A DNA stretch of 54,776 bases from Streptococcaceae bacterium (lineage in GTDB: Bacteria; Bacillota; Bacilli; Lactobacillales; Streptococcaceae): assembly GCA_031254295.1 (NCBI GenBank), contig JAIRUS010000106.1:1-54776 (forward strand), in the 5' to 3' direction. A program made the translations under genes and the position numbers. Within the stretch, counting starts at the first letter, position 1, and every line of letters starts with the position of its first letter. The notes under the pieces are model-generated. The model was given only the letters and a program-made list of their open reading frames with translations, was not told where the DNA came from and searched no databases. This document shows, in pieces, positions 1-54,776 of the stretch.

Positions 1-746
1 CACTTGCCCTCTCCAGACGAATACATCCGACTGGCGATCTGTTCAAGCTTTGGATCCTTTGCAAAGGCTTCTCCTGCCAGCTCCATCAACCAAGAGCGAA
101 TAACCGATCCATGATTCCAAAGCTGTGCAACCTCTGGGAAATCATAGTCATACGGTCCTGCATCCAGAATCTCGAATCCCTCTGCAATGGCCTGCATCAT
201 GCCGTATTCAATCCCATTATGCACCATTTTTAGATAATGACCTGATCCAACTGGCCCAGTATAAAGATAGGCACCATTTTCAGAAAGATCTTTAAAAAGT
301 GGTTCAATCACTGGCCATGTCTCAGCATCACCACCAATCATAAAGTTGCCTGCGCGTCGCGCACCCTCCATACCACCAGATGTTCCGACATCAAAGTAAT
401 GAATCCCTTTTTCTTTTAAGACTTCATACTGCTGAAGATCATCTTTATAGTTTGAATTTCCACCGTCAATCACAATATCGCCCACAGCAAGTTTCTCAGA
501 CAAAATAGAAATCGTCTCAATCGTTGGCTTTCCAGCTGGCAGCATCAGCCATATCACGCGTGGGCCATCAAGATTATCTACAAGGTCATCAAAATTATCT
601 AGTGCAGTCACTCGAGCCGAGTAACTCATAGCTTCCTCGACGGCTGCTGAATTTAGATCAAATACAAGAACTTCGTTTCCGTGGTCAATCGCATTCTTTG
701 TAAGATTCAAGCCCATCTTTCCCAGACCAATCATTCCAAATTTCAT
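1..746 (-). CDS. gnd: 6-phosphogluconate dehydrogenase, decarboxylating (partial, C-terminus outside window)
   Basis: Reverse-strand translation MKFGMIGLGKMGLNLTKNAIDHGNEVLVFDLN...VIDGGNSNYKDD...KMVHNGIEYGMMQAIAEG: Rossmann motif and 6PGDH signature. Not in the ORF track because it is truncated. Confidence 0.88.
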   Translation of the reverse strand, partial: MKFGMIGLGKMGLNLTKNAIDHGNEVLVFDLNSAAVEEAMSYSARVTALDNFDDLVDNLDGPRVIWLMLPAGKPTIETISILSEKLAVGDIVIDGGNSNYKDDLQQYEVLKEKGIHYFDVGTSGGMEGARRAGNFMIGGDAETWPVIEPLFKDLSENGAYLYTGPVGSGHYLKMVHNGIEYGMMQAIAEGFEILDAGPYDYDFPEVAQLWNHGSVIRSWLMELAGEAFAKDPKLEQIASRMYSSGEGK

Positions 747-931
747 CTTTTCTCCTTTTAAATTAAATATATTGAAATCGTTTCCAAATTTATGATACGA
801 AATTTATTTTCATTTGTCAACGACAAAAATGTAAAAATGTTACATTTTATACTCATTTATCTCAAAAGACATTTGTTTTGGTTCTTCAAAATTAAACAAT
901 TATTAGCTTCCGATTGTGCTATAATTACGCT

Positions 932-1792
932 ATGTTAGCTTCTTTAAAATCTAGGATTATCAGTTATTCCGATAAATTCAGTAAGACAGATACAATTCTT
1001 GCAAATCTGCTTATTAATAACTCTGAAAAAATCGGAAAACTTTCAATTCAAGAACTTTCTAAAATATCCAAAGTTTCAACTGCCACTATCTCAAGATTTG
1101 CAAAAAAAATCGGCTACGACTCTTACCAAGATTTAAAATTCGACATTTCTAACTCAAACTCAAATGCTTCTTCAAAGAGCAGCTATGATTTTTTTCGTGA
1201 ACTAAATGAGTCCGACAGCTACCATGATATACTCAAAAAAAACTTTGCAGCCAATATCGCCTCGCTCCGCTCGACTGAGCATCTCATAAACGAAGAGCAA
1301 CTTCAAGTGGCTGTAAATATCCTTTTAAAATCAGAAAAATGTGCCTTCTTTGGCCTTGGTGCCTCAAATGCTGTGGCGCTAATTGCTTATCATCGTTTCT
1401 TGAAAACACCGCTTGTGGCGCTTTATCATCAAGATTTTCATTACCAGCAGATGATTGCTGCAAAACTGAAAAAAAACGACTGTGCAATCTTAATTTCTCA
1501 TACTGGAAAAAATCGTGATGTGCTACAGCTTGTAAAAATCCTTAAAGACAGACAGATTCCAACCATTGGGATTACTAGCTTTGCTGGCTCTCCCTTTGCT
1601 GAGCTCGTTGATGTTGCTTTAATCTCCGTGGCTGAGGAAACATCCTATCGCCCTGAAGCCTTATCAAGCACTGTATCCCAAATCAGTGTTCTAGACAGTC
1701 TCTTTATGATCTATGGCGTACATATGAAAAGCGAGACAAATGAAGCCCTTGAAAGTATTCGACGCGTCATTGAAAAGACACGTGTTGACTAG
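932..1792 (+). CDS. RpiR/MurR-family transcriptional regulator (HTH + SIS domain)
   Basis: MLASLKSRIISYSDKF...KISKVSTATISRFAKKIGYDSYQDLK (HTH_6) and ...FFGLGASNAVALIAYHRF...LISHTGKNRDV (SIS). ATG at 932 preferred over the track's GTG at 914. Confidence 0.88.
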   Translation: MLASLKSRIISYSDKFSKTDTILANLLINNSEKIGKLSIQELSKISKVSTATISRFAKKIGYDSYQDLKFDISNSNSNASSKSSYDFFRELNESDSYHDILKKNFAANIASLRSTEHLINEEQLQVAVNILLKSEKCAFFGLGASNAVALIAYHRFLKTPLVALYHQDFHYQQMIAAKLKKNDCAILISHTGKNRDVLQLVKILKDRQIPTIGITSFAGSPFAELVDVALISVAEETSYRPEALSSTVSQISVLDSLFMIYGVHMKSETNEALESIRRVIEKTRVD

Positions 1793-1906
1793 TTCTTTCA
1801 TAAGTTTTTATATTTGAACTTTTGTAAATTTTATTTTAGAATAGAGTTCCTGAGAAAACACAGTACAAGAAGTCTAATTAAGAAAATTAAAAATAGGAGG
1901 TCTACT

Positions 1907-2224
1907 ATGGCATTTACAAATACAAAGCGTCGCTACGCGAGTTTCGGCACCGTTGAAAGCATCCCTGGCAATATCATCGACCTCTTTTGGTATCTGATTG
2001 ACAATAACTTAAAAGGTGTTTTCCCCTTATCCGTTGTCCTTAACTTTGAGCTTTTACAAAGCCGAAAAGGCGGACTAGCGGTACGTTTCTCGCAGGAAGA
2101 TATGCCTGAGTTCTCCATCATATTTGATACGAACTATCCGTTCAATCGTCGTTGGCCTCGTCTTTTCCATGCAGTTGATAATACTGGACGCGAGACGATC
2201 ATGACGCCTGAGGAAATGATATAA
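1907..2224 (+). CDS. DUF960 family protein
   Basis: AGGAGG followed by ATG at 1907; MAFTNTKRRYASFGTVESIPGNIIDLFWYLID...GRETIMTPEEM. Confidence 0.7.
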   Translation: MAFTNTKRRYASFGTVESIPGNIIDLFWYLIDNNLKGVFPLSVVLNFELLQSRKGGLAVRFSQEDMPEFSIIFDTNYPFNRRWPRLFHAVDNTGRETIMTPEEMI

Positions 2225-2336
2225 GGACTTAAATAAATACATACATGATAAAAAGTGTTGAATCAGCTATACTAAACAGGACAGAAAAAATAAGTGCTTT
2301 TGATAAAATAGAAGCAATCAAGAAGAACCTTATTTC

Positions 2337-2530
2337 ATGTCAGAAAAACGCGCGCGTCGCACTACAGTGCAGACTTTAAACAACAAATGCTAGAGCTACA
2401 TAAGCTAGGTAAGCGAAAGATTGATCTTATTCGTGAATATGACGTATCTGCTACAGCTCTAGATCGCTAGATCACGCAGTCCAAACAGTCCAGCTCTTTG
2501 TCATCTTAGCAGTCCCTATAGCTGGAAGAT
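2337..2530 (+). pseudogene. IS3-family transposase OrfA remnant
   Basis: Frame-broken DFKQQMLELHKLGKRKIDLIREYDVSATALDR*ITQS: typical OrfA HTH with the DRWI Trp codon replaced by TAG, plus a frameshift after MSEKRARRTTVQ. Confidence 0.75.
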
Positions 2531-2594
2531 TATTGCTAACAAATGTTCAGCTAAAACGCCTAGATTCCAAAGATAAAGAGTCCTAATAAATGAC

Positions 2595-2639
2595 AAAAAC
2601 TATCATAAACATTTGAAACCATGTTTATGATAGTTTTTT
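2595..2639. terminator. Rho-independent (bidirectional) terminator
   Basis: aaaaactatcataaacat-ttgaaacc-atgtttatgatagttttt. Confidence 0.85.
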
Positions 2640-2655
2640 ACTTTGCATCATCTTA

Positions 2656-3597
2656 TTAAGACATTTTTAACACTTGTTTGAGATTATAAGCTGCTCCAAT
2701 AAGACCTGCATCGTTTTTGAGTTGGCATTGAGAAATCTTACCTAAGATATTGTTTTCTCGCATTGACCGCAAGCCAAAGTGTCGCGACACTAAGCTATCA
2801 AATCTATCCGACAGCGACTGCATGAAGAATGAATTTGCAGAGATTCCGCCACCTATCAATATCAACTCTGGATCAAAAAGTGCCGTCAGATTGAGCAGAG
2901 CTACCGATACGCTTGAGAGAAACTCGTCAAAGACAACCATTGCAATATCTTCTCCTTTTTCTGCCAGCTCCACCACTTTTTTTGCTTCGGTAACTGGCAA
3001 AGCCTTACCATGACTAACAGACTCAAGCGCTAGATTGTAACGCCGTAAAAGTCCATTAATAGCTGCCGAGTGATATTGTTGAGAAATATCTTCAAGTTCA
3101 CCAACGCGAGTCAAACCATCTGTCAGCATAGAGCCAAACTCGCCTGCCATTCCATGAGCGCCTTTGAAAATTTTTCCATTAATCACAACACCACCGCCAA
3201 GCCCTGTCCCTAATGTCATCACCAAGTAATTTTCTGTCTTTTGAGCCGCACCCAACCATTTCTCAGCAATCGCCACACAGTTGGCATCATTTTCAACCAC
3301 AACTGGAAGACCTGTGAGCTTTGTCAACTCTGCACGCAAAGGAAGACCATACATTTCCAGCAAACGGCCGAAGGTCGTCATTACCCCATCTGGAGAAACG
3401 CAACCCGGCGCAGACAACCCAATCCCCTGAATATCAGAATATCTGTTGCGATAATCCTTAATAACCTCTGTCAAATCAGACAGAAAATCAGACGTATAGA
3501 TCGCTGTTGGAATCGCAGATTTTTCGAGAATCTCGCCATTTTCTGCCACTATCCCGTGCTTAATAGTTGTCCCACCAATATCAAAACTTATATACAT
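2656..3597 (-). CDS. ROK-family sugar kinase
   Basis: MYISFDIGGTTIKHG...GIGLSAPGCV...NDANCVAIAEKW...LVMTLGTGLGGGVV; start at 3597 rather than the longer track ORF. Confidence 0.88.
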   Translation of the reverse strand: MYISFDIGGTTIKHGIVAENGEILEKSAIPTAIYTSDFLSDLTEVIKDYRNRYSDIQGIGLSAPGCVSPDGVMTTFGRLLEMYGLPLRAELTKLTGLPVVVENDANCVAIAEKWLGAAQKTENYLVMTLGTGLGGGVVINGKIFKGAHGMAGEFGSMLTDGLTRVGELEDISQQYHSAAINGLLRRYNLALESVSHGKALPVTEAKKVVELAEKGEDIAMVVFDEFLSSVSVALLNLTALFDPELILIGGGISANSFFMQSLSDRFDSLVSRHFGLRSMRENNILGKISQCQLKNDAGLIGAAYNLKQVLKMS

Positions 3598-3675
3598 GCA
3601 TTGATTATAACAAAACATCGGATTAAGCGCGAAAAAGTAGAACCCCCTCAACTCAAAGAAGATTCTATTTCGATT

Positions 3676-3969
3676 TTAACCGTATCTTAGCTCTTCCTGA
3701 TACACATCTGCATACTCAGGACGACGATTGAACTCTTTTAGCGCAAATGGGCAAGTTGGGTGAATTTTCAATCCTTCTTGACGTGCATTTTCAACAGCTG
3801 TTTCGACTAGCTTTTCTGCCAGCTTCTGCCCACGATAATCTGGGCTCACAAATGTATGATCAATTACGATGATTTTATCATCATGATGATAAAAAGTCAT
3901 CTCACCAATTTCTTTATCTGCATCATATAGCGCAAAACGCTTCTCTTCTTTCTTAATACTAAATTCCAT
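3676..3969 (-). CDS. GNAT-fold N-acetyltransferase (YjdJ-like)
   Basis: DHTFVSPDYRGQKLAEKLVETAVENARQEGLKIHPTCPFA. Confidence 0.8.
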   Translation of the reverse strand: MEFSIKKEEKRFALYDADKEIGEMTFYHHDDKIIVIDHTFVSPDYRGQKLAEKLVETAVENARQEGLKIHPTCPFALKEFNRRPEYADVYQEELRYG

Positions 3970-3970
3970 C

Positions 3971-4243
3971 TCAAACCTCTGATTTCCTAATATATTTCAG
4001 TGCCCCGCTTGGGCAATCGTTGACAATCTCGATATTGCGTGTCGCACTCTCATTATCTGCAATAATCCAAGGACGACGACCGACCTCATAAACCTCGCTT
4101 GAACCACGCACACACATTCCTGCATGCTGGCAGATGTCTTTATTATAATAAATATCAATGTCCTTTCCGCTATATTTCTTATAGCCACGCTCACTGAGAA
4201 GTTCAGGCGTTACATCAAGCTCAAATATTTTACTTCCATCCAT
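3971..4243 (-). CDS. Divergent 4Fe-4S mono-cluster protein (YjdI-like)
   Basis: DIYYNKDICQHAGMCVRGSSEVYEVGRRPWI...VNDCPSGALKY; adjacent to the YjdJ-like GNAT. Confidence 0.8.
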   Translation of the reverse strand: MDGSKIFELDVTPELLSERGYKKYSGKDIDIYYNKDICQHAGMCVRGSSEVYEVGRRPWIIADNESATRNIEIVNDCPSGALKYIRKSEV

Positions 4244-4374
4244 TTTTCTACCTCCAAGATTTTATAAACTTTGCTTAAAACTATTATATCTAAAAAGTCT
4301 GGTAACCTACTTGAACTTTACTTGGAAACACACACTTTTTTGAAGCATAATGTGTCGGTTGTTCACCGTTTTAT

Positions 4375-4553
4375 AATTCTCGGCGATAACTAAAAAACAG
4401 CCCACTGGGCTATTATGGAACCCGAAATTACTTCGCAATTCTCGGCGATAACTAAAAAAACAGCCCACTGGGCTATTTGGATTCCGAAATTGCAACGCAA
4501 TTCTCGGCGATAACTAAAAAACAGCCCACTGGGCTATTTTTTAGTTATCCTGA
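4375..4553. repeat. Three tandem ~62-bp copies of a terminator-hairpin unit
   Basis: ctcggcgataactaaaaaacagcccactgggctatt recurs with 'cggcg' at 4381, 4443 and 4505; only the third copy keeps the full 3' arm (tttttagttat). Confidence 0.92.
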
Positions 4554-4789
4554 TCAGCAACGAATGGAAGTAAAGCCATTACGCGGGCGCGTTTGATTGC
4601 TGTTACTACTTTACGTTGGTTACGTGCAGAAGTTCCTGTCACACGACGTGGTAAGATTTTTCCACGTTCTGAGATGAAACGTGCAAGCAGTTCTGTATCT
4701 TTGTAATCGACGTGTTCGATTTTGTTGGCTGCGATGAAGTCAACTTTTTTGCGGCGCTTAAAGCCTCCGCGGCGTTTATCAAATGCCAT
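4541..4789 (-). CDS. rpsR: 30S ribosomal protein S18
   Basis: [61 protein letters not shown]. Confidence 0.97.
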
Positions 4790-4826
4790 TTTATTCTCCT
4801 TTTATTGATGTTTGTTTTCTTCCAGT

Positions 4827-5324
4827 TTAAAATGGAAGATCGTCATCTGAAATTTCCATTGGACTGCCCCCACTAAACGGGTCAGCATCTCGTCCAAAGT
4901 CTGGGGCGGGTGTACTGCTTTGCGCAGGGCGACTACCTGAAAATGATTGTCCGCCTGCCGCAGGGGCAGAATAAGAACCACCAGTAGATGCGCCTTCACG
5001 GGCTGAGCGACTCTCCAACATCTGGAAATTATCTACTACAACTTCAGTCACGTAAACACGTTGACCTTGTTGATTTTCATAATTCCGTGTTTGAATTGAG
5101 CCAACAACACCAATTAAAGCACCTTTTTTCGCCCAGTTTGCCAGATTTTCAGCAGGTTGACGCCAAATCACACAGTTGATGAAATCCGCTTCACGTTCAC
5201 CTGCAGCATTTTTAAAGCGGCGATTCACTGCGATAGAAAATGTTGCAACGGCCGTATTTTGGCCTGTGTAACGAAGTTCAGGATCTCGTGTCAAACGTCC
5301 TACAAGAGTTACATTGTTAATCAT
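4827..5324 (-). CDS. ssb: Single-stranded DNA-binding protein
   Basis: [37 protein letters not shown]...[10 protein letters not shown]-terminal tip. Confidence 0.97.
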
Positions 5325-5337
5325 GTAAGCCTTCTAA

Positions 5338-5733
5338 TTATTCTGCTTCAACTGTTGCTTCTACAGCGACAATTTCTTCAGCTACTACTGTGTCTTCAGA
5401 TTTTGCTTTACGTGCAGCTTTTGCAGCTTTAGGCGCAACAAACTCATCGACGAGAACAAACATATGACGCAAGATATCTGGACTGATTTTTGCCAAACGA
5501 TCAAATTCGCTAAGTGCAGCAGAATCTGATGCAGCTTCAAGATTTACGATTTGGTAGATACCTTCTTTAAAATCTTGAATTTCATAGGCAAGGCGACGTT
5601 TTTCCCAAGTTTTAGACTCGACGATTGTAGCACCGTTACCTGTCAAAACTCCGTCAAAACGCTCAACCAGAGCAGCTTTTGCAGCATCTTCAATGTTTGG
5701 ACGAATGATATAAAGTAATTCGTATTTAGTCAT
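5338..5733 (-). CDS. rpsF: 30S ribosomal protein S6
   Basis: [30 protein letters not shown]...[10 protein letters not shown]. Confidence 0.96.
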
Positions 5734-5760
5734 TGTTGATTTCCTCCTTATGGTCTAATG

Positions 5761-5804
5761 TCGTACGGTCAAAATGCCGCACGAAAGGTGAGTTTTACTC
5801 ACAG
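5761..5804 (-). promoter_or_regulatory. rpsF leader hairpin, candidate S6:S18-binding autoregulatory motif
   Basis: Reverse strand TCGTGCGG-CATTTTGA-CCGTACGA 8-bp stem with CCG on the 3' side, preceded by hairpin GTGAGTaaaACTCAC, in the rpsF 5' UTR. Confidence 0.6.
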
Positions 5805-5932
5805 ACTGTAATTATAGCAGATATTTTTGATTTTTGCAAGATTTCCTCGTACTCTCCAGCTAGCTTAGTACACTAAAAAATCTTACTCAACAGTAGGATT
5901 TTTTACATTATAGACTATATAGTAAATCATTT

Positions 5933-6769
5933 TCAGCCCATCATCGCAGTGATAATTGCGATAATAAGCAAAAGACTTCCAAGTGCAATACGGTACTTCC
6001 CAAAGAAAGTAAAGTCATGATTTTTCACATATTCCATAAGCCAGCGAATCGCGAACATCGAGACCGCAAAGGCCGTTACAAAGGCAACTAACAATATCAT
6101 AAATTGATAAAAATCAAGCGAATTACCCGCTGTAAAGTATTTCACCAACTTCAAACCACTTGCGCCAATCATAACTGGAATCCCAAGGAAAAAGCTAAAT
6201 TCTGCTCCAGCCGCACGGCTAACACCAAGTAACAAGGCACCAACAATCGTCGCACCTGAGCGCGATGTGCCTGGAATCAACGACAAGACTTGAAAACCAC
6301 CAATAATCAAGGCCATTCTATAGGTAATTTTTCCAACATGTGTCACACTAAATTCATGAGTTGGCACCCAATAGCGCTCAATCACAATAAAGGCGATGCC
6401 ATATATAATTAGCATAAAAGCAACAGGCACATATTTATTAAAGTTAGCGTCTAACCAGTCATTTAATGGCAAACCAATAACAGCAGCCGGAACGCAGGCA
6501 ATCAAGACCTTTGCCCAAAGTTGCCAGGTTCTCTGTACTTCTTTTGGCGACTTTGTCTTAGAAAATGGATTTAACTTATGGAAGTAAATCACGAGGACTG
6601 ATAAAATCGCCCCAAGTTGAATCACCACATCAAACATCGCCTTAAAGGCGGCAGACTGGCTAAGTCCAAAAAAGCTTTCAACAATAATCAAATGACCTGT
6701 TGATGAAATTGGCAACCATTCTGTAACACCTTCAACTATACCAAGTATAATCGCTTTGATAATATCCAT
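5933..6769 (-). CDS. uppP: Undecaprenyl-diphosphate phosphatase (BacA/UppP)
   Basis: [28 protein letters not shown]...[20 protein letters not shown] at 6769 chosen. Confidence 0.96.
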
Positions 6770-6957
6770 GCGTAAATTATATAGCAAATCCGGCAATATA
6801 ACAAGACAAGTCCATCGTTTTAAACGCAATCAATGTCCTAGGACAATCTTATCATGTGGCTACTCTATTTCACTCTATTTAACTTTATTTAACTTTTGTG
6901 ACCGCTAACTTATGCTGAATCCTTGACAGCTCAAATAGCTTATGTTAAACTTAAAGA

Positions 6958-7206
6958 CATCAAAGAGGTTGCAACTTCGATGAGTAATCTTTCCAAGCCG
7001 ACAGGCGACAGTAAACTCTACAGTAAACTAATGAGGAAAGATGAAAGGCAAGGTTGCCGAAAGGTTTGGCTGGTAAGTCAAATACTTGGGCTAGCGGACA
7101 ACATCCGTTAGACTGTCGCTATTTAGCGGTGCGCTTTGTTGAAAATGTCATATATTTTTCAATAACCTGTATCTGTTAAATCTAGCTCTTTGAACTAGAT
7201 TTTTTA
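6958..7206 (+). ncRNA. Lysine riboswitch (L-box) with downstream intrinsic terminator
   Basis: Promoter TTGACA(6923)-17 nt-TAAACT(6946); AGAGGTTGCAACTTCGATGAGTAATCTTTCC...GGAAAGATGAAAGGCAAGGTTGCCGAAAGG...GACTGTCGC matches L-box conserved segments; terminator aatctag-ctctttgaa-ctagattttttatt at 7179-7206. Confidence 0.85.
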
Positions 7207-7233
7207 TTATTTTTTAGGAAGGTAATTTACTTT

Positions 7234-8826
7234 ATGAAGAAGTTACTCACAACTTTACTGGCATTCTTTGCAATCTTTGGCACCTTGACTTTTGCAGGTC
7301 AGAGCGCTTCTGCAAGTAGTCAGAAAGAATTTCGGGTCGGCATGGAGGCAGCATATCCTCCATTCAACTGGACTCAAAACACTGCCGCCAACGGCGCTTA
7401 TCCTATCCAGGGATCTAATCAATACGCTAATGGCTATGATGTTCAAGTCGCCCAAGCCCTTGCGAACAAATTGAATCGCAAACTTGTCATCGTCAAGTCA
7501 AAATGGGACGGTTTGATTCCAGCTCTGACTTCTGGCAAGATTGATGCCATCATTGCAGGTATGAGTCCAACACCAGAACGTGAACAAACAATTGACTTTT
7601 CTGTAGCTTATGAGACAGGCCAAATGGGTATCATCGTAAAGAAAAATAGTAAGTTCGGTTCTGGCACTACTATCAACAACTTTGCTGGCGCAAAAATCAC
7701 AGCCCAACAGGGAACTTTCCATTATGACTTGATTGATCAACTCAAAGGTGTAAATAAGCAACCTGCCATGGGCGACTTTTCAGCGATGCGTGTGGCTTTA
7801 AGCTCTGGAGTCATTGACGGCTATATCGCCGAGCGTGTTGAGGGAGTTACAGCCGAAGCTAAAGAGCCAAACTTTAAGTTCATTTCTCTCTCTGGCAAGG
7901 AGGGCTTCACGATGGATTATTCTATGATGGTTTCATCTGTGGGACTTCGTAAAGGTGATTCTAGCTTAAGCACTATAAATGCCTATCTCAAGAGCTGGCC
8001 TAAATCTGAACAGACAGCTTTGATGGACAAGATGACGAAGCTTCAGTCTAATCCAGATAAAATATCTGGTTTCTGGAATCAAGTCGCTTTCATCTGGCAA
8101 CAAAACTGGAAACAGCTTGTAAATTCGGTTGGTATGACACTTCTCCTATCTATCATCGGTACAATCGTCGGTTTTGCTATCGGTCTCTTGATTGGTGTCT
8201 TCCGAACGATGAATAAAGCTTCAAACGCTTTTAGTCGTTTTCTACAACGCCTCCTTGGTTGGATTCTCAATATCTATATCGAAATTTTCCGTGGTACACC
8301 TATGATGGTACAGGCCATGGTCATCTACTATGGTTCGGCCCAGTTCCTCCATCTAAATATTGACAGACTCCTCGCAGCCTTCTTGATTGTTTCAATCAAT
8401 ACGGGTGCTTATATGTCAGAAATCGTCCGTGGTGGTATCTACGCTGTTGACGAAGGCCAATTTGAAGCGGCACATGCGCTTGGCTTCACCCACTGGCAAA
8501 CAATGTACAAGATTGTCTTACCACAAGCTATCCGTAATATCCTCCCTGCCGTCGGCAATGAATTTGTCATCAATATCAAGGATACTTCTGTTTTAAACGT
8601 CATTTCTGTCAGCGAGCTTTACTTTATGGGTAATACCATTGCGCAACAGAACTATCAATACTTCCAAACTTTCTTCATCGTTTCAGTTATTTACTTGATT
8701 CTGACTTTCTCAATCACACGTATCTTACGTGGCATCGAGCATCTGCTTAATCGAACGAGTAAAACAACGATGAATCCAAATAAAACAATACAAGAGACAA
8801 CTGGCGCTAACCAGATGCAGGTCTAA
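7234..8826 (+). CDS. Amino-acid ABC transporter, fused substrate-binding protein + permease (predicted lysine)
   Basis: Signal peptide, SBP domain (FRVGMEAAYPPFNW...GYDVQVAQALA), then HisM-like permease (YIEIFRGTPMMVQAMVIYYG...GGIYAVDEGQFEAAHALGF). Confidence 0.92.
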   Translation: MKKLLTTLLAFFAIFGTLTFAGQSASASSQKEFRVGMEAAYPPFNWTQNTAANGAYPIQGSNQYANGYDVQVAQALANKLNRKLVIVKSKWDGLIPALTSGKIDAIIAGMSPTPEREQTIDFSVAYETGQMGIIVKKNSKFGSGTTINNFAGAKITAQQGTFHYDLIDQLKGVNKQPAMGDFSAMRVALSSGVIDGYIAERVEGVTAEAKEPNFKFISLSGKEGFTMDYSMMVSSVGLRKGDSSLSTINAYLKSWPKSEQTALMDKMTKLQSNPDKISGFWNQVAFIWQQNWKQLVNSVGMTLLLSIIGTIVGFAIGLLIGVFRTMNKASNAFSRFLQRLLGWILNIYIEIFRGTPMMVQAMVIYYGSAQFLHLNIDRLLAAFLIVSINTGAYMSEIVRGGIYAVDEGQFEAAHALGFTHWQTMYKIVLPQAIRNILPAVGNEFVINIKDTSVLNVISVSELYFMGNTIAQQNYQYFQTFFIVSVIYLILTFSITRILRGIEHLLNRTSKTTMNPNKTIQETTGANQMQV

Positions 8827-8844
8827 TAAGGAAAGGACGAAAAA

Positions 8845-9585
8845 ATGGAAAATGAAACAGTTTTAGAAATTAAACATTTGAAAAAATCCTTTGGTGATCA
8901 TGAAGTATTGAAAGACATCAACATGACTGTCAACAAAGGTGAAGTTATCTCAATCATCGGCTCCTCAGGCTCTGGTAAATCTACCATGCTTCGCTCAATC
9001 AATCTCTTAGAAACACCAACTGATGGTGAGATTATCTACAAAGGGCAAAATGTCCTGCAGAAAGGTTACAATCTCGCAGAATATCGTACACACATGGGAA
9101 TGGTTTTCCAAAGTTTCAACCTCTTTGCAAACCTAACAGCCTTTCAAAATGTTGTCGTTGGACAAACCACCGTTTTGAAACGTGGTAAGGCTGAAGCCGA
9201 AAAGATTGCCATGGAGAATCTTGAAAAAGTTGGCATGACTGCTTTTGGTAAAGCAAAGCCTTCACAACTCTCTGGAGGACAAATGCAACGTGTCGCGATT
9301 GCGCGTGCATTATCTATGAACCCAGATGTTTTGCTCTTCGATGAACCAACTTCAGCCTTGGATCCTGAAATGGTCGGTGAAGTCCTCAAAACCATGAGAG
9401 AACTTGCCGAATCTGGTCTCACTATGGTTATCGTCACCCACGAAATGCAATTTGCGCGTGAAGTCTCTGATCGCGTTATCTTCATGGATCAAGGCGTTAT
9501 CGCTGAACAAGGTAGCCCTGAGCAACTCTTCGCAAATCCAAAAGAAGCCCGTACCCGTGAGTTTCTCTCTCGCTATCTTAACTAA
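8845..9585 (+). CDS. Polar amino-acid ABC transporter ATPase (GlnQ-like)
   Basis: Walker [10 protein letters not shown], signature [15 protein letters not shown], Walker [15 protein letters not shown]. Confidence 0.95.
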
Positions 9586-9611
9586 GTCAAATTTCAAACA
9601 ATCACAAAAGC

Positions 9612-9640
9612 AAAACCCAGTTCAAAGTGAACTGGGTTTT
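9612..9640 (+). terminator. Rho-independent terminator
   Basis: aaaacccagttc-aaagt-gaactgggtttt. Confidence 0.88.
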
Positions 9641-9650
9641 TATTAATAAA

Positions 9651-9746
9651 GTTTCTGCGAGCCACTCAATACAAGGTAGCCAAAGGCGAAGTAGTATTGG
9701 TATACAGCAAAGGAGCCTAACGCTGTAATGTGCGGTTCGCAGGAAC
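9651..9746. repeat. Dispersed ~95-bp MITE-like repeat, copy A
   Basis: Shares AGTATTGgTATA..CAGCAAAGG..CTAAcGCTGTAATGTGCGgTTCGcAGGAA with 17128-17224; imperfect ~11-bp terminal inverted repeats. Confidence 0.72.
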
Positions 9747-9753
9747 TCTAATA

Positions 9754-11478
9754 TTAATCGTTTATCGTTACAACCTTGTCACCAAAGAGCTCTTGAGCAA
9801 GTTGAGCCAGATTTTCCTTTGGGGATTTTTCTTCTTCTGACTCCGCAACTTCTATCTCGCTTGCACTGGCAGCCGTCCCATTTTTTCGACTTGAGGCATA
9901 AACTGCACGAATTTCACGCCATTCAGGTTCCGCAAGTGTGATAATCTCAAGTGAGAATCCACAGGTTTCATTAATCATCCCAGAAACCACGCTAAGCAAA
10001 TCAGGATTTGAGGTCACAAGTTTCACCATATTCTCATGCTCAACAGTCAAAATCAAGGCTGTACTTGAAGCCGCAGCAAGTCGTGTCGATTTCAATACTG
10101 CCAAATCGCGAGGTGTCGCAATTGCTCCTAGAACGTCTTGCCATGCAGCTTTTATTTTCTTGATTGCGTCAGGCTCTGCAACAGCTTCGTTTAGCACTGA
10201 GAGAACTTTGTCACGGCTTACCTTTTGCACTGGAGCCGACGACACAGTTACTCTCTTTGCCTTTGTTTCATTTTCTGCTATTAGCGCCACCGCAGGCATC
10301 AATGACATCTCTGGCTCCTGAGCGAACATAGGCGCAGCTGGAAGCTGAGTTTCAACACCTGTTGGCTCTTCTAGTATCGTCTCTGGACTAGACTGACTGA
10401 CAGAAATTGGTCTAGATACGACTGTCTGAATTTCTCTAGGCGCAGAAACTGAAATATTCAGACCCTCACTCAAGCGCATCGTCATGACATCCGCTGCAAT
10501 TTTAGTCTGAGTTGTCTCTTTCAAGGTCTTTAGGCTTTCAATCGCAATGTCAATCCAGCAATAAAGCAAGTCGTGTGAAATTTTTGACTGGCTATCAAAC
10601 AGTAAATCACGGAAATGACCGAGCAGATCTTCTGTGAACCGCAACATATTTTTACCTTCAGCAAAGATAAGATTTAATTGCTCCAAAGCCGATTTAGCAT
10701 CTGATTCAAGTAATGCTTCTACATAACTGACTAAAGCCTGATCAGAAATCGCTCCTGTTACAAGCAAGGCATCGTTGACCGTAAGTTTATCTTCTGAAAA
10801 TGACAAGGCTTGATCCAGAAGGCTCAAAGCATCACGCATTCCCCCTTCAGCCGACTTCGCCAATACATCTAATGCCTCTGGCTCAAACTCAAGCTTTTCA
10901 TCTTCTAAAACTTCTTGAAGATGCTCCCGAATGTCTGCTGTTGAAATCGACTTAAAGGCAAAACGCTGTACACGCGAAATAATTGTTGCTGGAATCTTTT
11001 GTAACTCTGTCGTCGCTAAAACAAATACCACACCAGACGTAGGCTCTTCTAAAGTTTTGAGAAGGGCATTGAAAGCTCCAGTTGACAACATATGCACTTC
11101 ATCAATGATATAAACCTTGTACTTGGCAATTGCAGCTGCATAAGTTGATTTATCACGAATTTCACGAATTTCATCAACACCATTATTTGACGCTGCATCA
11201 AGCTCAATCACGTCTTCCAGAGTACCGCGTGTAATCGCAGTACAAATTTCACAGATATTACAAGGCTCACCATTCGTTTGATTCGGACAATTAATAGCTT
11301 TTGCAAATATTTTCGCCGCAGAAGTCTTACCTGTTCCACGCGGACCACTGAAAAGATAGGCATGCGAAATCTGGTCATTCATTATGGCATTTTTTAAGGT
11401 TGTTGTCACTACCTCTTGCCCAATCATCGAGCCGAAAGTCTGTGAGCGATATTTTCTATAAAGGGCTTGGTAGGCCAT
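9754..11478 (-). CDS. dnaX: DNA polymerase III subunits gamma/tau
   Basis: MAYQALYRKYRSQTFGSMIGQEVVTTTLKNAI...LFSGPRGTGKTSAAKIFAKAINC. Confidence 0.96.
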   Translation of the reverse strand: MAYQALYRKYRSQTFGSMIGQEVVTTTLKNAIMNDQISHAYLFSGPRGTGKTSAAKIFAKAINCPNQTNGEPCNICEICTAITRGTLEDVIELDAASNNGVDEIREIRDKSTYAAAIAKYKVYIIDEVHMLSTGAFNALLKTLEEPTSGVVFVLATTELQKIPATIISRVQRFAFKSISTADIREHLQEVLEDEKLEFEPEALDVLAKSAEGGMRDALSLLDQALSFSEDKLTVNDALLVTGAISDQALVSYVEALLESDAKSALEQLNLIFAEGKNMLRFTEDLLGHFRDLLFDSQSKISHDLLYCWIDIAIESLKTLKETTQTKIAADVMTMRLSEGLNISVSAPREIQTVVSRPISVSQSSPETILEEPTGVETQLPAAPMFAQEPEMSLMPAVALIAENETKAKRVTVSSAPVQKVSRDKVLSVLNEAVAEPDAIKKIKAAWQDVLGAIATPRDLAVLKSTRLAAASSTALILTVEHENMVKLVTSNPDLLSVVSGMINETCGFSLEIITLAEPEWREIRAVYASSRKNGTAASASEIEVAESEEEKSPKENLAQLAQELFGDKVVTIND

Positions 11479-11553
11479 TCGTTCCTTCCTTTACTTTTAA
11501 GATAAGCTCTCGCTCATTCATTTTCAGCTTTATTCTACTATTTATTGTTATTG

Positions 11554-12207
11554 CTATACAATCTGGTCATCAAAGAGCTCATCTTGCCCTTTATAACCTA
11601 AGTCTTCAAGAATCTCTGATAGTGCGTCACGCGACATGATTTGTTCATCAATATCTGCCGAATTATAAGTCTTTAGCGCTTGGCGCAAGGCATGCATACG
11701 CGCTCGTTCAATCAGTGCCTCATTGGCCTCTGCCGCACCAAAAAAGATTTTTCGTACACGACTATCAAAAAGCGACCAAGCAACGGCTAAATCACAAGCT
11801 GGATCTCCAACCACTGCTTTTTCACTCGCTAAAACTCCAGATAATCGGCCATCTTTCACCAAAATATTTTTGGGCGTGAAATCTCCGTGCAACCATGCTG
11901 ATTTTCTCATCGGTCTTTTTATTGCTAACTCAAAGTTTACCATCATAAAATCTTTTGGCACAATCTCCTTGTAGCCATTCAGAAGTTCCTGAATCTCTGC
12001 CTCAAAAAAAACTAAATCCGAACCTGCAAAAAGATTGTCAAAGCTCGGAGTTGGCGCCTCAGTCCTGTCAAGTTTTTGCAAATCCCGTAAAAAATGACCC
12101 AATTCACGCGCAAAGTTTTTAGGCTCTCCATAGTTGCCCGGATTTACAGGTTTTCCTTCTGGATTTGAAAATTTCGATTGAATGAATTTTTCAATAATTG
12201 TTGTCAT
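11554..12207 (-). CDS. Aminoglycoside-phosphotransferase-like kinase
   Basis: SAWLHGDFTPKNILVKDGRLSGVL...VVGDPACDLAVAW (APH catalytic and metal-binding motifs). Confidence 0.75.
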   Translation of the reverse strand: MTTIIEKFIQSKFSNPEGKPVNPGNYGEPKNFARELGHFLRDLQKLDRTEAPTPSFDNLFAGSDLVFFEAEIQELLNGYKEIVPKDFMMVNFELAIKRPMRKSAWLHGDFTPKNILVKDGRLSGVLASEKAVVGDPACDLAVAWSLFDSRVRKIFFGAAEANEALIERARMHALRQALKTYNSADIDEQIMSRDALSEILEDLGYKGQDELFDDQIV

Positions 12208-12213
12208 TTTACT

Positions 12214-12723
12214 TTATTGTTTTTTTCTTGTCGCTTTTTTCACTTTAAAGAACTTAAAATCTGTCATTTCTACAAGTCTTGTAACAAATTCTTCAAGATA
12301 TTTCTGATCGATTTCATCGTAAAAGCCAAGTTCTGAAGCATCTAGATCCAGTACGCCCACTAATTCGCCATCTTTAATCAGTGGGATTACAATTTCTGAC
12401 ATCGCGCGAGAATCACAAGAAATATAATTTTCATGATTCTTAACATCATCCACAATAATTGTCCGATATTCCATAGCAGCTTGCCCACAAACGCCTTCAC
12501 CAAGCTCAATCTCAACACAACTCACAGAACCTTGAAAAGGAGCTAAGATTAACTTATCACCGTTATAAAGATAAAAACCTGTGAAAACTTGATTTGGTAA
12601 AGTATTCCATAACATTGCCGAAGCATTTGATAAGTTTGAAATAGTATAGCTTTGCGAGCTCAAAAGCCCTTCCAACATCGGCGTCAAAAGCTCATAAGCC
12701 TTGATTTTTTCAGTCTTTTTCAT
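12214..12723 (-). CDS. GAF-domain free methionine-(R)-sulfoxide reductase (fRMsr-like)
   Basis: LAPFQGSVSCVEIELGEGVCGQAAMEYRTIIVDDV...YISCDSRAMSEIVIPL. Confidence 0.85.
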   Translation of the reverse strand: MKKTEKIKAYELLTPMLEGLLSSQSYTISNLSNASAMLWNTLPNQVFTGFYLYNGDKLILAPFQGSVSCVEIELGEGVCGQAAMEYRTIIVDDVKNHENYISCDSRAMSEIVIPLIKDGELVGVLDLDASELGFYDEIDQKYLEEFVTRLVEMTDFKFFKVKKATRKKQ

Positions 12724-12821
12724 ACTTAAAATTATAGCACAAAAAAATAAGTCTGAATTACATTTTGATATATTTTATTTTTTACAGAATATCGGAAGCT
12801 TGTATAAGAACTCACCAGCAC

Positions 12822-12870
12822 TTTCATTCGCAATAAAACAAAAAATTGTCGTTTTTGTTTTATTACGTTT
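12822..12870. repeat. Duplicated palindromic element, copy 1 (decayed)
   Basis: ctttcattcgcaataaaacaaaaaattgtcgtttttgttttattacgttt, nearly identical to 12943-12992. Confidence 0.88.
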
Positions 12871-12942
12871 AAAAGAACAAATTCTGTTGCGAAACAAGTT
12901 TCGCACAGAATAACGAAAGCCGCTAGGGCGGTCTTTCTAGTC

Positions 12943-12992
12943 CTTTCATTAGCAATAAAACAAAAAATTGTCGTTTTTGTTTTATTGCGTTA
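12943..12992 (+). promoter_or_regulatory. Duplicated palindromic element, copy 2, containing the chorismate mutase promoter
   Basis: caataaaacaaaaa-attgtcg-tttttgttttattg palindrome; -35 TTGTCG 12968-12973, 17-nt spacer, TATAAT 12991-12996. Confidence 0.75.
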
Positions 12993-13002
12993 TAATACTT
13001 TT

Positions 13003-13269
13003 ATGAATCTTGAAGAAATCCGTAGTCAAATTGATTGTGTTGATGAACAACTGGTCTCCCTTCTTGAGCAGAGAATGTCTTTGGTAAGTCAAGTTGCAGT
13101 ATTAAAAAAAAATGCTGGCAAGGTAGTTTTTGATCCAGCTCGTGAAAAGAAAGTGCTTGAGAAAACGGCTGCTCTTATTGAAAATAAGGAATTTAAAGAG
13201 GCTATTCTTGATACTTTTTCCGATATCTTGAAAAATTCACGCGTGTATCAAAATAAAAAAAGAACCTAG
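13003..13269 (+). CDS. Chorismate mutase (AroQ type)
   Basis: MNLEEIRSQIDCVDEQLVSLLEQRMSLVSQVAVLKKNAGKVVFDPAREKKVL; ATG at 13003. Confidence 0.88.
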   Translation: MNLEEIRSQIDCVDEQLVSLLEQRMSLVSQVAVLKKNAGKVVFDPAREKKVLEKTAALIENKEFKEAILDTFSDILKNSRVYQNKKRT

Positions 13270-13303
13270 TGAACTGTCACCAGTCCACTAGGTTCTTTTT
13301 TTA
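13254..13303. terminator. Bidirectional terminator between convergent chorismate mutase and glnA
   Basis: aaaaaaagaacctagtg-aactgtcaccagtc-cactaggttcttttttt. Confidence 0.92.
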
Positions 13304-13313
13304 TTGCATCACA

Positions 13314-14654
13314 TTAATACAATTCAAGGTAATTATCAATTTCCCACTTGCTTACAAACTGTGCGTAGCTTGCCCATTCGATGCGTTTCGCTTCTACGAA
13401 GTTTGCCAGCACGTGATTGCCAAGCGCCTCAGTGACAATTTCATCTTCTTGCAATGCTTTAACTGCATTGTGCAAGGTTGATGGTAAATCAGTGATACCG
13501 TTGGCTTTGCGCTCTGCCTCAGACATCACATAGATATTTTCCTCAATCGCAGCTGGCGCTTCCAATCTATTCTCAATACCGTCAAGACCTGCCGCAAGCA
13601 AGACTGAAAGTACCAAATATGGATTGGCTGTTGGATCTACCGAGCGAAGCTCTACACGTGTAGACATACCACGAGTCGCAGGTACGCGAATCAATGGTGA
13701 ACGGTTACGCCCTGCCCAAGCCACATAAACTGGCGCTTCATAGCCAGGAACCAAACGCTTGTAGCTATTGACAGTTGGGTTACAAATAGCTGTAAAGTTA
13801 TAGGCATGTTTCAAAAGCCCTGCAATAAAGCTGTGTGCATCTTCTGAAAGTCCCATGTCTCCTGCTGGATCCGCAAAGGCATTTTGACCTTCTTTTGTGA
13901 AAAGAGACATATTACAGTGCATACCTGAACCGTTGATACCTTGAACTGGCTTTGCCATGAATGTTGCATGAAGTCCGTGCGCACGTGCAATCGTGCGTAC
14001 CACAAGCTTGAAAATCTGAATATTATCACAAGCCTTCAAAACATCCGCGTATCTGAAGTCAATTTCATGTTGGCCAACTGCCACTTCGTGATGACTTGCT
14101 TCTACCTCAAAACCAAGTGAAGTCAAAACATTAACGATTTCACGACGTGTATTGCCTGCCAAGTCAGTTGGTGCAAGATCAAAATAGGACCCTTTATCAT
14201 TCACATCAAGAGTTGGATTACCTTCCGCATCAAGCTTGAAGAGGAAAAACTCCGGCTCTGGGCCAAGGTTGAAACTCTTGAATCCAGCTTTTTCCATTTT
14301 TTTCAGGTTACGTTTCAAGACACCACGGGGATCTCCTGCAAAGGGCTCTCCATCTGGTGTAAAGACATCACAGATTACGCCAGCAACTTTACCATACTCA
14401 TCGCCCCAAGGGAAGACGATCCAAGTATTCAAATCTGGGTGAAGATACATGTCTGACTCATTGATACGGACAAAGCCTTCGATTGAGCTACCGTCAAACA
14501 TCATCTTGTTTTCAAAAAGTTTATCAAGCTGTTCATCTGTCGCAGGCACTTCTACATTTTTGAGTGTCCCTAAGATGTCTGTGAACATCAAACGTAAAAA
14601 TTTGATGTTTTTTTCTTTGATGTCACGACGGATGTCGTTTGCTGTAAATGTCAT
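13314..14654 (-). CDS. glnA: Glutamine synthetase type I
   Basis: [37 protein letters not shown]...[19 protein letters not shown]; ~446 aa from ATG 14654. Confidence 0.97.
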
Positions 14655-14663
14655 TTTTTCTCC

Positions 14664-14753
14664 TTGAATAGTGTTCGCGCAAGCGCTCGACTTTTGAATA
14701 GCATTCGTACAAATACTCGGCTTGGAATAGTTTTTGCACCTGTACTCAACTAT
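14664..14753. repeat. Three degenerate tandem ~30-bp units upstream of glnA
   Basis: ttgaatagtgttcgcgcaagcgctcgactt / ttgaatagcattcgtacaaatactcggctt / ggaatagtttttgcacctgtactcaact; fourth copy at 33232. Confidence 0.85.
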
Positions 14754-14791
14754 TGGTGGTCTCACGACATTGGGTGTTGTGAGCTTTATTT

Positions 14792-15160
14792 TTATAGTCT
14801 TGATTGGTTGAAAGTAGTGGAGTTATCACTGAAAAATGGAGATTGTATCTCTAACTCTCTGCGTAATGCCCTAGAAATCTCAGCCTGTGATGGCTGCTGC
14901 TTTCTCATTTCAATCTGACGGCGTTTGAGTATTCTTTTGACCTCTGCCATCGAACTTGTTTTCATAAGAATATCTTTGATTTCTAGTAGTTTATCAATAT
15001 CATTAAGAGAATATTGCCGATGATTTCCGCCTGTTCGCTCAGGAATCACGAGCTTTTGCTCTTCGTAGTATCGAATTTGTCGTGCCGAGAGACCTGTCAA
15101 TGTCATGACTGTTGACATCGGCAAAACGGCCATATTTTTTCTCAGCTCACTTTCTTTCAT
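14792..15160 (-). CDS. glnR: MerR-family glutamine synthetase repressor
   Basis: [47 protein letters not shown]; immediately upstream of glnA. Confidence 0.95.
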
Positions 15161-15212
15161 GACACGATTTTACGCTAAAAAAATTCTTAAGTCAAGAATT
15201 TAGATGTTTTTA

Positions 15213-15229
15213 TGTTAGTTTTTCTAACA
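15213..15229. promoter_or_regulatory. GlnR operator
   Basis: TGTTA-gtttttc-TAACA, perfect TGTNA-N7-TNACA, just upstream of the glnR promoter (TTGACT-17-TAAAAT). Confidence 0.88.
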
Positions 15230-15244
15230 TGACTGGTATATAAA

Positions 15245-15272
15245 AAAATTACTTATCGAAATAAGTAATTTT
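15245..15272 (-). terminator. Rho-independent terminator
   Basis: aaaattacttatcgaaataagtaatttt. Confidence 0.75.
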
Positions 15273-15275
15273 CGC

Positions 15276-17060
15276 TTATGCTCCAACTGATACAGAGCCA
15301 TTAATGTAAATATAATCACTAGATTGATCTATAACTTTTCCTGACTGATCAAGCATGGTAACAGTATAGTCATAATAGTTAGAAACTCCCGTCGTACTAA
15401 TCGTAAAAGGAATATCAATCGTTCCCGTCTGGGCTGTCAGGCTTTTTGTTGCGACTACTTTATTTCCACCCTCATCATAAGTGATGACGATTTTCCCAGA
15501 CGTTGCATCTCCAAGATCATAGCTGATATTCGAGGTGACAGACACTGTTTTTTTGCTGCGTGAGATATCATTAGGTGTGGTCTTATTTACCGTCACATTG
15601 CCTAAACTTGACTCATTTCCCGTGCTCGAATCGCTTGTATCGCTCGAGCTACTTGAATCAGACAGAGAACTTACTTTGATAAAGTCGGTTATACGGTTAA
15701 CTTTCTGCCCTTTAGCGTCATAAAGTGTCACAGTAAAGTCATAATAACTCCCTTTGCTCACAGATGGGTCTAGCTCAAAACTCATAGAGAGTGATCCCGA
15801 ATTTTCTTTCAGGTTCTGACTTGCGAGTACAGTAGCTTTTCCAGCGCTTTGATTTGTCAAGCCTCCGTAGGTTATAACTACTTTGCCTGATTTCATCGTC
15901 TTGTCATAAAAGCTATAATCTATCCCCAGAGTAATCTTTTTTGTTCCATCTGCGCTATTCACAGTGTCTGGAGTTTTAGAGCTGATATTTACCTGACCTG
16001 TAAAACTATAGTCCGTCTGTCTCTGAGACATATATCCTGGAATGTAACTGCCATATGCGAGTTTTCCTGACTTTACAGATTTGCCTGTCGGTGTGAAAAT
16101 CTCTACTTTTTTAGACTTTGTCATCATGACAAAGTAATCGCCATCGCCTGTGACAGATACAAACTGCGAATTTTTAAAGGTTGCAACTTTCTCAGATTTA
16201 TTACTTCTAAATGAGTATTTCTTTATTCCTGTGATATAGTTTTCTTCATCTCTTATCTCTGTATAGTAATACTTATCATCAAGTCCTGCAAAATATTCTC
16301 CATTATCTACCTTTGAATTTTTAACAACTTTCATTACTTTAAAATCCTTATTATAGAAAGTGCTAATGTCTCCATCAACAGTATAGAAAATATCCGTGCT
16401 CTCCGAAAGAAGTAATAAGTCCGCTATTTTTTGGTTAAAAGTTAATTTTTTGACTAATGACAAATCACTGATTTTGTGAACTTCAAGCGTTTTTTCTGCT
16501 GTCGCAATCACATAATAGTCCTGACTGATGATTTTATTTCTATAAGATAGAAGAGAGGCATGCGCGGCAGAGGCAAATTTTCTCTTTTCCAAATCTTTCA
16601 CCTTTGATTCCCTAATACGATAGGAACTCCCATAGGCATAGCCTGTTACATTTGAATAATAGAGTCCATACTGATAAGTCAGAGAAGAATCAATCGTGTG
16701 GCCATTTTTGGCTAATAGTTTAAATTTTCCCTCGCCCGTCATAATAAGCATTGAGCCATCTGAATAATGCACAGTAACAGTAGAACCTTTGCCATCTGGC
16801 AGGTATTCTTTTAACGTTTTACTGTCTATGGTATGTTCACCGCTGATCTTGTCAAAAATCAAAAAATATTTCTCCTGAATAGGCTGTCCCATTTGAAAAA
16901 AGCTCTGCTTCTTTCCTAGGTAGGCACTGGTAAAGGGAGTTGATATCATCTGGAAAAGAACTGTAAAAGCGACAAAAAATGTCACAATTCCTCCAAAGGT
17001 CACTGGTAAAATAATCGCAAGTTTCTGTCCTGCTGTCAACTTCTGTTTTTTCATAATCAT
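15276..17060 (-). CDS. Membrane-anchored extracellular protein with two Ig-like C-terminal repeats separated by a Ser-rich linker
   Basis: N-terminal TM (LAIILPVTFGGIVTFFVAFTVLFQMI); repeats ...SGKVVITYGG...YYDFTVTLYDAKGQKVNRITDFI / SGKIVITYDEGG...YYDYTVTMLDQSGKVIDQSSDYI. Confidence 0.75.
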   Translation of the reverse strand: MIMKKQKLTAGQKLAIILPVTFGGIVTFFVAFTVLFQMISTPFTSAYLGKKQSFFQMGQPIQEKYFLIFDKISGEHTIDSKTLKEYLPDGKGSTVTVHYSDGSMLIMTGEGKFKLLAKNGHTIDSSLTYQYGLYYSNVTGYAYGSSYRIRESKVKDLEKRKFASAAHASLLSYRNKIISQDYYVIATAEKTLEVHKISDLSLVKKLTFNQKIADLLLLSESTDIFYTVDGDISTFYNKDFKVMKVVKNSKVDNGEYFAGLDDKYYYTEIRDEENYITGIKKYSFRSNKSEKVATFKNSQFVSVTGDGDYFVMMTKSKKVEIFTPTGKSVKSGKLAYGSYIPGYMSQRQTDYSFTGQVNISSKTPDTVNSADGTKKITLGIDYSFYDKTMKSGKVVITYGGLTNQSAGKATVLASQNLKENSGSLSMSFELDPSVSKGSYYDFTVTLYDAKGQKVNRITDFIKVSSLSDSSSSSDTSDSSTGNESSLGNVTVNKTTPNDISRSKKTVSVTSNISYDLGDATSGKIVITYDEGGNKVVATKSLTAQTGTIDIPFTISTTGVSNYYDYTVTMLDQSGKVIDQSSDYIYINGSVSVGA

Positions 17061-17127
17061 CCTAATCTAAATTTCCTAATATTTTACTATCCTAAAACTA
17101 TCCTAAAGATTCTACTTATTATCCAAA

Positions 17128-17224
17128 CTTCCTGCAAAAGCCACAGCTACACGGTCGGCGAGTGCAGATAGTATTGATATATTCAGCAAAGGGTCTAATG
17201 CTGTAATGTGCGTTTCGTAGGAAA
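17128..17224. repeat. Dispersed ~95-bp MITE-like repeat, copy B
   Basis: See 9651-9746; ttcctgcaaaa...tttcgtaggaa imperfect TIR. Confidence 0.72.
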
Positions 17225-17228
17225 TCTA

Positions 17229-18227
17229 CTATAACTCGGGAACTGGATAGCCCAAATGTTCATACGCTTTCGCTGTCGCACGTCGCCCTTGTTTGGTACG
17301 GATGATAAAACCCTTTTGGATCAGATATGGCTCATACATATCTTCCACAGTTTCCACATCTTCAGCAATTGCCACAGAGAGCGTACCAAGCCCGACAGGC
17401 CCGCCATTGTAAAGCTCAATCATGGTGCGAAGTAATTTCTGATCAATATAGTCAAGGCCCTCAACATCAACATCGAGCATAGTGAGCGCTTGATCCGTGA
17501 TTGGTCGGTCAATTTTTCCATTACCACGAATCTGGGCAAAGTCACGCACACGCTTGAGCAGACGATTGGCAATACGTGGCGTGCCACGGCTGCGGAGCGC
17601 GATTTCGTGCGCTCCTTCGTCAACAATCTCTGCCTCAAAAATGTCCGCCGTACGCTTGGTAATGGTCTCCAAATCCTCGGTTGTGTAATATTCCATGTGA
17701 GCCGAGATGCCAAAACGCGCGCGCAGCGGATTTGACAGCATGCCCGCCCGCGTGGTTGCCCCAACCAAGGTAAACGGTGGCAAGTCCAGATGAACTGAAC
17801 GCGAACCATCGCCAGAGCCAATCATGATATCAATATAAAAATCCTCCATCGCGCTGTATAGGACCTCCTCGACCGTCATCGGCAGACGATGAATCTCATC
17901 AATAAAAAGCACATCGCCTGGCGCAAGCTCATTGAGTATCGCGACCAAATCACCCGGCTTTTCAATCGCTGGCCCAGATGTCTGCTTGACCTGCACCCCC
18001 AGCTCATTGGCAATCACAAAGGCCATCGTCGTCTTACCAAGCCCTGGCGGGCCAAATAGCAGGACATGATCCAAGGCCTCCTCGCGCTGCTTCGCGGCTG
18101 CGATAAAGATTTCCAACTGCTCCTTGACCTTGTCTTGCCCGATATATTGCGCAAAGCTCACTGGACGAAGCGACAGCTCCTCAACTTGTTCGTCGTCTTG
18201 AATTTCTGGATTTAAATTTTCATTCAT
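17229..18227 (-). CDS. ruvB: Holliday junction branch migration ATPase RuvB
   Basis: [56 protein letters not shown]. Confidence 0.97.
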
Positions 18228-18394
18228 TAGGGATATTATACACGAAAAAAATGACGATATCGCTATTCTATAAATTTTATTTTTAGTTTTGGTCTCAGCG
18301 ACTATATTACGGAATTACGGAATTATAAAACCCACACTACATAGTTCTGCTAGCTTTTAGCCTTTTATAGTAGCAGAAATACTTTTGATAAATT

Positions 18395-18802
18395 TCATAA
18401 ATTTTCATGAAAAAGCTGTATAACTAAGTCAGAATATCTTGTCTGCAGATGATAGGCTTTCAAAAAATTATCAATATTCACAACATCTGGTTGGTTATCA
18501 AAGTCCGCTAAATATTCTTCGATCCGAGCTTGGATCATATAACGATCAGCTTTTAATTCACGTTTACTGGCAAGACTTGGAGCCTCACACTCCAATGATT
18601 CATGAGAATTGATGAGATGTCCCAACTCATGAAGAATTGTATTTTTTCGGTCAATATCATCAAGGCTATCATTGATAAATATAATCTTTGCATCTGGTAA
18701 ATAAAGCCCATCTTTATCCATCCCATGACCACTCACCACTGAAATCCCCTCGGCTTCAAGTTCTCTTTCAAGATTCATGAGGTTCCTCCTCTTTGCTGTC
18801 AA
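18395..18802 (-). CDS. ImmA/IrrE-family zinc metallopeptidase
   Basis: HELGH motif: IDRKNTILHELGHLINSHE. Confidence 0.88.
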   Translation of the reverse strand: MTAKRRNLMNLERELEAEGISVVSGHGMDKDGLYLPDAKIIFINDSLDDIDRKNTILHELGHLINSHESLECEAPSLASKRELKADRYMIQARIEEYLADFDNQPDVVNIDNFLKAYHLQTRYSDLVIQLFHENL

Positions 18803-19112
18803 AATATATCTGCAAAAAGTTCATCAAAAATTCACGATCTTTCTCAGTCAATGGCTTACCTCCGAACGCCATTGCATGGCTTGCCATTACCTCCAAATCT
18901 CCCTCCGTGTAAGGTTGCGCCTCACGCCCAAGAAGATAATCTACTGATGTATGGAAATAATTCGCAATCATCGCAAGATGTTCTGCCGACGGAGACTTTT
19001 TCCGTTTCAGTCCATAAATATAATTTTCACTAAATCCTAAATCAAGCGCTACCTTCTGTAGGCTTACTTTTCGCTTGTCTGCAAGGAATTTAATCTTTTC
19101 AAAAACAGTCAT
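18768..19112 (-). CDS. XRE/cI-like transcriptional regulator
   Basis: KIKFLADKRKVSLQKVALDLGFSENYIYGLKRKKSPSAEHLAMIANYFHTSVDYLLG; overlaps the ImmA gene. Confidence 0.88.
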   Translation of the reverse strand: MTVFEKIKFLADKRKVSLQKVALDLGFSENYIYGLKRKKSPSAEHLAMIANYFHTSVDYLLGREAQPYTEGDLEVMASHAMAFGGKPLTEKDREFLMNFLQIYFDSKEEEPHES

Positions 19113-19191
19113 TTGGTCTCCTTTTTATTCTTTTGAATTAATTATTTGACATTTATAATTTTTAAGCATAAAATAACTTTGTAGATATAAG

Positions 19192-19284
19192 ACGAGTTGA
19201 CGAGTAGCTAGCACTCGTTTCTTCTTCTCTTTATTTTACACAATCGAATAAATAAAGTCAATCATTCATAAAAACAAAACGAGT
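19192..19284. promoter_or_regulatory. ACGAGT half-site cluster in the divergent XRE/adhesin intergenic region
   Basis: ACGAGT at 19192, 19200 and 19279; ACTCGT at 19213. Confidence 0.45.
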
Positions 19285-19361
19285 TTCAAAATCGTAGTGA
19301 ATAAGATTTTGGTTGACCTACTATTTCAACTCAATCATTTTAACCAAAAAGGAGAAAAACA

Positions 19362-22300
19362 ATGAAAGTAAACATCAAAAAACAACAACTTAAACAATCT
19401 TTGACAGAACCAAGCCCAACGAATTTTCGCCAATGGAAATCCGGTAAACAGTGGCTCTATGGACTTTGTATTGCCCTGGCCTTTCTTGGCGCTACTGCTA
19501 CAATTTCTAGCTTTATTTTTCAATCAGAAACTGTTTATGCTTTAGGAAACGGCACAGTTTCAAGTGTTCCAGGTATTCTTTTAAACAGTGGTGCCAGAGA
19601 AAATGGCAATCCGCAAGGAAGAGTCTATTGTATTGACCAAAAAGTATTTCAAGGTGGTGGCTCTACCGCTACCATCGATCCATCAAAAAGTACCGTTTGG
19701 AACAGTTTCAACACAACACAAAAATCTCAAGTTCAGGCAATTGCTTGGTATTCATTCAACAATGATAAACTCAGTGCCGCAAATGAATCAGACTCAAATA
19801 TGTATTTAGCCGCTCAAGCTTTAATTTGGGATATCACGAGCTACGGTAGCCTACCTGTAAATGGTGCCTCAAGTCAAACTGGATTAAATCATGACTGGGG
19901 CGATTCTGTGAATAACATTTTTTACCCTAGTGCTGCTGGATATAATCAGGCGGCCATGATTCAAGATATGGACTATCTTCTCTCACTCTATCATGGTTCT
20001 CAACTCCTCCCTCAGTTTAATCCCGAAAGTCAAAGAATTCATCTCGGGCAGACCGCAAGTTTTACAGATACAAACAATGTCCTTAACAACTATCCGCAGA
20101 TTTCTGCAACTAACGGACTTCAGGCCTCAACTACTGGAAATCTACTCAATGTCATTGGAACACAAGCTGGAGTTGGGACGGTTACTTTATCAAATGGTGG
20201 ACTTTCCCCAGACATAGATTCACAAGGCGTTGCCGTCTGGCTTACAAGCAATCCAGCAGGACAAGACCTTATCTTGGCAAAAGGAACACCTCTCCAACAA
20301 ACAAAAGTTTCCGTCACCGTTATCCCCACTGCTTCCCTAAAAATATCAAAAACTGACACTGATCGAAACAAACCGATTCCAGGCGCCGTTTATGTTGGAC
20401 TTAACAAGGAGGGGCAAATTGTGACCAAAGATGCCGATGGTAATAATTTACCAAATACGGGAAGATTTATCACTGGCGATGATGGTAGCTTCACAGTAAA
20501 TAACCTGATGGATGATCCTAATAATGTCGTGGGTGGCGAATCACAGACTATCGTTACACTTCGTGAAATGTCTGTTCCTAGTCCATACACCCTCTCTGCA
20601 GATTTACCATCTGTCGTGAATGAAAATGGAGATGTCAATTCTATCAGTATGGATTTACCCGTAAGCTTGGTCGCAGGTACTACAGCCAGTAACCCTACGG
20701 GTGTGACTTTCTCAGACAAGGCGCAAGTCCAAGCTATCAAGGTACAGAAAACAGCGACATTATCTGGAAAGAAAATTTCAAACTTCCCAAATGACAACTA
20801 CAGCTTGAAAGATACCGAGTTTACGCTTAGAAACGTCACCCAAGGGACGACATTAGGAAAAATCTACACGGATAAAAATGGACTTGCCGACTTATCTAGC
20901 CTGATCAAAACAGGCGACAGCCACCAGTCCGCTGCTGCCTACCAAGCTATTTTGAATCAACTGCTTGCCAATGGGGATAGTTACAGTATCCAAGAGACGA
21001 TCGCACCAAATGGGCTTGCTTGTGACTGGAACGATGGAAAACCTCAAAACTTCAGCTTGTCTAACACAGGTACAGACACCCAACTTATCAATCCAACTGT
21101 AAAAGATACAAGTGCTGAAAACACAGATACTCCAATAACTGTAGCTTCCACTCTCACCAAGATAGATAGCGATACTGGAACAGCTCAAACACAAGGTAGC
21201 GCTCACTTACAAGGAACTATCGAGTCGCTCTTCTACCGAAAAGACATTAAAGACAGATCAGGCAATATAATCCACAAAGCCAATACAGCCGTCGCTTGGT
21301 CTGATGGTTTTTCAGAACTTCCGATAGCCATCAGCTCAGGTAAAAAAGCTGATAACAAATTTGTCAGCTTACAGGTCGCAAATGGCGTGAATACGGTAGG
21401 TGTCAAAAATCTACCAATCACAGAAAATTCCTCTGAAGAAGGATATTATTGGGCAGAAAAATCTGCTGGTGGAGCTTTAACACCTGGCTTTGGTTATACT
21501 GATAATACAAGCAACTTCAATATTCAATCTGGAGAAGGCGCGGACGGAACGAGTCCGACTTCTGGGGTCAGCGTCATCAACAGCACAGATACCAACCTCA
21601 CACAAAGCGATCATGTCTTGACCGTTCAACTTGAATTTATCAAAGCCTTTAATAACGATGGCTCTCTAACGGGTGAAGATGGTGCAGAGTTTTCTATTAG
21701 CCCTTCTGATAAAAGTACTCTTGCAATCCTTGATGGGCTCAATGCGCAAAATAGCCACTCGACATCTGGTGATAGCACTTCTTTTGATGGTTACACAATG
21801 GCTGGTCTCTCTCGTTTTAAATTCCCGATTGGCAACTACACAATCCATCAAACAAAGACTGCTAAAGGCACTAAACCTATCCAAGATATCAAAGTTAGCT
21901 TTAGCCCTAACGCCAGTACAAACGGGGCTCCGAGCAGCTACACACTTACAATCAACTGGGCAGATGGTACAAAGATTTACAGTAAAACGTTCAAGTCAGA
22001 CGATTTCACAGATGACAACAGCAACCTGATTAAGTTCAATCTTGGAACATTATCCGATAATAAACTTGTTTCCTCCATCAAGACAACCGCTTCTGATAGC
22101 TTAGATAACGACCATAATCTCGGACTTGGAACTGTAACCGCCCGCGACAACTCCATCGTTAAAAACCTTGTGGCTGGTGACTATACAGAAGTTACTCATT
22201 GGGTCGATAAATCAACAGGTAAAGAAATCACTATCAATGGTAAAGCACTCACCACTTCAAAAGACTTTAGCTCAACTGGAGATGGAGAAGATGAGGTCAA

Positions 22301-22991
22301 AACCGAAGTAACCTTTGACGATGTCAGCCTTCAAGGCAAAGAAATTACAGCCGAAGAATTTATCTATCCCAAAGGGAATACTTCAGGAACACCCGTCATC
22401 TCAGAAACTAATTATAAAACTAATGAAGACCAAAGCTTGACTGTCGCTACAGGAAAGGGAGAAACACAAGTCCAAACCTCTGTCATTAAAAATGATACGG
22501 TCACAATCAACGACCAATTCAAGGGATCGGGCTTCCAGCCTAACGAGACAGTTCTCGTAAAAGTTGACTCAGCCTATGACCATTCACAAGATAAAGAAGT
22601 TTCTGCCAGCGGTCAAGCCAAATTTACGGCTGATTCAAATGGAAATATTCAAGGGCTAATCCAAGTCACTGTAGATGCTACAGAATTGCAAGATCATGAT
22701 CTGACTTTCTTTGAATCTACTTTCCTCAAAGACGAACTCGTCTTCAAACTCCACGACAAAAACGCAAGCTCCGAAACAGTTCATGTCAGCCTCCCTACCG
22801 ATACTCCCTCATCAGGACAGAATCTTATCAACACTGTAAAGAATGCAATACTACCTCACACTGGAGATCTCTCTTCTTGGCTCCCTCTAGCTCTCGGCGC
22901 TTCACTTCTTGCTACTGTACTTGCATTTATTAAGCGACAAACAGTCATAAAGGCATTTCATTCTCTCAGAGAAAAGCTAGGAAAAAAATAA
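19362..22991 (+). CDS. Large sortase-anchored adhesin: thioester (TED/TQXA), Cna-B-like and VaFE-like domains
   Basis: RVYCIDQKVF and AAQALIWDITSY (TED Cys/Gln), SLKISKTDTDRNKPIPGAVY (Cna-B), EVTHWVDKSTGKEI...AEEFIYPKG...NEDQSLTV (VaFE-like), C-terminal LPHTGD-TM-KK sorting signal. Confidence 0.88.
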   Translation: MKVNIKKQQLKQSLTEPSPTNFRQWKSGKQWLYGLCIALAFLGATATISSFIFQSETVYALGNGTVSSVPGILLNSGARENGNPQGRVYCIDQKVFQGGGSTATIDPSKSTVWNSFNTTQKSQVQAIAWYSFNNDKLSAANESDSNMYLAAQALIWDITSYGSLPVNGASSQTGLNHDWGDSVNNIFYPSAAGYNQAAMIQDMDYLLSLYHGSQLLPQFNPESQRIHLGQTASFTDTNNVLNNYPQISATNGLQASTTGNLLNVIGTQAGVGTVTLSNGGLSPDIDSQGVAVWLTSNPAGQDLILAKGTPLQQTKVSVTVIPTASLKISKTDTDRNKPIPGAVYVGLNKEGQIVTKDADGNNLPNTGRFITGDDGSFTVNNLMDDPNNVVGGESQTIVTLREMSVPSPYTLSADLPSVVNENGDVNSISMDLPVSLVAGTTASNPTGVTFSDKAQVQAIKVQKTATLSGKKISNFPNDNYSLKDTEFTLRNVTQGTTLGKIYTDKNGLADLSSLIKTGDSHQSAAAYQAILNQLLANGDSYSIQETIAPNGLACDWNDGKPQNFSLSNTGTDTQLINPTVKDTSAENTDTPITVASTLTKIDSDTGTAQTQGSAHLQGTIESLFYRKDIKDRSGNIIHKANTAVAWSDGFSELPIAISSGKKADNKFVSLQVANGVNTVGVKNLPITENSSEEGYYWAEKSAGGALTPGFGYTDNTSNFNIQSGEGADGTSPTSGVSVINSTDTNLTQSDHVLTVQLEFIKAFNNDGSLTGEDGAEFSISPSDKSTLAILDGLNAQNSHSTSGDSTSFDGYTMAGLSRFKFPIGNYTIHQTKTAKGTKPIQDIKVSFSPNASTNGAPSSYTLTINWADGTKIYSKTFKSDDFTDDNSNLIKFNLGTLSDNKLVSSIKTTASDSLDNDHNLGLGTVTARDNSIVKNLVAGDYTEVTHWVDKSTGKEITINGKALTTSKDFSSTGDGEDEVKTEVTFDDVSLQGKEITAEEFIYPKGNTSGTPVISETNYKTNEDQSLTVATGKGETQVQTSVIKNDTVTINDQFKGSGFQPNETVLVKVDSAYDHSQDKEVSASGQAKFTADSNGNIQGLIQVTVDATELQDHDLTFFESTFLKDELVFKLHDKNASSETVHVSLPTDTPSSGQNLINTVKNAILPHTGDLSSWLPLALGASLLATVLAFIKRQTVIKAFHSLREKLGKK

Positions 22992-23135
22992 ATTAATACC
23001 CAGAATAAATTAAATTATTTTAGCTTTAATAATCAAGAATAGAAGGATCGAGGCTATTTTTTATCTTTGCTAAATATTCCGAGTAAACCGAAATTTTCTT
23101 AAGCTTATATGAGAGAAAATAAATCAGATGATATT

Positions 23136-23168
23136 AAAAAGAATCCTGTCAGCCCTGACAGGATTCTT
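23136..23168. terminator. Rho-independent terminator
   Basis: aaaaagaatcctgtcag-ccctgacaggattctt. Confidence 0.82.
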
Positions 23169-23541
23169 CTAGTTCGTTCGGCACTACAAAGGTCTCGATA
23201 TAGTGTCTTCCCCAGTCATTCATCGCCCAGACGACTGGCAAAAGGCTTCTTCCTAAGCTTGTCAGTTGATAAGAAATTTTTGCCATTCCTTGATCGATTT
23301 TAACCTGCTTCACAATGATTTGTGCAGCAGCTAATTCATGGAGCTGCAGCGCAAGCATACGGCGACTACAATTTGGAATTCGCCGTGCAAGTTCGTTAAA
23401 ATGTAACTCTTCTTTCATCAAGCGATTCAAAATAATCGTTTTCCAACGCCCTGACAAAATTTTCAATGTTGTATCAAGTGGGCAAAATTCACCATGGATT
23501 TGACTGTTTTTTACAAAATCATTTTCAATTTCAAATTTCAT
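23149..23541 (-). CDS. HxlR-family transcriptional regulator
   Basis: CPLDTTLKILSGRWKTIILNRLMKEELHFNELARRIPNCSRRMLALQLHEL; ATG at 23541. Confidence 0.92.
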   Translation of the reverse strand: MKFEIENDFVKNSQIHGEFCPLDTTLKILSGRWKTIILNRLMKEELHFNELARRIPNCSRRMLALQLHELAAAQIIVKQVKIDQGMAKISYQLTSLGRSLLPVVWAMNDWGRHYIETFVVPNELEESCQG

Positions 23542-23648
23542 GGTTTCATTATAGGACTTTCTGTCAGCGCTTGCAAGCGGTATCAACTCTGTAACCTAAT
23601 TACTTTTTCTTCACTTGATTTCTTTTTGCTTCACGCTAAACTTACACT

Positions 23649-24809
23649 ATGAAATCAAAAAATTTACTTGTCATCACTGGACTTTTCCTCGGTGTTTTCG
23701 TTATTGGTGCAGACAGTTTCATCATCTCACCGCTCTTACCCAATATTGCGATGGACTTTCAAGCCAGCATTAGCCAAGCTGCTTTTGGTGTTACCGCTTA
23801 TGCACTCTGCGAAATGATTGGCGCGCCGCTTTTTGGTCCGCTTGGGGATCGTTTTAGCAAGCGCAAACTTCTTCTACTCGGGATTAGCATCTTCCTCATC
23901 GGCACTTTACTCTGTGCCTTGTCACCAAATTTGATAAGTTTTTACATTTTTCGTGCCATTGCAGGATTTGGTGCTGCTTTATTTCTACCAAATGTCTGGG
24001 CATTTATTGGGGGCTATTTTGAAGTCAAAACGATGAATAAAGTTATGGGCATTGTCATGTCCGCCCTTTCTCTATCCGTTGCACTTGGCGTTCCACTCGG
24101 GAGCTTCTTGGCTCAACTTTCCAGTTGGCAAATGGCCTTCTGGGCTTCGGCTGTTCTTTCAGTCCTATCTGGCCTTGTCATTTTGCTCGTGATTCCAAAT
24201 ACTCTTCCAAGTAAAACAAAGCTCCATTATACGTCCGCATTCAAGAAAATTTTCATGATGAAAAAAGTGCCTCAAGTCTTATCTATTAGCTTCTTTTACA
24301 TGTTTTCTTTTTACACAATCTACACTTTTCTTGGGAGTTACCTAACAAATACATTTCATTTTAGCTTGACACAGCGCGGGTTCGTCTTTTTCACCTACGG
24401 CCTTGTCAACTTTATCGCCGCCATATTCGGTGGAAGCTTTATGAATAAAGTTGGACGCGAAAATAGTATTTTATTTAACAGCGCCGCTTCTGTCATACTT
24501 GCTCTTGGCTTAGGAATTCTGGGGCAAAATTTCCCCCTGCTCATCATCTCGCTCATTCTTTTGGCAATAACCATGGGACTTGGCGTCACTGCGATTTCTG
24601 CCCTCATCGTCACCACCGCGCCCCAAAATCGTTCAACCATCATGTCCTTCAATAGTTCCGTTCTCTACCTTGGCCTGACCCTTGCTTCCGCTCTTGGCGG
24701 AATTATCTATCAAACTCACGGTTTTCCTCCCCTTGCCTTCTCATCCGCCTTTGGCTTTCTTCTAGCCTTGTGTTTCATCTGGCGAATTAAAAACTCAGAG
24801 AAGTTTTGA
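23649..24809 (+). CDS. MFS transporter (arabinose-efflux/multidrug-like)
   Basis: 12-TM pattern; GAPLFGPLGDRFSKRKLLLLGISIFLIGTLLCA; divergent from HxlR. Confidence 0.9.
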   Translation: MKSKNLLVITGLFLGVFVIGADSFIISPLLPNIAMDFQASISQAAFGVTAYALCEMIGAPLFGPLGDRFSKRKLLLLGISIFLIGTLLCALSPNLISFYIFRAIAGFGAALFLPNVWAFIGGYFEVKTMNKVMGIVMSALSLSVALGVPLGSFLAQLSSWQMAFWASAVLSVLSGLVILLVIPNTLPSKTKLHYTSAFKKIFMMKKVPQVLSISFFYMFSFYTIYTFLGSYLTNTFHFSLTQRGFVFFTYGLVNFIAAIFGGSFMNKVGRENSILFNSAASVILALGLGILGQNFPLLIISLILLAITMGLGVTAISALIVTTAPQNRSTIMSFNSSVLYLGLTLASALGGIIYQTHGFPPLAFSSAFGFLLALCFIWRIKNSEKF

Positions 24810-25057
24810 AATTTCTTACTATTTTTTGAAACATTTTGTAAAAAATACGTGCGCTTTGGCTTCTCGCTTTAGCGGGCTGCCGTTCTACGACTTATCCAGA
24901 TTATTCTGGATATACTCAAAGTCCTGATAGAACTAAAAAAGCTTAGTCGTAAAGACTAAGCCAACCAAACTCACCAAGAATAATTAACAACGCGTGAGGA
25001 GCAATTATATAATATTTTGGATTTTATAATCAAATCGAAAAAGATGGAGTTGATTTT

Positions 25058-25708
25058 TTATCTTTTCCCCAATTTTCCGAGTAAATTGGGGATTTTCTTT
25101 GGATTATTTCGATCAAGAATTTCTTGTTTTTCGGCGTCAAAATCCTCTTGAGTAATAAGTTCCTCATCTAAAAGCTTTTTCAACCGACGAAGTTCTGTTT
25201 CGTTTTGTTTCAGCTTATCTTCATCGCTTTTAAATATTTTCTTAGCACCTGATGAAACTCCTTTTGTCAAATCTGATAAAATGTCTTTTCCAGACTCAGC
25301 CATCGCTTTCGCCTTACTTTCAGTAATTGAGGCCTCGTCCATATAGTAAATCTTAATTAACGTACCCGTATTTACCGCTCCCGAAAAGGGAAACATTGCC
25401 ACAACTTCATCTGGAAATGCCTTTGCAAATTTGGCTTCTGGCTTTTGTAGAATCGCACTCACAATAAATCCACGACTTTCAAGTAAACTCTTAGCCTCAT
25501 CTTTTTTCATGTCAATTACATTTGGAATTTCAATCTCATCTTTATGCTTTTCAAAGTTTCGATCCATCTGCTTTTCAATCAGTGGAGCCGCTTTTTCAAT
25601 ACTATCTGTAATTACTTTCGTTGTATCTGGAATAACTGATAATACACTTTTTAAACCCTTACCTAATTCAGCAGGATTTATTTTTATCTTGTTCTTTTTA
25701 TTCACCAT
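25058..25708 (-). CDS. PASTA-like domain plus SHOCT-like C-terminus
   Basis: IPNVIDMKKDEAKSLLESRGFIVSAIL (PASTA-like) and LRRLKKLLDEELITQEDFDAEKQEIL (SHOCT). Confidence 0.65.
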   Translation of the reverse strand: MVNKKNKIKINPAELGKGLKSVLSVIPDTTKVITDSIEKAAPLIEKQMDRNFEKHKDEIEIPNVIDMKKDEAKSLLESRGFIVSAILQKPEAKFAKAFPDEVVAMFPFSGAVNTGTLIKIYYMDEASITESKAKAMAESGKDILSDLTKGVSSGAKKIFKSDEDKLKQNETELRRLKKLLDEELITQEDFDAEKQEILDRNNPKKIPNLLGKLGKR

Positions 25709-25730
25709 TTTGTTATTTTCTCGTTTCCCC

Positions 25731-27242
25731 TTATTTTACCGGTGTAAAGATTAATTTGGCCGTGTCTGATGAAATGCCTGTTTCATAGTAGTTAGAATTA
25801 TCAAAGGTGGTCGTGAGGACTTCGCCCTCTTTTAGAGAGACTGCTACGTCAGAATTACCCGAATTATAGGCTTGGCTTTGGCTAGACCTAGTCGTATCGT
25901 TATAAATATCTATATTCCAACCCAAGTTTTGAAACTGTGCGCTCAGCTGCATATTCGTGCTCAGTTTGTAGGTGCCAGCTGGTATATCGCGGCCTACAAC
26001 GTAGTTGCCAATCCCGATTTGAGTGCTTGATGTCACTTTTGCGGGTATGGCTGTAAACTTCACTTTAGAGATATTGCTGAATTTTAATATGTCTCCGTTA
26101 AATAAAAGCACGCGAATTGTTGAGGCATCCCCGCTCGTATTCCCACTTACCCCACCAATCCAATTGATAAATAAGCCATTAATTGACTTGCGCTCACCTG
26201 TGATATTGCCTTCTCCGCCCGTGATCGTCAGGTCATAAATTCCTGGCGTCACGCTTTGCCCTGCACCGACGGTAATATCGCCTGTTATATAAATTTCATC
26301 TGTCGTTTTTGATTCTGCTGCCAGTTCGTTTAAAATGCCAAGTGTTGACTGCTTCTCTTCAGACGAAGAGTCAGGAACTTTCATGATACTAGAGCTGCTC
26401 GGAGAACTTGCTTGCGGTGCAGCTGTCGTTTTTGAAAGACTTGATGCAAACATAACCACGATGACCACTAAAACGGATACGCCTGATAGTGACGTCCCGA
26501 TAATTGAAAGGATTTTATTTGAAGTTTTAGCTTGGACAAGGGCGATAATTCCCAACACCAAGCCCGCTAGAGCAAAGAGAATCGCAAGCAGATTCATCTC
26601 CTGAAAGAATGAGAAGAGCAGGGCGATACCACCGAAAATAACTGCTAAGAGTGCCAGTACTTTCTTATCCACTGTCTTGTCCACTTTTTTCTCTGCGGTT
26701 TGTTTTTCTGAATTTTCATTCTCATTTTTGGGACGTTTGAAAGCTTGAATGACGAGCAAAATCTGTGCAACGAGCATCACGATTAAGCCAACAAAAATAA
26801 CTTTTCCGCCGAGAGCATTTGTCCCTGAGAGTTTCATAGATGTAAGTAAGCTACCAACCCGTTCGTTTAGAAACAAATCTGTGACAAATGATAGAAATAC
26901 AAGCCCTAAGACGCCTATTTTGGTGCCTTTATTTTTGAAAAATGAAAAAACAATCAACGCAACCGAGGTTAAGCTAAAAAGCCAGATGGTAACAGTCAAC
27001 TGGATAATAGCAGTGTGCAGGTTATTGTTTGAGCTGGCGCCAAGAGTTGAAACCAAGCTTTCCAGTGCACGAAGTTTATCTGGAAGAGAGGCCAAGCTTC
27101 CTCTTATGGTAAAGGCGCCTTCTCCAAAATGGATAAAGTCAAGTGCAAAAACGCCAACAAGCACAAGTATCGCTCCCACAATGCCGAGCAAATCCAGAAA
27201 CGAGAGCCGCTTCAAATCAATCTTTATTTCTAAGTTTTTCAT
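25731..27242 (-). CDS. Multi-TM membrane protein with extracellular beta-rich C-terminus
   Basis: Several TM stretches, then SPSSSS linker and ITVGAGQSVTPGIYDLTITGGEGNITGE...IGNYVVGRDIPAGTYKLS repeats. Confidence 0.6.
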   Translation of the reverse strand: MKNLEIKIDLKRLSFLDLLGIVGAILVLVGVFALDFIHFGEGAFTIRGSLASLPDKLRALESLVSTLGASSNNNLHTAIIQLTVTIWLFSLTSVALIVFSFFKNKGTKIGVLGLVFLSFVTDLFLNERVGSLLTSMKLSGTNALGGKVIFVGLIVMLVAQILLVIQAFKRPKNENENSEKQTAEKKVDKTVDKKVLALLAVIFGGIALLFSFFQEMNLLAILFALAGLVLGIIALVQAKTSNKILSIIGTSLSGVSVLVVIVVMFASSLSKTTAAPQASSPSSSSIMKVPDSSSEEKQSTLGILNELAAESKTTDEIYITGDITVGAGQSVTPGIYDLTITGGEGNITGERKSINGLFINWIGGVSGNTSGDASTIRVLLFNGDILKFSNISKVKFTAIPAKVTSSTQIGIGNYVVGRDIPAGTYKLSTNMQLSAQFQNLGWNIDIYNDTTRSSQSQAYNSGNSDVAVSLKEGEVLTTTFDNSNYYETGISSDTAKLIFTPVK

Positions 27243-27272
27243 ATTTCCCTTTGGTTTTTTTATTTTGAATAT

Positions 27273-27677
27273 TTATTTTGCAGAACCATTGGCATGTCCG
27301 CGTTGATAACCTGCGGCTTGCGCATCTGAAAGCGTCATATATCTAAAATTTCCAGGGATTTTTACAGCTGTAAAATAAGTCCCTTTGTCTGGGTTCGCAT
27401 AAACCATGCCAGTTCCTGCGATTGTCCAATCACCGCTAACTGTCGGAGCTGTACTTGCAATAGATTGGCTATCCGTCGCACTTTCCGATACACTCGATTC
27501 TGTTGTAGACGCCACAACAGAAGAACTTGCTTCAGTAGACGAGGGCTCACTTGTTGAACTACTTGCAACTGTTGAACTTGTGCTACTTGATGATGATGTT
27601 GTTGTCGTCGCGCTACTACATGCTGTCAACATAAAAAGTGTAATTATTGAAATACCGAGCGTTGCAATTTTTTTCAT
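27273..27677 (-). CDS. Ser/Thr-rich lipoprotein
   Basis: MKKIATLGISIITLFMLTACSS lipobox. Confidence 0.8.
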   Translation of the reverse strand: MKKIATLGISIITLFMLTACSSATTTTSSSSSTSSTVASSSTSEPSSTEASSSVVASTTESSVSESATDSQSIASTAPTVSGDWTIAGTGMVYANPDKGTYFTAVKIPGNFRYMTLSDAQAAGYQRGHANGSAK

Positions 27678-27750
27678 CTTCTTCTCCTTTTATTGTTTCA
27701 TTCAGTGTTTTATAACCCATTCCTTTTCAAATCTAAATAGGAGCTAGGCC

Positions 27751-28425
27751 TCATTGAGCAGCAGCAAGTTTTGCTGCTGCAGTTGTAATTTCATTTGTAA
27801 TTTTTGTATAAGTAACTAAATCTGCCCCAGTAAAATCGGATTGATACGTCTGTGCATCGTCTAGCATTTGGCTCTCTTTTGTTGCCATGTCTGCTCCTTC
27901 CGACAGCAACGTCAAATCTGTAGGATCCGCAAGATACTTATCAACAAAACTTGAATAGCTATCAGCAAATGCTTGATAATCAGCTAGCCATTGTTTTGCA
28001 TCAGACGTCTCAACTGCTGTCGAACTAGAAGATGTCACAGTGGAGCTTGAAGAGCTTGAAAAATTTGTATCCTCTGATGAACTGCTAGTGTCAGTGGAAT
28101 AATCACTCGCGCTGTCATAGCTTGAGCTTTGAGTTGTTAGCGATGAATTTGAGATACTTTTACTTATAGCGCCATATTCAATAACCATGATAAAAATGGC
28201 TGCAACAGACAAAGCCGTTCCGATGATTGATTTAACTTTTTTTCTCTTTAGATTAAGGGAAATACCAATCACCCCTAAGATTGCGCCCGCAACCGCAAGC
28301 GGTGTTGACAGAATATTAATGATTGGAATCCATGAAAAGAATAATCCGATACCTCCAAAAACGATTGCTAAAACACCTAAAACCGTTTTTTCATTTGAAT
28401 CAATAGGCAATTTTTGTTGTTCCAT
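27751..28425 (-). CDS. DUF4190-like membrane protein with Ser-rich linker and extracellular domain
   Basis: VLGVLAIVFGGIGLFFSW... two TMs then DTSSSSEDTNFSSSSSS. Confidence 0.6.
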   Translation of the reverse strand: MEQQKLPIDSNEKTVLGVLAIVFGGIGLFFSWIPIINILSTPLAVAGAILGVIGISLNLKRKKVKSIIGTALSVAAIFIMVIEYGAISKSISNSSLTTQSSSYDSASDYSTDTSSSSEDTNFSSSSSSTVTSSSSTAVETSDAKQWLADYQAFADSYSSFVDKYLADPTDLTLLSEGADMATKESQMLDDAQTYQSDFTGADLVTYTKITNEITTAAAKLAAAQ

Positions 28426-28493
28426 AAATACTCCTTTTATTTTCAGCTTTTATCGTGTATCAACTTTGCACGTTTTTCTATTCGTGAAATTAA

Positions 28494-28919
28494 CTACCAT
28501 GTTAAAAGATTGAAATGTTCCAAATGGTCATACGTAATAAATCGAACATCATCTTTTTCATATTCGCCCGTAATCCGAACAAATAATTCATCGCCCTCTT
28601 TGATATCTTTGGGTTCATCCTTCGAAATATAATTAGTTCGATAATTTCCTTGGATATCATAATAATTACCTGTTGCATTTGTAGTTATTCCAAAATCTTT
28701 AACCGTGAATACCACCGTCTTCCCGATTACATCATCACCAAACGTTAATGCCATTCCAAGACTTGACTCATCTGGATAATCTGGCATAGCTCTGTGGCTA
28801 GAAGCCGATGTACTAACTGTGTGTAGCGTTTCTTTTGCTTTGTATAACGGCAGACAACCCGTAAGAGTAATTAAGGCAATCCCCATTATCACAGCAAACA
28901 TAATGTTGCGTCTACTCAT
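28494..28919 (-). CDS. Lipoprotein, OB-fold-like domain (paralogue of next)
   Basis: ALITLTGCLPLYK lipobox; IGKTVVFTVKDFGITT...EPKDIKEGDELFVRITGEYEKDDVRFITYDHL. Confidence 0.65.
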   Translation of the reverse strand: MSRRNIMFAVIMGIALITLTGCLPLYKAKETLHTVSTSASSHRAMPDYPDESSLGMALTFGDDVIGKTVVFTVKDFGITTNATGNYYDIQGNYRTNYISKDEPKDIKEGDELFVRITGEYEKDDVRFITYDHLEHFNLLTW

Positions 28920-29085
28920 TTTATGATTAGCACTCCAAAAATAATTTTTTTCACATTTTCCCCTTTATTGATTCTTGTGTCTAAGAGACACAAGAAAAGC
29001 TAGCTTTTCGCTAATTCTTTGCCTATTGTACTCTTTTAAGAAACCATTTGTCAAGCAATGTTTTATTTGACCTTCTGCTTTAAAA

Positions 29086-29442
29086 CTACTTTTCTACAAC
29101 TTTTAAATCTGTATAGTTAATAATCCAAATTCCACCTGAGCCTGATGCTCCCAAGACTTTGACTTCAAGTGTTTGACCTACTTTGATATCTTCTTTAGGT
29201 TTTAGATTGGAGCCAAAATTAAGATGATCTCCTGCATGAATATTGTAGGGAAGAAATCCCCCAGTAATATATTCGTTCACGGTAAATTCAACAGTTTTAC
29301 CTGTAACATCTGTGTGATTATTTAAAGCTTGCTCAAATTTAGCTGCGCTTGAATAGTCAGGCGCAGTTGATTTATTTGTAGCACAAGCCGTTAAGGTAAC
29401 GCCCATAAGCACCAGCAGCACAATTGCAATTAACTTTTTCAT
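29086..29442 (-). CDS. Lipoprotein, OB-fold-like domain
   Basis: MGVTLTACATNKS lipobox; TGKTVEFTVNEYITG...KPKEDIKVGQTLEVKVLGASGSGGIWIINYTDL. Confidence 0.65.
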   Translation of the reverse strand: MKKLIAIVLLVLMGVTLTACATNKSTAPDYSSAAKFEQALNNHTDVTGKTVEFTVNEYITGGFLPYNIHAGDHLNFGSNLKPKEDIKVGQTLEVKVLGASGSGGIWIINYTDLKVVEK

Positions 29443-29553
29443 AAATTCCCATTTCTCTATTTAATATCAAAACCATACGACTTTGTTGTCAATTAAAAAT
29501 TGCTATTCGCAATTTAAACATCTTCTATTATGACTAAAATAATAGGAGACTAT

Positions 29554-29865
29554 ATGGGAATAGAATACTTTGGGGAACGAATCAAGGCGCTGCGCGACAG
29601 CCGTTCTTTATCACAGCAGCAGCTTGCTGATAGACTTTGCTCGACACGCGCAACGGTTAGCGCTTATGAGAGGGGGCGGCTTTATCCATCAGTTGAGAAG
29701 ATTTATGCAATCTGTAAGTTGTTTGATGTCAGTGCCGATTTTCTCTTGGGAATCTCAGATCACTCTGAGATTTCGATGTATCGGCTGAGTGCTACACAGC
29801 GCGAACTTGTGCTGAGATTGATTCTTGATCTTGAGCAGGAAAATGAAAAACTAGAACTTGATTAA
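29554..29865 (+). CDS. XRE-family regulator
   Basis: MGIEYFGERIKALRDSRSLSQQQLADRLCSTRATVSAYERGRLYPSVEKI. Confidence 0.85.
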   Translation: MGIEYFGERIKALRDSRSLSQQQLADRLCSTRATVSAYERGRLYPSVEKIYAICKLFDVSADFLLGISDHSEISMYRLSATQRELVLRLILDLEQENEKLELD

Positions 29866-29897
29866 GTTCTAGTTTTTTGTTTAGTCTGACTTTTTAC

Positions 29898-30479
29898 TTA
29901 CTTCACCAGCATTTTAAGCGCCAATTTAATCGCAATTTCAGCCGTTTCTGGATTTTCTGCACTCAACTTACTTTCAATTTTCTTAAGCTCCGCTGCTTTG
30001 TAACCTAAAGCCGTCAAAGCTTCAAGAGCTTCGCTGACAACTGTATTTTCTGAACTTTGGGCGACAACTGCTTGTGCATCAAAGCTGAACTTGCCCGCAA
30101 GGTCCAGTACCATCTGCATGGCGGTTTTTTTGCCGACGCCTGGGAATTTCGTCAGATAGGTCACATTGCTCGTTTCAATAGCAGTCGCGAGGCCAGCATT
30201 GTCCCCACGTGCGATAATCGCCAGTGCTGACTTTGGCCCAATCCCTGTCACGCCGATGAGTTTGAGAAAAACTGACTTTTCCGCCGCGTCAACAAAGCCG
30301 TAAAGCGTGTGGGCATCTTCGCGAACGACCTGATGGACATAAACCTGCACCGTTTTGTTGAGGTGGCTTGAAAAGGCGTATGGGTTTGCAACTGACAGCT
30401 GATAGCCCACGCCGTAAGCTTCAAGCACAATGTAGGTTGGCGTGATTTTTGTGATAGTTCCTGTTAAATATTCGTACAT
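29898..30479 (-). CDS. ruvA: Holliday junction DNA helicase RuvA
   Basis: MYEYLTGTITKITPTYIVLEAYGVGYQL...GVTGIGPKSALAII...FPGVGKKTAMQMVLDL. Confidence 0.96.
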   Translation of the reverse strand: MYEYLTGTITKITPTYIVLEAYGVGYQLSVANPYAFSSHLNKTVQVYVHQVVREDAHTLYGFVDAAEKSVFLKLIGVTGIGPKSALAIIARGDNAGLATAIETSNVTYLTKFPGVGKKTAMQMVLDLAGKFSFDAQAVVAQSSENTVVSEALEALTALGYKAAELKKIESKLSAENPETAEIAIKLALKMLVK

Positions 30480-30636
30480 TTACTTTCCTAATTTCTCTAA
30501 AAGATATTCATTCATGGATTTTCCGTGAAGTTAAAGCTTATTATAACTTTTATAAATCTAACATTTGAATTGATGGAAGTCAATTCCTTATCCTTTGATA
30601 ATTAAAAATAAGGACTTACATCCCTACTTTTTCTCT

Positions 30637-31329
30637 TTATTGTTTGTAATAAGCGTTTTGAGCAAGAGTTGCTGAGTCTAACCCGCCTTGTGTCGCAAAA
30701 GACCAAATTCTGTCTTTACTCTTATCTGATTGATCTGCTTCATGCACTTGGCCATTTGTGAAGGCTTCTGCCCCTTTCGGGGTGAATACAATCTCGATAA
30801 CTGCACCCGAGATTTGATCCACAAAAATAGCTCCTGTGGGGTTACCTACGTCGTTTGTCGATGTTCCTTGGCTTATGGTAATATTCTGTTGATAAGCCGG
30901 TTCCATACTCCCAACTCCTTGAACAATCTTTGGATTACCCGTTGCATCATTCCAGTCAGGAATATCAATCTTCGAGCCAGTGACAGTCCCCGCCTCAGGC
31001 TGAGAATACGTTCCCAAAATATCACTAAAAGAAAGCATATCTTTTGTAACCGTCAAGGTCTGACCCTTGGCATTCTTCCACGTCCCAACAACGCTTGAAA
31101 AGTCTCCATTTGCGATTTGCTCACTGTTCATTGACACTTGAGCGACAGCCACGGAGCTGTTTGTGCTAGTTGAGCTTGATTTTGATGAGGAAGATAAAAC
31201 TTTTGAACTGCTGCTTGAGCTCGATTTGCTCGAGCTAACTGCCGTGCTTTTATTTCCGCCACAAGCCGTCAAAGTTGAAAGAGCGGTAACAGATGTCAGA
31301 ATAACTGTTGCTAACGCAAATTTTTTCAT
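30637..31329 (-). CDS. Ser-rich lipoprotein (DUF6287-like)
   Basis: TALSTLTACGGNKS lipobox; QIANGDFSSVVGTWKNAKGQTLTV. Confidence 0.6.
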   Translation of the reverse strand: MKKFALATVILTSVTALSTLTACGGNKSTAVSSSKSSSSSSSKVLSSSSKSSSTSTNSSVAVAQVSMNSEQIANGDFSSVVGTWKNAKGQTLTVTKDMLSFSDILGTYSQPEAGTVTGSKIDIPDWNDATGNPKIVQGVGSMEPAYQQNITISQGTSTNDVGNPTGAIFVDQISGAVIEIVFTPKGAEAFTNGQVHEADQSDKSKDRIWSFATQGGLDSATLAQNAYYKQ

Positions 31330-31387
31330 TATTTACTCCTATTTTTTATTTCACCTCAACTTTTATTTTACTAAATCACAAAGACTT

Positions 31388-33232
31388 TTACAATTCCATA
31401 TTACTTCTGGCACTACCGTGACTTTGCATGATTCTACGGAACATTTTCTGCAAGTCTTGAGCGTCAAACTTGACAAGGCTAGGTCGGCCATGTGGGCAAT
31501 TATAAGGATTTTCGCATTCTGATAGTTGCCTTAACAACTCACGCGCACCGTCTGGGTCTATCGGGTCATGAGCTTTTATGCTCGATCTGCAAGCAATCAT
31601 AATCGCCAAGTCTTCACGATATTTCTTGACTGATGTTTCCTTATCTGCAAGAAGCAAATCAATCAGCTCATAAGTCGCCTTTTCAATTTCCGCTTCACGC
31701 ATCCAAATCGGGTGTTCACGCAGGATAAACTGTCCCTCGCCATACTCCTCAAGATAAAGCCCAGCTTCTTCGAGCTGTGACTTCTTTTCAAGCACACGTT
31801 GAAACTCATCCTTTGGTAAATCTATCAGGACTGGAAAGAGTAAACTTTGCTGCTCATAGTTGACCTCTCCGATTTTATCTCGCCAATATTCATACTTAAC
31901 ACGCTCCTGAGCCGCGTGCTGATCCACAATATAAAACTCATTTGGAGCCTGACAAAGCAGGTAACTACTGTGAAGCTGCGCTAAATATTGAAGTTCTGGG
32001 AAAGTTTGATTGACCTTTGGAGCATTAACCGTCTCAGTTTGACTTTCAAAAACTGTTTCCAGAGTAATTTCTGGTTCTTGAACCGTTGGAATCTTTTCTT
32101 CTGGCGCCTCATAAGTAATCGGCTGATTTGTTAGTGCCATTTTTGGAGGAAGATAATTTTTCAGATTATTTTCTTCAAAGTTTGCTTCAACTCCCTCTCT
32201 CGTTTGGGACTGAGGTAAATTCTCCAAAGCTAGAGGAATCAACGTTTCTTCCCCCAAAGCTTCTCGAATGGCAGTTGAAATCAACTTCATCAATTCTGGC
32301 TCTTTTGACAAGCGAACTTCCTGCTTGGTCGGGTGAACATTAACATCTACCAGTTGTGGCGCCATCTCAATGTGCAATACAACCAATGGAAAGCGTCCCA
32401 CCATGAGCTTACTTCCATAGCCTTCAATAATCGCACGATTAAGCTGAAAGTTTTTAATATAGCGCCCGTTTAAAAAAACAGAAATATAGTTCCGACTGGC
32501 ACGTGTCAACTCTGGCAAGGAAATAAAGCCTGAAACTTTAAAATCTAAATCTTCGGTTGACAAGCTAACAAGCTTACGTGCATTAGACAGCCCGTAAATC
32601 TGTGCAATCGTTTGGCGCAAATCACCTGAGCCAGTCGTCTGAAGCACCGTATTTTTCTCACTGATAAGCGTGAAACTAATCTCAGGGTGAGCCAAACTTT
32701 CACGATTGATAATATCCGTAATATGTGCAAGCTCAGCTTGCAATGAGCGAATGAACTTCAGCCGAGCCGGAGTATTATAAAAGAGGTTTTTGACCGTAAT
32801 TTTTGTACCCACGACCTTTGCCATGGCTTCAATCAGCTCGACTTTTCCAGCTTTCGCGATGAGGCGTGTTCCAGCCGTTTCCTCCTCTGTACTCGTCTCA
32901 ATCGTAAGTTCTGAGATAGAAGCGATTGACGGCAGAGCCTCACCACGAAACCCCAGCGTGCGAATCTGAAAAAGATCACGCGCAGACTTCAACTTACTTG
33001 TCGCATGGCGAAGCAGTGCAATTGGCAGATCTTCGGCCTCAATACCTGCTCCATTATCTGCCAGCTCGATTAGATTAAGTCCAGCCTCTTCAACTCGAAC
33101 TGTAATTTTAGTTGCGCCAGCATCAATTGAGTTTTCCAGAAGTTCCTTGACAACACTGGCAGGACGTTCAACGACTTCACCGGCGGCAATCTGGTTGGCC
33201 AATGATTCTGGAAGTTCTACTATTTTTCCCAT
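31388..33232 (-). CDS. mutL: DNA mismatch repair protein MutL
   Basis: [43 protein letters not shown]. Confidence 0.97.
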
Positions 33233-33263
33233 TGGAATAGCATTCGCGCAAGCGCTCGGCCTT
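33232..33263. repeat. Dispersed copy of the glnA-upstream 30-bp unit, abutting the mutL start codon
   Basis: ttggaatagcattcgcgcaagcgctcggcctt vs ttgaatagtgttcgcgcaagcgctcgactt (14664). Confidence 0.85.
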
Positions 33264-33354
33264 CCCCGATGCTTTACACGCCTTTCGTTTATATTTTACT
33301 TATTTGGCCGACATTTATACAGAAAATTATTTTTCTATATTTCGTTTATTCTCT

Positions 33355-35841
33355 TTATAACTTTGCTTTCAACTCGGCCAGCTTATTCAGCGCATCAAGC
33401 GGCGTCATATTCATCAGATCTATTTTCTCCAAGGCTTCTTCAAGTTCTGAGCCACGATTATCCAAGCTAAATAGTTCCATCTGCTCAGGTTCGTCAGCTT
33501 TAACAAGGTCTGGAGATTGATTTTCTAACTTCTGCAAAATTACATCTGCTCGAGTTAGTAGTTCTGCTGGCAAGCCTGCGATTTTCGCAACATGGATACC
33601 ATAAGATTTATCAGCTGGCCCTTTAGAAATCTTATGCAAGAAAACCACTTCGCCATTTTGCTCAAGCGTTGCTACATGTACATTTGTCAGAGATTTCAAT
33701 GTCTTATCCAAACTCGTCAACTCATGATAATGCGTCGCAAAGAGAGTTTTTGCATGAATATGGTCGTGAATGTACTCAATAATCGCTTGCGCCAAGGCCA
33801 TTCCATCATAAGTGGCTGTGCCACGTCCCAGCTCATCAAAGAGAATCAAGGAGTTTGCTGTGGCGTGCTGAATGGCATGATTGGCCTCCGACATTTCGAC
33901 CATAAAGGTTGACTCTCCACCAATGAGATTGTCTGACGCTCCGATACGTGTGAAAATTGCGTCAAAGACTGGCAACTCTGCTGTCTCGGCTGGGAGATAA
34001 CTTCCTATTTGTGCCATCACAACAAGCAGAGCAAACTGCCGCATATAGGTTGATTTACCCGACATATTTGGCCCCGTGATAAGCTGAATATCCGTTTCTG
34101 CATCCAAATGAATGTCATTTGGCACATATTCTTGTACGCCCATGACGGCCTCAACTACTGCATGACGCCCCTTATCAATCTTGACATCGTGCGAATTTAC
34201 CGTCAAAATCGGACGGATATATTGATATTTTTCAGCAATGACAGCTAAGCTTTGAAGACAGTCAATTTCAGCGACTGTCGCAGCCAGAGCCTGTAAACGT
34301 GGAATATATTGCAAAGTCGCATTGCGAACCTCTTGAAAAAGCTCGTACTCCAAAGAACTTGACTTCTCACGCGCTTCAAGCATTATCGTCTCAATCTCTT
34401 CAAGCTCAGTCGTCGTATAACGTGTTGCATTTTTTAGAGCTTTTTTATAGATAAAATACTCTGGCACTCGCTCTAACTGAGAAGCCGTCACGTGGAAGTA
34501 ATAACCGTCTTGACGATTATATTCAATCTTCAAACCAGAAATCCCCGTTTTCTCGCGCTCCTTTGCTTCTAGCTCTAAGCGCCAAGAATTCCCATCTGTC
34601 AGCGCCGCACGGTACTTGTCAAGCTGTGCATGATAGCCCTTCTTGATAATTCCACCCTCGGTAATCACACGCATGGCATTTTCATCAATTGCTGAACTGA
34701 TCAACTCCGAAAGCTCGGGAATCTCATCTAGCTGTCCAATCAGCTCTGACAAAACTTCTGCTCCCATGACTTTCAGAACATTTCGGATAGCTGGAACATT
34801 CGACAAGGAATTTGCTAGTTGTAATAAATCCACAGGAACGGCCTTACCAAAAGACACACGAGAAGCCAAGCGTTCCAAGTCATAAACGCCTTTGAGCGCT
34901 TCAATCAAATCGGCACGCTCAAAGAAATTTGTTAAAAAAGTTGAGATAATTTCTTGTCGCTTCTCAATTCGCTTTAAATCAATCAGAGGACGCTCAATCC
35001 AAGCTTTCAGCATACGCGTTCCCATTGCTGTTTTGGTTGCATCTAGTAAGCCATAAAGCGTGCCAAACTTCTTCCCCTCTCGCTTATTAACAGTCAACTC
35101 CAAGGCAGACTTTGTCGCATAGTCCATCTGCAAAAAGTCGGCGATTTCATAATGCACGGGCGCTTGAATATGTGTCAAGTCACGAAGCTGGGTACGACTC
35201 ACATAATGCATTAACTTTTCAGCGACATCGTTTCCCTCAAACTCTTCAGAAATCAAAAGGTTTAATTGCTTGATTAAAACGGCTCGTTCATCTTCTGACA
35301 ATTCATAGCCTGCGACGACTTCGCGTGCGCGCAAAGAGGCAATCTCTCCACATACAGCTGAAAAACTTGTCAACTCAGTTTGTTTGAACTCACCAGTTGC
35401 TAAATCAACATAGGCCAAGGTATAGCTCTCATCAGAAAGCTGTTTTTTATCAAAGCCAACCAAAAAGTTATTATCACTTGAAGACAAGGTATCAATTGTT
35501 GTCCCTGGTGTAATCACCTGCGTCACAGCTCGTTTGACAATTCCCACGGCATCTCTTGGATTTTCCAGTTGATCCGCAATCGCGACTTTATAGCCGAGAT
35601 TAACAAGCTTTTCAACATACTCTATGACGGCCTTTTGAGGGACACCAGCCATTGGAATTGGCTTGTCCGCATTTTTATTACGTGAGGTCAGTGTCAGCTC
35701 TAAAATTTGTGCGGCATTGACCGCATCATCATAAAAGAGCTCATAAAAATCGCCCATTCGGAAAAGCAAAAAAGCATCTGGATAATCTTTTTTGACATCA
35801 AGATATTGCTGCATTCCAGGGGAAATTTTTTCTTCAGACAT
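33355..35841 (-). CDS. mutS: DNA mismatch repair protein MutS
   Basis: [41 protein letters not shown]...[14 protein letters not shown]. Confidence 0.97.
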
Positions 35842-36298
35842 TCGCCACGACTTTCTTATAATCTTCAATCATTTGTTTATAGTATTCGACAAAATTTTCT
35901 GGGATTTCATCAAGAGCAAACCATTTAAACTGTATAGACTCCTTTTCATTTTCATTAAGAGCAAACTCTCCCGAAAAGTCGCTGGTATAATAGCACATCG
36001 TGATATTTTGCCAAAGATCCCCATTTTCTGCCTTGCTCAATTCACGCTGAGAATAAACGCCTAAGAGCTTTAGACCCATAACTTCTAAGCCCGTCTCCTC
36101 AGACACTTCTCGCTTTGCCGTTTCTTCTGGCAATTCTCCAAGCTCCATCAAGCCACCTGGAAGCCCCCAGCGACGACGCAACTCACGACGTTCCTGAAGT
36201 AAAATCTTTCCTTTAGGATTTCCAATGATTACCACCGCGCCACTTAAAATAAGTGGGCGCTGGCCAAGATCTGCCCGTAAATCTTCTACGTATCCCAT
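35834..36298 (-). CDS. NUDIX hydrolase
   Basis: [31 protein letters not shown] box. Confidence 0.9.
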
Positions 36299-36374
36299 AT
36301 TCTATTATTATAACGTATGCTAGCGAAAACAACAACTTTGCTTGGCCTTCTGGAAAATAAAAAAAGCGTAATTT

Positions 36375-36698
36375 CTACAGCTTTTCATTCACTTTTTTCT
36401 CAATTTCTCCTGTCACGTAGTCTAACAAATCATTGACATCTTCCATCTTATCTAAATAATCCTGAACCTTGAGATTTAGTTTTAAATTCTTTTCTATCTT
36501 TTGTGCCTCTGCTGACGTTTCTTTGTAAGCCTGAGCTTTTCCAATCTGTCTAAAAAGAATCGCTTCTTGTTGAAGCTCTGTCATCTTTTTATAATCGTCC
36601 CAAAGTTTTCGGTCAGCCCTAAGCACAAGCTCTGCCTTTTGAAAGTCCTGCACATAGTCCAGTTGCCCAATCAAATCTGAAAGTCTAGTTGATAGCAT
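36375..36698 (-). CDS. YlbF family protein
   Basis: LDYVQDFQKAELVLRADRKLWDDYKKMTELQQEAILFR. Confidence 0.72.
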   Translation of the reverse strand: MLSTRLSDLIGQLDYVQDFQKAELVLRADRKLWDDYKKMTELQQEAILFRQIGKAQAYKETSAEAQKIEKNLKLNLKVQDYLDKMEDVNDLLDYVTGEIEKKVNEKL

Positions 36699-37143
36699 AG
36701 CGTATCTCTTCTATCAATGTATCAGCTGAACGTACGCTCTCACAGACGACTAGAAGAGTGTCCGCTCCTGCAACTGTTCCAAGAACTTCTGGACGCTTCG
36801 CTGCGTCAAATTCATTTGCAAGCAAGCTTGCTTCACCCAGACGCGTATGGCAGACAATCATAAACATGACACTATCAACGGATAAGATAAATTGTCTATA
36901 AATGTTTGTAAAGTTCGAGCTGCTCTGTTGTTGACTATAAATTGCATAAAAATTACCTTTATTATTCCGAAACTTAGCTAGCCCTAGCTCACGCATATCA
37001 CGTGAAAGCGTCGCTTGTGTGACTGAAACGCCACGTTTTAATAATTCCTCGGCAAGTTCCCCTTGAGTGGCAATCGGAGTATCTGTAACGATTGTTACAA
37101 TCAGCTTTCTTCTACTTTTTTGAGACAAACTCGTCTTTTTCAT
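36685..37143 (-). CDS. argR: Arginine repressor
   Basis: SRRKLIVTIVTDTPIATQGELAEELLKRGVSVTQATLSRDMRELGLAKF. Confidence 0.93.
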   Translation of the reverse strand: MKKTSLSQKSRRKLIVTIVTDTPIATQGELAEELLKRGVSVTQATLSRDMRELGLAKFRNNKGNFYAIYSQQQSSSNFTNIYRQFILSVDSVMFMIVCHTRLGEASLLANEFDAAKRPEVLGTVAGADTLLVVCESVRSADTLIEEIRYAIN

Positions 37144-37279
37144 ATGCATCATTATAGCATAAATATGCTATAATGATAGACAAATAATCTGCCCTTGAAG
37201 CCCTAAATTAACGATTTTTCACGACTTGGGACAGGAATTTAAATCCTTAAATATTACATTTAATTATTCTGGAGGAAAA

Positions 37280-38971
37280 ATGGACGAAAAAAATCTTGTT
37301 GCTGAAAGCCTAGCTCAAATCCTTGATGGTCAACTCAGCACTGAAAAAATCTTTGAGCTACTTGAAAAACCAAAGAAAATCGAGCTTGGCGATATTGCCT
37401 TCCCTGCTTTTTCACTTGCAAAGGAACTTCGAAAATCTCCAGTTGACATCGCCAAAGAACTCGCTGAAAAAATCAATGGGGAAAGCTTTGACAAGGTTGA
37501 GGCCACTGGTCCCTATGTCAACTTCTTCGTTAGCAAGTCCGACACAACTACAAGTGTGATTTCAGATATCTTAAAAAACAGCGCTAATTACGGAAGCGAA
37601 AATTTAGGGAACATGCGAAACGTGACCATTGACATGTCGGCTCCAAACATCGCCAAACCATTCTCAATCGGGCATCTACGTTCAACCGTACTTGGGGAAT
37701 CTATTTCACGCCTCTATCAAAAACTAGGCTATAACACTGTAAAAATCAATCACTTGGGCGATTGGGGCAAACAATTTGGCCTTTTGATTACCGCCTATAA
37801 GAAATATGGCGACGAAGCCAAAATCACAGCCAATCCTATTGACGAACTCTTAAAACTTTACGTGCAAATCAATGCCGAAGCAAAAGAAAATCCAGAAGTT
37901 GATGACGAAGGCCGTGCTTGGTTCCTTAAGATGGAGCAAGGTGATGCGGAAGCACTTCGCATCTGGAAATGGTTCTCTGACGTCTCACTGCTTGAATTCA
38001 ATCGAATCTATGATAAACTTGGCGTCACTTTTGACTTCTTTACAGGAGAAAGCTTTTACTCAGATAAGATGGACGGCATTGTTGAAACACTCGAGAGCAA
38101 GAACCTTCTTCAAGAATCCAAGGGTGCCCTCGTTGTTGACCTCGAAAAATATAATCTCAACCCCGCACTTATCAAAAAAACTGATGGCGCAACGCTTTAT
38201 ATCACGCGCGATTTAGCCACTGCCGTTTACCGTAAGCAGACCTTTGACTTCGTCAAATCCCTCTATGTTGTAGGTGGTGAGCAGATCAACCACTTTAAGC
38301 AACTCAAAGCTGTCCTTACAGAAATGGGTTACGACTGGTCAGACGATATGACACATATACCCTTTGGCATGGTCACTCAGGGCGGGAAGAAATTCTCCAC
38401 CCGTCAAGGTCGTGTTGTCAAACTTGAAATGGCACTTGACGAAGCCGTTGACCGTGCGCTCAAAATGATTAATAACAAAAATCCAGAACTACCTAACAAG
38501 GAAAAAGTCGCACAACAAGTCGGTATCGGTGCCGTAACTTTCTATGATCTTAAAACCGATCGTATGAATGGCTATGACTTTGACCTCGAAGAAATGGTCT
38601 CATTCGAAGGCGAAACTGGTCCCTACGTTCAATACGCCTATGCGCGTATCCAATCTATCTTGCGCAAGGCCAAATACGAAGCAAATGCTGACTATGACTT
38701 ACACTTCGCAGGCAATGAACACTGGGAACTCATCAAACTCCTCCAAGAATTCCCAGAGACAATCAAACGTGCTGCTGATAAATACGAGCCATCTGTTGTA
38801 GCAAAATATGCAATCGTCCTCGCCCAAGCCTTCAACCGCTATTATGCGCACGTACGTATCCTTGATGAAAATGACGAAAAAACAAGTCGTCTCACTCTAA
38901 TCTATGCCGTAGCCGTCGTATTAAAAGAAGCTCTACGTTTGCTTGGTGTGGAAGCTCCAGAAGAAATGTAA
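37280..38971 (+). CDS. argS: Arginyl-tRNA synthetase
   Basis: [15 protein letters not shown]...[34 protein letters not shown]. Confidence 0.97.
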
Positions 38972-38979
38972 AAAATATG

Positions 38980-39009
38980 AAAAAAGCTTGAAATTATCCA
39001 AGCTTTTTT
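38980..39009 (+). terminator. Rho-independent terminator of argS
   Basis: aaaaagcttg-aaattatc-caagctttttt. Confidence 0.85.
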
Positions 39010-39078
39010 ACTTTCTCAAGATAGCAATATCTTTTTTCTTTGTACAAAAATAATCAATACTAATAGCCCACTGTAAAA
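39004..39078. repeat. 75-bp direct repeat, left copy (orphan permease 3' end)
   Basis: Matches 42344-42418 with 2 mismatches. Confidence 0.95.
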
Positions 39079-39236
39079 TAGAGGCAATCCACAAAATCAT
39101 GTAAGCTTATAGAAACTTTACTGTTATGAAGTCTTGCATGATTTTATTTTTATAACTTTTGTACTTTTACGAAAATTTTATCCTTTTTTTACTCCATAAA
39201 ATCATAGCCACCCACTTTACGGGTGATTACGATTGG

Positions 39237-40079
39237 TCATTCAACTTCAATCGTGCCCCATTCCTCTTTTGTGAAATCAAATTCATCAAAAAATTGAGAA
39301 GAATATTTTTCAAGTAGCTTCCCTCGTACGTAAACATCGCTATTAAAGACTAGCAAGACTGGTAATAGTGATAGACTAATTGTGCCAACAATTTTAACGA
39401 TATATCCTATTACTCCAGTTAATAAAGATAAGCCATCACTACTCCCCGGAGTTAATCCCCATTTAAAATGGGCGTAAAACCACATTGACAGAATCGTTAA
39501 TGTTGCAACTGCGATCAAATATTTATTTAACCATTCTATCCAAGATGAATAAGTGAGGTGTAAATCATAATTTTTATTAAGAGATAATATAACCTGATAG
39601 CTCCAAATTTTGTAAACTAAATAAACAGAGATAATCAAAAGCCCAAGAAAATACCAATCTATAAAAGGAGTCGTAACAATATTTTTCAGAACCAAAAATG
39701 CAATGTAAATAAAGGTAGTTTGGATTGATAAAAATATAACTATATTGTTCTTAAACTTATTAAGCTGCGAATATTTACCATATCTAATTCTGTAAAATAG
39801 AAAGAAACAAAAAGGCATAACCACTGCAATCCAACTAATGCCAATATTTACAACCGATGGTTTCAGATTATAATAATCGCCCTCAAAATAAAACCAGACT
39901 AAGACAAACACAGATATTGCAACAGAAAATAAAAGAGTTACAAAAGTCCTAAGAGCAAAATTGCCTATCATTCCCTCTTTCCCATGCATGTCTTCATAAA
40001 CATCTTGGAAACTTATTTTTTCTTTTGCCTGTTCAAACGATACGTTATTAATAAAATTTTTCACTTTGTTAGTCATCAA
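39237..40079 (-). CDS. Multi-TM protein, candidate immunity protein for the LXG effector
   Basis: At least 6 hydrophobic segments; directly follows the LXG gene. Confidence 0.55.
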   Translation of the reverse strand: MMTNKVKNFINNVSFEQAKEKISFQDVYEDMHGKEGMIGNFALRTFVTLLFSVAISVFVLVWFYFEGDYYNLKPSVVNIGISWIAVVMPFCFFLFYRIRYGKYSQLNKFKNNIVIFLSIQTTFIYIAFLVLKNIVTTPFIDWYFLGLLIISVYLVYKIWSYQVILSLNKNYDLHLTYSSWIEWLNKYLIAVATLTILSMWFYAHFKWGLTPGSSDGLSLLTGVIGYIVKIVGTISLSLLPVLLVFNSDVYVRGKLLEKYSSQFFDEFDFTKEEWGTIEVE

Positions 40080-41618
40080 TTATGAACCTGCATTTCCAGG
40101 AATATCAGGCATTCCTTGATTTGAATTAGTATTCCCGTTATTTTGTGTGTTTTGAACTGGACCAGGATCATTTGGTGTAACTCCATAACCTGGGTAAGAT
40201 GTATTCGCACTAGGTTGGTTTTTAGGTGGTTGCCCATAATTCTTATACTGCTCATCAAGCCAGTTCCTTTCATTTGAACCAGGAACTACTGCTTGAACAA
40301 CCGTATTTACAGTCCCCACCATAGCTCCAACAGGTCCGCCAAGCTCTAAACCCTCAATAGGACCCGCTTCGTATAAAAATTTATTTAGCCCACCGTAAAC
40401 TGCCATATCCATGTTACCGTAGGCGGGACTTTCTGGATTTGAATATTCTTCAAAAGCATTAGAAGTAATAACTGCAAGAAACCCACCATAAGAAATAGAT
40501 TTTCCAATCCAAGGATTTTCTTTGATAAAATTTGCGACAATCTTCACTTTTTCTATTGCGCCTGAAAATTCGCCTAATCCATCTGCCACTTTTGCTCCAA
40601 AGCTTGTATCTTTAAGAACACTTGCAATATACCCAATCGGATTGAGAACATCCCACCCCTTTTCTTTCAAAGCCTGCAAGCCTGAATAAACATTATACTG
40701 TTGTTGTGAGGTCAAATTTTTAACAGCTAAAGCAAAGCGTGGACTATCAATCAGGATTTCCGCTACTTTTTTCGGCATACTGTTCCACTTCTCTCCTACA
40801 ATAAAAGCATTCAAAAGGGCGTCTTGAACTGCCTTGTTCGGAATTTTATCCATGATTGAAATCAAATAATTAAACAATTCTGGATTATTTTCAACTTCTT
40901 CTAAGGCCTTTGCTGGATTATTTTTATAGAGTTTATAGAACACCTCCGCATCTTTTTGGAGTTGCGTGTTTTCAATTTGATTTTCCTTCTCAATATCTTC
41001 ATCGCTTAATTTTTTAACCGCTATCGGATAATGCTTGCTATTCAAATACTGTCCGCTACTGTCAAAACCACCTCCCCGAATTTGTTGTATCAGGCTGATG
41101 GCATTTTGAATACTGGCAATCGGTTCATCAAATATGCCTGCCGTTGCAGAAATAAATGCTGATAAATCATTTAACGCATTTTCTATTTGCGTTCTCTGTG
41201 CATATATACTTGGTAAACGCTCTTGTGCGTCGCTAGCAATAATAGGATTATTGTAATTTTGTGCCGATTGTTCCAGTTGAGCGATATAAATATTAATACG
41301 TGTGAGACTATCCTTTGCTTGTCCCTCATCAATCTCTGCGAATCTAACAGTAGATTGCGCTTGTGTCAATTTTATAACTCCACTATCCAGTTCATCTAAT
41401 CCCGTTTCAAGGTTTCGGAAAGCGACTTGAAAAATTTCACGAATAACACCTGATACACCGTCCCACGTTTTTCCCGACAATGTGTTATTAGTTACGTCAT
41501 TAATAAGCGCTGCAAAGGGCTTTTTGAAATCCTCAATCGTTGTGCGGAACCTCTTTGACTGAGCAGAAAGTCCAGAAGCGAGCGCAGAAATATCGCTTGA
41601 AATATACTTATTTCCCAT
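40080..41618 (-). CDS. LXG-domain T7SS effector with C-terminal glycine zipper
   Basis: N-terminal LXG-like helical region (MGNKYISSDISALASGLSAQSKRFRTTIEDFKK...LSGKTWDGVSGVIREIF); C-terminal GLELGGPVGAMVG zipper and low-complexity Pro/Asn/Gly tail. Confidence 0.72.
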   Translation of the reverse strand: MGNKYISSDISALASGLSAQSKRFRTTIEDFKKPFAALINDVTNNTLSGKTWDGVSGVIREIFQVAFRNLETGLDELDSGVIKLTQAQSTVRFAEIDEGQAKDSLTRINIYIAQLEQSAQNYNNPIIASDAQERLPSIYAQRTQIENALNDLSAFISATAGIFDEPIASIQNAISLIQQIRGGGFDSSGQYLNSKHYPIAVKKLSDEDIEKENQIENTQLQKDAEVFYKLYKNNPAKALEEVENNPELFNYLISIMDKIPNKAVQDALLNAFIVGEKWNSMPKKVAEILIDSPRFALAVKNLTSQQQYNVYSGLQALKEKGWDVLNPIGYIASVLKDTSFGAKVADGLGEFSGAIEKVKIVANFIKENPWIGKSISYGGFLAVITSNAFEEYSNPESPAYGNMDMAVYGGLNKFLYEAGPIEGLELGGPVGAMVGTVNTVVQAVVPGSNERNWLDEQYKNYGQPPKNQPSANTSYPGYGVTPNDPGPVQNTQNNGNTNSNQGMPDIPGNAGS

Positions 41619-41887
41619 CAGTATTCCCCTTTCAACATTTTCGCAGCTTTGGCATCTTCTTCAAATTTTTTATTCGCTACATCTTGCACCCTATCCGCAA
41701 AATCATGACTTTCACTAACCGCAGTTTTTTCAGCATTATAGAGTTCTGTAAAGATACTTTTCCCATTGGAGAGTACCGACAAAGAACCTTTAGTTTGAAT
41801 TTCTGACTGTGTCGTTGTTTGCTCAACAGCCTTAATCGCTTGTACACGCTGCTGTACAACTCCCATATCCGTGTTTTGTTGAACCAT
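41618..41887 (-). CDS. Small helical LXG-partner protein (DUF3130/TIGR04197-like)
   Basis: 89 aa, start overlaps the LXG operon; VQAIKAVEQTTTQSEIQTKGSLSVLSNGKSIFTELYNAEKTAV. Confidence 0.65.
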   Translation of the reverse strand: MVQQNTDMGVVQQRVQAIKAVEQTTTQSEIQTKGSLSVLSNGKSIFTELYNAEKTAVSESHDFADRVQDVANKKFEEDAKAAKMLKGEY

Positions 41888-42193
41888 TATTTTACTCCTG
41901 TTATTCTCTAATACTTTATTGTAACATTTGTCGCAAGCGTTTCCTCAAATCTTTAATCTATCTAAAAATCTCAATCATAAGCTGAGATATAGTTTCAAAT
42001 TCTCTTTTACTTTGCGAATTTTATTGCGAATAATTCCGTTTTTATAAGCCTTATGCTTGCTTTATACACGGTTAACGAATTCTTGATATATGAGAATTTG
42101 TTATATCATTTTCATCAAATCACCAATAATTTGAACATCTCTGACTTTTTGGCGTTATGAGTGTTTAGATACCTGTAATATACATTGATTAGT

Positions 42194-42337
42194 ATGTTAG
42201 CAGAGAAAAGTGTCCCGCTCAAAGCTATAGTGGAGAGGGTAGGTCATAAAGACAACAGCAAAACGACACAAGAAATTTATACTCATGTCACGAAAAGTAT
42301 GAAATCAAATATTATCGATATTTTAGATAAGTTATAA
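42194..42337 (+). pseudogene. Tyrosine-integrase C-terminal remnant
   Basis: MLAEKSVPLKAIVERVGHKDNSKTTQEIYTHVTKSMKSNIIDILDKL*: integrase GH...Y box. Confidence 0.85.
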
Positions 42338-42343
42338 GCCACT

Positions 42344-42418
42344 TTTTTTACTTTCTCAAGATAGCAATATCTTTTTTCTTTGTACAAAAATAATCAATAG
42401 CAATAGCCCACTGTAAAA
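42344..42418. repeat. 75-bp direct repeat, right copy (3' end of intact ABC permease)
   Basis: See 39004-39078. Confidence 0.95.
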
Positions 42419-43069
42419 GAAGACATATCCAACCATAAGCCCAACATGAGAGAATGAATCTCCCCAAATCAAGTCCTGTATGATCCAGAAAGGAAAAATT
42501 TTACTAATTAAAGCTAACCATTTTGGATAGGCTGATAGCGGTACTATCGTGGCAGATATAATAGGCAAAAGCCCAAGTAAAAGATTTGAATAAAAATATG
42601 GGTTGTTAGCCTGTAGAGAATAAAGACTACTTATCATCGCAAATAGTGATGAGAAAATAATCAATAAAACTAAAATAAGAATGATTTGCCCCAACTTCAA
42701 TTGAATATCAAATTTCAAAAAAGCAAATATCACTAATAAAACACAACTTTGTACTGCCGCAACAAAAAACGAAATCAAAAGTGCGCAAAAATTAAATTTT
42801 AAAAATCCTTTAATGTCAATAAAAATCATCTTCAAAATGTCAATCATTTGAGCAGCCACAAAAATCCCCGAATAAAGACTGACTATTTTAAAAATCGCCG
42901 TCAGGCTAACCGCAGTGAGAATCAGTCGACTTGAATTACCTAAATTTCCATGAGGACTAATGAGATAGAAAAATAAAACTGCAAAAAATGGTTCTAACAA
43001 AAATGTAGTGATAATGGTTTGCCAATTATTAAAAATTGACATATTTCTTAACAAGGTTCTAATCATCAC
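42356..43069 (-). CDS. ABC-2 type transporter permease
   Basis: ~6 TM; second permease of ABC operon. Confidence 0.75.
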   Translation of the reverse strand: MMIRTLLRNMSIFNNWQTIITTFLLEPFFAVLFFYLISPHGNLGNSSRLILTAVSLTAIFKIVSLYSGIFVAAQMIDILKMIFIDIKGFLKFNFCALLISFFVAAVQSCVLLVIFAFLKFDIQLKLGQIILILVLLIIFSSLFAMISSLYSLQANNPYFYSNLLLGLLPIISATIVPLSAYPKWLALISKIFPFWIIQDLIWGDSFSHVGLMVGYVFFYSGLLLLIIFVQRKKILLS

Positions 43070-43812
43070 ATCGCCTCCACTTCACCCTGAATTCGAATCT
43101 TATAAATTAAGCCTCTAAAAAGAAGGTAGGCTAGAACTAACCAAGAAATAAGAACTAAAAGCCACCAAAAACAAGATAGATAAGAAAAACTGACCACTCC
43201 CGTTAATATACGCACAGGAAAACTGATTGGAATGAAATCTCCCAATCTCTCAAAAAATCCTATGTTTGAGTTATTAATACTGAATAAACCAGAAAGAATC
43301 ATGAGAGGTGTTACAAACAATTCTTCATATACAAAAGCATTCTTTGTCAAAAGGAACAGTTCAGCGATAAAATAAGTGACTGCCATTGCAGAAAGCCAAA
43401 ATAAGAGAATAAAAATATAATATTCAGGCTTTAGCTCCACAAAATGAAAACCATTCAATAAACCTGCTATCAAAAAAGATAGGGGGTAAGCGAAAAGCCC
43501 AAAAGTGGCAGGCGCGCTCACTAAGGCAAGCAGATTAACAAGAGATGAATTCGAACTATTTACCAGATAGACAAGTACACCTTGAAATCGTTGAAAATGC
43601 AATATCCCTGCTGACGTTACTGCACTCGTCCACATACCAAAAACTCCAGAAATGATAACATCTTGGGAAGCTAGCATCTTCCCTTGTGATGTTGCACCAA
43701 TATATTTAAGCATTAGAAGACTTAAAGTACTCGTAATTACAAGCCAAATAAAGTAGGAATTTCTCATATACTGTATGAGATGAAAGCGATACATTCTAAA
43801 GAATCTAGCCAT
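43066..43812 (-). CDS. ABC-2 type transporter permease
   Basis: ~6 TM, overlaps neighbours. Confidence 0.75.
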   Translation of the reverse strand: MARFFRMYRFHLIQYMRNSYFIWLVITSTLSLLMLKYIGATSQGKMLASQDVIISGVFGMWTSAVTSAGILHFQRFQGVLVYLVNSSNSSLVNLLALVSAPATFGLFAYPLSFLIAGLLNGFHFVELKPEYYIFILLFWLSAMAVTYFIAELFLLTKNAFVYEELFVTPLMILSGLFSINNSNIGFFERLGDFIPISFPVRILTGVVSFSYLSCFWWLLVLISWLVLAYLLFRGLIYKIRIQGEVEAM

Positions 43813-44575
43813 GATTCCCTCCGAGCTTTGCGATCAGTCCAAGATATGACTCTTCCAAGGTAGCCGGTCGATCAATGTGCCTGATTCCTGACTCTTCAAT
43901 TATACTAGCTAAATCCCCCATAAAAGCCACCTTTCCTTCTGTGAGTAAGAAAATTCGGCTCGCCATATCACTGACTTCATGAAGAATATGACTAGTCAAA
44001 ATGATAGACTTACCACTTTTAGCAATTTCTTTGATTGTGGCTCGAATATCCTGAGACATCTCTGCGTCCACTCCATTTGTGGGTTCATCGAGCAAAAGAA
44101 TGGAACAGTCTTTCAAGAGACCTCGGGCGATATGTAAACGTTGAAGCATACCCATTGATAATGCGCTTACCCGTTTGTTTCTATGTTCTGTCAACTCAAC
44201 AATTTCCAAGACTTCTTCTATTTTTCTCTGTGCCTGCGCTCTCTTTAGCCCTTCTAAAGTTGCAAAAAAGTCCAGATTTTCCTCAATACTGGCATTTTTA
44301 TAAAAACCAGTACCGCCACCAAAAACTGTACTGACTTGATGGTTGAGTTGATTCAGTTGATTTGTCAAATCATTACCTTTAATCTTTAAGCTTCCAGAAT
44401 CACTGCTCAAAAAACCAGATAATATCTTCAAAAGTGTTGTCTTTCCTGCTCCATTTGGACCGATAAAGGAAATAATTTCTCCTTTATATAAGTCAAAACT
44501 AACATCTTTTACTACAGTATGTTCACCATATTTTTTAGAAATTTTCTGAACACCAAGTATTTTTTCAGTTCTCAT
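43805..44575 (-). CDS. ABC transporter ATPase
   Basis: GPNGAGKTTLLKIL, ALSMGMLQRLHIARGLL, SILLLDEPTNGVD. Confidence 0.95.
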   Translation of the reverse strand: MRTEKILGVQKISKKYGEHTVVKDVSFDLYKGEIISFIGPNGAGKTTLLKILSGFLSSDSGSLKIKGNDLTNQLNQLNHQVSTVFGGGTGFYKNASIEENLDFFATLEGLKRAQAQRKIEEVLEIVELTEHRNKRVSALSMGMLQRLHIARGLLKDCSILLLDEPTNGVDAEMSQDIRATIKEIAKSGKSIILTSHILHEVSDMASRIFLLTEGKVAFMGDLASIIEESGIRHIDRPATLEESYLGLIAKLGGNHG

Positions 44576-45048
44576 AGAAATAAATCCCTGTCTCTATTTT
44601 TTAGCTTCATCGCGAGATGTTCAGCTGCCTCTGTATTTCCAATTTTATCATTTGCTGCAACTAGAACTTTATAAGCTTGTTCAGCTGCTAATACATCACC
44701 AATCATTTTATTAATTTGAATCGCTTGCGTTGCATGATTGAGCGCATCATTGTATAAACCATTCCGATATTCTAGTACAGATAAAATCCCTAGAGTTTCT
44801 CCGATATACTCTGATTGATTTTTTAAATTTCTATCTAAATTCGCTTTCAAAATCAAAATGGCTTCTTTCCAATTCCCCTTAAAAATTTCAAGTTGCCCCC
44901 TATTTATTGCGATTTGACTCAAATAGCGCAAAATCATATCAAAACGAACAGGGTCTTTCTTTTCTAGCTCTATCAAATTATCTAGTAACCCAAAACTACA
45001 GTTATTATATTTAGACTTTAGCATAAAAATCAGAAATTTGTCAACCAT
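44572..45048 (-). CDS. TPR-like helical-repeat protein
   Basis: GLYNDALNHATQAIQINKMIGD...AEQAYKVLVAANDKIGNTEAAEHLAMK. Confidence 0.55.
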   Translation of the reverse strand: MVDKFLIFMLKSKYNNCSFGLLDNLIELEKKDPVRFDMILRYLSQIAINRGQLEIFKGNWKEAILILKANLDRNLKNQSEYIGETLGILSVLEYRNGLYNDALNHATQAIQINKMIGDVLAAEQAYKVLVAANDKIGNTEAAEHLAMKLKNRDRDLFL

Positions 45049-45096
45049 TTTGTTTATTTTTCTGAAAACTAACTCACATTTCGTATTTTGTCTATT

Positions 45097-46374
45097 TTAA
45101 AAACTAAATTTCTCTCCATAGACATTGCTTGACTTAACCCCTTTTTTCTTAAGCATTGTCATCGTGCCGTTCATCATCTGGTTTGATCCACCGACAAGGA
45201 AGAATGAGCTATCATCGGCTAGTTTCCCCATTTGATACTCTGACAATCGCCCAACTTGAGACATATAGTTAAAGTTCGGGTATTCCGTCGCCAAGCCTTG
45301 TAAGAAATCTTCATAAATCAAGTCCTTTTCTTCATGCCCAACACGAACAAATGTAATCTCACGCTTGCCAACATAATATAGCACAATTGCAATTAAAGGA
45401 ACTGAGCCAATACCTGAACCAATCAAAACTAAAGGCTGATTTTTATGTTCTTCCAAAGCTTCATGAAGACGCCCATAGCCTCCATCAATTTTTACGCGAC
45501 TGTTTAACTTCACTTTATCTAACAAAGCTGTAAAGTCAGAATAATTCCGAATCGCAAACACAAGCTGCTTCTTTTTACGGTTGTACTGCAATATCGAGAA
45601 AGGGTGTTTCTCTTTCATTCCTTCTTCATCTGGAAATGAAATAAAGGTAAAGTCACCTGCTCTAAAATGAACATGATGTTTGAGTTGGACAACGATTTCT
45701 GTGACATTATCTGCCAGCTTACGGTTTGAAATCAATGTACCGTTATGAAAAGCCAGAGGTTTGATGAAATGATAACTGACATATAATATTGCCGTAATAG
45801 CTGTATAAAGATAGAACCAGAACATATAGGCACTTATTGCCGTTATATACGAAATCAAAAGCACATGCCCAAAGACTAACAAAATCGCCACAATGTTCAA
45901 GCGATGTAGCCAAAGTGACACCTCATAATTAAAAACTTTCTCTAGTCGCTGTTTCAGATTATTTGCCAGACGACTTCGCCCAGTCAACCAGCTTGACATA
46001 AAGAAAATCGAATAAAGCAAGACTGCAATAAGCAGATATAGGGCAATATTCCCAGTCAAAGAAATCATTCCTGTAGATAGTAATAGCTCACTGTGAAAGA
46101 ATGCCAGAACAACGGCAAGCGTCCCAACAATTCCGTGTAAGAAATACATCTCTGGCAAGCCTATTAAACGGTCCAACCAGCGCGGTTTCTCGGATAGTGC
46201 TGTGACAAGCAACATCCAAACATAAGCAATCGTGCCGATTTGCGTTCCAAAAATAGCCGAAGCATTAACAGTTCCTTTTAAGCCTTGCGTCGCTGTGACA
46301 ATCAAGGGCAAGGGCGAAACAAATATGACAAGTAGCCAGAAAAGTCCCAGCCAGTAACGGTGTTTTTTTAGCAT
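45097..46374 (-). CDS. Ferric-reductase-like transmembrane protein with FAD/NAD(P) domain
   Basis: N-terminal ~6 TM; FRAGDFTFISFPDEEGMKEKHPFSI and LVLIGSGIGSVPL. Confidence 0.83.
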   Translation of the reverse strand: MLKKHRYWLGLFWLLVIFVSPLPLIVTATQGLKGTVNASAIFGTQIGTIAYVWMLLVTALSEKPRWLDRLIGLPEMYFLHGIVGTLAVVLAFFHSELLLSTGMISLTGNIALYLLIAVLLYSIFFMSSWLTGRSRLANNLKQRLEKVFNYEVSLWLHRLNIVAILLVFGHVLLISYITAISAYMFWFYLYTAITAILYVSYHFIKPLAFHNGTLISNRKLADNVTEIVVQLKHHVHFRAGDFTFISFPDEEGMKEKHPFSILQYNRKKKQLVFAIRNYSDFTALLDKVKLNSRVKIDGGYGRLHEALEEHKNQPLVLIGSGIGSVPLIAIVLYYVGKREITFVRVGHEEKDLIYEDFLQGLATEYPNFNYMSQVGRLSEYQMGKLADDSSFFLVGGSNQMMNGTMTMLKKKGVKSSNVYGEKFSF

Positions 46375-46401
46375 AATAAATTCTCCAAAAGCAATTTCGC
46401 T

Positions 46402-47178
46402 TTATTTTCTAACTTTTTCTAGCTTTTTTCCATGATAATCTACTGCAAATGCTCGAAGATTTGCTGGCATGCGTGTTTCAAAATCGACCATCAAGGCCGT
46501 TGCCCAAACATCTACTTCTTGCAAGCTTTGTCCAATAACAGTCGTCTGCACAAGCTTTTTATCTGCCCCAATAATATGATTTCCTCGCTCAGCCGTGCCA
46601 GAAGTCGCAATTGCACCATTCCTCATCGGAACCTCAGCAATAATTTTCATCTTGTCAAATGGATCTACGATGCCAATTCCAAAAGTCCAATCTGCCCCTT
46701 CTTTCGTCGCCATCTGCATATCCCCACCACCATTTAGATTAAGTGCTATGATATTTTCCTGTTCAAAAAGTGGCATCAGATAACGGTTGAAGCCTTCCTC
46801 AATCGCCCAGCCTTTCACAAAACCACTCGGATTATATCCAGTTGGTAGCATCGCGTTAAAGGAATGATGCGTCGCGTCATAAGCTTGGCTACAAGACACA
46901 TAAACAAAACGCATCTCGTCAGACATCGACAGAAAGTCCAGCTCACCACGTTTAAACTGATTCAACTCAGAAGTCTCAATAAACGGTGAGAAGACTTCTT
47001 CAACATGCCAAAGCCACGCCTCCAGCTCAGCCTGAGCGGTTTCAATTTTGGCTATTAGATTTTCAGAGATAAGATTATCTGCAACCACAACTTGACTAGT
47101 AAAGGCTGTCCCCATGCCCATATAGACAAGACTGACAAGCTGATTTTTTTCATCGATTTGTTTTACTATCTTCTCCAT
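46402..47178 (-). CDS. apbE: FAD:protein FMN transferase (ApbE)
   Basis: MGMGTAFTSQVV...NPSGFVKGWAIEEGF...LNLNGGGDMQ...GAIATSGTAERG. Confidence 0.88.
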   Translation of the reverse strand: MEKIVKQIDEKNQLVSLVYMGMGTAFTSQVVVADNLISENLIAKIETAQAELEAWLWHVEEVFSPFIETSELNQFKRGELDFLSMSDEMRFVYVSCSQAYDATHHSFNAMLPTGYNPSGFVKGWAIEEGFNRYLMPLFEQENIIALNLNGGGDMQMATKEGADWTFGIGIVDPFDKMKIIAEVPMRNGAIATSGTAERGNHIIGADKKLVQTTVIGQSLQEVDVWATALMVDFETRMPANLRAFAVDYHGKKLEKVRK

Positions 47179-47180
47179 AC

Positions 47181-47648
47181 TTAAACCGCCTGTGTCAAAG
47201 CATTTTGTAGAGATTCTGTAAATCCGTCATAAGTCACTGTTGCGCCTGATACAGCTTGGATACTGGCAGAATTCGCCGTCTTGGCTTCGCTAATATATTC
47301 TGGCTGAGCTACGTCATCAATCGAAGTTGATTTACTATTTCCATCATCTGATGTACTCTTTAGAAAGACAACATTTGTAATTTTTCCGCCTGATATTGTT
47401 ACCTCGACCTGAACATTTCCCCATTGGGTTGAGACAGTACTTCCAGTATAAGTTCCATCTTTGTATGCCCCAGTTGTGCTACTAGAACCAGATGAAGCTG
47501 TACTTGAAATTGAACTTGATGTGTTCGTAGTTGTATTTGAGACGACTGAACTTGTACTTGTTGATTTTTGGTTAAAAAACCAAAAGATATCTGCGATTGC
47601 AACAACTGCAATCAGGGCTGAGACAATAATTGAGACTACTTTTTTCAT
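47181..47648 (-). CDS. Membrane-anchored extracellular FMN-binding-domain protein
   Basis: TM anchor, Ser/Thr linker, KDGTYTGS...ISGGKITNVVFLKS...QAVSGATVTYDGF (SGAT flavinylation motif). Confidence 0.88.
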   Translation of the reverse strand: MKKVVSIIVSALIAVVAIADIFWFFNQKSTSTSSVVSNTTTNTSSSISSTASSGSSSTTGAYKDGTYTGSTVSTQWGNVQVEVTISGGKITNVVFLKSTSDDGNSKSTSIDDVAQPEYISEAKTANSASIQAVSGATVTYDGFTESLQNALTQAV

Positions 47649-47664
47649 TTTTCTACCTGATTTC

Positions 47665-47757
47665 TTATAATGTATAAGGAACGATATAGATCGCATCTAT
47701 AACAATCGCCACTGCGACCATTACCGTAAATAAAATTGCAAGAGTTTTTTTCATCAT
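47665..47757 (-). CDS. 30-aa small membrane peptide (sORF)
   Basis: MMKKTLAILFTVMVAVAIVIDAIYIVPYTL*; in the same direction just upstream of the FMN-bind gene; resembles that protein's TM anchor. Confidence 0.55.
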   Translation of the reverse strand: MMKKTLAILFTVMVAVAIVIDAIYIVPYTL

Positions 47758-48289
47758 AATTACCTAATTTCTTATTTTCATTATTTAGTGATTCGCTAGC
47801 CTGAAACCTAGCTTCGTAAATAATATTATCAGACAATTTTAACTTGAAACTTAAACTAAGATAAATCAAAACTTAAACTCCATGATTCAATCAACTAATT
47901 TTAAAAACAAAAAACCTTACAGTTTACACTATAAAGCTCGATGAAATCTATACAATCCTTCTAGGAATTAGGCCAAAACCCGAGCCCATTATGAATCTGA
48001 TCCGCATTTATCTAGGTCATAAAAATAAGTAATTTGAGTAATATCTGACAGATTTCACTCTTTGTTCTATTATACGGTAAAATAATTAAATTTGCTAAAT
48101 TTTTATCTTTAATTAGATTAATTTATAAAAATATATTTTCAACCTTGCTCATATAACTTTCATAAAATATAAACAACGGGACTTACTGCGGAGCTTCGCT
48201 CCTCCGTTGGCCATTCGCGCTATGCGACTAAAGCCGCTAGGCGAAGTGGCGAACCCGTTACAAGTTCTGCGTACACTGTTTTCACATTA

Positions 48290-48329
48290 AAATAAAATAG
48301 CAGGGTTTCCACCCTGCTATTTTATTTTA
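48290..48329 (-). terminator. Terminator of tRNA-Leu
   Basis: aaaataaaatagcagggt-ttcc-accctgctattttatttt, ~18-bp perfect stem. Confidence 0.85.
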
Positions 48330-48412
48330 TGCGGAAGACGGGACTTGAACCCGTACACCCTTATGGGCACTAGCACCTGAAGCTAGCGCGTCTGCCATTC
48401 CGCCACTCCCGC
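48330..48412 (-). tRNA. tRNA-Leu (anticodon CAG)
   Basis: GCGGGAGTGGCGGAATGGCAGACGCGCTAGCTTCAGGTGCTAG...GGGTTCAAGTCCCGTCTTCCGCA; loop TTCAGGT; variable arm; no encoded CCA. Confidence 0.94.
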
Positions 48413-48538
48413 ATACTTGATAAGTTTATCAAATTTAGGTCTGAAAAGCAAGTTTTGTATTCTTACTATTTTATATTACTATACTAAAATGAGTCACAAA
48501 AAAAGTCAACTTCAAAGCAGAAGTCAACTTTTCCTATG

Positions 48539-50179
48539 TTATTTTTTCAGTTCCACATTTTTGAAATCATAATTCAAACCTGTAGAAACAAATTGTAGCC
48601 CTTGAATCTTCGGATTCAGTAAGGCTGGAGAAGATTGAAAATCAACTGGGTTAATATATGAGCCTTGATAAAGAGCCGTTTCACAAGCTTTATAATCTTC
48701 ATAAAGTGCAGTTGGATTCAGTACATCTGGTGTTGTTGAAGCCTTTTGATAGGCCGTATCGAACTCTTTAGAAGAGAACTTCCCATCATTATATGAACCA
48801 CCTGTCAAAAACATCTGCAGGAAAGTTGATGGCTCTGCGTAGTCACCCCCCCAGCTTGCAAGCACAATGTCAAAGTTTGCCACCTGTTGATCGTTCAAAC
48901 GTTGTTTAAACGGAACACCTTTGAGAGAGAGTTTCAGCCCTGGAAGATTTGACTGCAAGCTCTGTTGTAGATAAGTCGCAAAAGCCGTCGCGACAGGTTG
49001 ATCACTCGCGTACTCAAAACTCAATGAGAGGCTTGTCACACCGAGTTCTTTGAGACCTTCCGCAAAGAGTGTCTTAGCCTTGGCTGGATCATAAGTATAA
49101 CCTTGTTTAGCATAAGTTGCAAAGTCTTCGCCTGTCGGTGTCTTGGCTAGCCCAGAAGGGGAAAGCGAACTAGCGACTTTTGAGCCCGGTGTTGCAACAT
49201 TAATGGCACCTTTACGATCCGTTGCAAGATTAAGAGCTTCACGAATCTTCTGATTTGTAAGAGCTTTTACTTTGCCTGTTTGATTGTATTCGATATAGTC
49301 AGTACGGGCTTGTACAAATGTTTTAAAACCTGCATTTGACTTATTCGCTGAGACAAGGCTCGGCGTGGTAAGAAAGGCCAAGTCAAGTTTTCCTTGCTTG
49401 TAAAGTGCCACTGCTGTCGTGGGCTGTGAGATTGTTTGAAAGTCAAGTCCGCTTGCCTTAACAGAGCTCGCATCATAGTAAGCTGGATTCTTCACGACAC
49501 TGAAACTCTTATTATTGCCTGACCAAGGATTTTTCGATGTGAATTTGAAAGGACCATTGTATACCATCTTGTCTGAAGAAGTCCCATACTGCTTGCCATA
49601 TTTTTCTACCACTTTTTGATTTTCCGGCATAAAGATGGCCTGACCCAGCAGGTATTTAAAGTAAGGCGTTGGTGCTTCTAAAGTGATAACCAGCTTTGTG
49701 CTCGACTCAGCCTTAATTCCAAGCTGAGATAAATCTGTTATCTTTCCAGAATTGATGTCATTCGCATTCTTCACCACGCCCATCAGATAGGCATACTGTG
49801 ATGCCGTGTCGGGATTTACACCACGTTGCCATGAATAAACAAAGTCCTTAGCCGTTAAGGCATCTCCATTTGACCACTTCAGTCCATCGCGTAAAACAAC
49901 CGTATAAGTCAGACCATCTTTTGAGACATCAATTGACTTGGCCAATGCATTGGCCGGCTGCCCAGAAGAATCCACACGCGTCAAACCTTCCTGGGTCGTT
50001 CCAACAATCGTGTAAGAATACTGATCTGTTACTAGCGACTGATCCAGTGTAGAAATGTCCACAGGCAAAGAGAAAGAGGGATTACGTGAACTACTACCAC
50101 TTGAAGAAGAACAAGCTGAAAGTGCCCCCACAAGTATAACTGCTGTTGACAATAAAGAAATTTTTTTCCATTTTTTCAT
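48539..50179 (-). CDS. Oligopeptide ABC transporter substrate-binding lipoprotein (OppA family)
   Basis: LVGALSACSSS lipobox; SBP_bac_5 features (TYTVVLRDGLKWSNGDALTAKDFVYSWQR). Confidence 0.9.
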   Translation of the reverse strand: MKKWKKISLLSTAVILVGALSACSSSSGSSSRNPSFSLPVDISTLDQSLVTDQYSYTIVGTTQEGLTRVDSSGQPANALAKSIDVSKDGLTYTVVLRDGLKWSNGDALTAKDFVYSWQRGVNPDTASQYAYLMGVVKNANDINSGKITDLSQLGIKAESSTKLVITLEAPTPYFKYLLGQAIFMPENQKVVEKYGKQYGTSSDKMVYNGPFKFTSKNPWSGNNKSFSVVKNPAYYDASSVKASGLDFQTISQPTTAVALYKQGKLDLAFLTTPSLVSANKSNAGFKTFVQARTDYIEYNQTGKVKALTNQKIREALNLATDRKGAINVATPGSKVASSLSPSGLAKTPTGEDFATYAKQGYTYDPAKAKTLFAEGLKELGVTSLSLSFEYASDQPVATAFATYLQQSLQSNLPGLKLSLKGVPFKQRLNDQQVANFDIVLASWGGDYAEPSTFLQMFLTGGSYNDGKFSSKEFDTAYQKASTTPDVLNPTALYEDYKACETALYQGSYINPVDFQSSPALLNPKIQGLQFVSTGLNYDFKNVELKK

Positions 50180-50421
50180 AAACTTACTCCTAATATAATA
50201 TTGTGAGATATTTTCAGAAAATTCAATCACAAATAAATTATACTAATTTTATTTGAAAAGTCAACCATAACTAGTTTTGGTCATTAAATTTATTCAATAT
50301 ATGCGAAATCGCATTTTTTAATTGCTAGTCCATAACAAATCACTAATTAGAGTGAAGTGTCCCCCGAATAAATGACACACAATAAAAAGCATCTGTCAAA
50401 ATAAATGGAGATGCTTTTTTC

Positions 50422-50571
50422 ATGGCAAAGAAAGGTCAAAAGTTTCAGAAATACACAGAAGAATTCAAGCAAGAGATATTTACGCACTATAGTTCTGGTA
50501 TTCCCACCTCAGTTCTCTCAAAGAGGTTTAAAGTGCCCGAACAGACAATTAGCACACCGGAATATCAATGA
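50422..50571 (+). pseudogene. Truncated IS3-like OrfA remnant
   Basis: MAKKGQKFQKYTEEFKQEIFTHYSSGIPTSVLSKRFKVPEQTISTPEYQ*. Confidence 0.75.
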
Positions 50572-50606
50572 CATATATCCCTCCTCTTTAAAAAAATTTT
50601 TTATAA

Positions 50607-51226
50607 CTAATGAGTTGATACAATAAAAATTATCGTGATAATTAAATTATAACTAGCATGAACGAATATACTGTCAGATACCGCTTTTCTGCGATGAAAA
50701 ACATAAGTAATTATCAACGCTATTGGAATATAACGAATAATCGAAATCGTAAAACCAGTATGTGTAAAAGCAAAAACAAATGAGCTTAAAAATAAGCTAA
50801 AACTGGGTTCTTAAATAATTTATAAAAATAAGCTCTGTAAATTAGTTCTTCCATAAATGCTGCAAATACAGGCGTGAGAAGCATATACCATATAGGAAAA
50901 TTAGTATACTTTAACCACACTATTTTCCCTGACGGAATTGGTCCCAAAATAAGCTGAGATATATAATTGACAAGCCCAACGACTAGAAAAGCAATAATGA
51001 TAATTAAAAATAGAATCATGAGATTTTTTATCTGAAAAGTTTTACGCCAATCTTGGAATAACCCATTGTATGCTGCAAGGGTAACAGATATTAAAACTAC
51101 AATAAAATCCAGAAGTACTGATAGCCAATAAAATGTGTTCTCTGGTACAACTAGATAAGTAAGAGAGGGTACAATACCTAGCCCAAAAGTTACTAACAAT
51201 AGTGAAATCGCCTTTAATTTGCTCAT
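50607..51226 (-). pseudogene. CPBP (CAAX protease/bacteriocin self-immunity) membrane protein, split by a 1-nt frameshift
   Basis: ORF 50786-51226 has EELIYRAYFYKLF then stops at TTTTT-AA; adding one T continues as FLSSFVFAFTHTGFTISIIRYIPIALIITYVFHRRKAVSDSIFVHASYNLIITIIFIVSTH*, supplying the missing H and HxxxN motifs. Confidence 0.82.
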
Positions 51227-51294
51227 TAACTCACTCTCCTTTATTTTTACATGGATAGAGAGCCTAGAAATCTACGGCTCTCTATTCATATAAA

Positions 51295-51471
51295 TTACAT
51301 TGGTTGACACGTTCTTGTAGCCTGACAAACCATGTTGTAAAACCAAGGATGTGTCGGCCCTGAAGGTACATAGCCTCCGCCTTCCACTGCTGATTGGCGT
51401 CCGCCATTAATCTCTTGCAATTCTTCATCTGTCATTTCTACAAAATCACTAATATTAAAATCTTTCATCAT
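51295..51471 (-). CDS. Double-glycine-leader precursor peptide 1 (two-Cys core)
   Basis: MMKDFNISDFVEMTDEELQEINGG|RQSAVEGGGYVPSGPTHPWFYNMVCQATRTCQPM; RBS gaagg. Confidence 0.8.
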   Translation of the reverse strand: MMKDFNISDFVEMTDEELQEINGGRQSAVEGGGYVPSGPTHPWFYNMVCQATRTCQPM

Positions 51472-51630
51472 TAACCTTCTTTCTCCGAATTTCTCGGCCT
51501 TTCCACAACCTTAGTTTAGATTAGGCAACATGCTATACAATGCTCAACGTTTTATAAGTTAGTCATTGGACTCACCCCCTTTTCTTTATACCTTATGATA
51601 TAAGTATAGCATGGGATTTTATCGAGATGG

Positions 51631-51658
51631 AAAAACGATTCGAATTCGAATCGTTTTT
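51631..51658 (-). promoter_or_regulatory. 28-bp perfect palindrome upstream of precursor 1 promoter
   Basis: aaaaacgattcgaattcgaatcgttttt; -10 TATACT at 51603-51608, 36 nt from centre. Confidence 0.8.
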
Positions 51659-51955
51659 AAACTTGTCACGAATGAATATTTGACGATGATAAATTCAGAC
51701 TATTTCGAGCCTATACTGAGAATTTAGTTTTTTCACCTTTTATTTTGCTATTGTAAAAGTCCTGATAGATTGAAAGTAAGTATTTACACCCAACGTCTTG
51801 AAAATTTGCAAGCTTCGTTCCATCTTTCCTTTCCCAAGACTTTCTGAAACAAAGCAATAATCATAACTGTGCAAAAGATGAAAAGTTCGTGAGTATCCAT
51901 CCATCTCCCACAATTTTTTGGCTTTGCCTGAGGACACGCTTGGCTTCTTTCTCCC

Positions 51956-52474
51956 CTAACCTCTACCAAAGGCTCTTGTACTAAAAATAGTTGTAATTGA
52001 TCCAAGTAGAACAAAAAAAAGAGAAATTAGTAATCTTATAATCAAATTTTCGTTTCCCATCTGTAAAAATGGAAAAACATAGCCAATTACGGCAAAAAGA
52101 GGCATAAAAGTTCGACCTACATAGCTTTTCCAGAATATAACAAAAACCAGAACAGATAAAATTCCACCTAACAAAAACGGAAGCGCTAGCCAAAAATCAT
52201 GAATACCTGTCTGATTTCCCGTAATTCTTGCAATACCCAGTGGAAGCACCCTATCCTCGACCCATTTATGATAATTTGAATCCATATCATAACGAGTCCA
52301 ATTGATCTGATAAAATTTGAAATATAATATAGCGTATACTATGACATCTACTAACCAGATCATCGCATAAGCGAATAAAGCAAAACGAAGTAGTTTTTTA
52401 TTTTTTAAGATTTTGTTCATATTGACTTTCATTTGTATTCTTTTGCTTTGAATTTGCCTATTTACTAAAAACAA
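51956..52474 (-). CDS. ~4-TM membrane protein, possible immunity/accessory
   Basis: Hydrophobic segments LLRFALFAYAMIWLVDVIVYAILYF, FLLGGILSVLVFVIFW, LLISLFFVLLGSITTIF; start possibly internal (MNKILKNKK). Confidence 0.5.
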   Translation of the reverse strand: MFLVNRQIQSKRIQMKVNMNKILKNKKLLRFALFAYAMIWLVDVIVYAILYFKFYQINWTRYDMDSNYHKWVEDRVLPLGIARITGNQTGIHDFWLALPFLLGGILSVLVFVIFWKSYVGRTFMPLFAVIGYVFPFLQMGNENLIIRLLISLFFVLLGSITTIFSTRAFGRG

Positions 52475-52657
52475 TAAAATGGGAAAATATATATATCCTT
52501 TTATGGACTATCTCAAGAAAGCTGTAAAACTGCTTTCTCCGAATCTCTCGGACTCCCATAATCCTAGCTCAGATTATGTATTATTGTTCTACATAGTAAT
52601 TCAAAGTACTATTGATATTTTATAATATGTAAGTATAGTATGAGATTTTTCAATATT

Positions 52658-52684
52658 AAGAATGGTTCAAATCGAACCATTCTT
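52658..52684 (-). promoter_or_regulatory. 27-bp interrupted palindrome upstream of membrane-protein promoter
   Basis: aagaatggttc-aaatc-gaaccattctt; -10 TATACT at 52632-52637. Confidence 0.7.
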
Positions 52685-52716
52685 TTAAACTTCCCACAAG
52701 TGAGTGTTTGATTGTC

Positions 52717-52890
52717 TTAGTTCCAGTTTGAAAAACCTGTAAAACTTTCTTTTCCGCCTACCCCACTACCTGCAATTGTATACGGTAATGCAGTGTAACC
52801 AAAGTCCACCATCATAATTCCGCCATTAATCTCTTGCACTTTTTCATCTGTCATTTCTACAAAATCACTAATATTAAAGTCTTTCATCAT
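52717..52890 (-). CDS. Double-glycine-leader precursor peptide 2
   Basis: MMKDFNISDFVEMTDEKVQEINGG|IMMVDFGYTALPYTIAGSGVGGKESFTGFSNWN. Confidence 0.8.
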   Translation of the reverse strand: MMKDFNISDFVEMTDEKVQEINGGIMMVDFGYTALPYTIAGSGVGGKESFTGFSNWN

Positions 52891-52950
52891 TAACCTTCTT
52901 TTCTTTATACCTTATGATATAAGTATAGCATGGGATTTTATCAAGATGGG

Positions 52951-52976
52951 AAAACGATTCGAATTCGAATCGTTTT
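52951..52976 (-). promoter_or_regulatory. 26-bp perfect palindrome upstream of precursor 2 promoter
   Basis: aaaacgattcgaattcgaatcgtttt; -10 TATACT at 52922-52927, 36 nt from centre. Confidence 0.8.
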
Positions 52977-53000
52977 TTAAAATAAACGAAATATTATTTA

Positions 53001-53462
53001 CTAAAAACTATACAAAACCACAATGACAGCAAACATTTCTACTAGAACAATAAAAATCGGAATGAAAAGAAACCTTGACAGATAAAATTCTAAAGATGCT
53101 TGCTTCTTATCTTTGGTTTTTTCCAAATAATTCTGGAGGCGTACCTTATCAAAAAGATGCTCTGTCGAAATATATGACTTTATCATAAAAATCATATAGG
53201 CAACAGAAAGAATACTAAAAACAAGAAATACGCCTGAAATTATACTTTTCATATTTTTTAGTAGTTCGTAGGAACCAGATAAAAAGCTAGAAATCGAAAA
53301 ATCTACTAAAATCTTATTATTAGCTCTAAAATAGAAAAAAAGTAGAGCAAAGGTATTAATAGAAATAAGAGTAAAAAGGAATTGTAAGTCAAAAAATAAT
53401 AAGCGCTTAAAGTTTCGTTTTTTATACAGCCAAGAAAACCATAAAGAATACCTAAATTTCAT
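53001..53462 (-). CDS. ~4-TM membrane protein (putative ABC permease/immunity subunit)
   Basis: Overlaps the ABC ATPase gene; four hydrophobic segments. Confidence 0.55.
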   Translation of the reverse strand: MKFRYSLWFSWLYKKRNFKRLLFFDLQFLFTLISINTFALLFFYFRANNKILVDFSISSFLSGSYELLKNMKSIISGVFLVFSILSVAYMIFMIKSYISTEHLFDKVRLQNYLEKTKDKKQASLEFYLSRFLFIPIFIVLVEMFAVIVVLYSF

Positions 53463-54060
53463 ATAGTTTCCCTCCTTTAAGTTCCAATACTTTTTGCGGA
53501 TGTTTCTGAATCAATTCTTGGTCATGTGTGGAAAAAAGAATTGCCATTCCTTTTTCTCGTTCACTTTCTAGTAAGCGAACGATATTTTCTGATTGAAAAG
53601 GTGCCAAACCAGCAGTCACTTCGTCTAATAAGAGAACTTCAGGAGAATAGGCAAGTGCCTGAGCAAGACTTGCTCTCGCGAGTTCTCCACCTGAAAGCTG
53701 ATGTGGAAATCTCTCTTTAAGATGAAAAATATCCAATTCCTGGAAAATCTTATCAAGTTTGTTTTTCACCCTTTTTTTAGTTTCACCTCTGGATAAAAAG
53801 TAATAAAGAGCATTCTCATAAATTGTTAAATTTTCATCTAGGCTTGAACTCTGCTTGAGCAAGAAAACTTGGGATGTCTCTGAAATAACTTCTCCTTCAT
53901 CTGCTTGCATATCACCAGCTAAAATACTAAGAAAAGTTGATTTACCTGCCCCTGATTTACCTACAAGGTAAACAAACTCAGCTTTATTTAAAGTAAAGCT
54001 GAGTTTATCAAGAATCAAATCTCTTTCATAAGACTTTGTAATGTTTTTCATATAAATCAT
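53452..54060 (-). CDS. ABC transporter ATPase (short, LolD/FtsE-like)
   Basis: GKSGAGKSTFLSIL, LSGGELARASLAQAL, VLLLDEVTAG. Confidence 0.93.
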   Translation of the reverse strand: MIYMKNITKSYERDLILDKLSFTLNKAEFVYLVGKSGAGKSTFLSILAGDMQADEGEVISETSQVFLLKQSSSLDENLTIYENALYYFLSRGETKKRVKNKLDKIFQELDIFHLKERFPHQLSGGELARASLAQALAYSPEVLLLDEVTAGLAPFQSENIVRLLESEREKGMAILFSTHDQELIQKHPQKVLELKGGKLYEI

Positions 54061-54097
54061 TATTTCCTCCTACTAAAGAGTCTGCAAATATAAATTT

Positions 54098-54247
54098 TTA
54101 TAGTCCCAAAGAATTAAACGGACCATAATTCCCAAGCTGAGCTTGACGTAGGGCATTATTAATTTGTAGAGTTGTTACGAATACGCCGTACTTATTAATC
54201 GTGCCAGCCACACCACCATTAATCTCTTGCAATTCTTCATCTGTCAT
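54098..54247 (-). CDS. Double-glycine-leader precursor peptide 3 (leader 5' end disrupted)
   Basis: (HHKDFNISDFVE)MTDEELQEINGG|VAGTINKYGVFVTTLQINNALRQAQLGNYGPFNSLGL; first in-frame ATG is the internal Met at 54247. Confidence 0.55.
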   Translation of the reverse strand: MTDEELQEINGGVAGTINKYGVFVTTLQINNALRQAQLGNYGPFNSLGL

Positions 54248-54358
54248 TTCTACAAAGTCACTAATATTGAAGTCTTTATGGTGGAAATGGAATCGGATAC
54301 GCTTAAAGATCCATTGATATTTTTATTTCCCTAAGCAAGTCATTGGATTTTTTAGACT

Positions 54359-54776
54359 TTAAACTTCCGTCCCTAAAGTCTCCCAAAGTCTCAATGCTTC
54401 TGAATCATCTATTGTCGTTAATATCTTTTCCCTCATTTCTATATTTCCATCTAGGGTATTGAGCTCTGCCAAAAGAATTTCCAATAACTGAGTATCTCTA
54501 AAATTGTAATCATAACTTTTCTCTTTATCCAAAATGATATAACTCCCTAACATTTCTCGTAGAGTTCCATGGATTTCTTCTTTAAGCTTTCTTATTCTAA
54601 TGAAATACATATAGAACATTAAATACAAGTCTTGTGGATATAATTTATGACTAAAATCAGCAATTTTGTAAGCTGAATCTTTATTTTCAAATATCATCAT
54701 ATGGACTATTAGTTTTTGAAAAAGCATTCTTGTATAGTTACCAAAGTTTATATTATCTTTCTCCAAATTTATAGTT
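54359..54776 (-). CDS. Partial protein at window edge; possible Rgg/MutR-type regulator C-terminal region
   Basis: All-helical ...NYTRMLFQKLIVHMMIFENKDSAYKIADFSHKLYPQDLYLMFYMYFIRIRKLKEEIHG...; frame is open through the window end. Confidence 0.4.
   Translation of the reverse strand, partial: TINLEKDNINFGNYTRMLFQKLIVHMMIFENKDSAYKIADFSHKLYPQDLYLMFYMYFIRIRKLKEEIHGTLREMLGSYIILDKEKSYDYNFRDTQLLEILLAELNTLDGNIEMREKILTTIDDSEALRLWETLGTEV

Follow-up and report, generated by a model that had tools for sequence, protein, structure and literature searches.

What reads the palindromes that stand upstream of the peptide genes in a bacteriocin-like island of a Streptococcaceae genome? The window (the whole stretch of DNA that was analysed, 54,776 nucleotides) corresponds to the entire contig C56, one of the 181 that make up a 2.12-Mb draft genome, and it carries three such palindromes, all oriented on the minus strand. 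Operator candidate P1 (51631-51658) is a perfect 28-bp palindrome, AAAAACGATTCGAATTCGAATCGTTTTT, with half-site AAACGATTCGAA of the ACGATTC type. P3 (52951-52976), a perfect 26-bp palindrome, AAAACGATTCGAATTCGAATCGTTTT, has the same core as P1 and likewise an ACGATTC half-site. P2 (52658-52684), AAGAATGGTTC-AAATC-GAACCATTCTT, has perfect 11-nt arms around a 5-nt centre and the half-site ATGGTTC. When the window was shuffled ten times under a first-order Markov model, no palindrome had arms longer than 10 nt.

The original prediction placed the centres of the two perfect palindromes 36 nt from a TATACT -10 box and that of the third about 34 nt away, with no good -35 in sight. Its coordinates and distances proved accurate: centres lie 36.0 nt from the -10 for P1 (51603-51608), 36.0 nt for P3 (52922-52927) and 33.5 nt for P2 (52632-52637), each on the minus strand. 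The boxes of P1 and P3 are extended (TGC.TATACT), and that of P2 has no TG (TAC.TATACT). We likewise saw no -35 for P1 and P3; P2 has only an overall promoter match of 9/12 with a TTAATA hexamer as -35, and matches of this type occur at chance rate in this region (23 found, with 19.9 expected from shuffles). Because P1 and P3 lie within a duplicated 88-nt block that is 94% identical, they are not independent and represent one event, not two. P2 could be weaker or differently regulated, since its centre is 1 nt shorter and its TG is missing; at the ScuR and SarF promoters, a one-nucleotide change in spacing alters selectivity (PMC6703854).

The genes of the island are encoded on the minus strand. 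P1 has as its predicted target a double-glycine leader peptide gene (51295-51471), bacteriocin-like, whose product matches PF03047 (ComC leader family) and TIGR01847 (bacteriocin signal), both above cut-off. The predicted target of P3 is a second such gene (52717-52890), with weak matches to ComC and bacteriocin leaders, and that of P2 is a gene for a 160-amino-acid membrane protein (51956-52438) that has no Pfam or NCBIfam match and is possibly an immunity protein. An ABC transporter ATPase (53452-54060), recognised by Pfam and NCBIfam profiles, overlaps the gene of a membrane protein (53001-53462) that by its position is probably the partner of the ATPase and has only a weak DUF4064 match. 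The last open reading frame of the window (54359-54775) was considered as a regulator and rejected: it is the C-terminal third of a SunS-like glycosyltransferase whose N-terminal part lies on contig C78 (L008:16195-17137). Full-length relatives occur in L007 and L005, and the one in L007 (contig C149) reaches 2.3e-24 against TIGR04195 (SunS), which falls short of the cut-off for that family. SunS-like glycosyltransferases adjoining double-glycine peptide genes suggest glycocin-type bacteriocins. The island also holds a decayed peptide gene, a third, truncated leader-peptide copy fused to other sequence (54212-54294, minus strand). Next to the island lies a short cut-off frame resembling the start of an insertion-sequence transposase (50405-50540), likely a remnant.

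Several double-glycine peptide genes of this genome are preceded by a repeated cassette, in which a micro-ORF (MSPM[T/F]YLKQ) that has a ribosome-binding site is followed by a hairpin, GTATCAATAG..CTATTGATAC, and by a palindrome, GTGCTATA..TATAGCAC. Copies are on contigs C11, C82, C149, C174 and C178 (L169-L177), and a decayed copy is in the window at about 51560-51583 (minus strand). The pattern has nine exact matches in this genome and none in the other 75 of the 76 family genomes searched. We considered the micro-ORF (MSPM[T/F]YL), which is conserved downstream of some of these promoters, as a pheromone and set it aside as part of a repeated cassette limited to one of those 76 genomes; the cassette may act as an attenuator leader or be mobile.

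P3 starts 25 nt after the stop codon of the ABC operon, and the starts of P2 and P3 both fall about 25-35 nt past upstream stop codons. This placement would also suit intrinsic terminators that serve the upstream genes and work partly in both directions, with the promoters beyond them unregulated or otherwise regulated. The predicted folds are stable hairpins (about -12.6 to -14.6 kcal/mol), the stems of P1 and P3 are flanked by an A-tract and a T-tract, and in other genomes some of the palindromes linked to rgg overlap its stop codon. However, a terminator scan flagged none of P1, P2 and P3. Stems do form, but a G+C-rich stem followed by a U-run was not found, and the P2 stem, like that of a related palindrome on C78, has no U-tail (AAUAUUG follows the stem).

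The window contains no intact regulator because the contig ends; C78 adjoins it. C78 overlaps the right end of the window by 119 identical nt, the assembly overlap on which the join is based, and the glycosyltransferase frame continues across it. It encodes an intact rgg gene with a 276-amino-acid product that matches PF21259 (5.2e-31), TIGR01716 (1.6e-40; 139 bits, cut-off 36.9) and, just below cut-off, HTH_3 (0.0013). An N-terminal helix-turn-helix (HTH) plus an Rgg C-terminal domain places the product in the Rgg/GadR/MutR family, and its nearest solved relatives are Rgg/MutR-type regulators. About 70 nt past the rgg stop codon stands the palindrome AAATGGTTCAAATTTGAACCATTT, followed by TGC.TATACT and then by a double-glycine peptide gene. 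The window itself has a decayed rgg remnant (51732-51964, minus strand) that retains only the C-terminal part (about Rgg residues 195-276), with internal stops and a frameshift. From this remnant through P1 to the -10, 369 nt are 78% identical to the rgg-operator-promoter block of C78. The flanking regulator that had been invoked for these sites was thus found twice, intact on the adjoining contig and decayed in the window.

The ATGGTTC half-site is common to P2 and the rgg-linked operator of C78, and these two sites are probably both read by the C78 Rgg. The specific half-site stands in the two places behind unrelated genes, which argues against terminators. No intact Rgg DNA-binding domain is linked to P1 and P3; a paralogue, of which the remnant behind P1 is what is left, probably read them formerly, and another Rgg or the C78 Rgg may read them now.

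P2 had been called sequence-divergent. Its half-site does differ from that of P1, but by less than claimed: the half-site of P1, AAACGATTCGAA, matches that of P2 and C78 (in its C78 form, AAATGGTTCAAA) at 9/12 positions. Between P1 and the C78 operator, 6 of 24 positions differ; every change is a transition, and the six fall exactly into three mirrored pairs, which lie at positions 3, 7 and 9 counted from the centre. Six random substitutions would give three mirrored complementary pairs about 6 times in 100,000; selection has therefore preserved the dyad through the change of word. This symmetric divergence is consistent with recognition by a homodimeric DNA-binding protein and, taken alone, with an RNA stem too.

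Allowing at most 3 mismatches, a scan of the same genome for P1-type sites gave a single further match, on C45, which lies inside a small RelE-type-toxin-like gene and was taken as chance; six sporadic matches came from 342 other family genomes. Palindromes with other half-sites stand behind further rgg genes or remnants of this genome, on C149 (L009:1325-1340), C178 (L023:1357-1384), C11 (L012:2289-2313) and C27 (L013:1426-1451); the half-sites are GGTCCAGATCTGGACC, ATCTTCGGAATCCCGAAGAT, AGTGCCTAATTGGCACT and AGAATACCTAATCGTATTCT, and -10 boxes follow at about 34, 36, 41 and 46 nt.

Is the arrangement a property of Rgg loci at large? We sought Rgg homologues in 298 family genomes and added 80 fetched loci to those of the genus. 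The survey counted 90 rgg loci. A palindrome scoring at least 9 within 114 nt of the rgg stop codon was present at 48 of the 90, so about half of the loci were without one downstream of the gene. The distance from palindrome centre to a TATAAT-like hexamer peaked at 34-36 and at 39-41 nt, with sums weighted by clusters at 50% identity of 7.1 and 6.3, respectively, over a background of 0.15 per position. The corresponding p-values (about 5e-7 and about 8e-6) are somewhat optimistic because both windows of distance were picked after the peaks had appeared in mostly the same data. As a control, the distance to the -10 was flat, with no peak, for 808 other palindromes in the same loci. Half-sites varied widely across the survey (TTCTGC, CGTCAA, GTTCC, GTTGC, CGTTGG and others).

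Spacing followed the regulator. When the 26 best Rggs were placed on a protein tree, ten members of the 40-nt class formed a single supported clade and one fell outside it; the spacing label required two changes on the tree compared with 8.7 for shuffled labels. Half-site identity rose with HTH identity (Mantel r = 0.61, p = 0.0002, n = 26; r = 0.56 for pairs of Rggs under 70% identity), a correlation that is partly shared ancestry, which the test does not remove. None of the 26 sites, in either class, had a -35 with a match of at least 5/6. An extended TGn -10 occurred at 12 of 15 sites in the 35-nt class and at 0 of 11 in the 40-nt class; this contrast is the weakest, because a TGn -10 was favoured in ranking candidate sites and selection was aware of distance. 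The sites behind the tree, the Mantel correlation and the TGn count were all selected with distance in mind, whereas the peaks and the control-palindrome counts were not. Two features expected of an Rgg-dependent promoter were found: close to the regulator gene, an inverted repeat keeps a fixed distance to the -10, and there is no canonical -35.

These results bear on what the palindromes do. A terminator needs no fixed distance to a -10, yet the distances peak at 34-36 and 39-41 nt and track the Rgg clade; this contradicts the possibility, raised as a potential refutation at the outset, that the palindromes act only as terminators, a reading to which we give very little credence. A double role, in which an Rgg operator also terminates the upstream gene, is compatible with operator function: sites just after stop codons with stable stems would suit it, and in some streptococci the ComR box lies inside the terminator stem of the upstream gene (PMC4072589). 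A second role as terminators is thus possible, given the stable hairpins and the closeness of P2 and P3 to stop codons, but we consider it doubtful: the U-tails of P2 and C78 are poor, and the gene about 75 nt upstream of P1 is decayed and needs no terminator. The palindromes might instead serve a repressing Rgg or an unrelated dimeric regulator encoded elsewhere. Dyad symmetry by itself names no protein, and some Rggs, such as Rgg3, repress by occupying a shared site (PMC4162386). Linkage to rgg, co-variation with the Rgg HTH and the absent -35 nevertheless favour an Rgg activator, and we regard this alternative as improbable.

We consider it very probable, then, that the palindromes are operators of the Rgg family (RRNPP), at which an Rgg dimer would recruit RNA polymerase and turn on double-glycine peptide genes. 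As proposed, a homodimeric Rgg would bind the dyad through its N-terminal HTH domains and bring RNA polymerase to a -10 that lacks a usable -35, and the recruited polymerase would switch on the peptide genes and their neighbours. The Rgg would bind DNA, activate rather than repress and depend on a peptide pheromone. What is seen in the sequence is the palindromes, their fixed spacing, family-wide linkage to rgg, symmetric divergence and a spacing class that tracks the Rgg clade. Our preferred reading is that P1-P3 mark promoters that lack a -35, depend on Rgg and serve a glycocin-like bacteriocin island. The earlier view of activator-dependent promoters, with a conserved geometry, a changed recognition sequence and perhaps two related regulators, is largely supported.

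Arrangements related to an Rgg dimer at a -35-less promoter have been described for ComR, RtgR, Rgg2 and RopB (PMC4162386, PMC7018657, PMC6703854). The RtgR/RtgS system of Streptococcus pneumoniae (PMC7018657) shares an Rgg regulator, double-glycine peptide genes, a truncated rgg in the locus and two nearly identical promoters with an inverted repeat, which for RtgR is needed for induction. In contrast, the island described here has a SunS-like glycosyltransferase and two related operator half-sites, and inspection by eye found no pheromone gene beside the C78 rgg and recognised no SHP- or ComS-like ORF near it. ComR, ScuR and SarF (PMC6703854, PMC5131902, PMC4072589) resemble the present case in a box just past the regulator's stop codon, in a dyad, spacer and -10 without a -35, and in paralogues with altered boxes; unlike in the ComR system, comS was not found by eye in the C78 rgg neighbourhood. 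In the published ComR box (GACA N4 TGTCCTG N20 TA), 29 nt separate the centre and the -10, and two matches in genomes have 30 nt; when GACATNNATGTC was scanned for, no more than two plausible ComR boxes emerged. Distances in the window are 33.5-36 nt (34-36 or 39-41 nt in the survey) and the half-sites are not GACA/TGTC; half-sites and a distance of 33.5-36 nt, compared with about 29-30 nt, rule out P1-P3 as ComR boxes. Rgg2/Rgg3 and RopB of S. pyogenes (PMC4162386) share the Rgg family and activator-type promoters without a canonical -35, RopB binding to inverted repeats that precede the speB P1 promoter, but their binding sequences and target genes differ from those described here. Compared with ComR and RtgR, the best reading is the same kind of promoter with other half-sites and a longer spacing.

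Rgg regulators are numerous and mostly orphan, and few of their binding sites have been mapped. We see an even chance that, in this family, the spacing from palindrome to -10 is fixed within each Rgg lineage, at 35-36 nt where the -10 is an extended TGn or at 40 nt where TGn is absent, while half-sites diversify symmetrically with the HTH and the operator travels with its own rgg, at the gene's 3' end; such a rule was not found in the non-subscription papers and passages searched. If true, the pairing of half-site and HTH would offer a readable protein-DNA recognition code, activation would come in two geometries that differ by half a helical turn, and bacteriocin islands would have a way to become insulated from one another, through duplication and divergence of rgg-operator modules. 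The two spacing classes raise a concrete question of how Rgg contacts RNA polymerase. If the operators of many Rggs can be read from the DNA just 3' of the gene, cognate sites and regulons would become predictable, recognition residues testable, and cross-talk among bacteriocin loci open to study.
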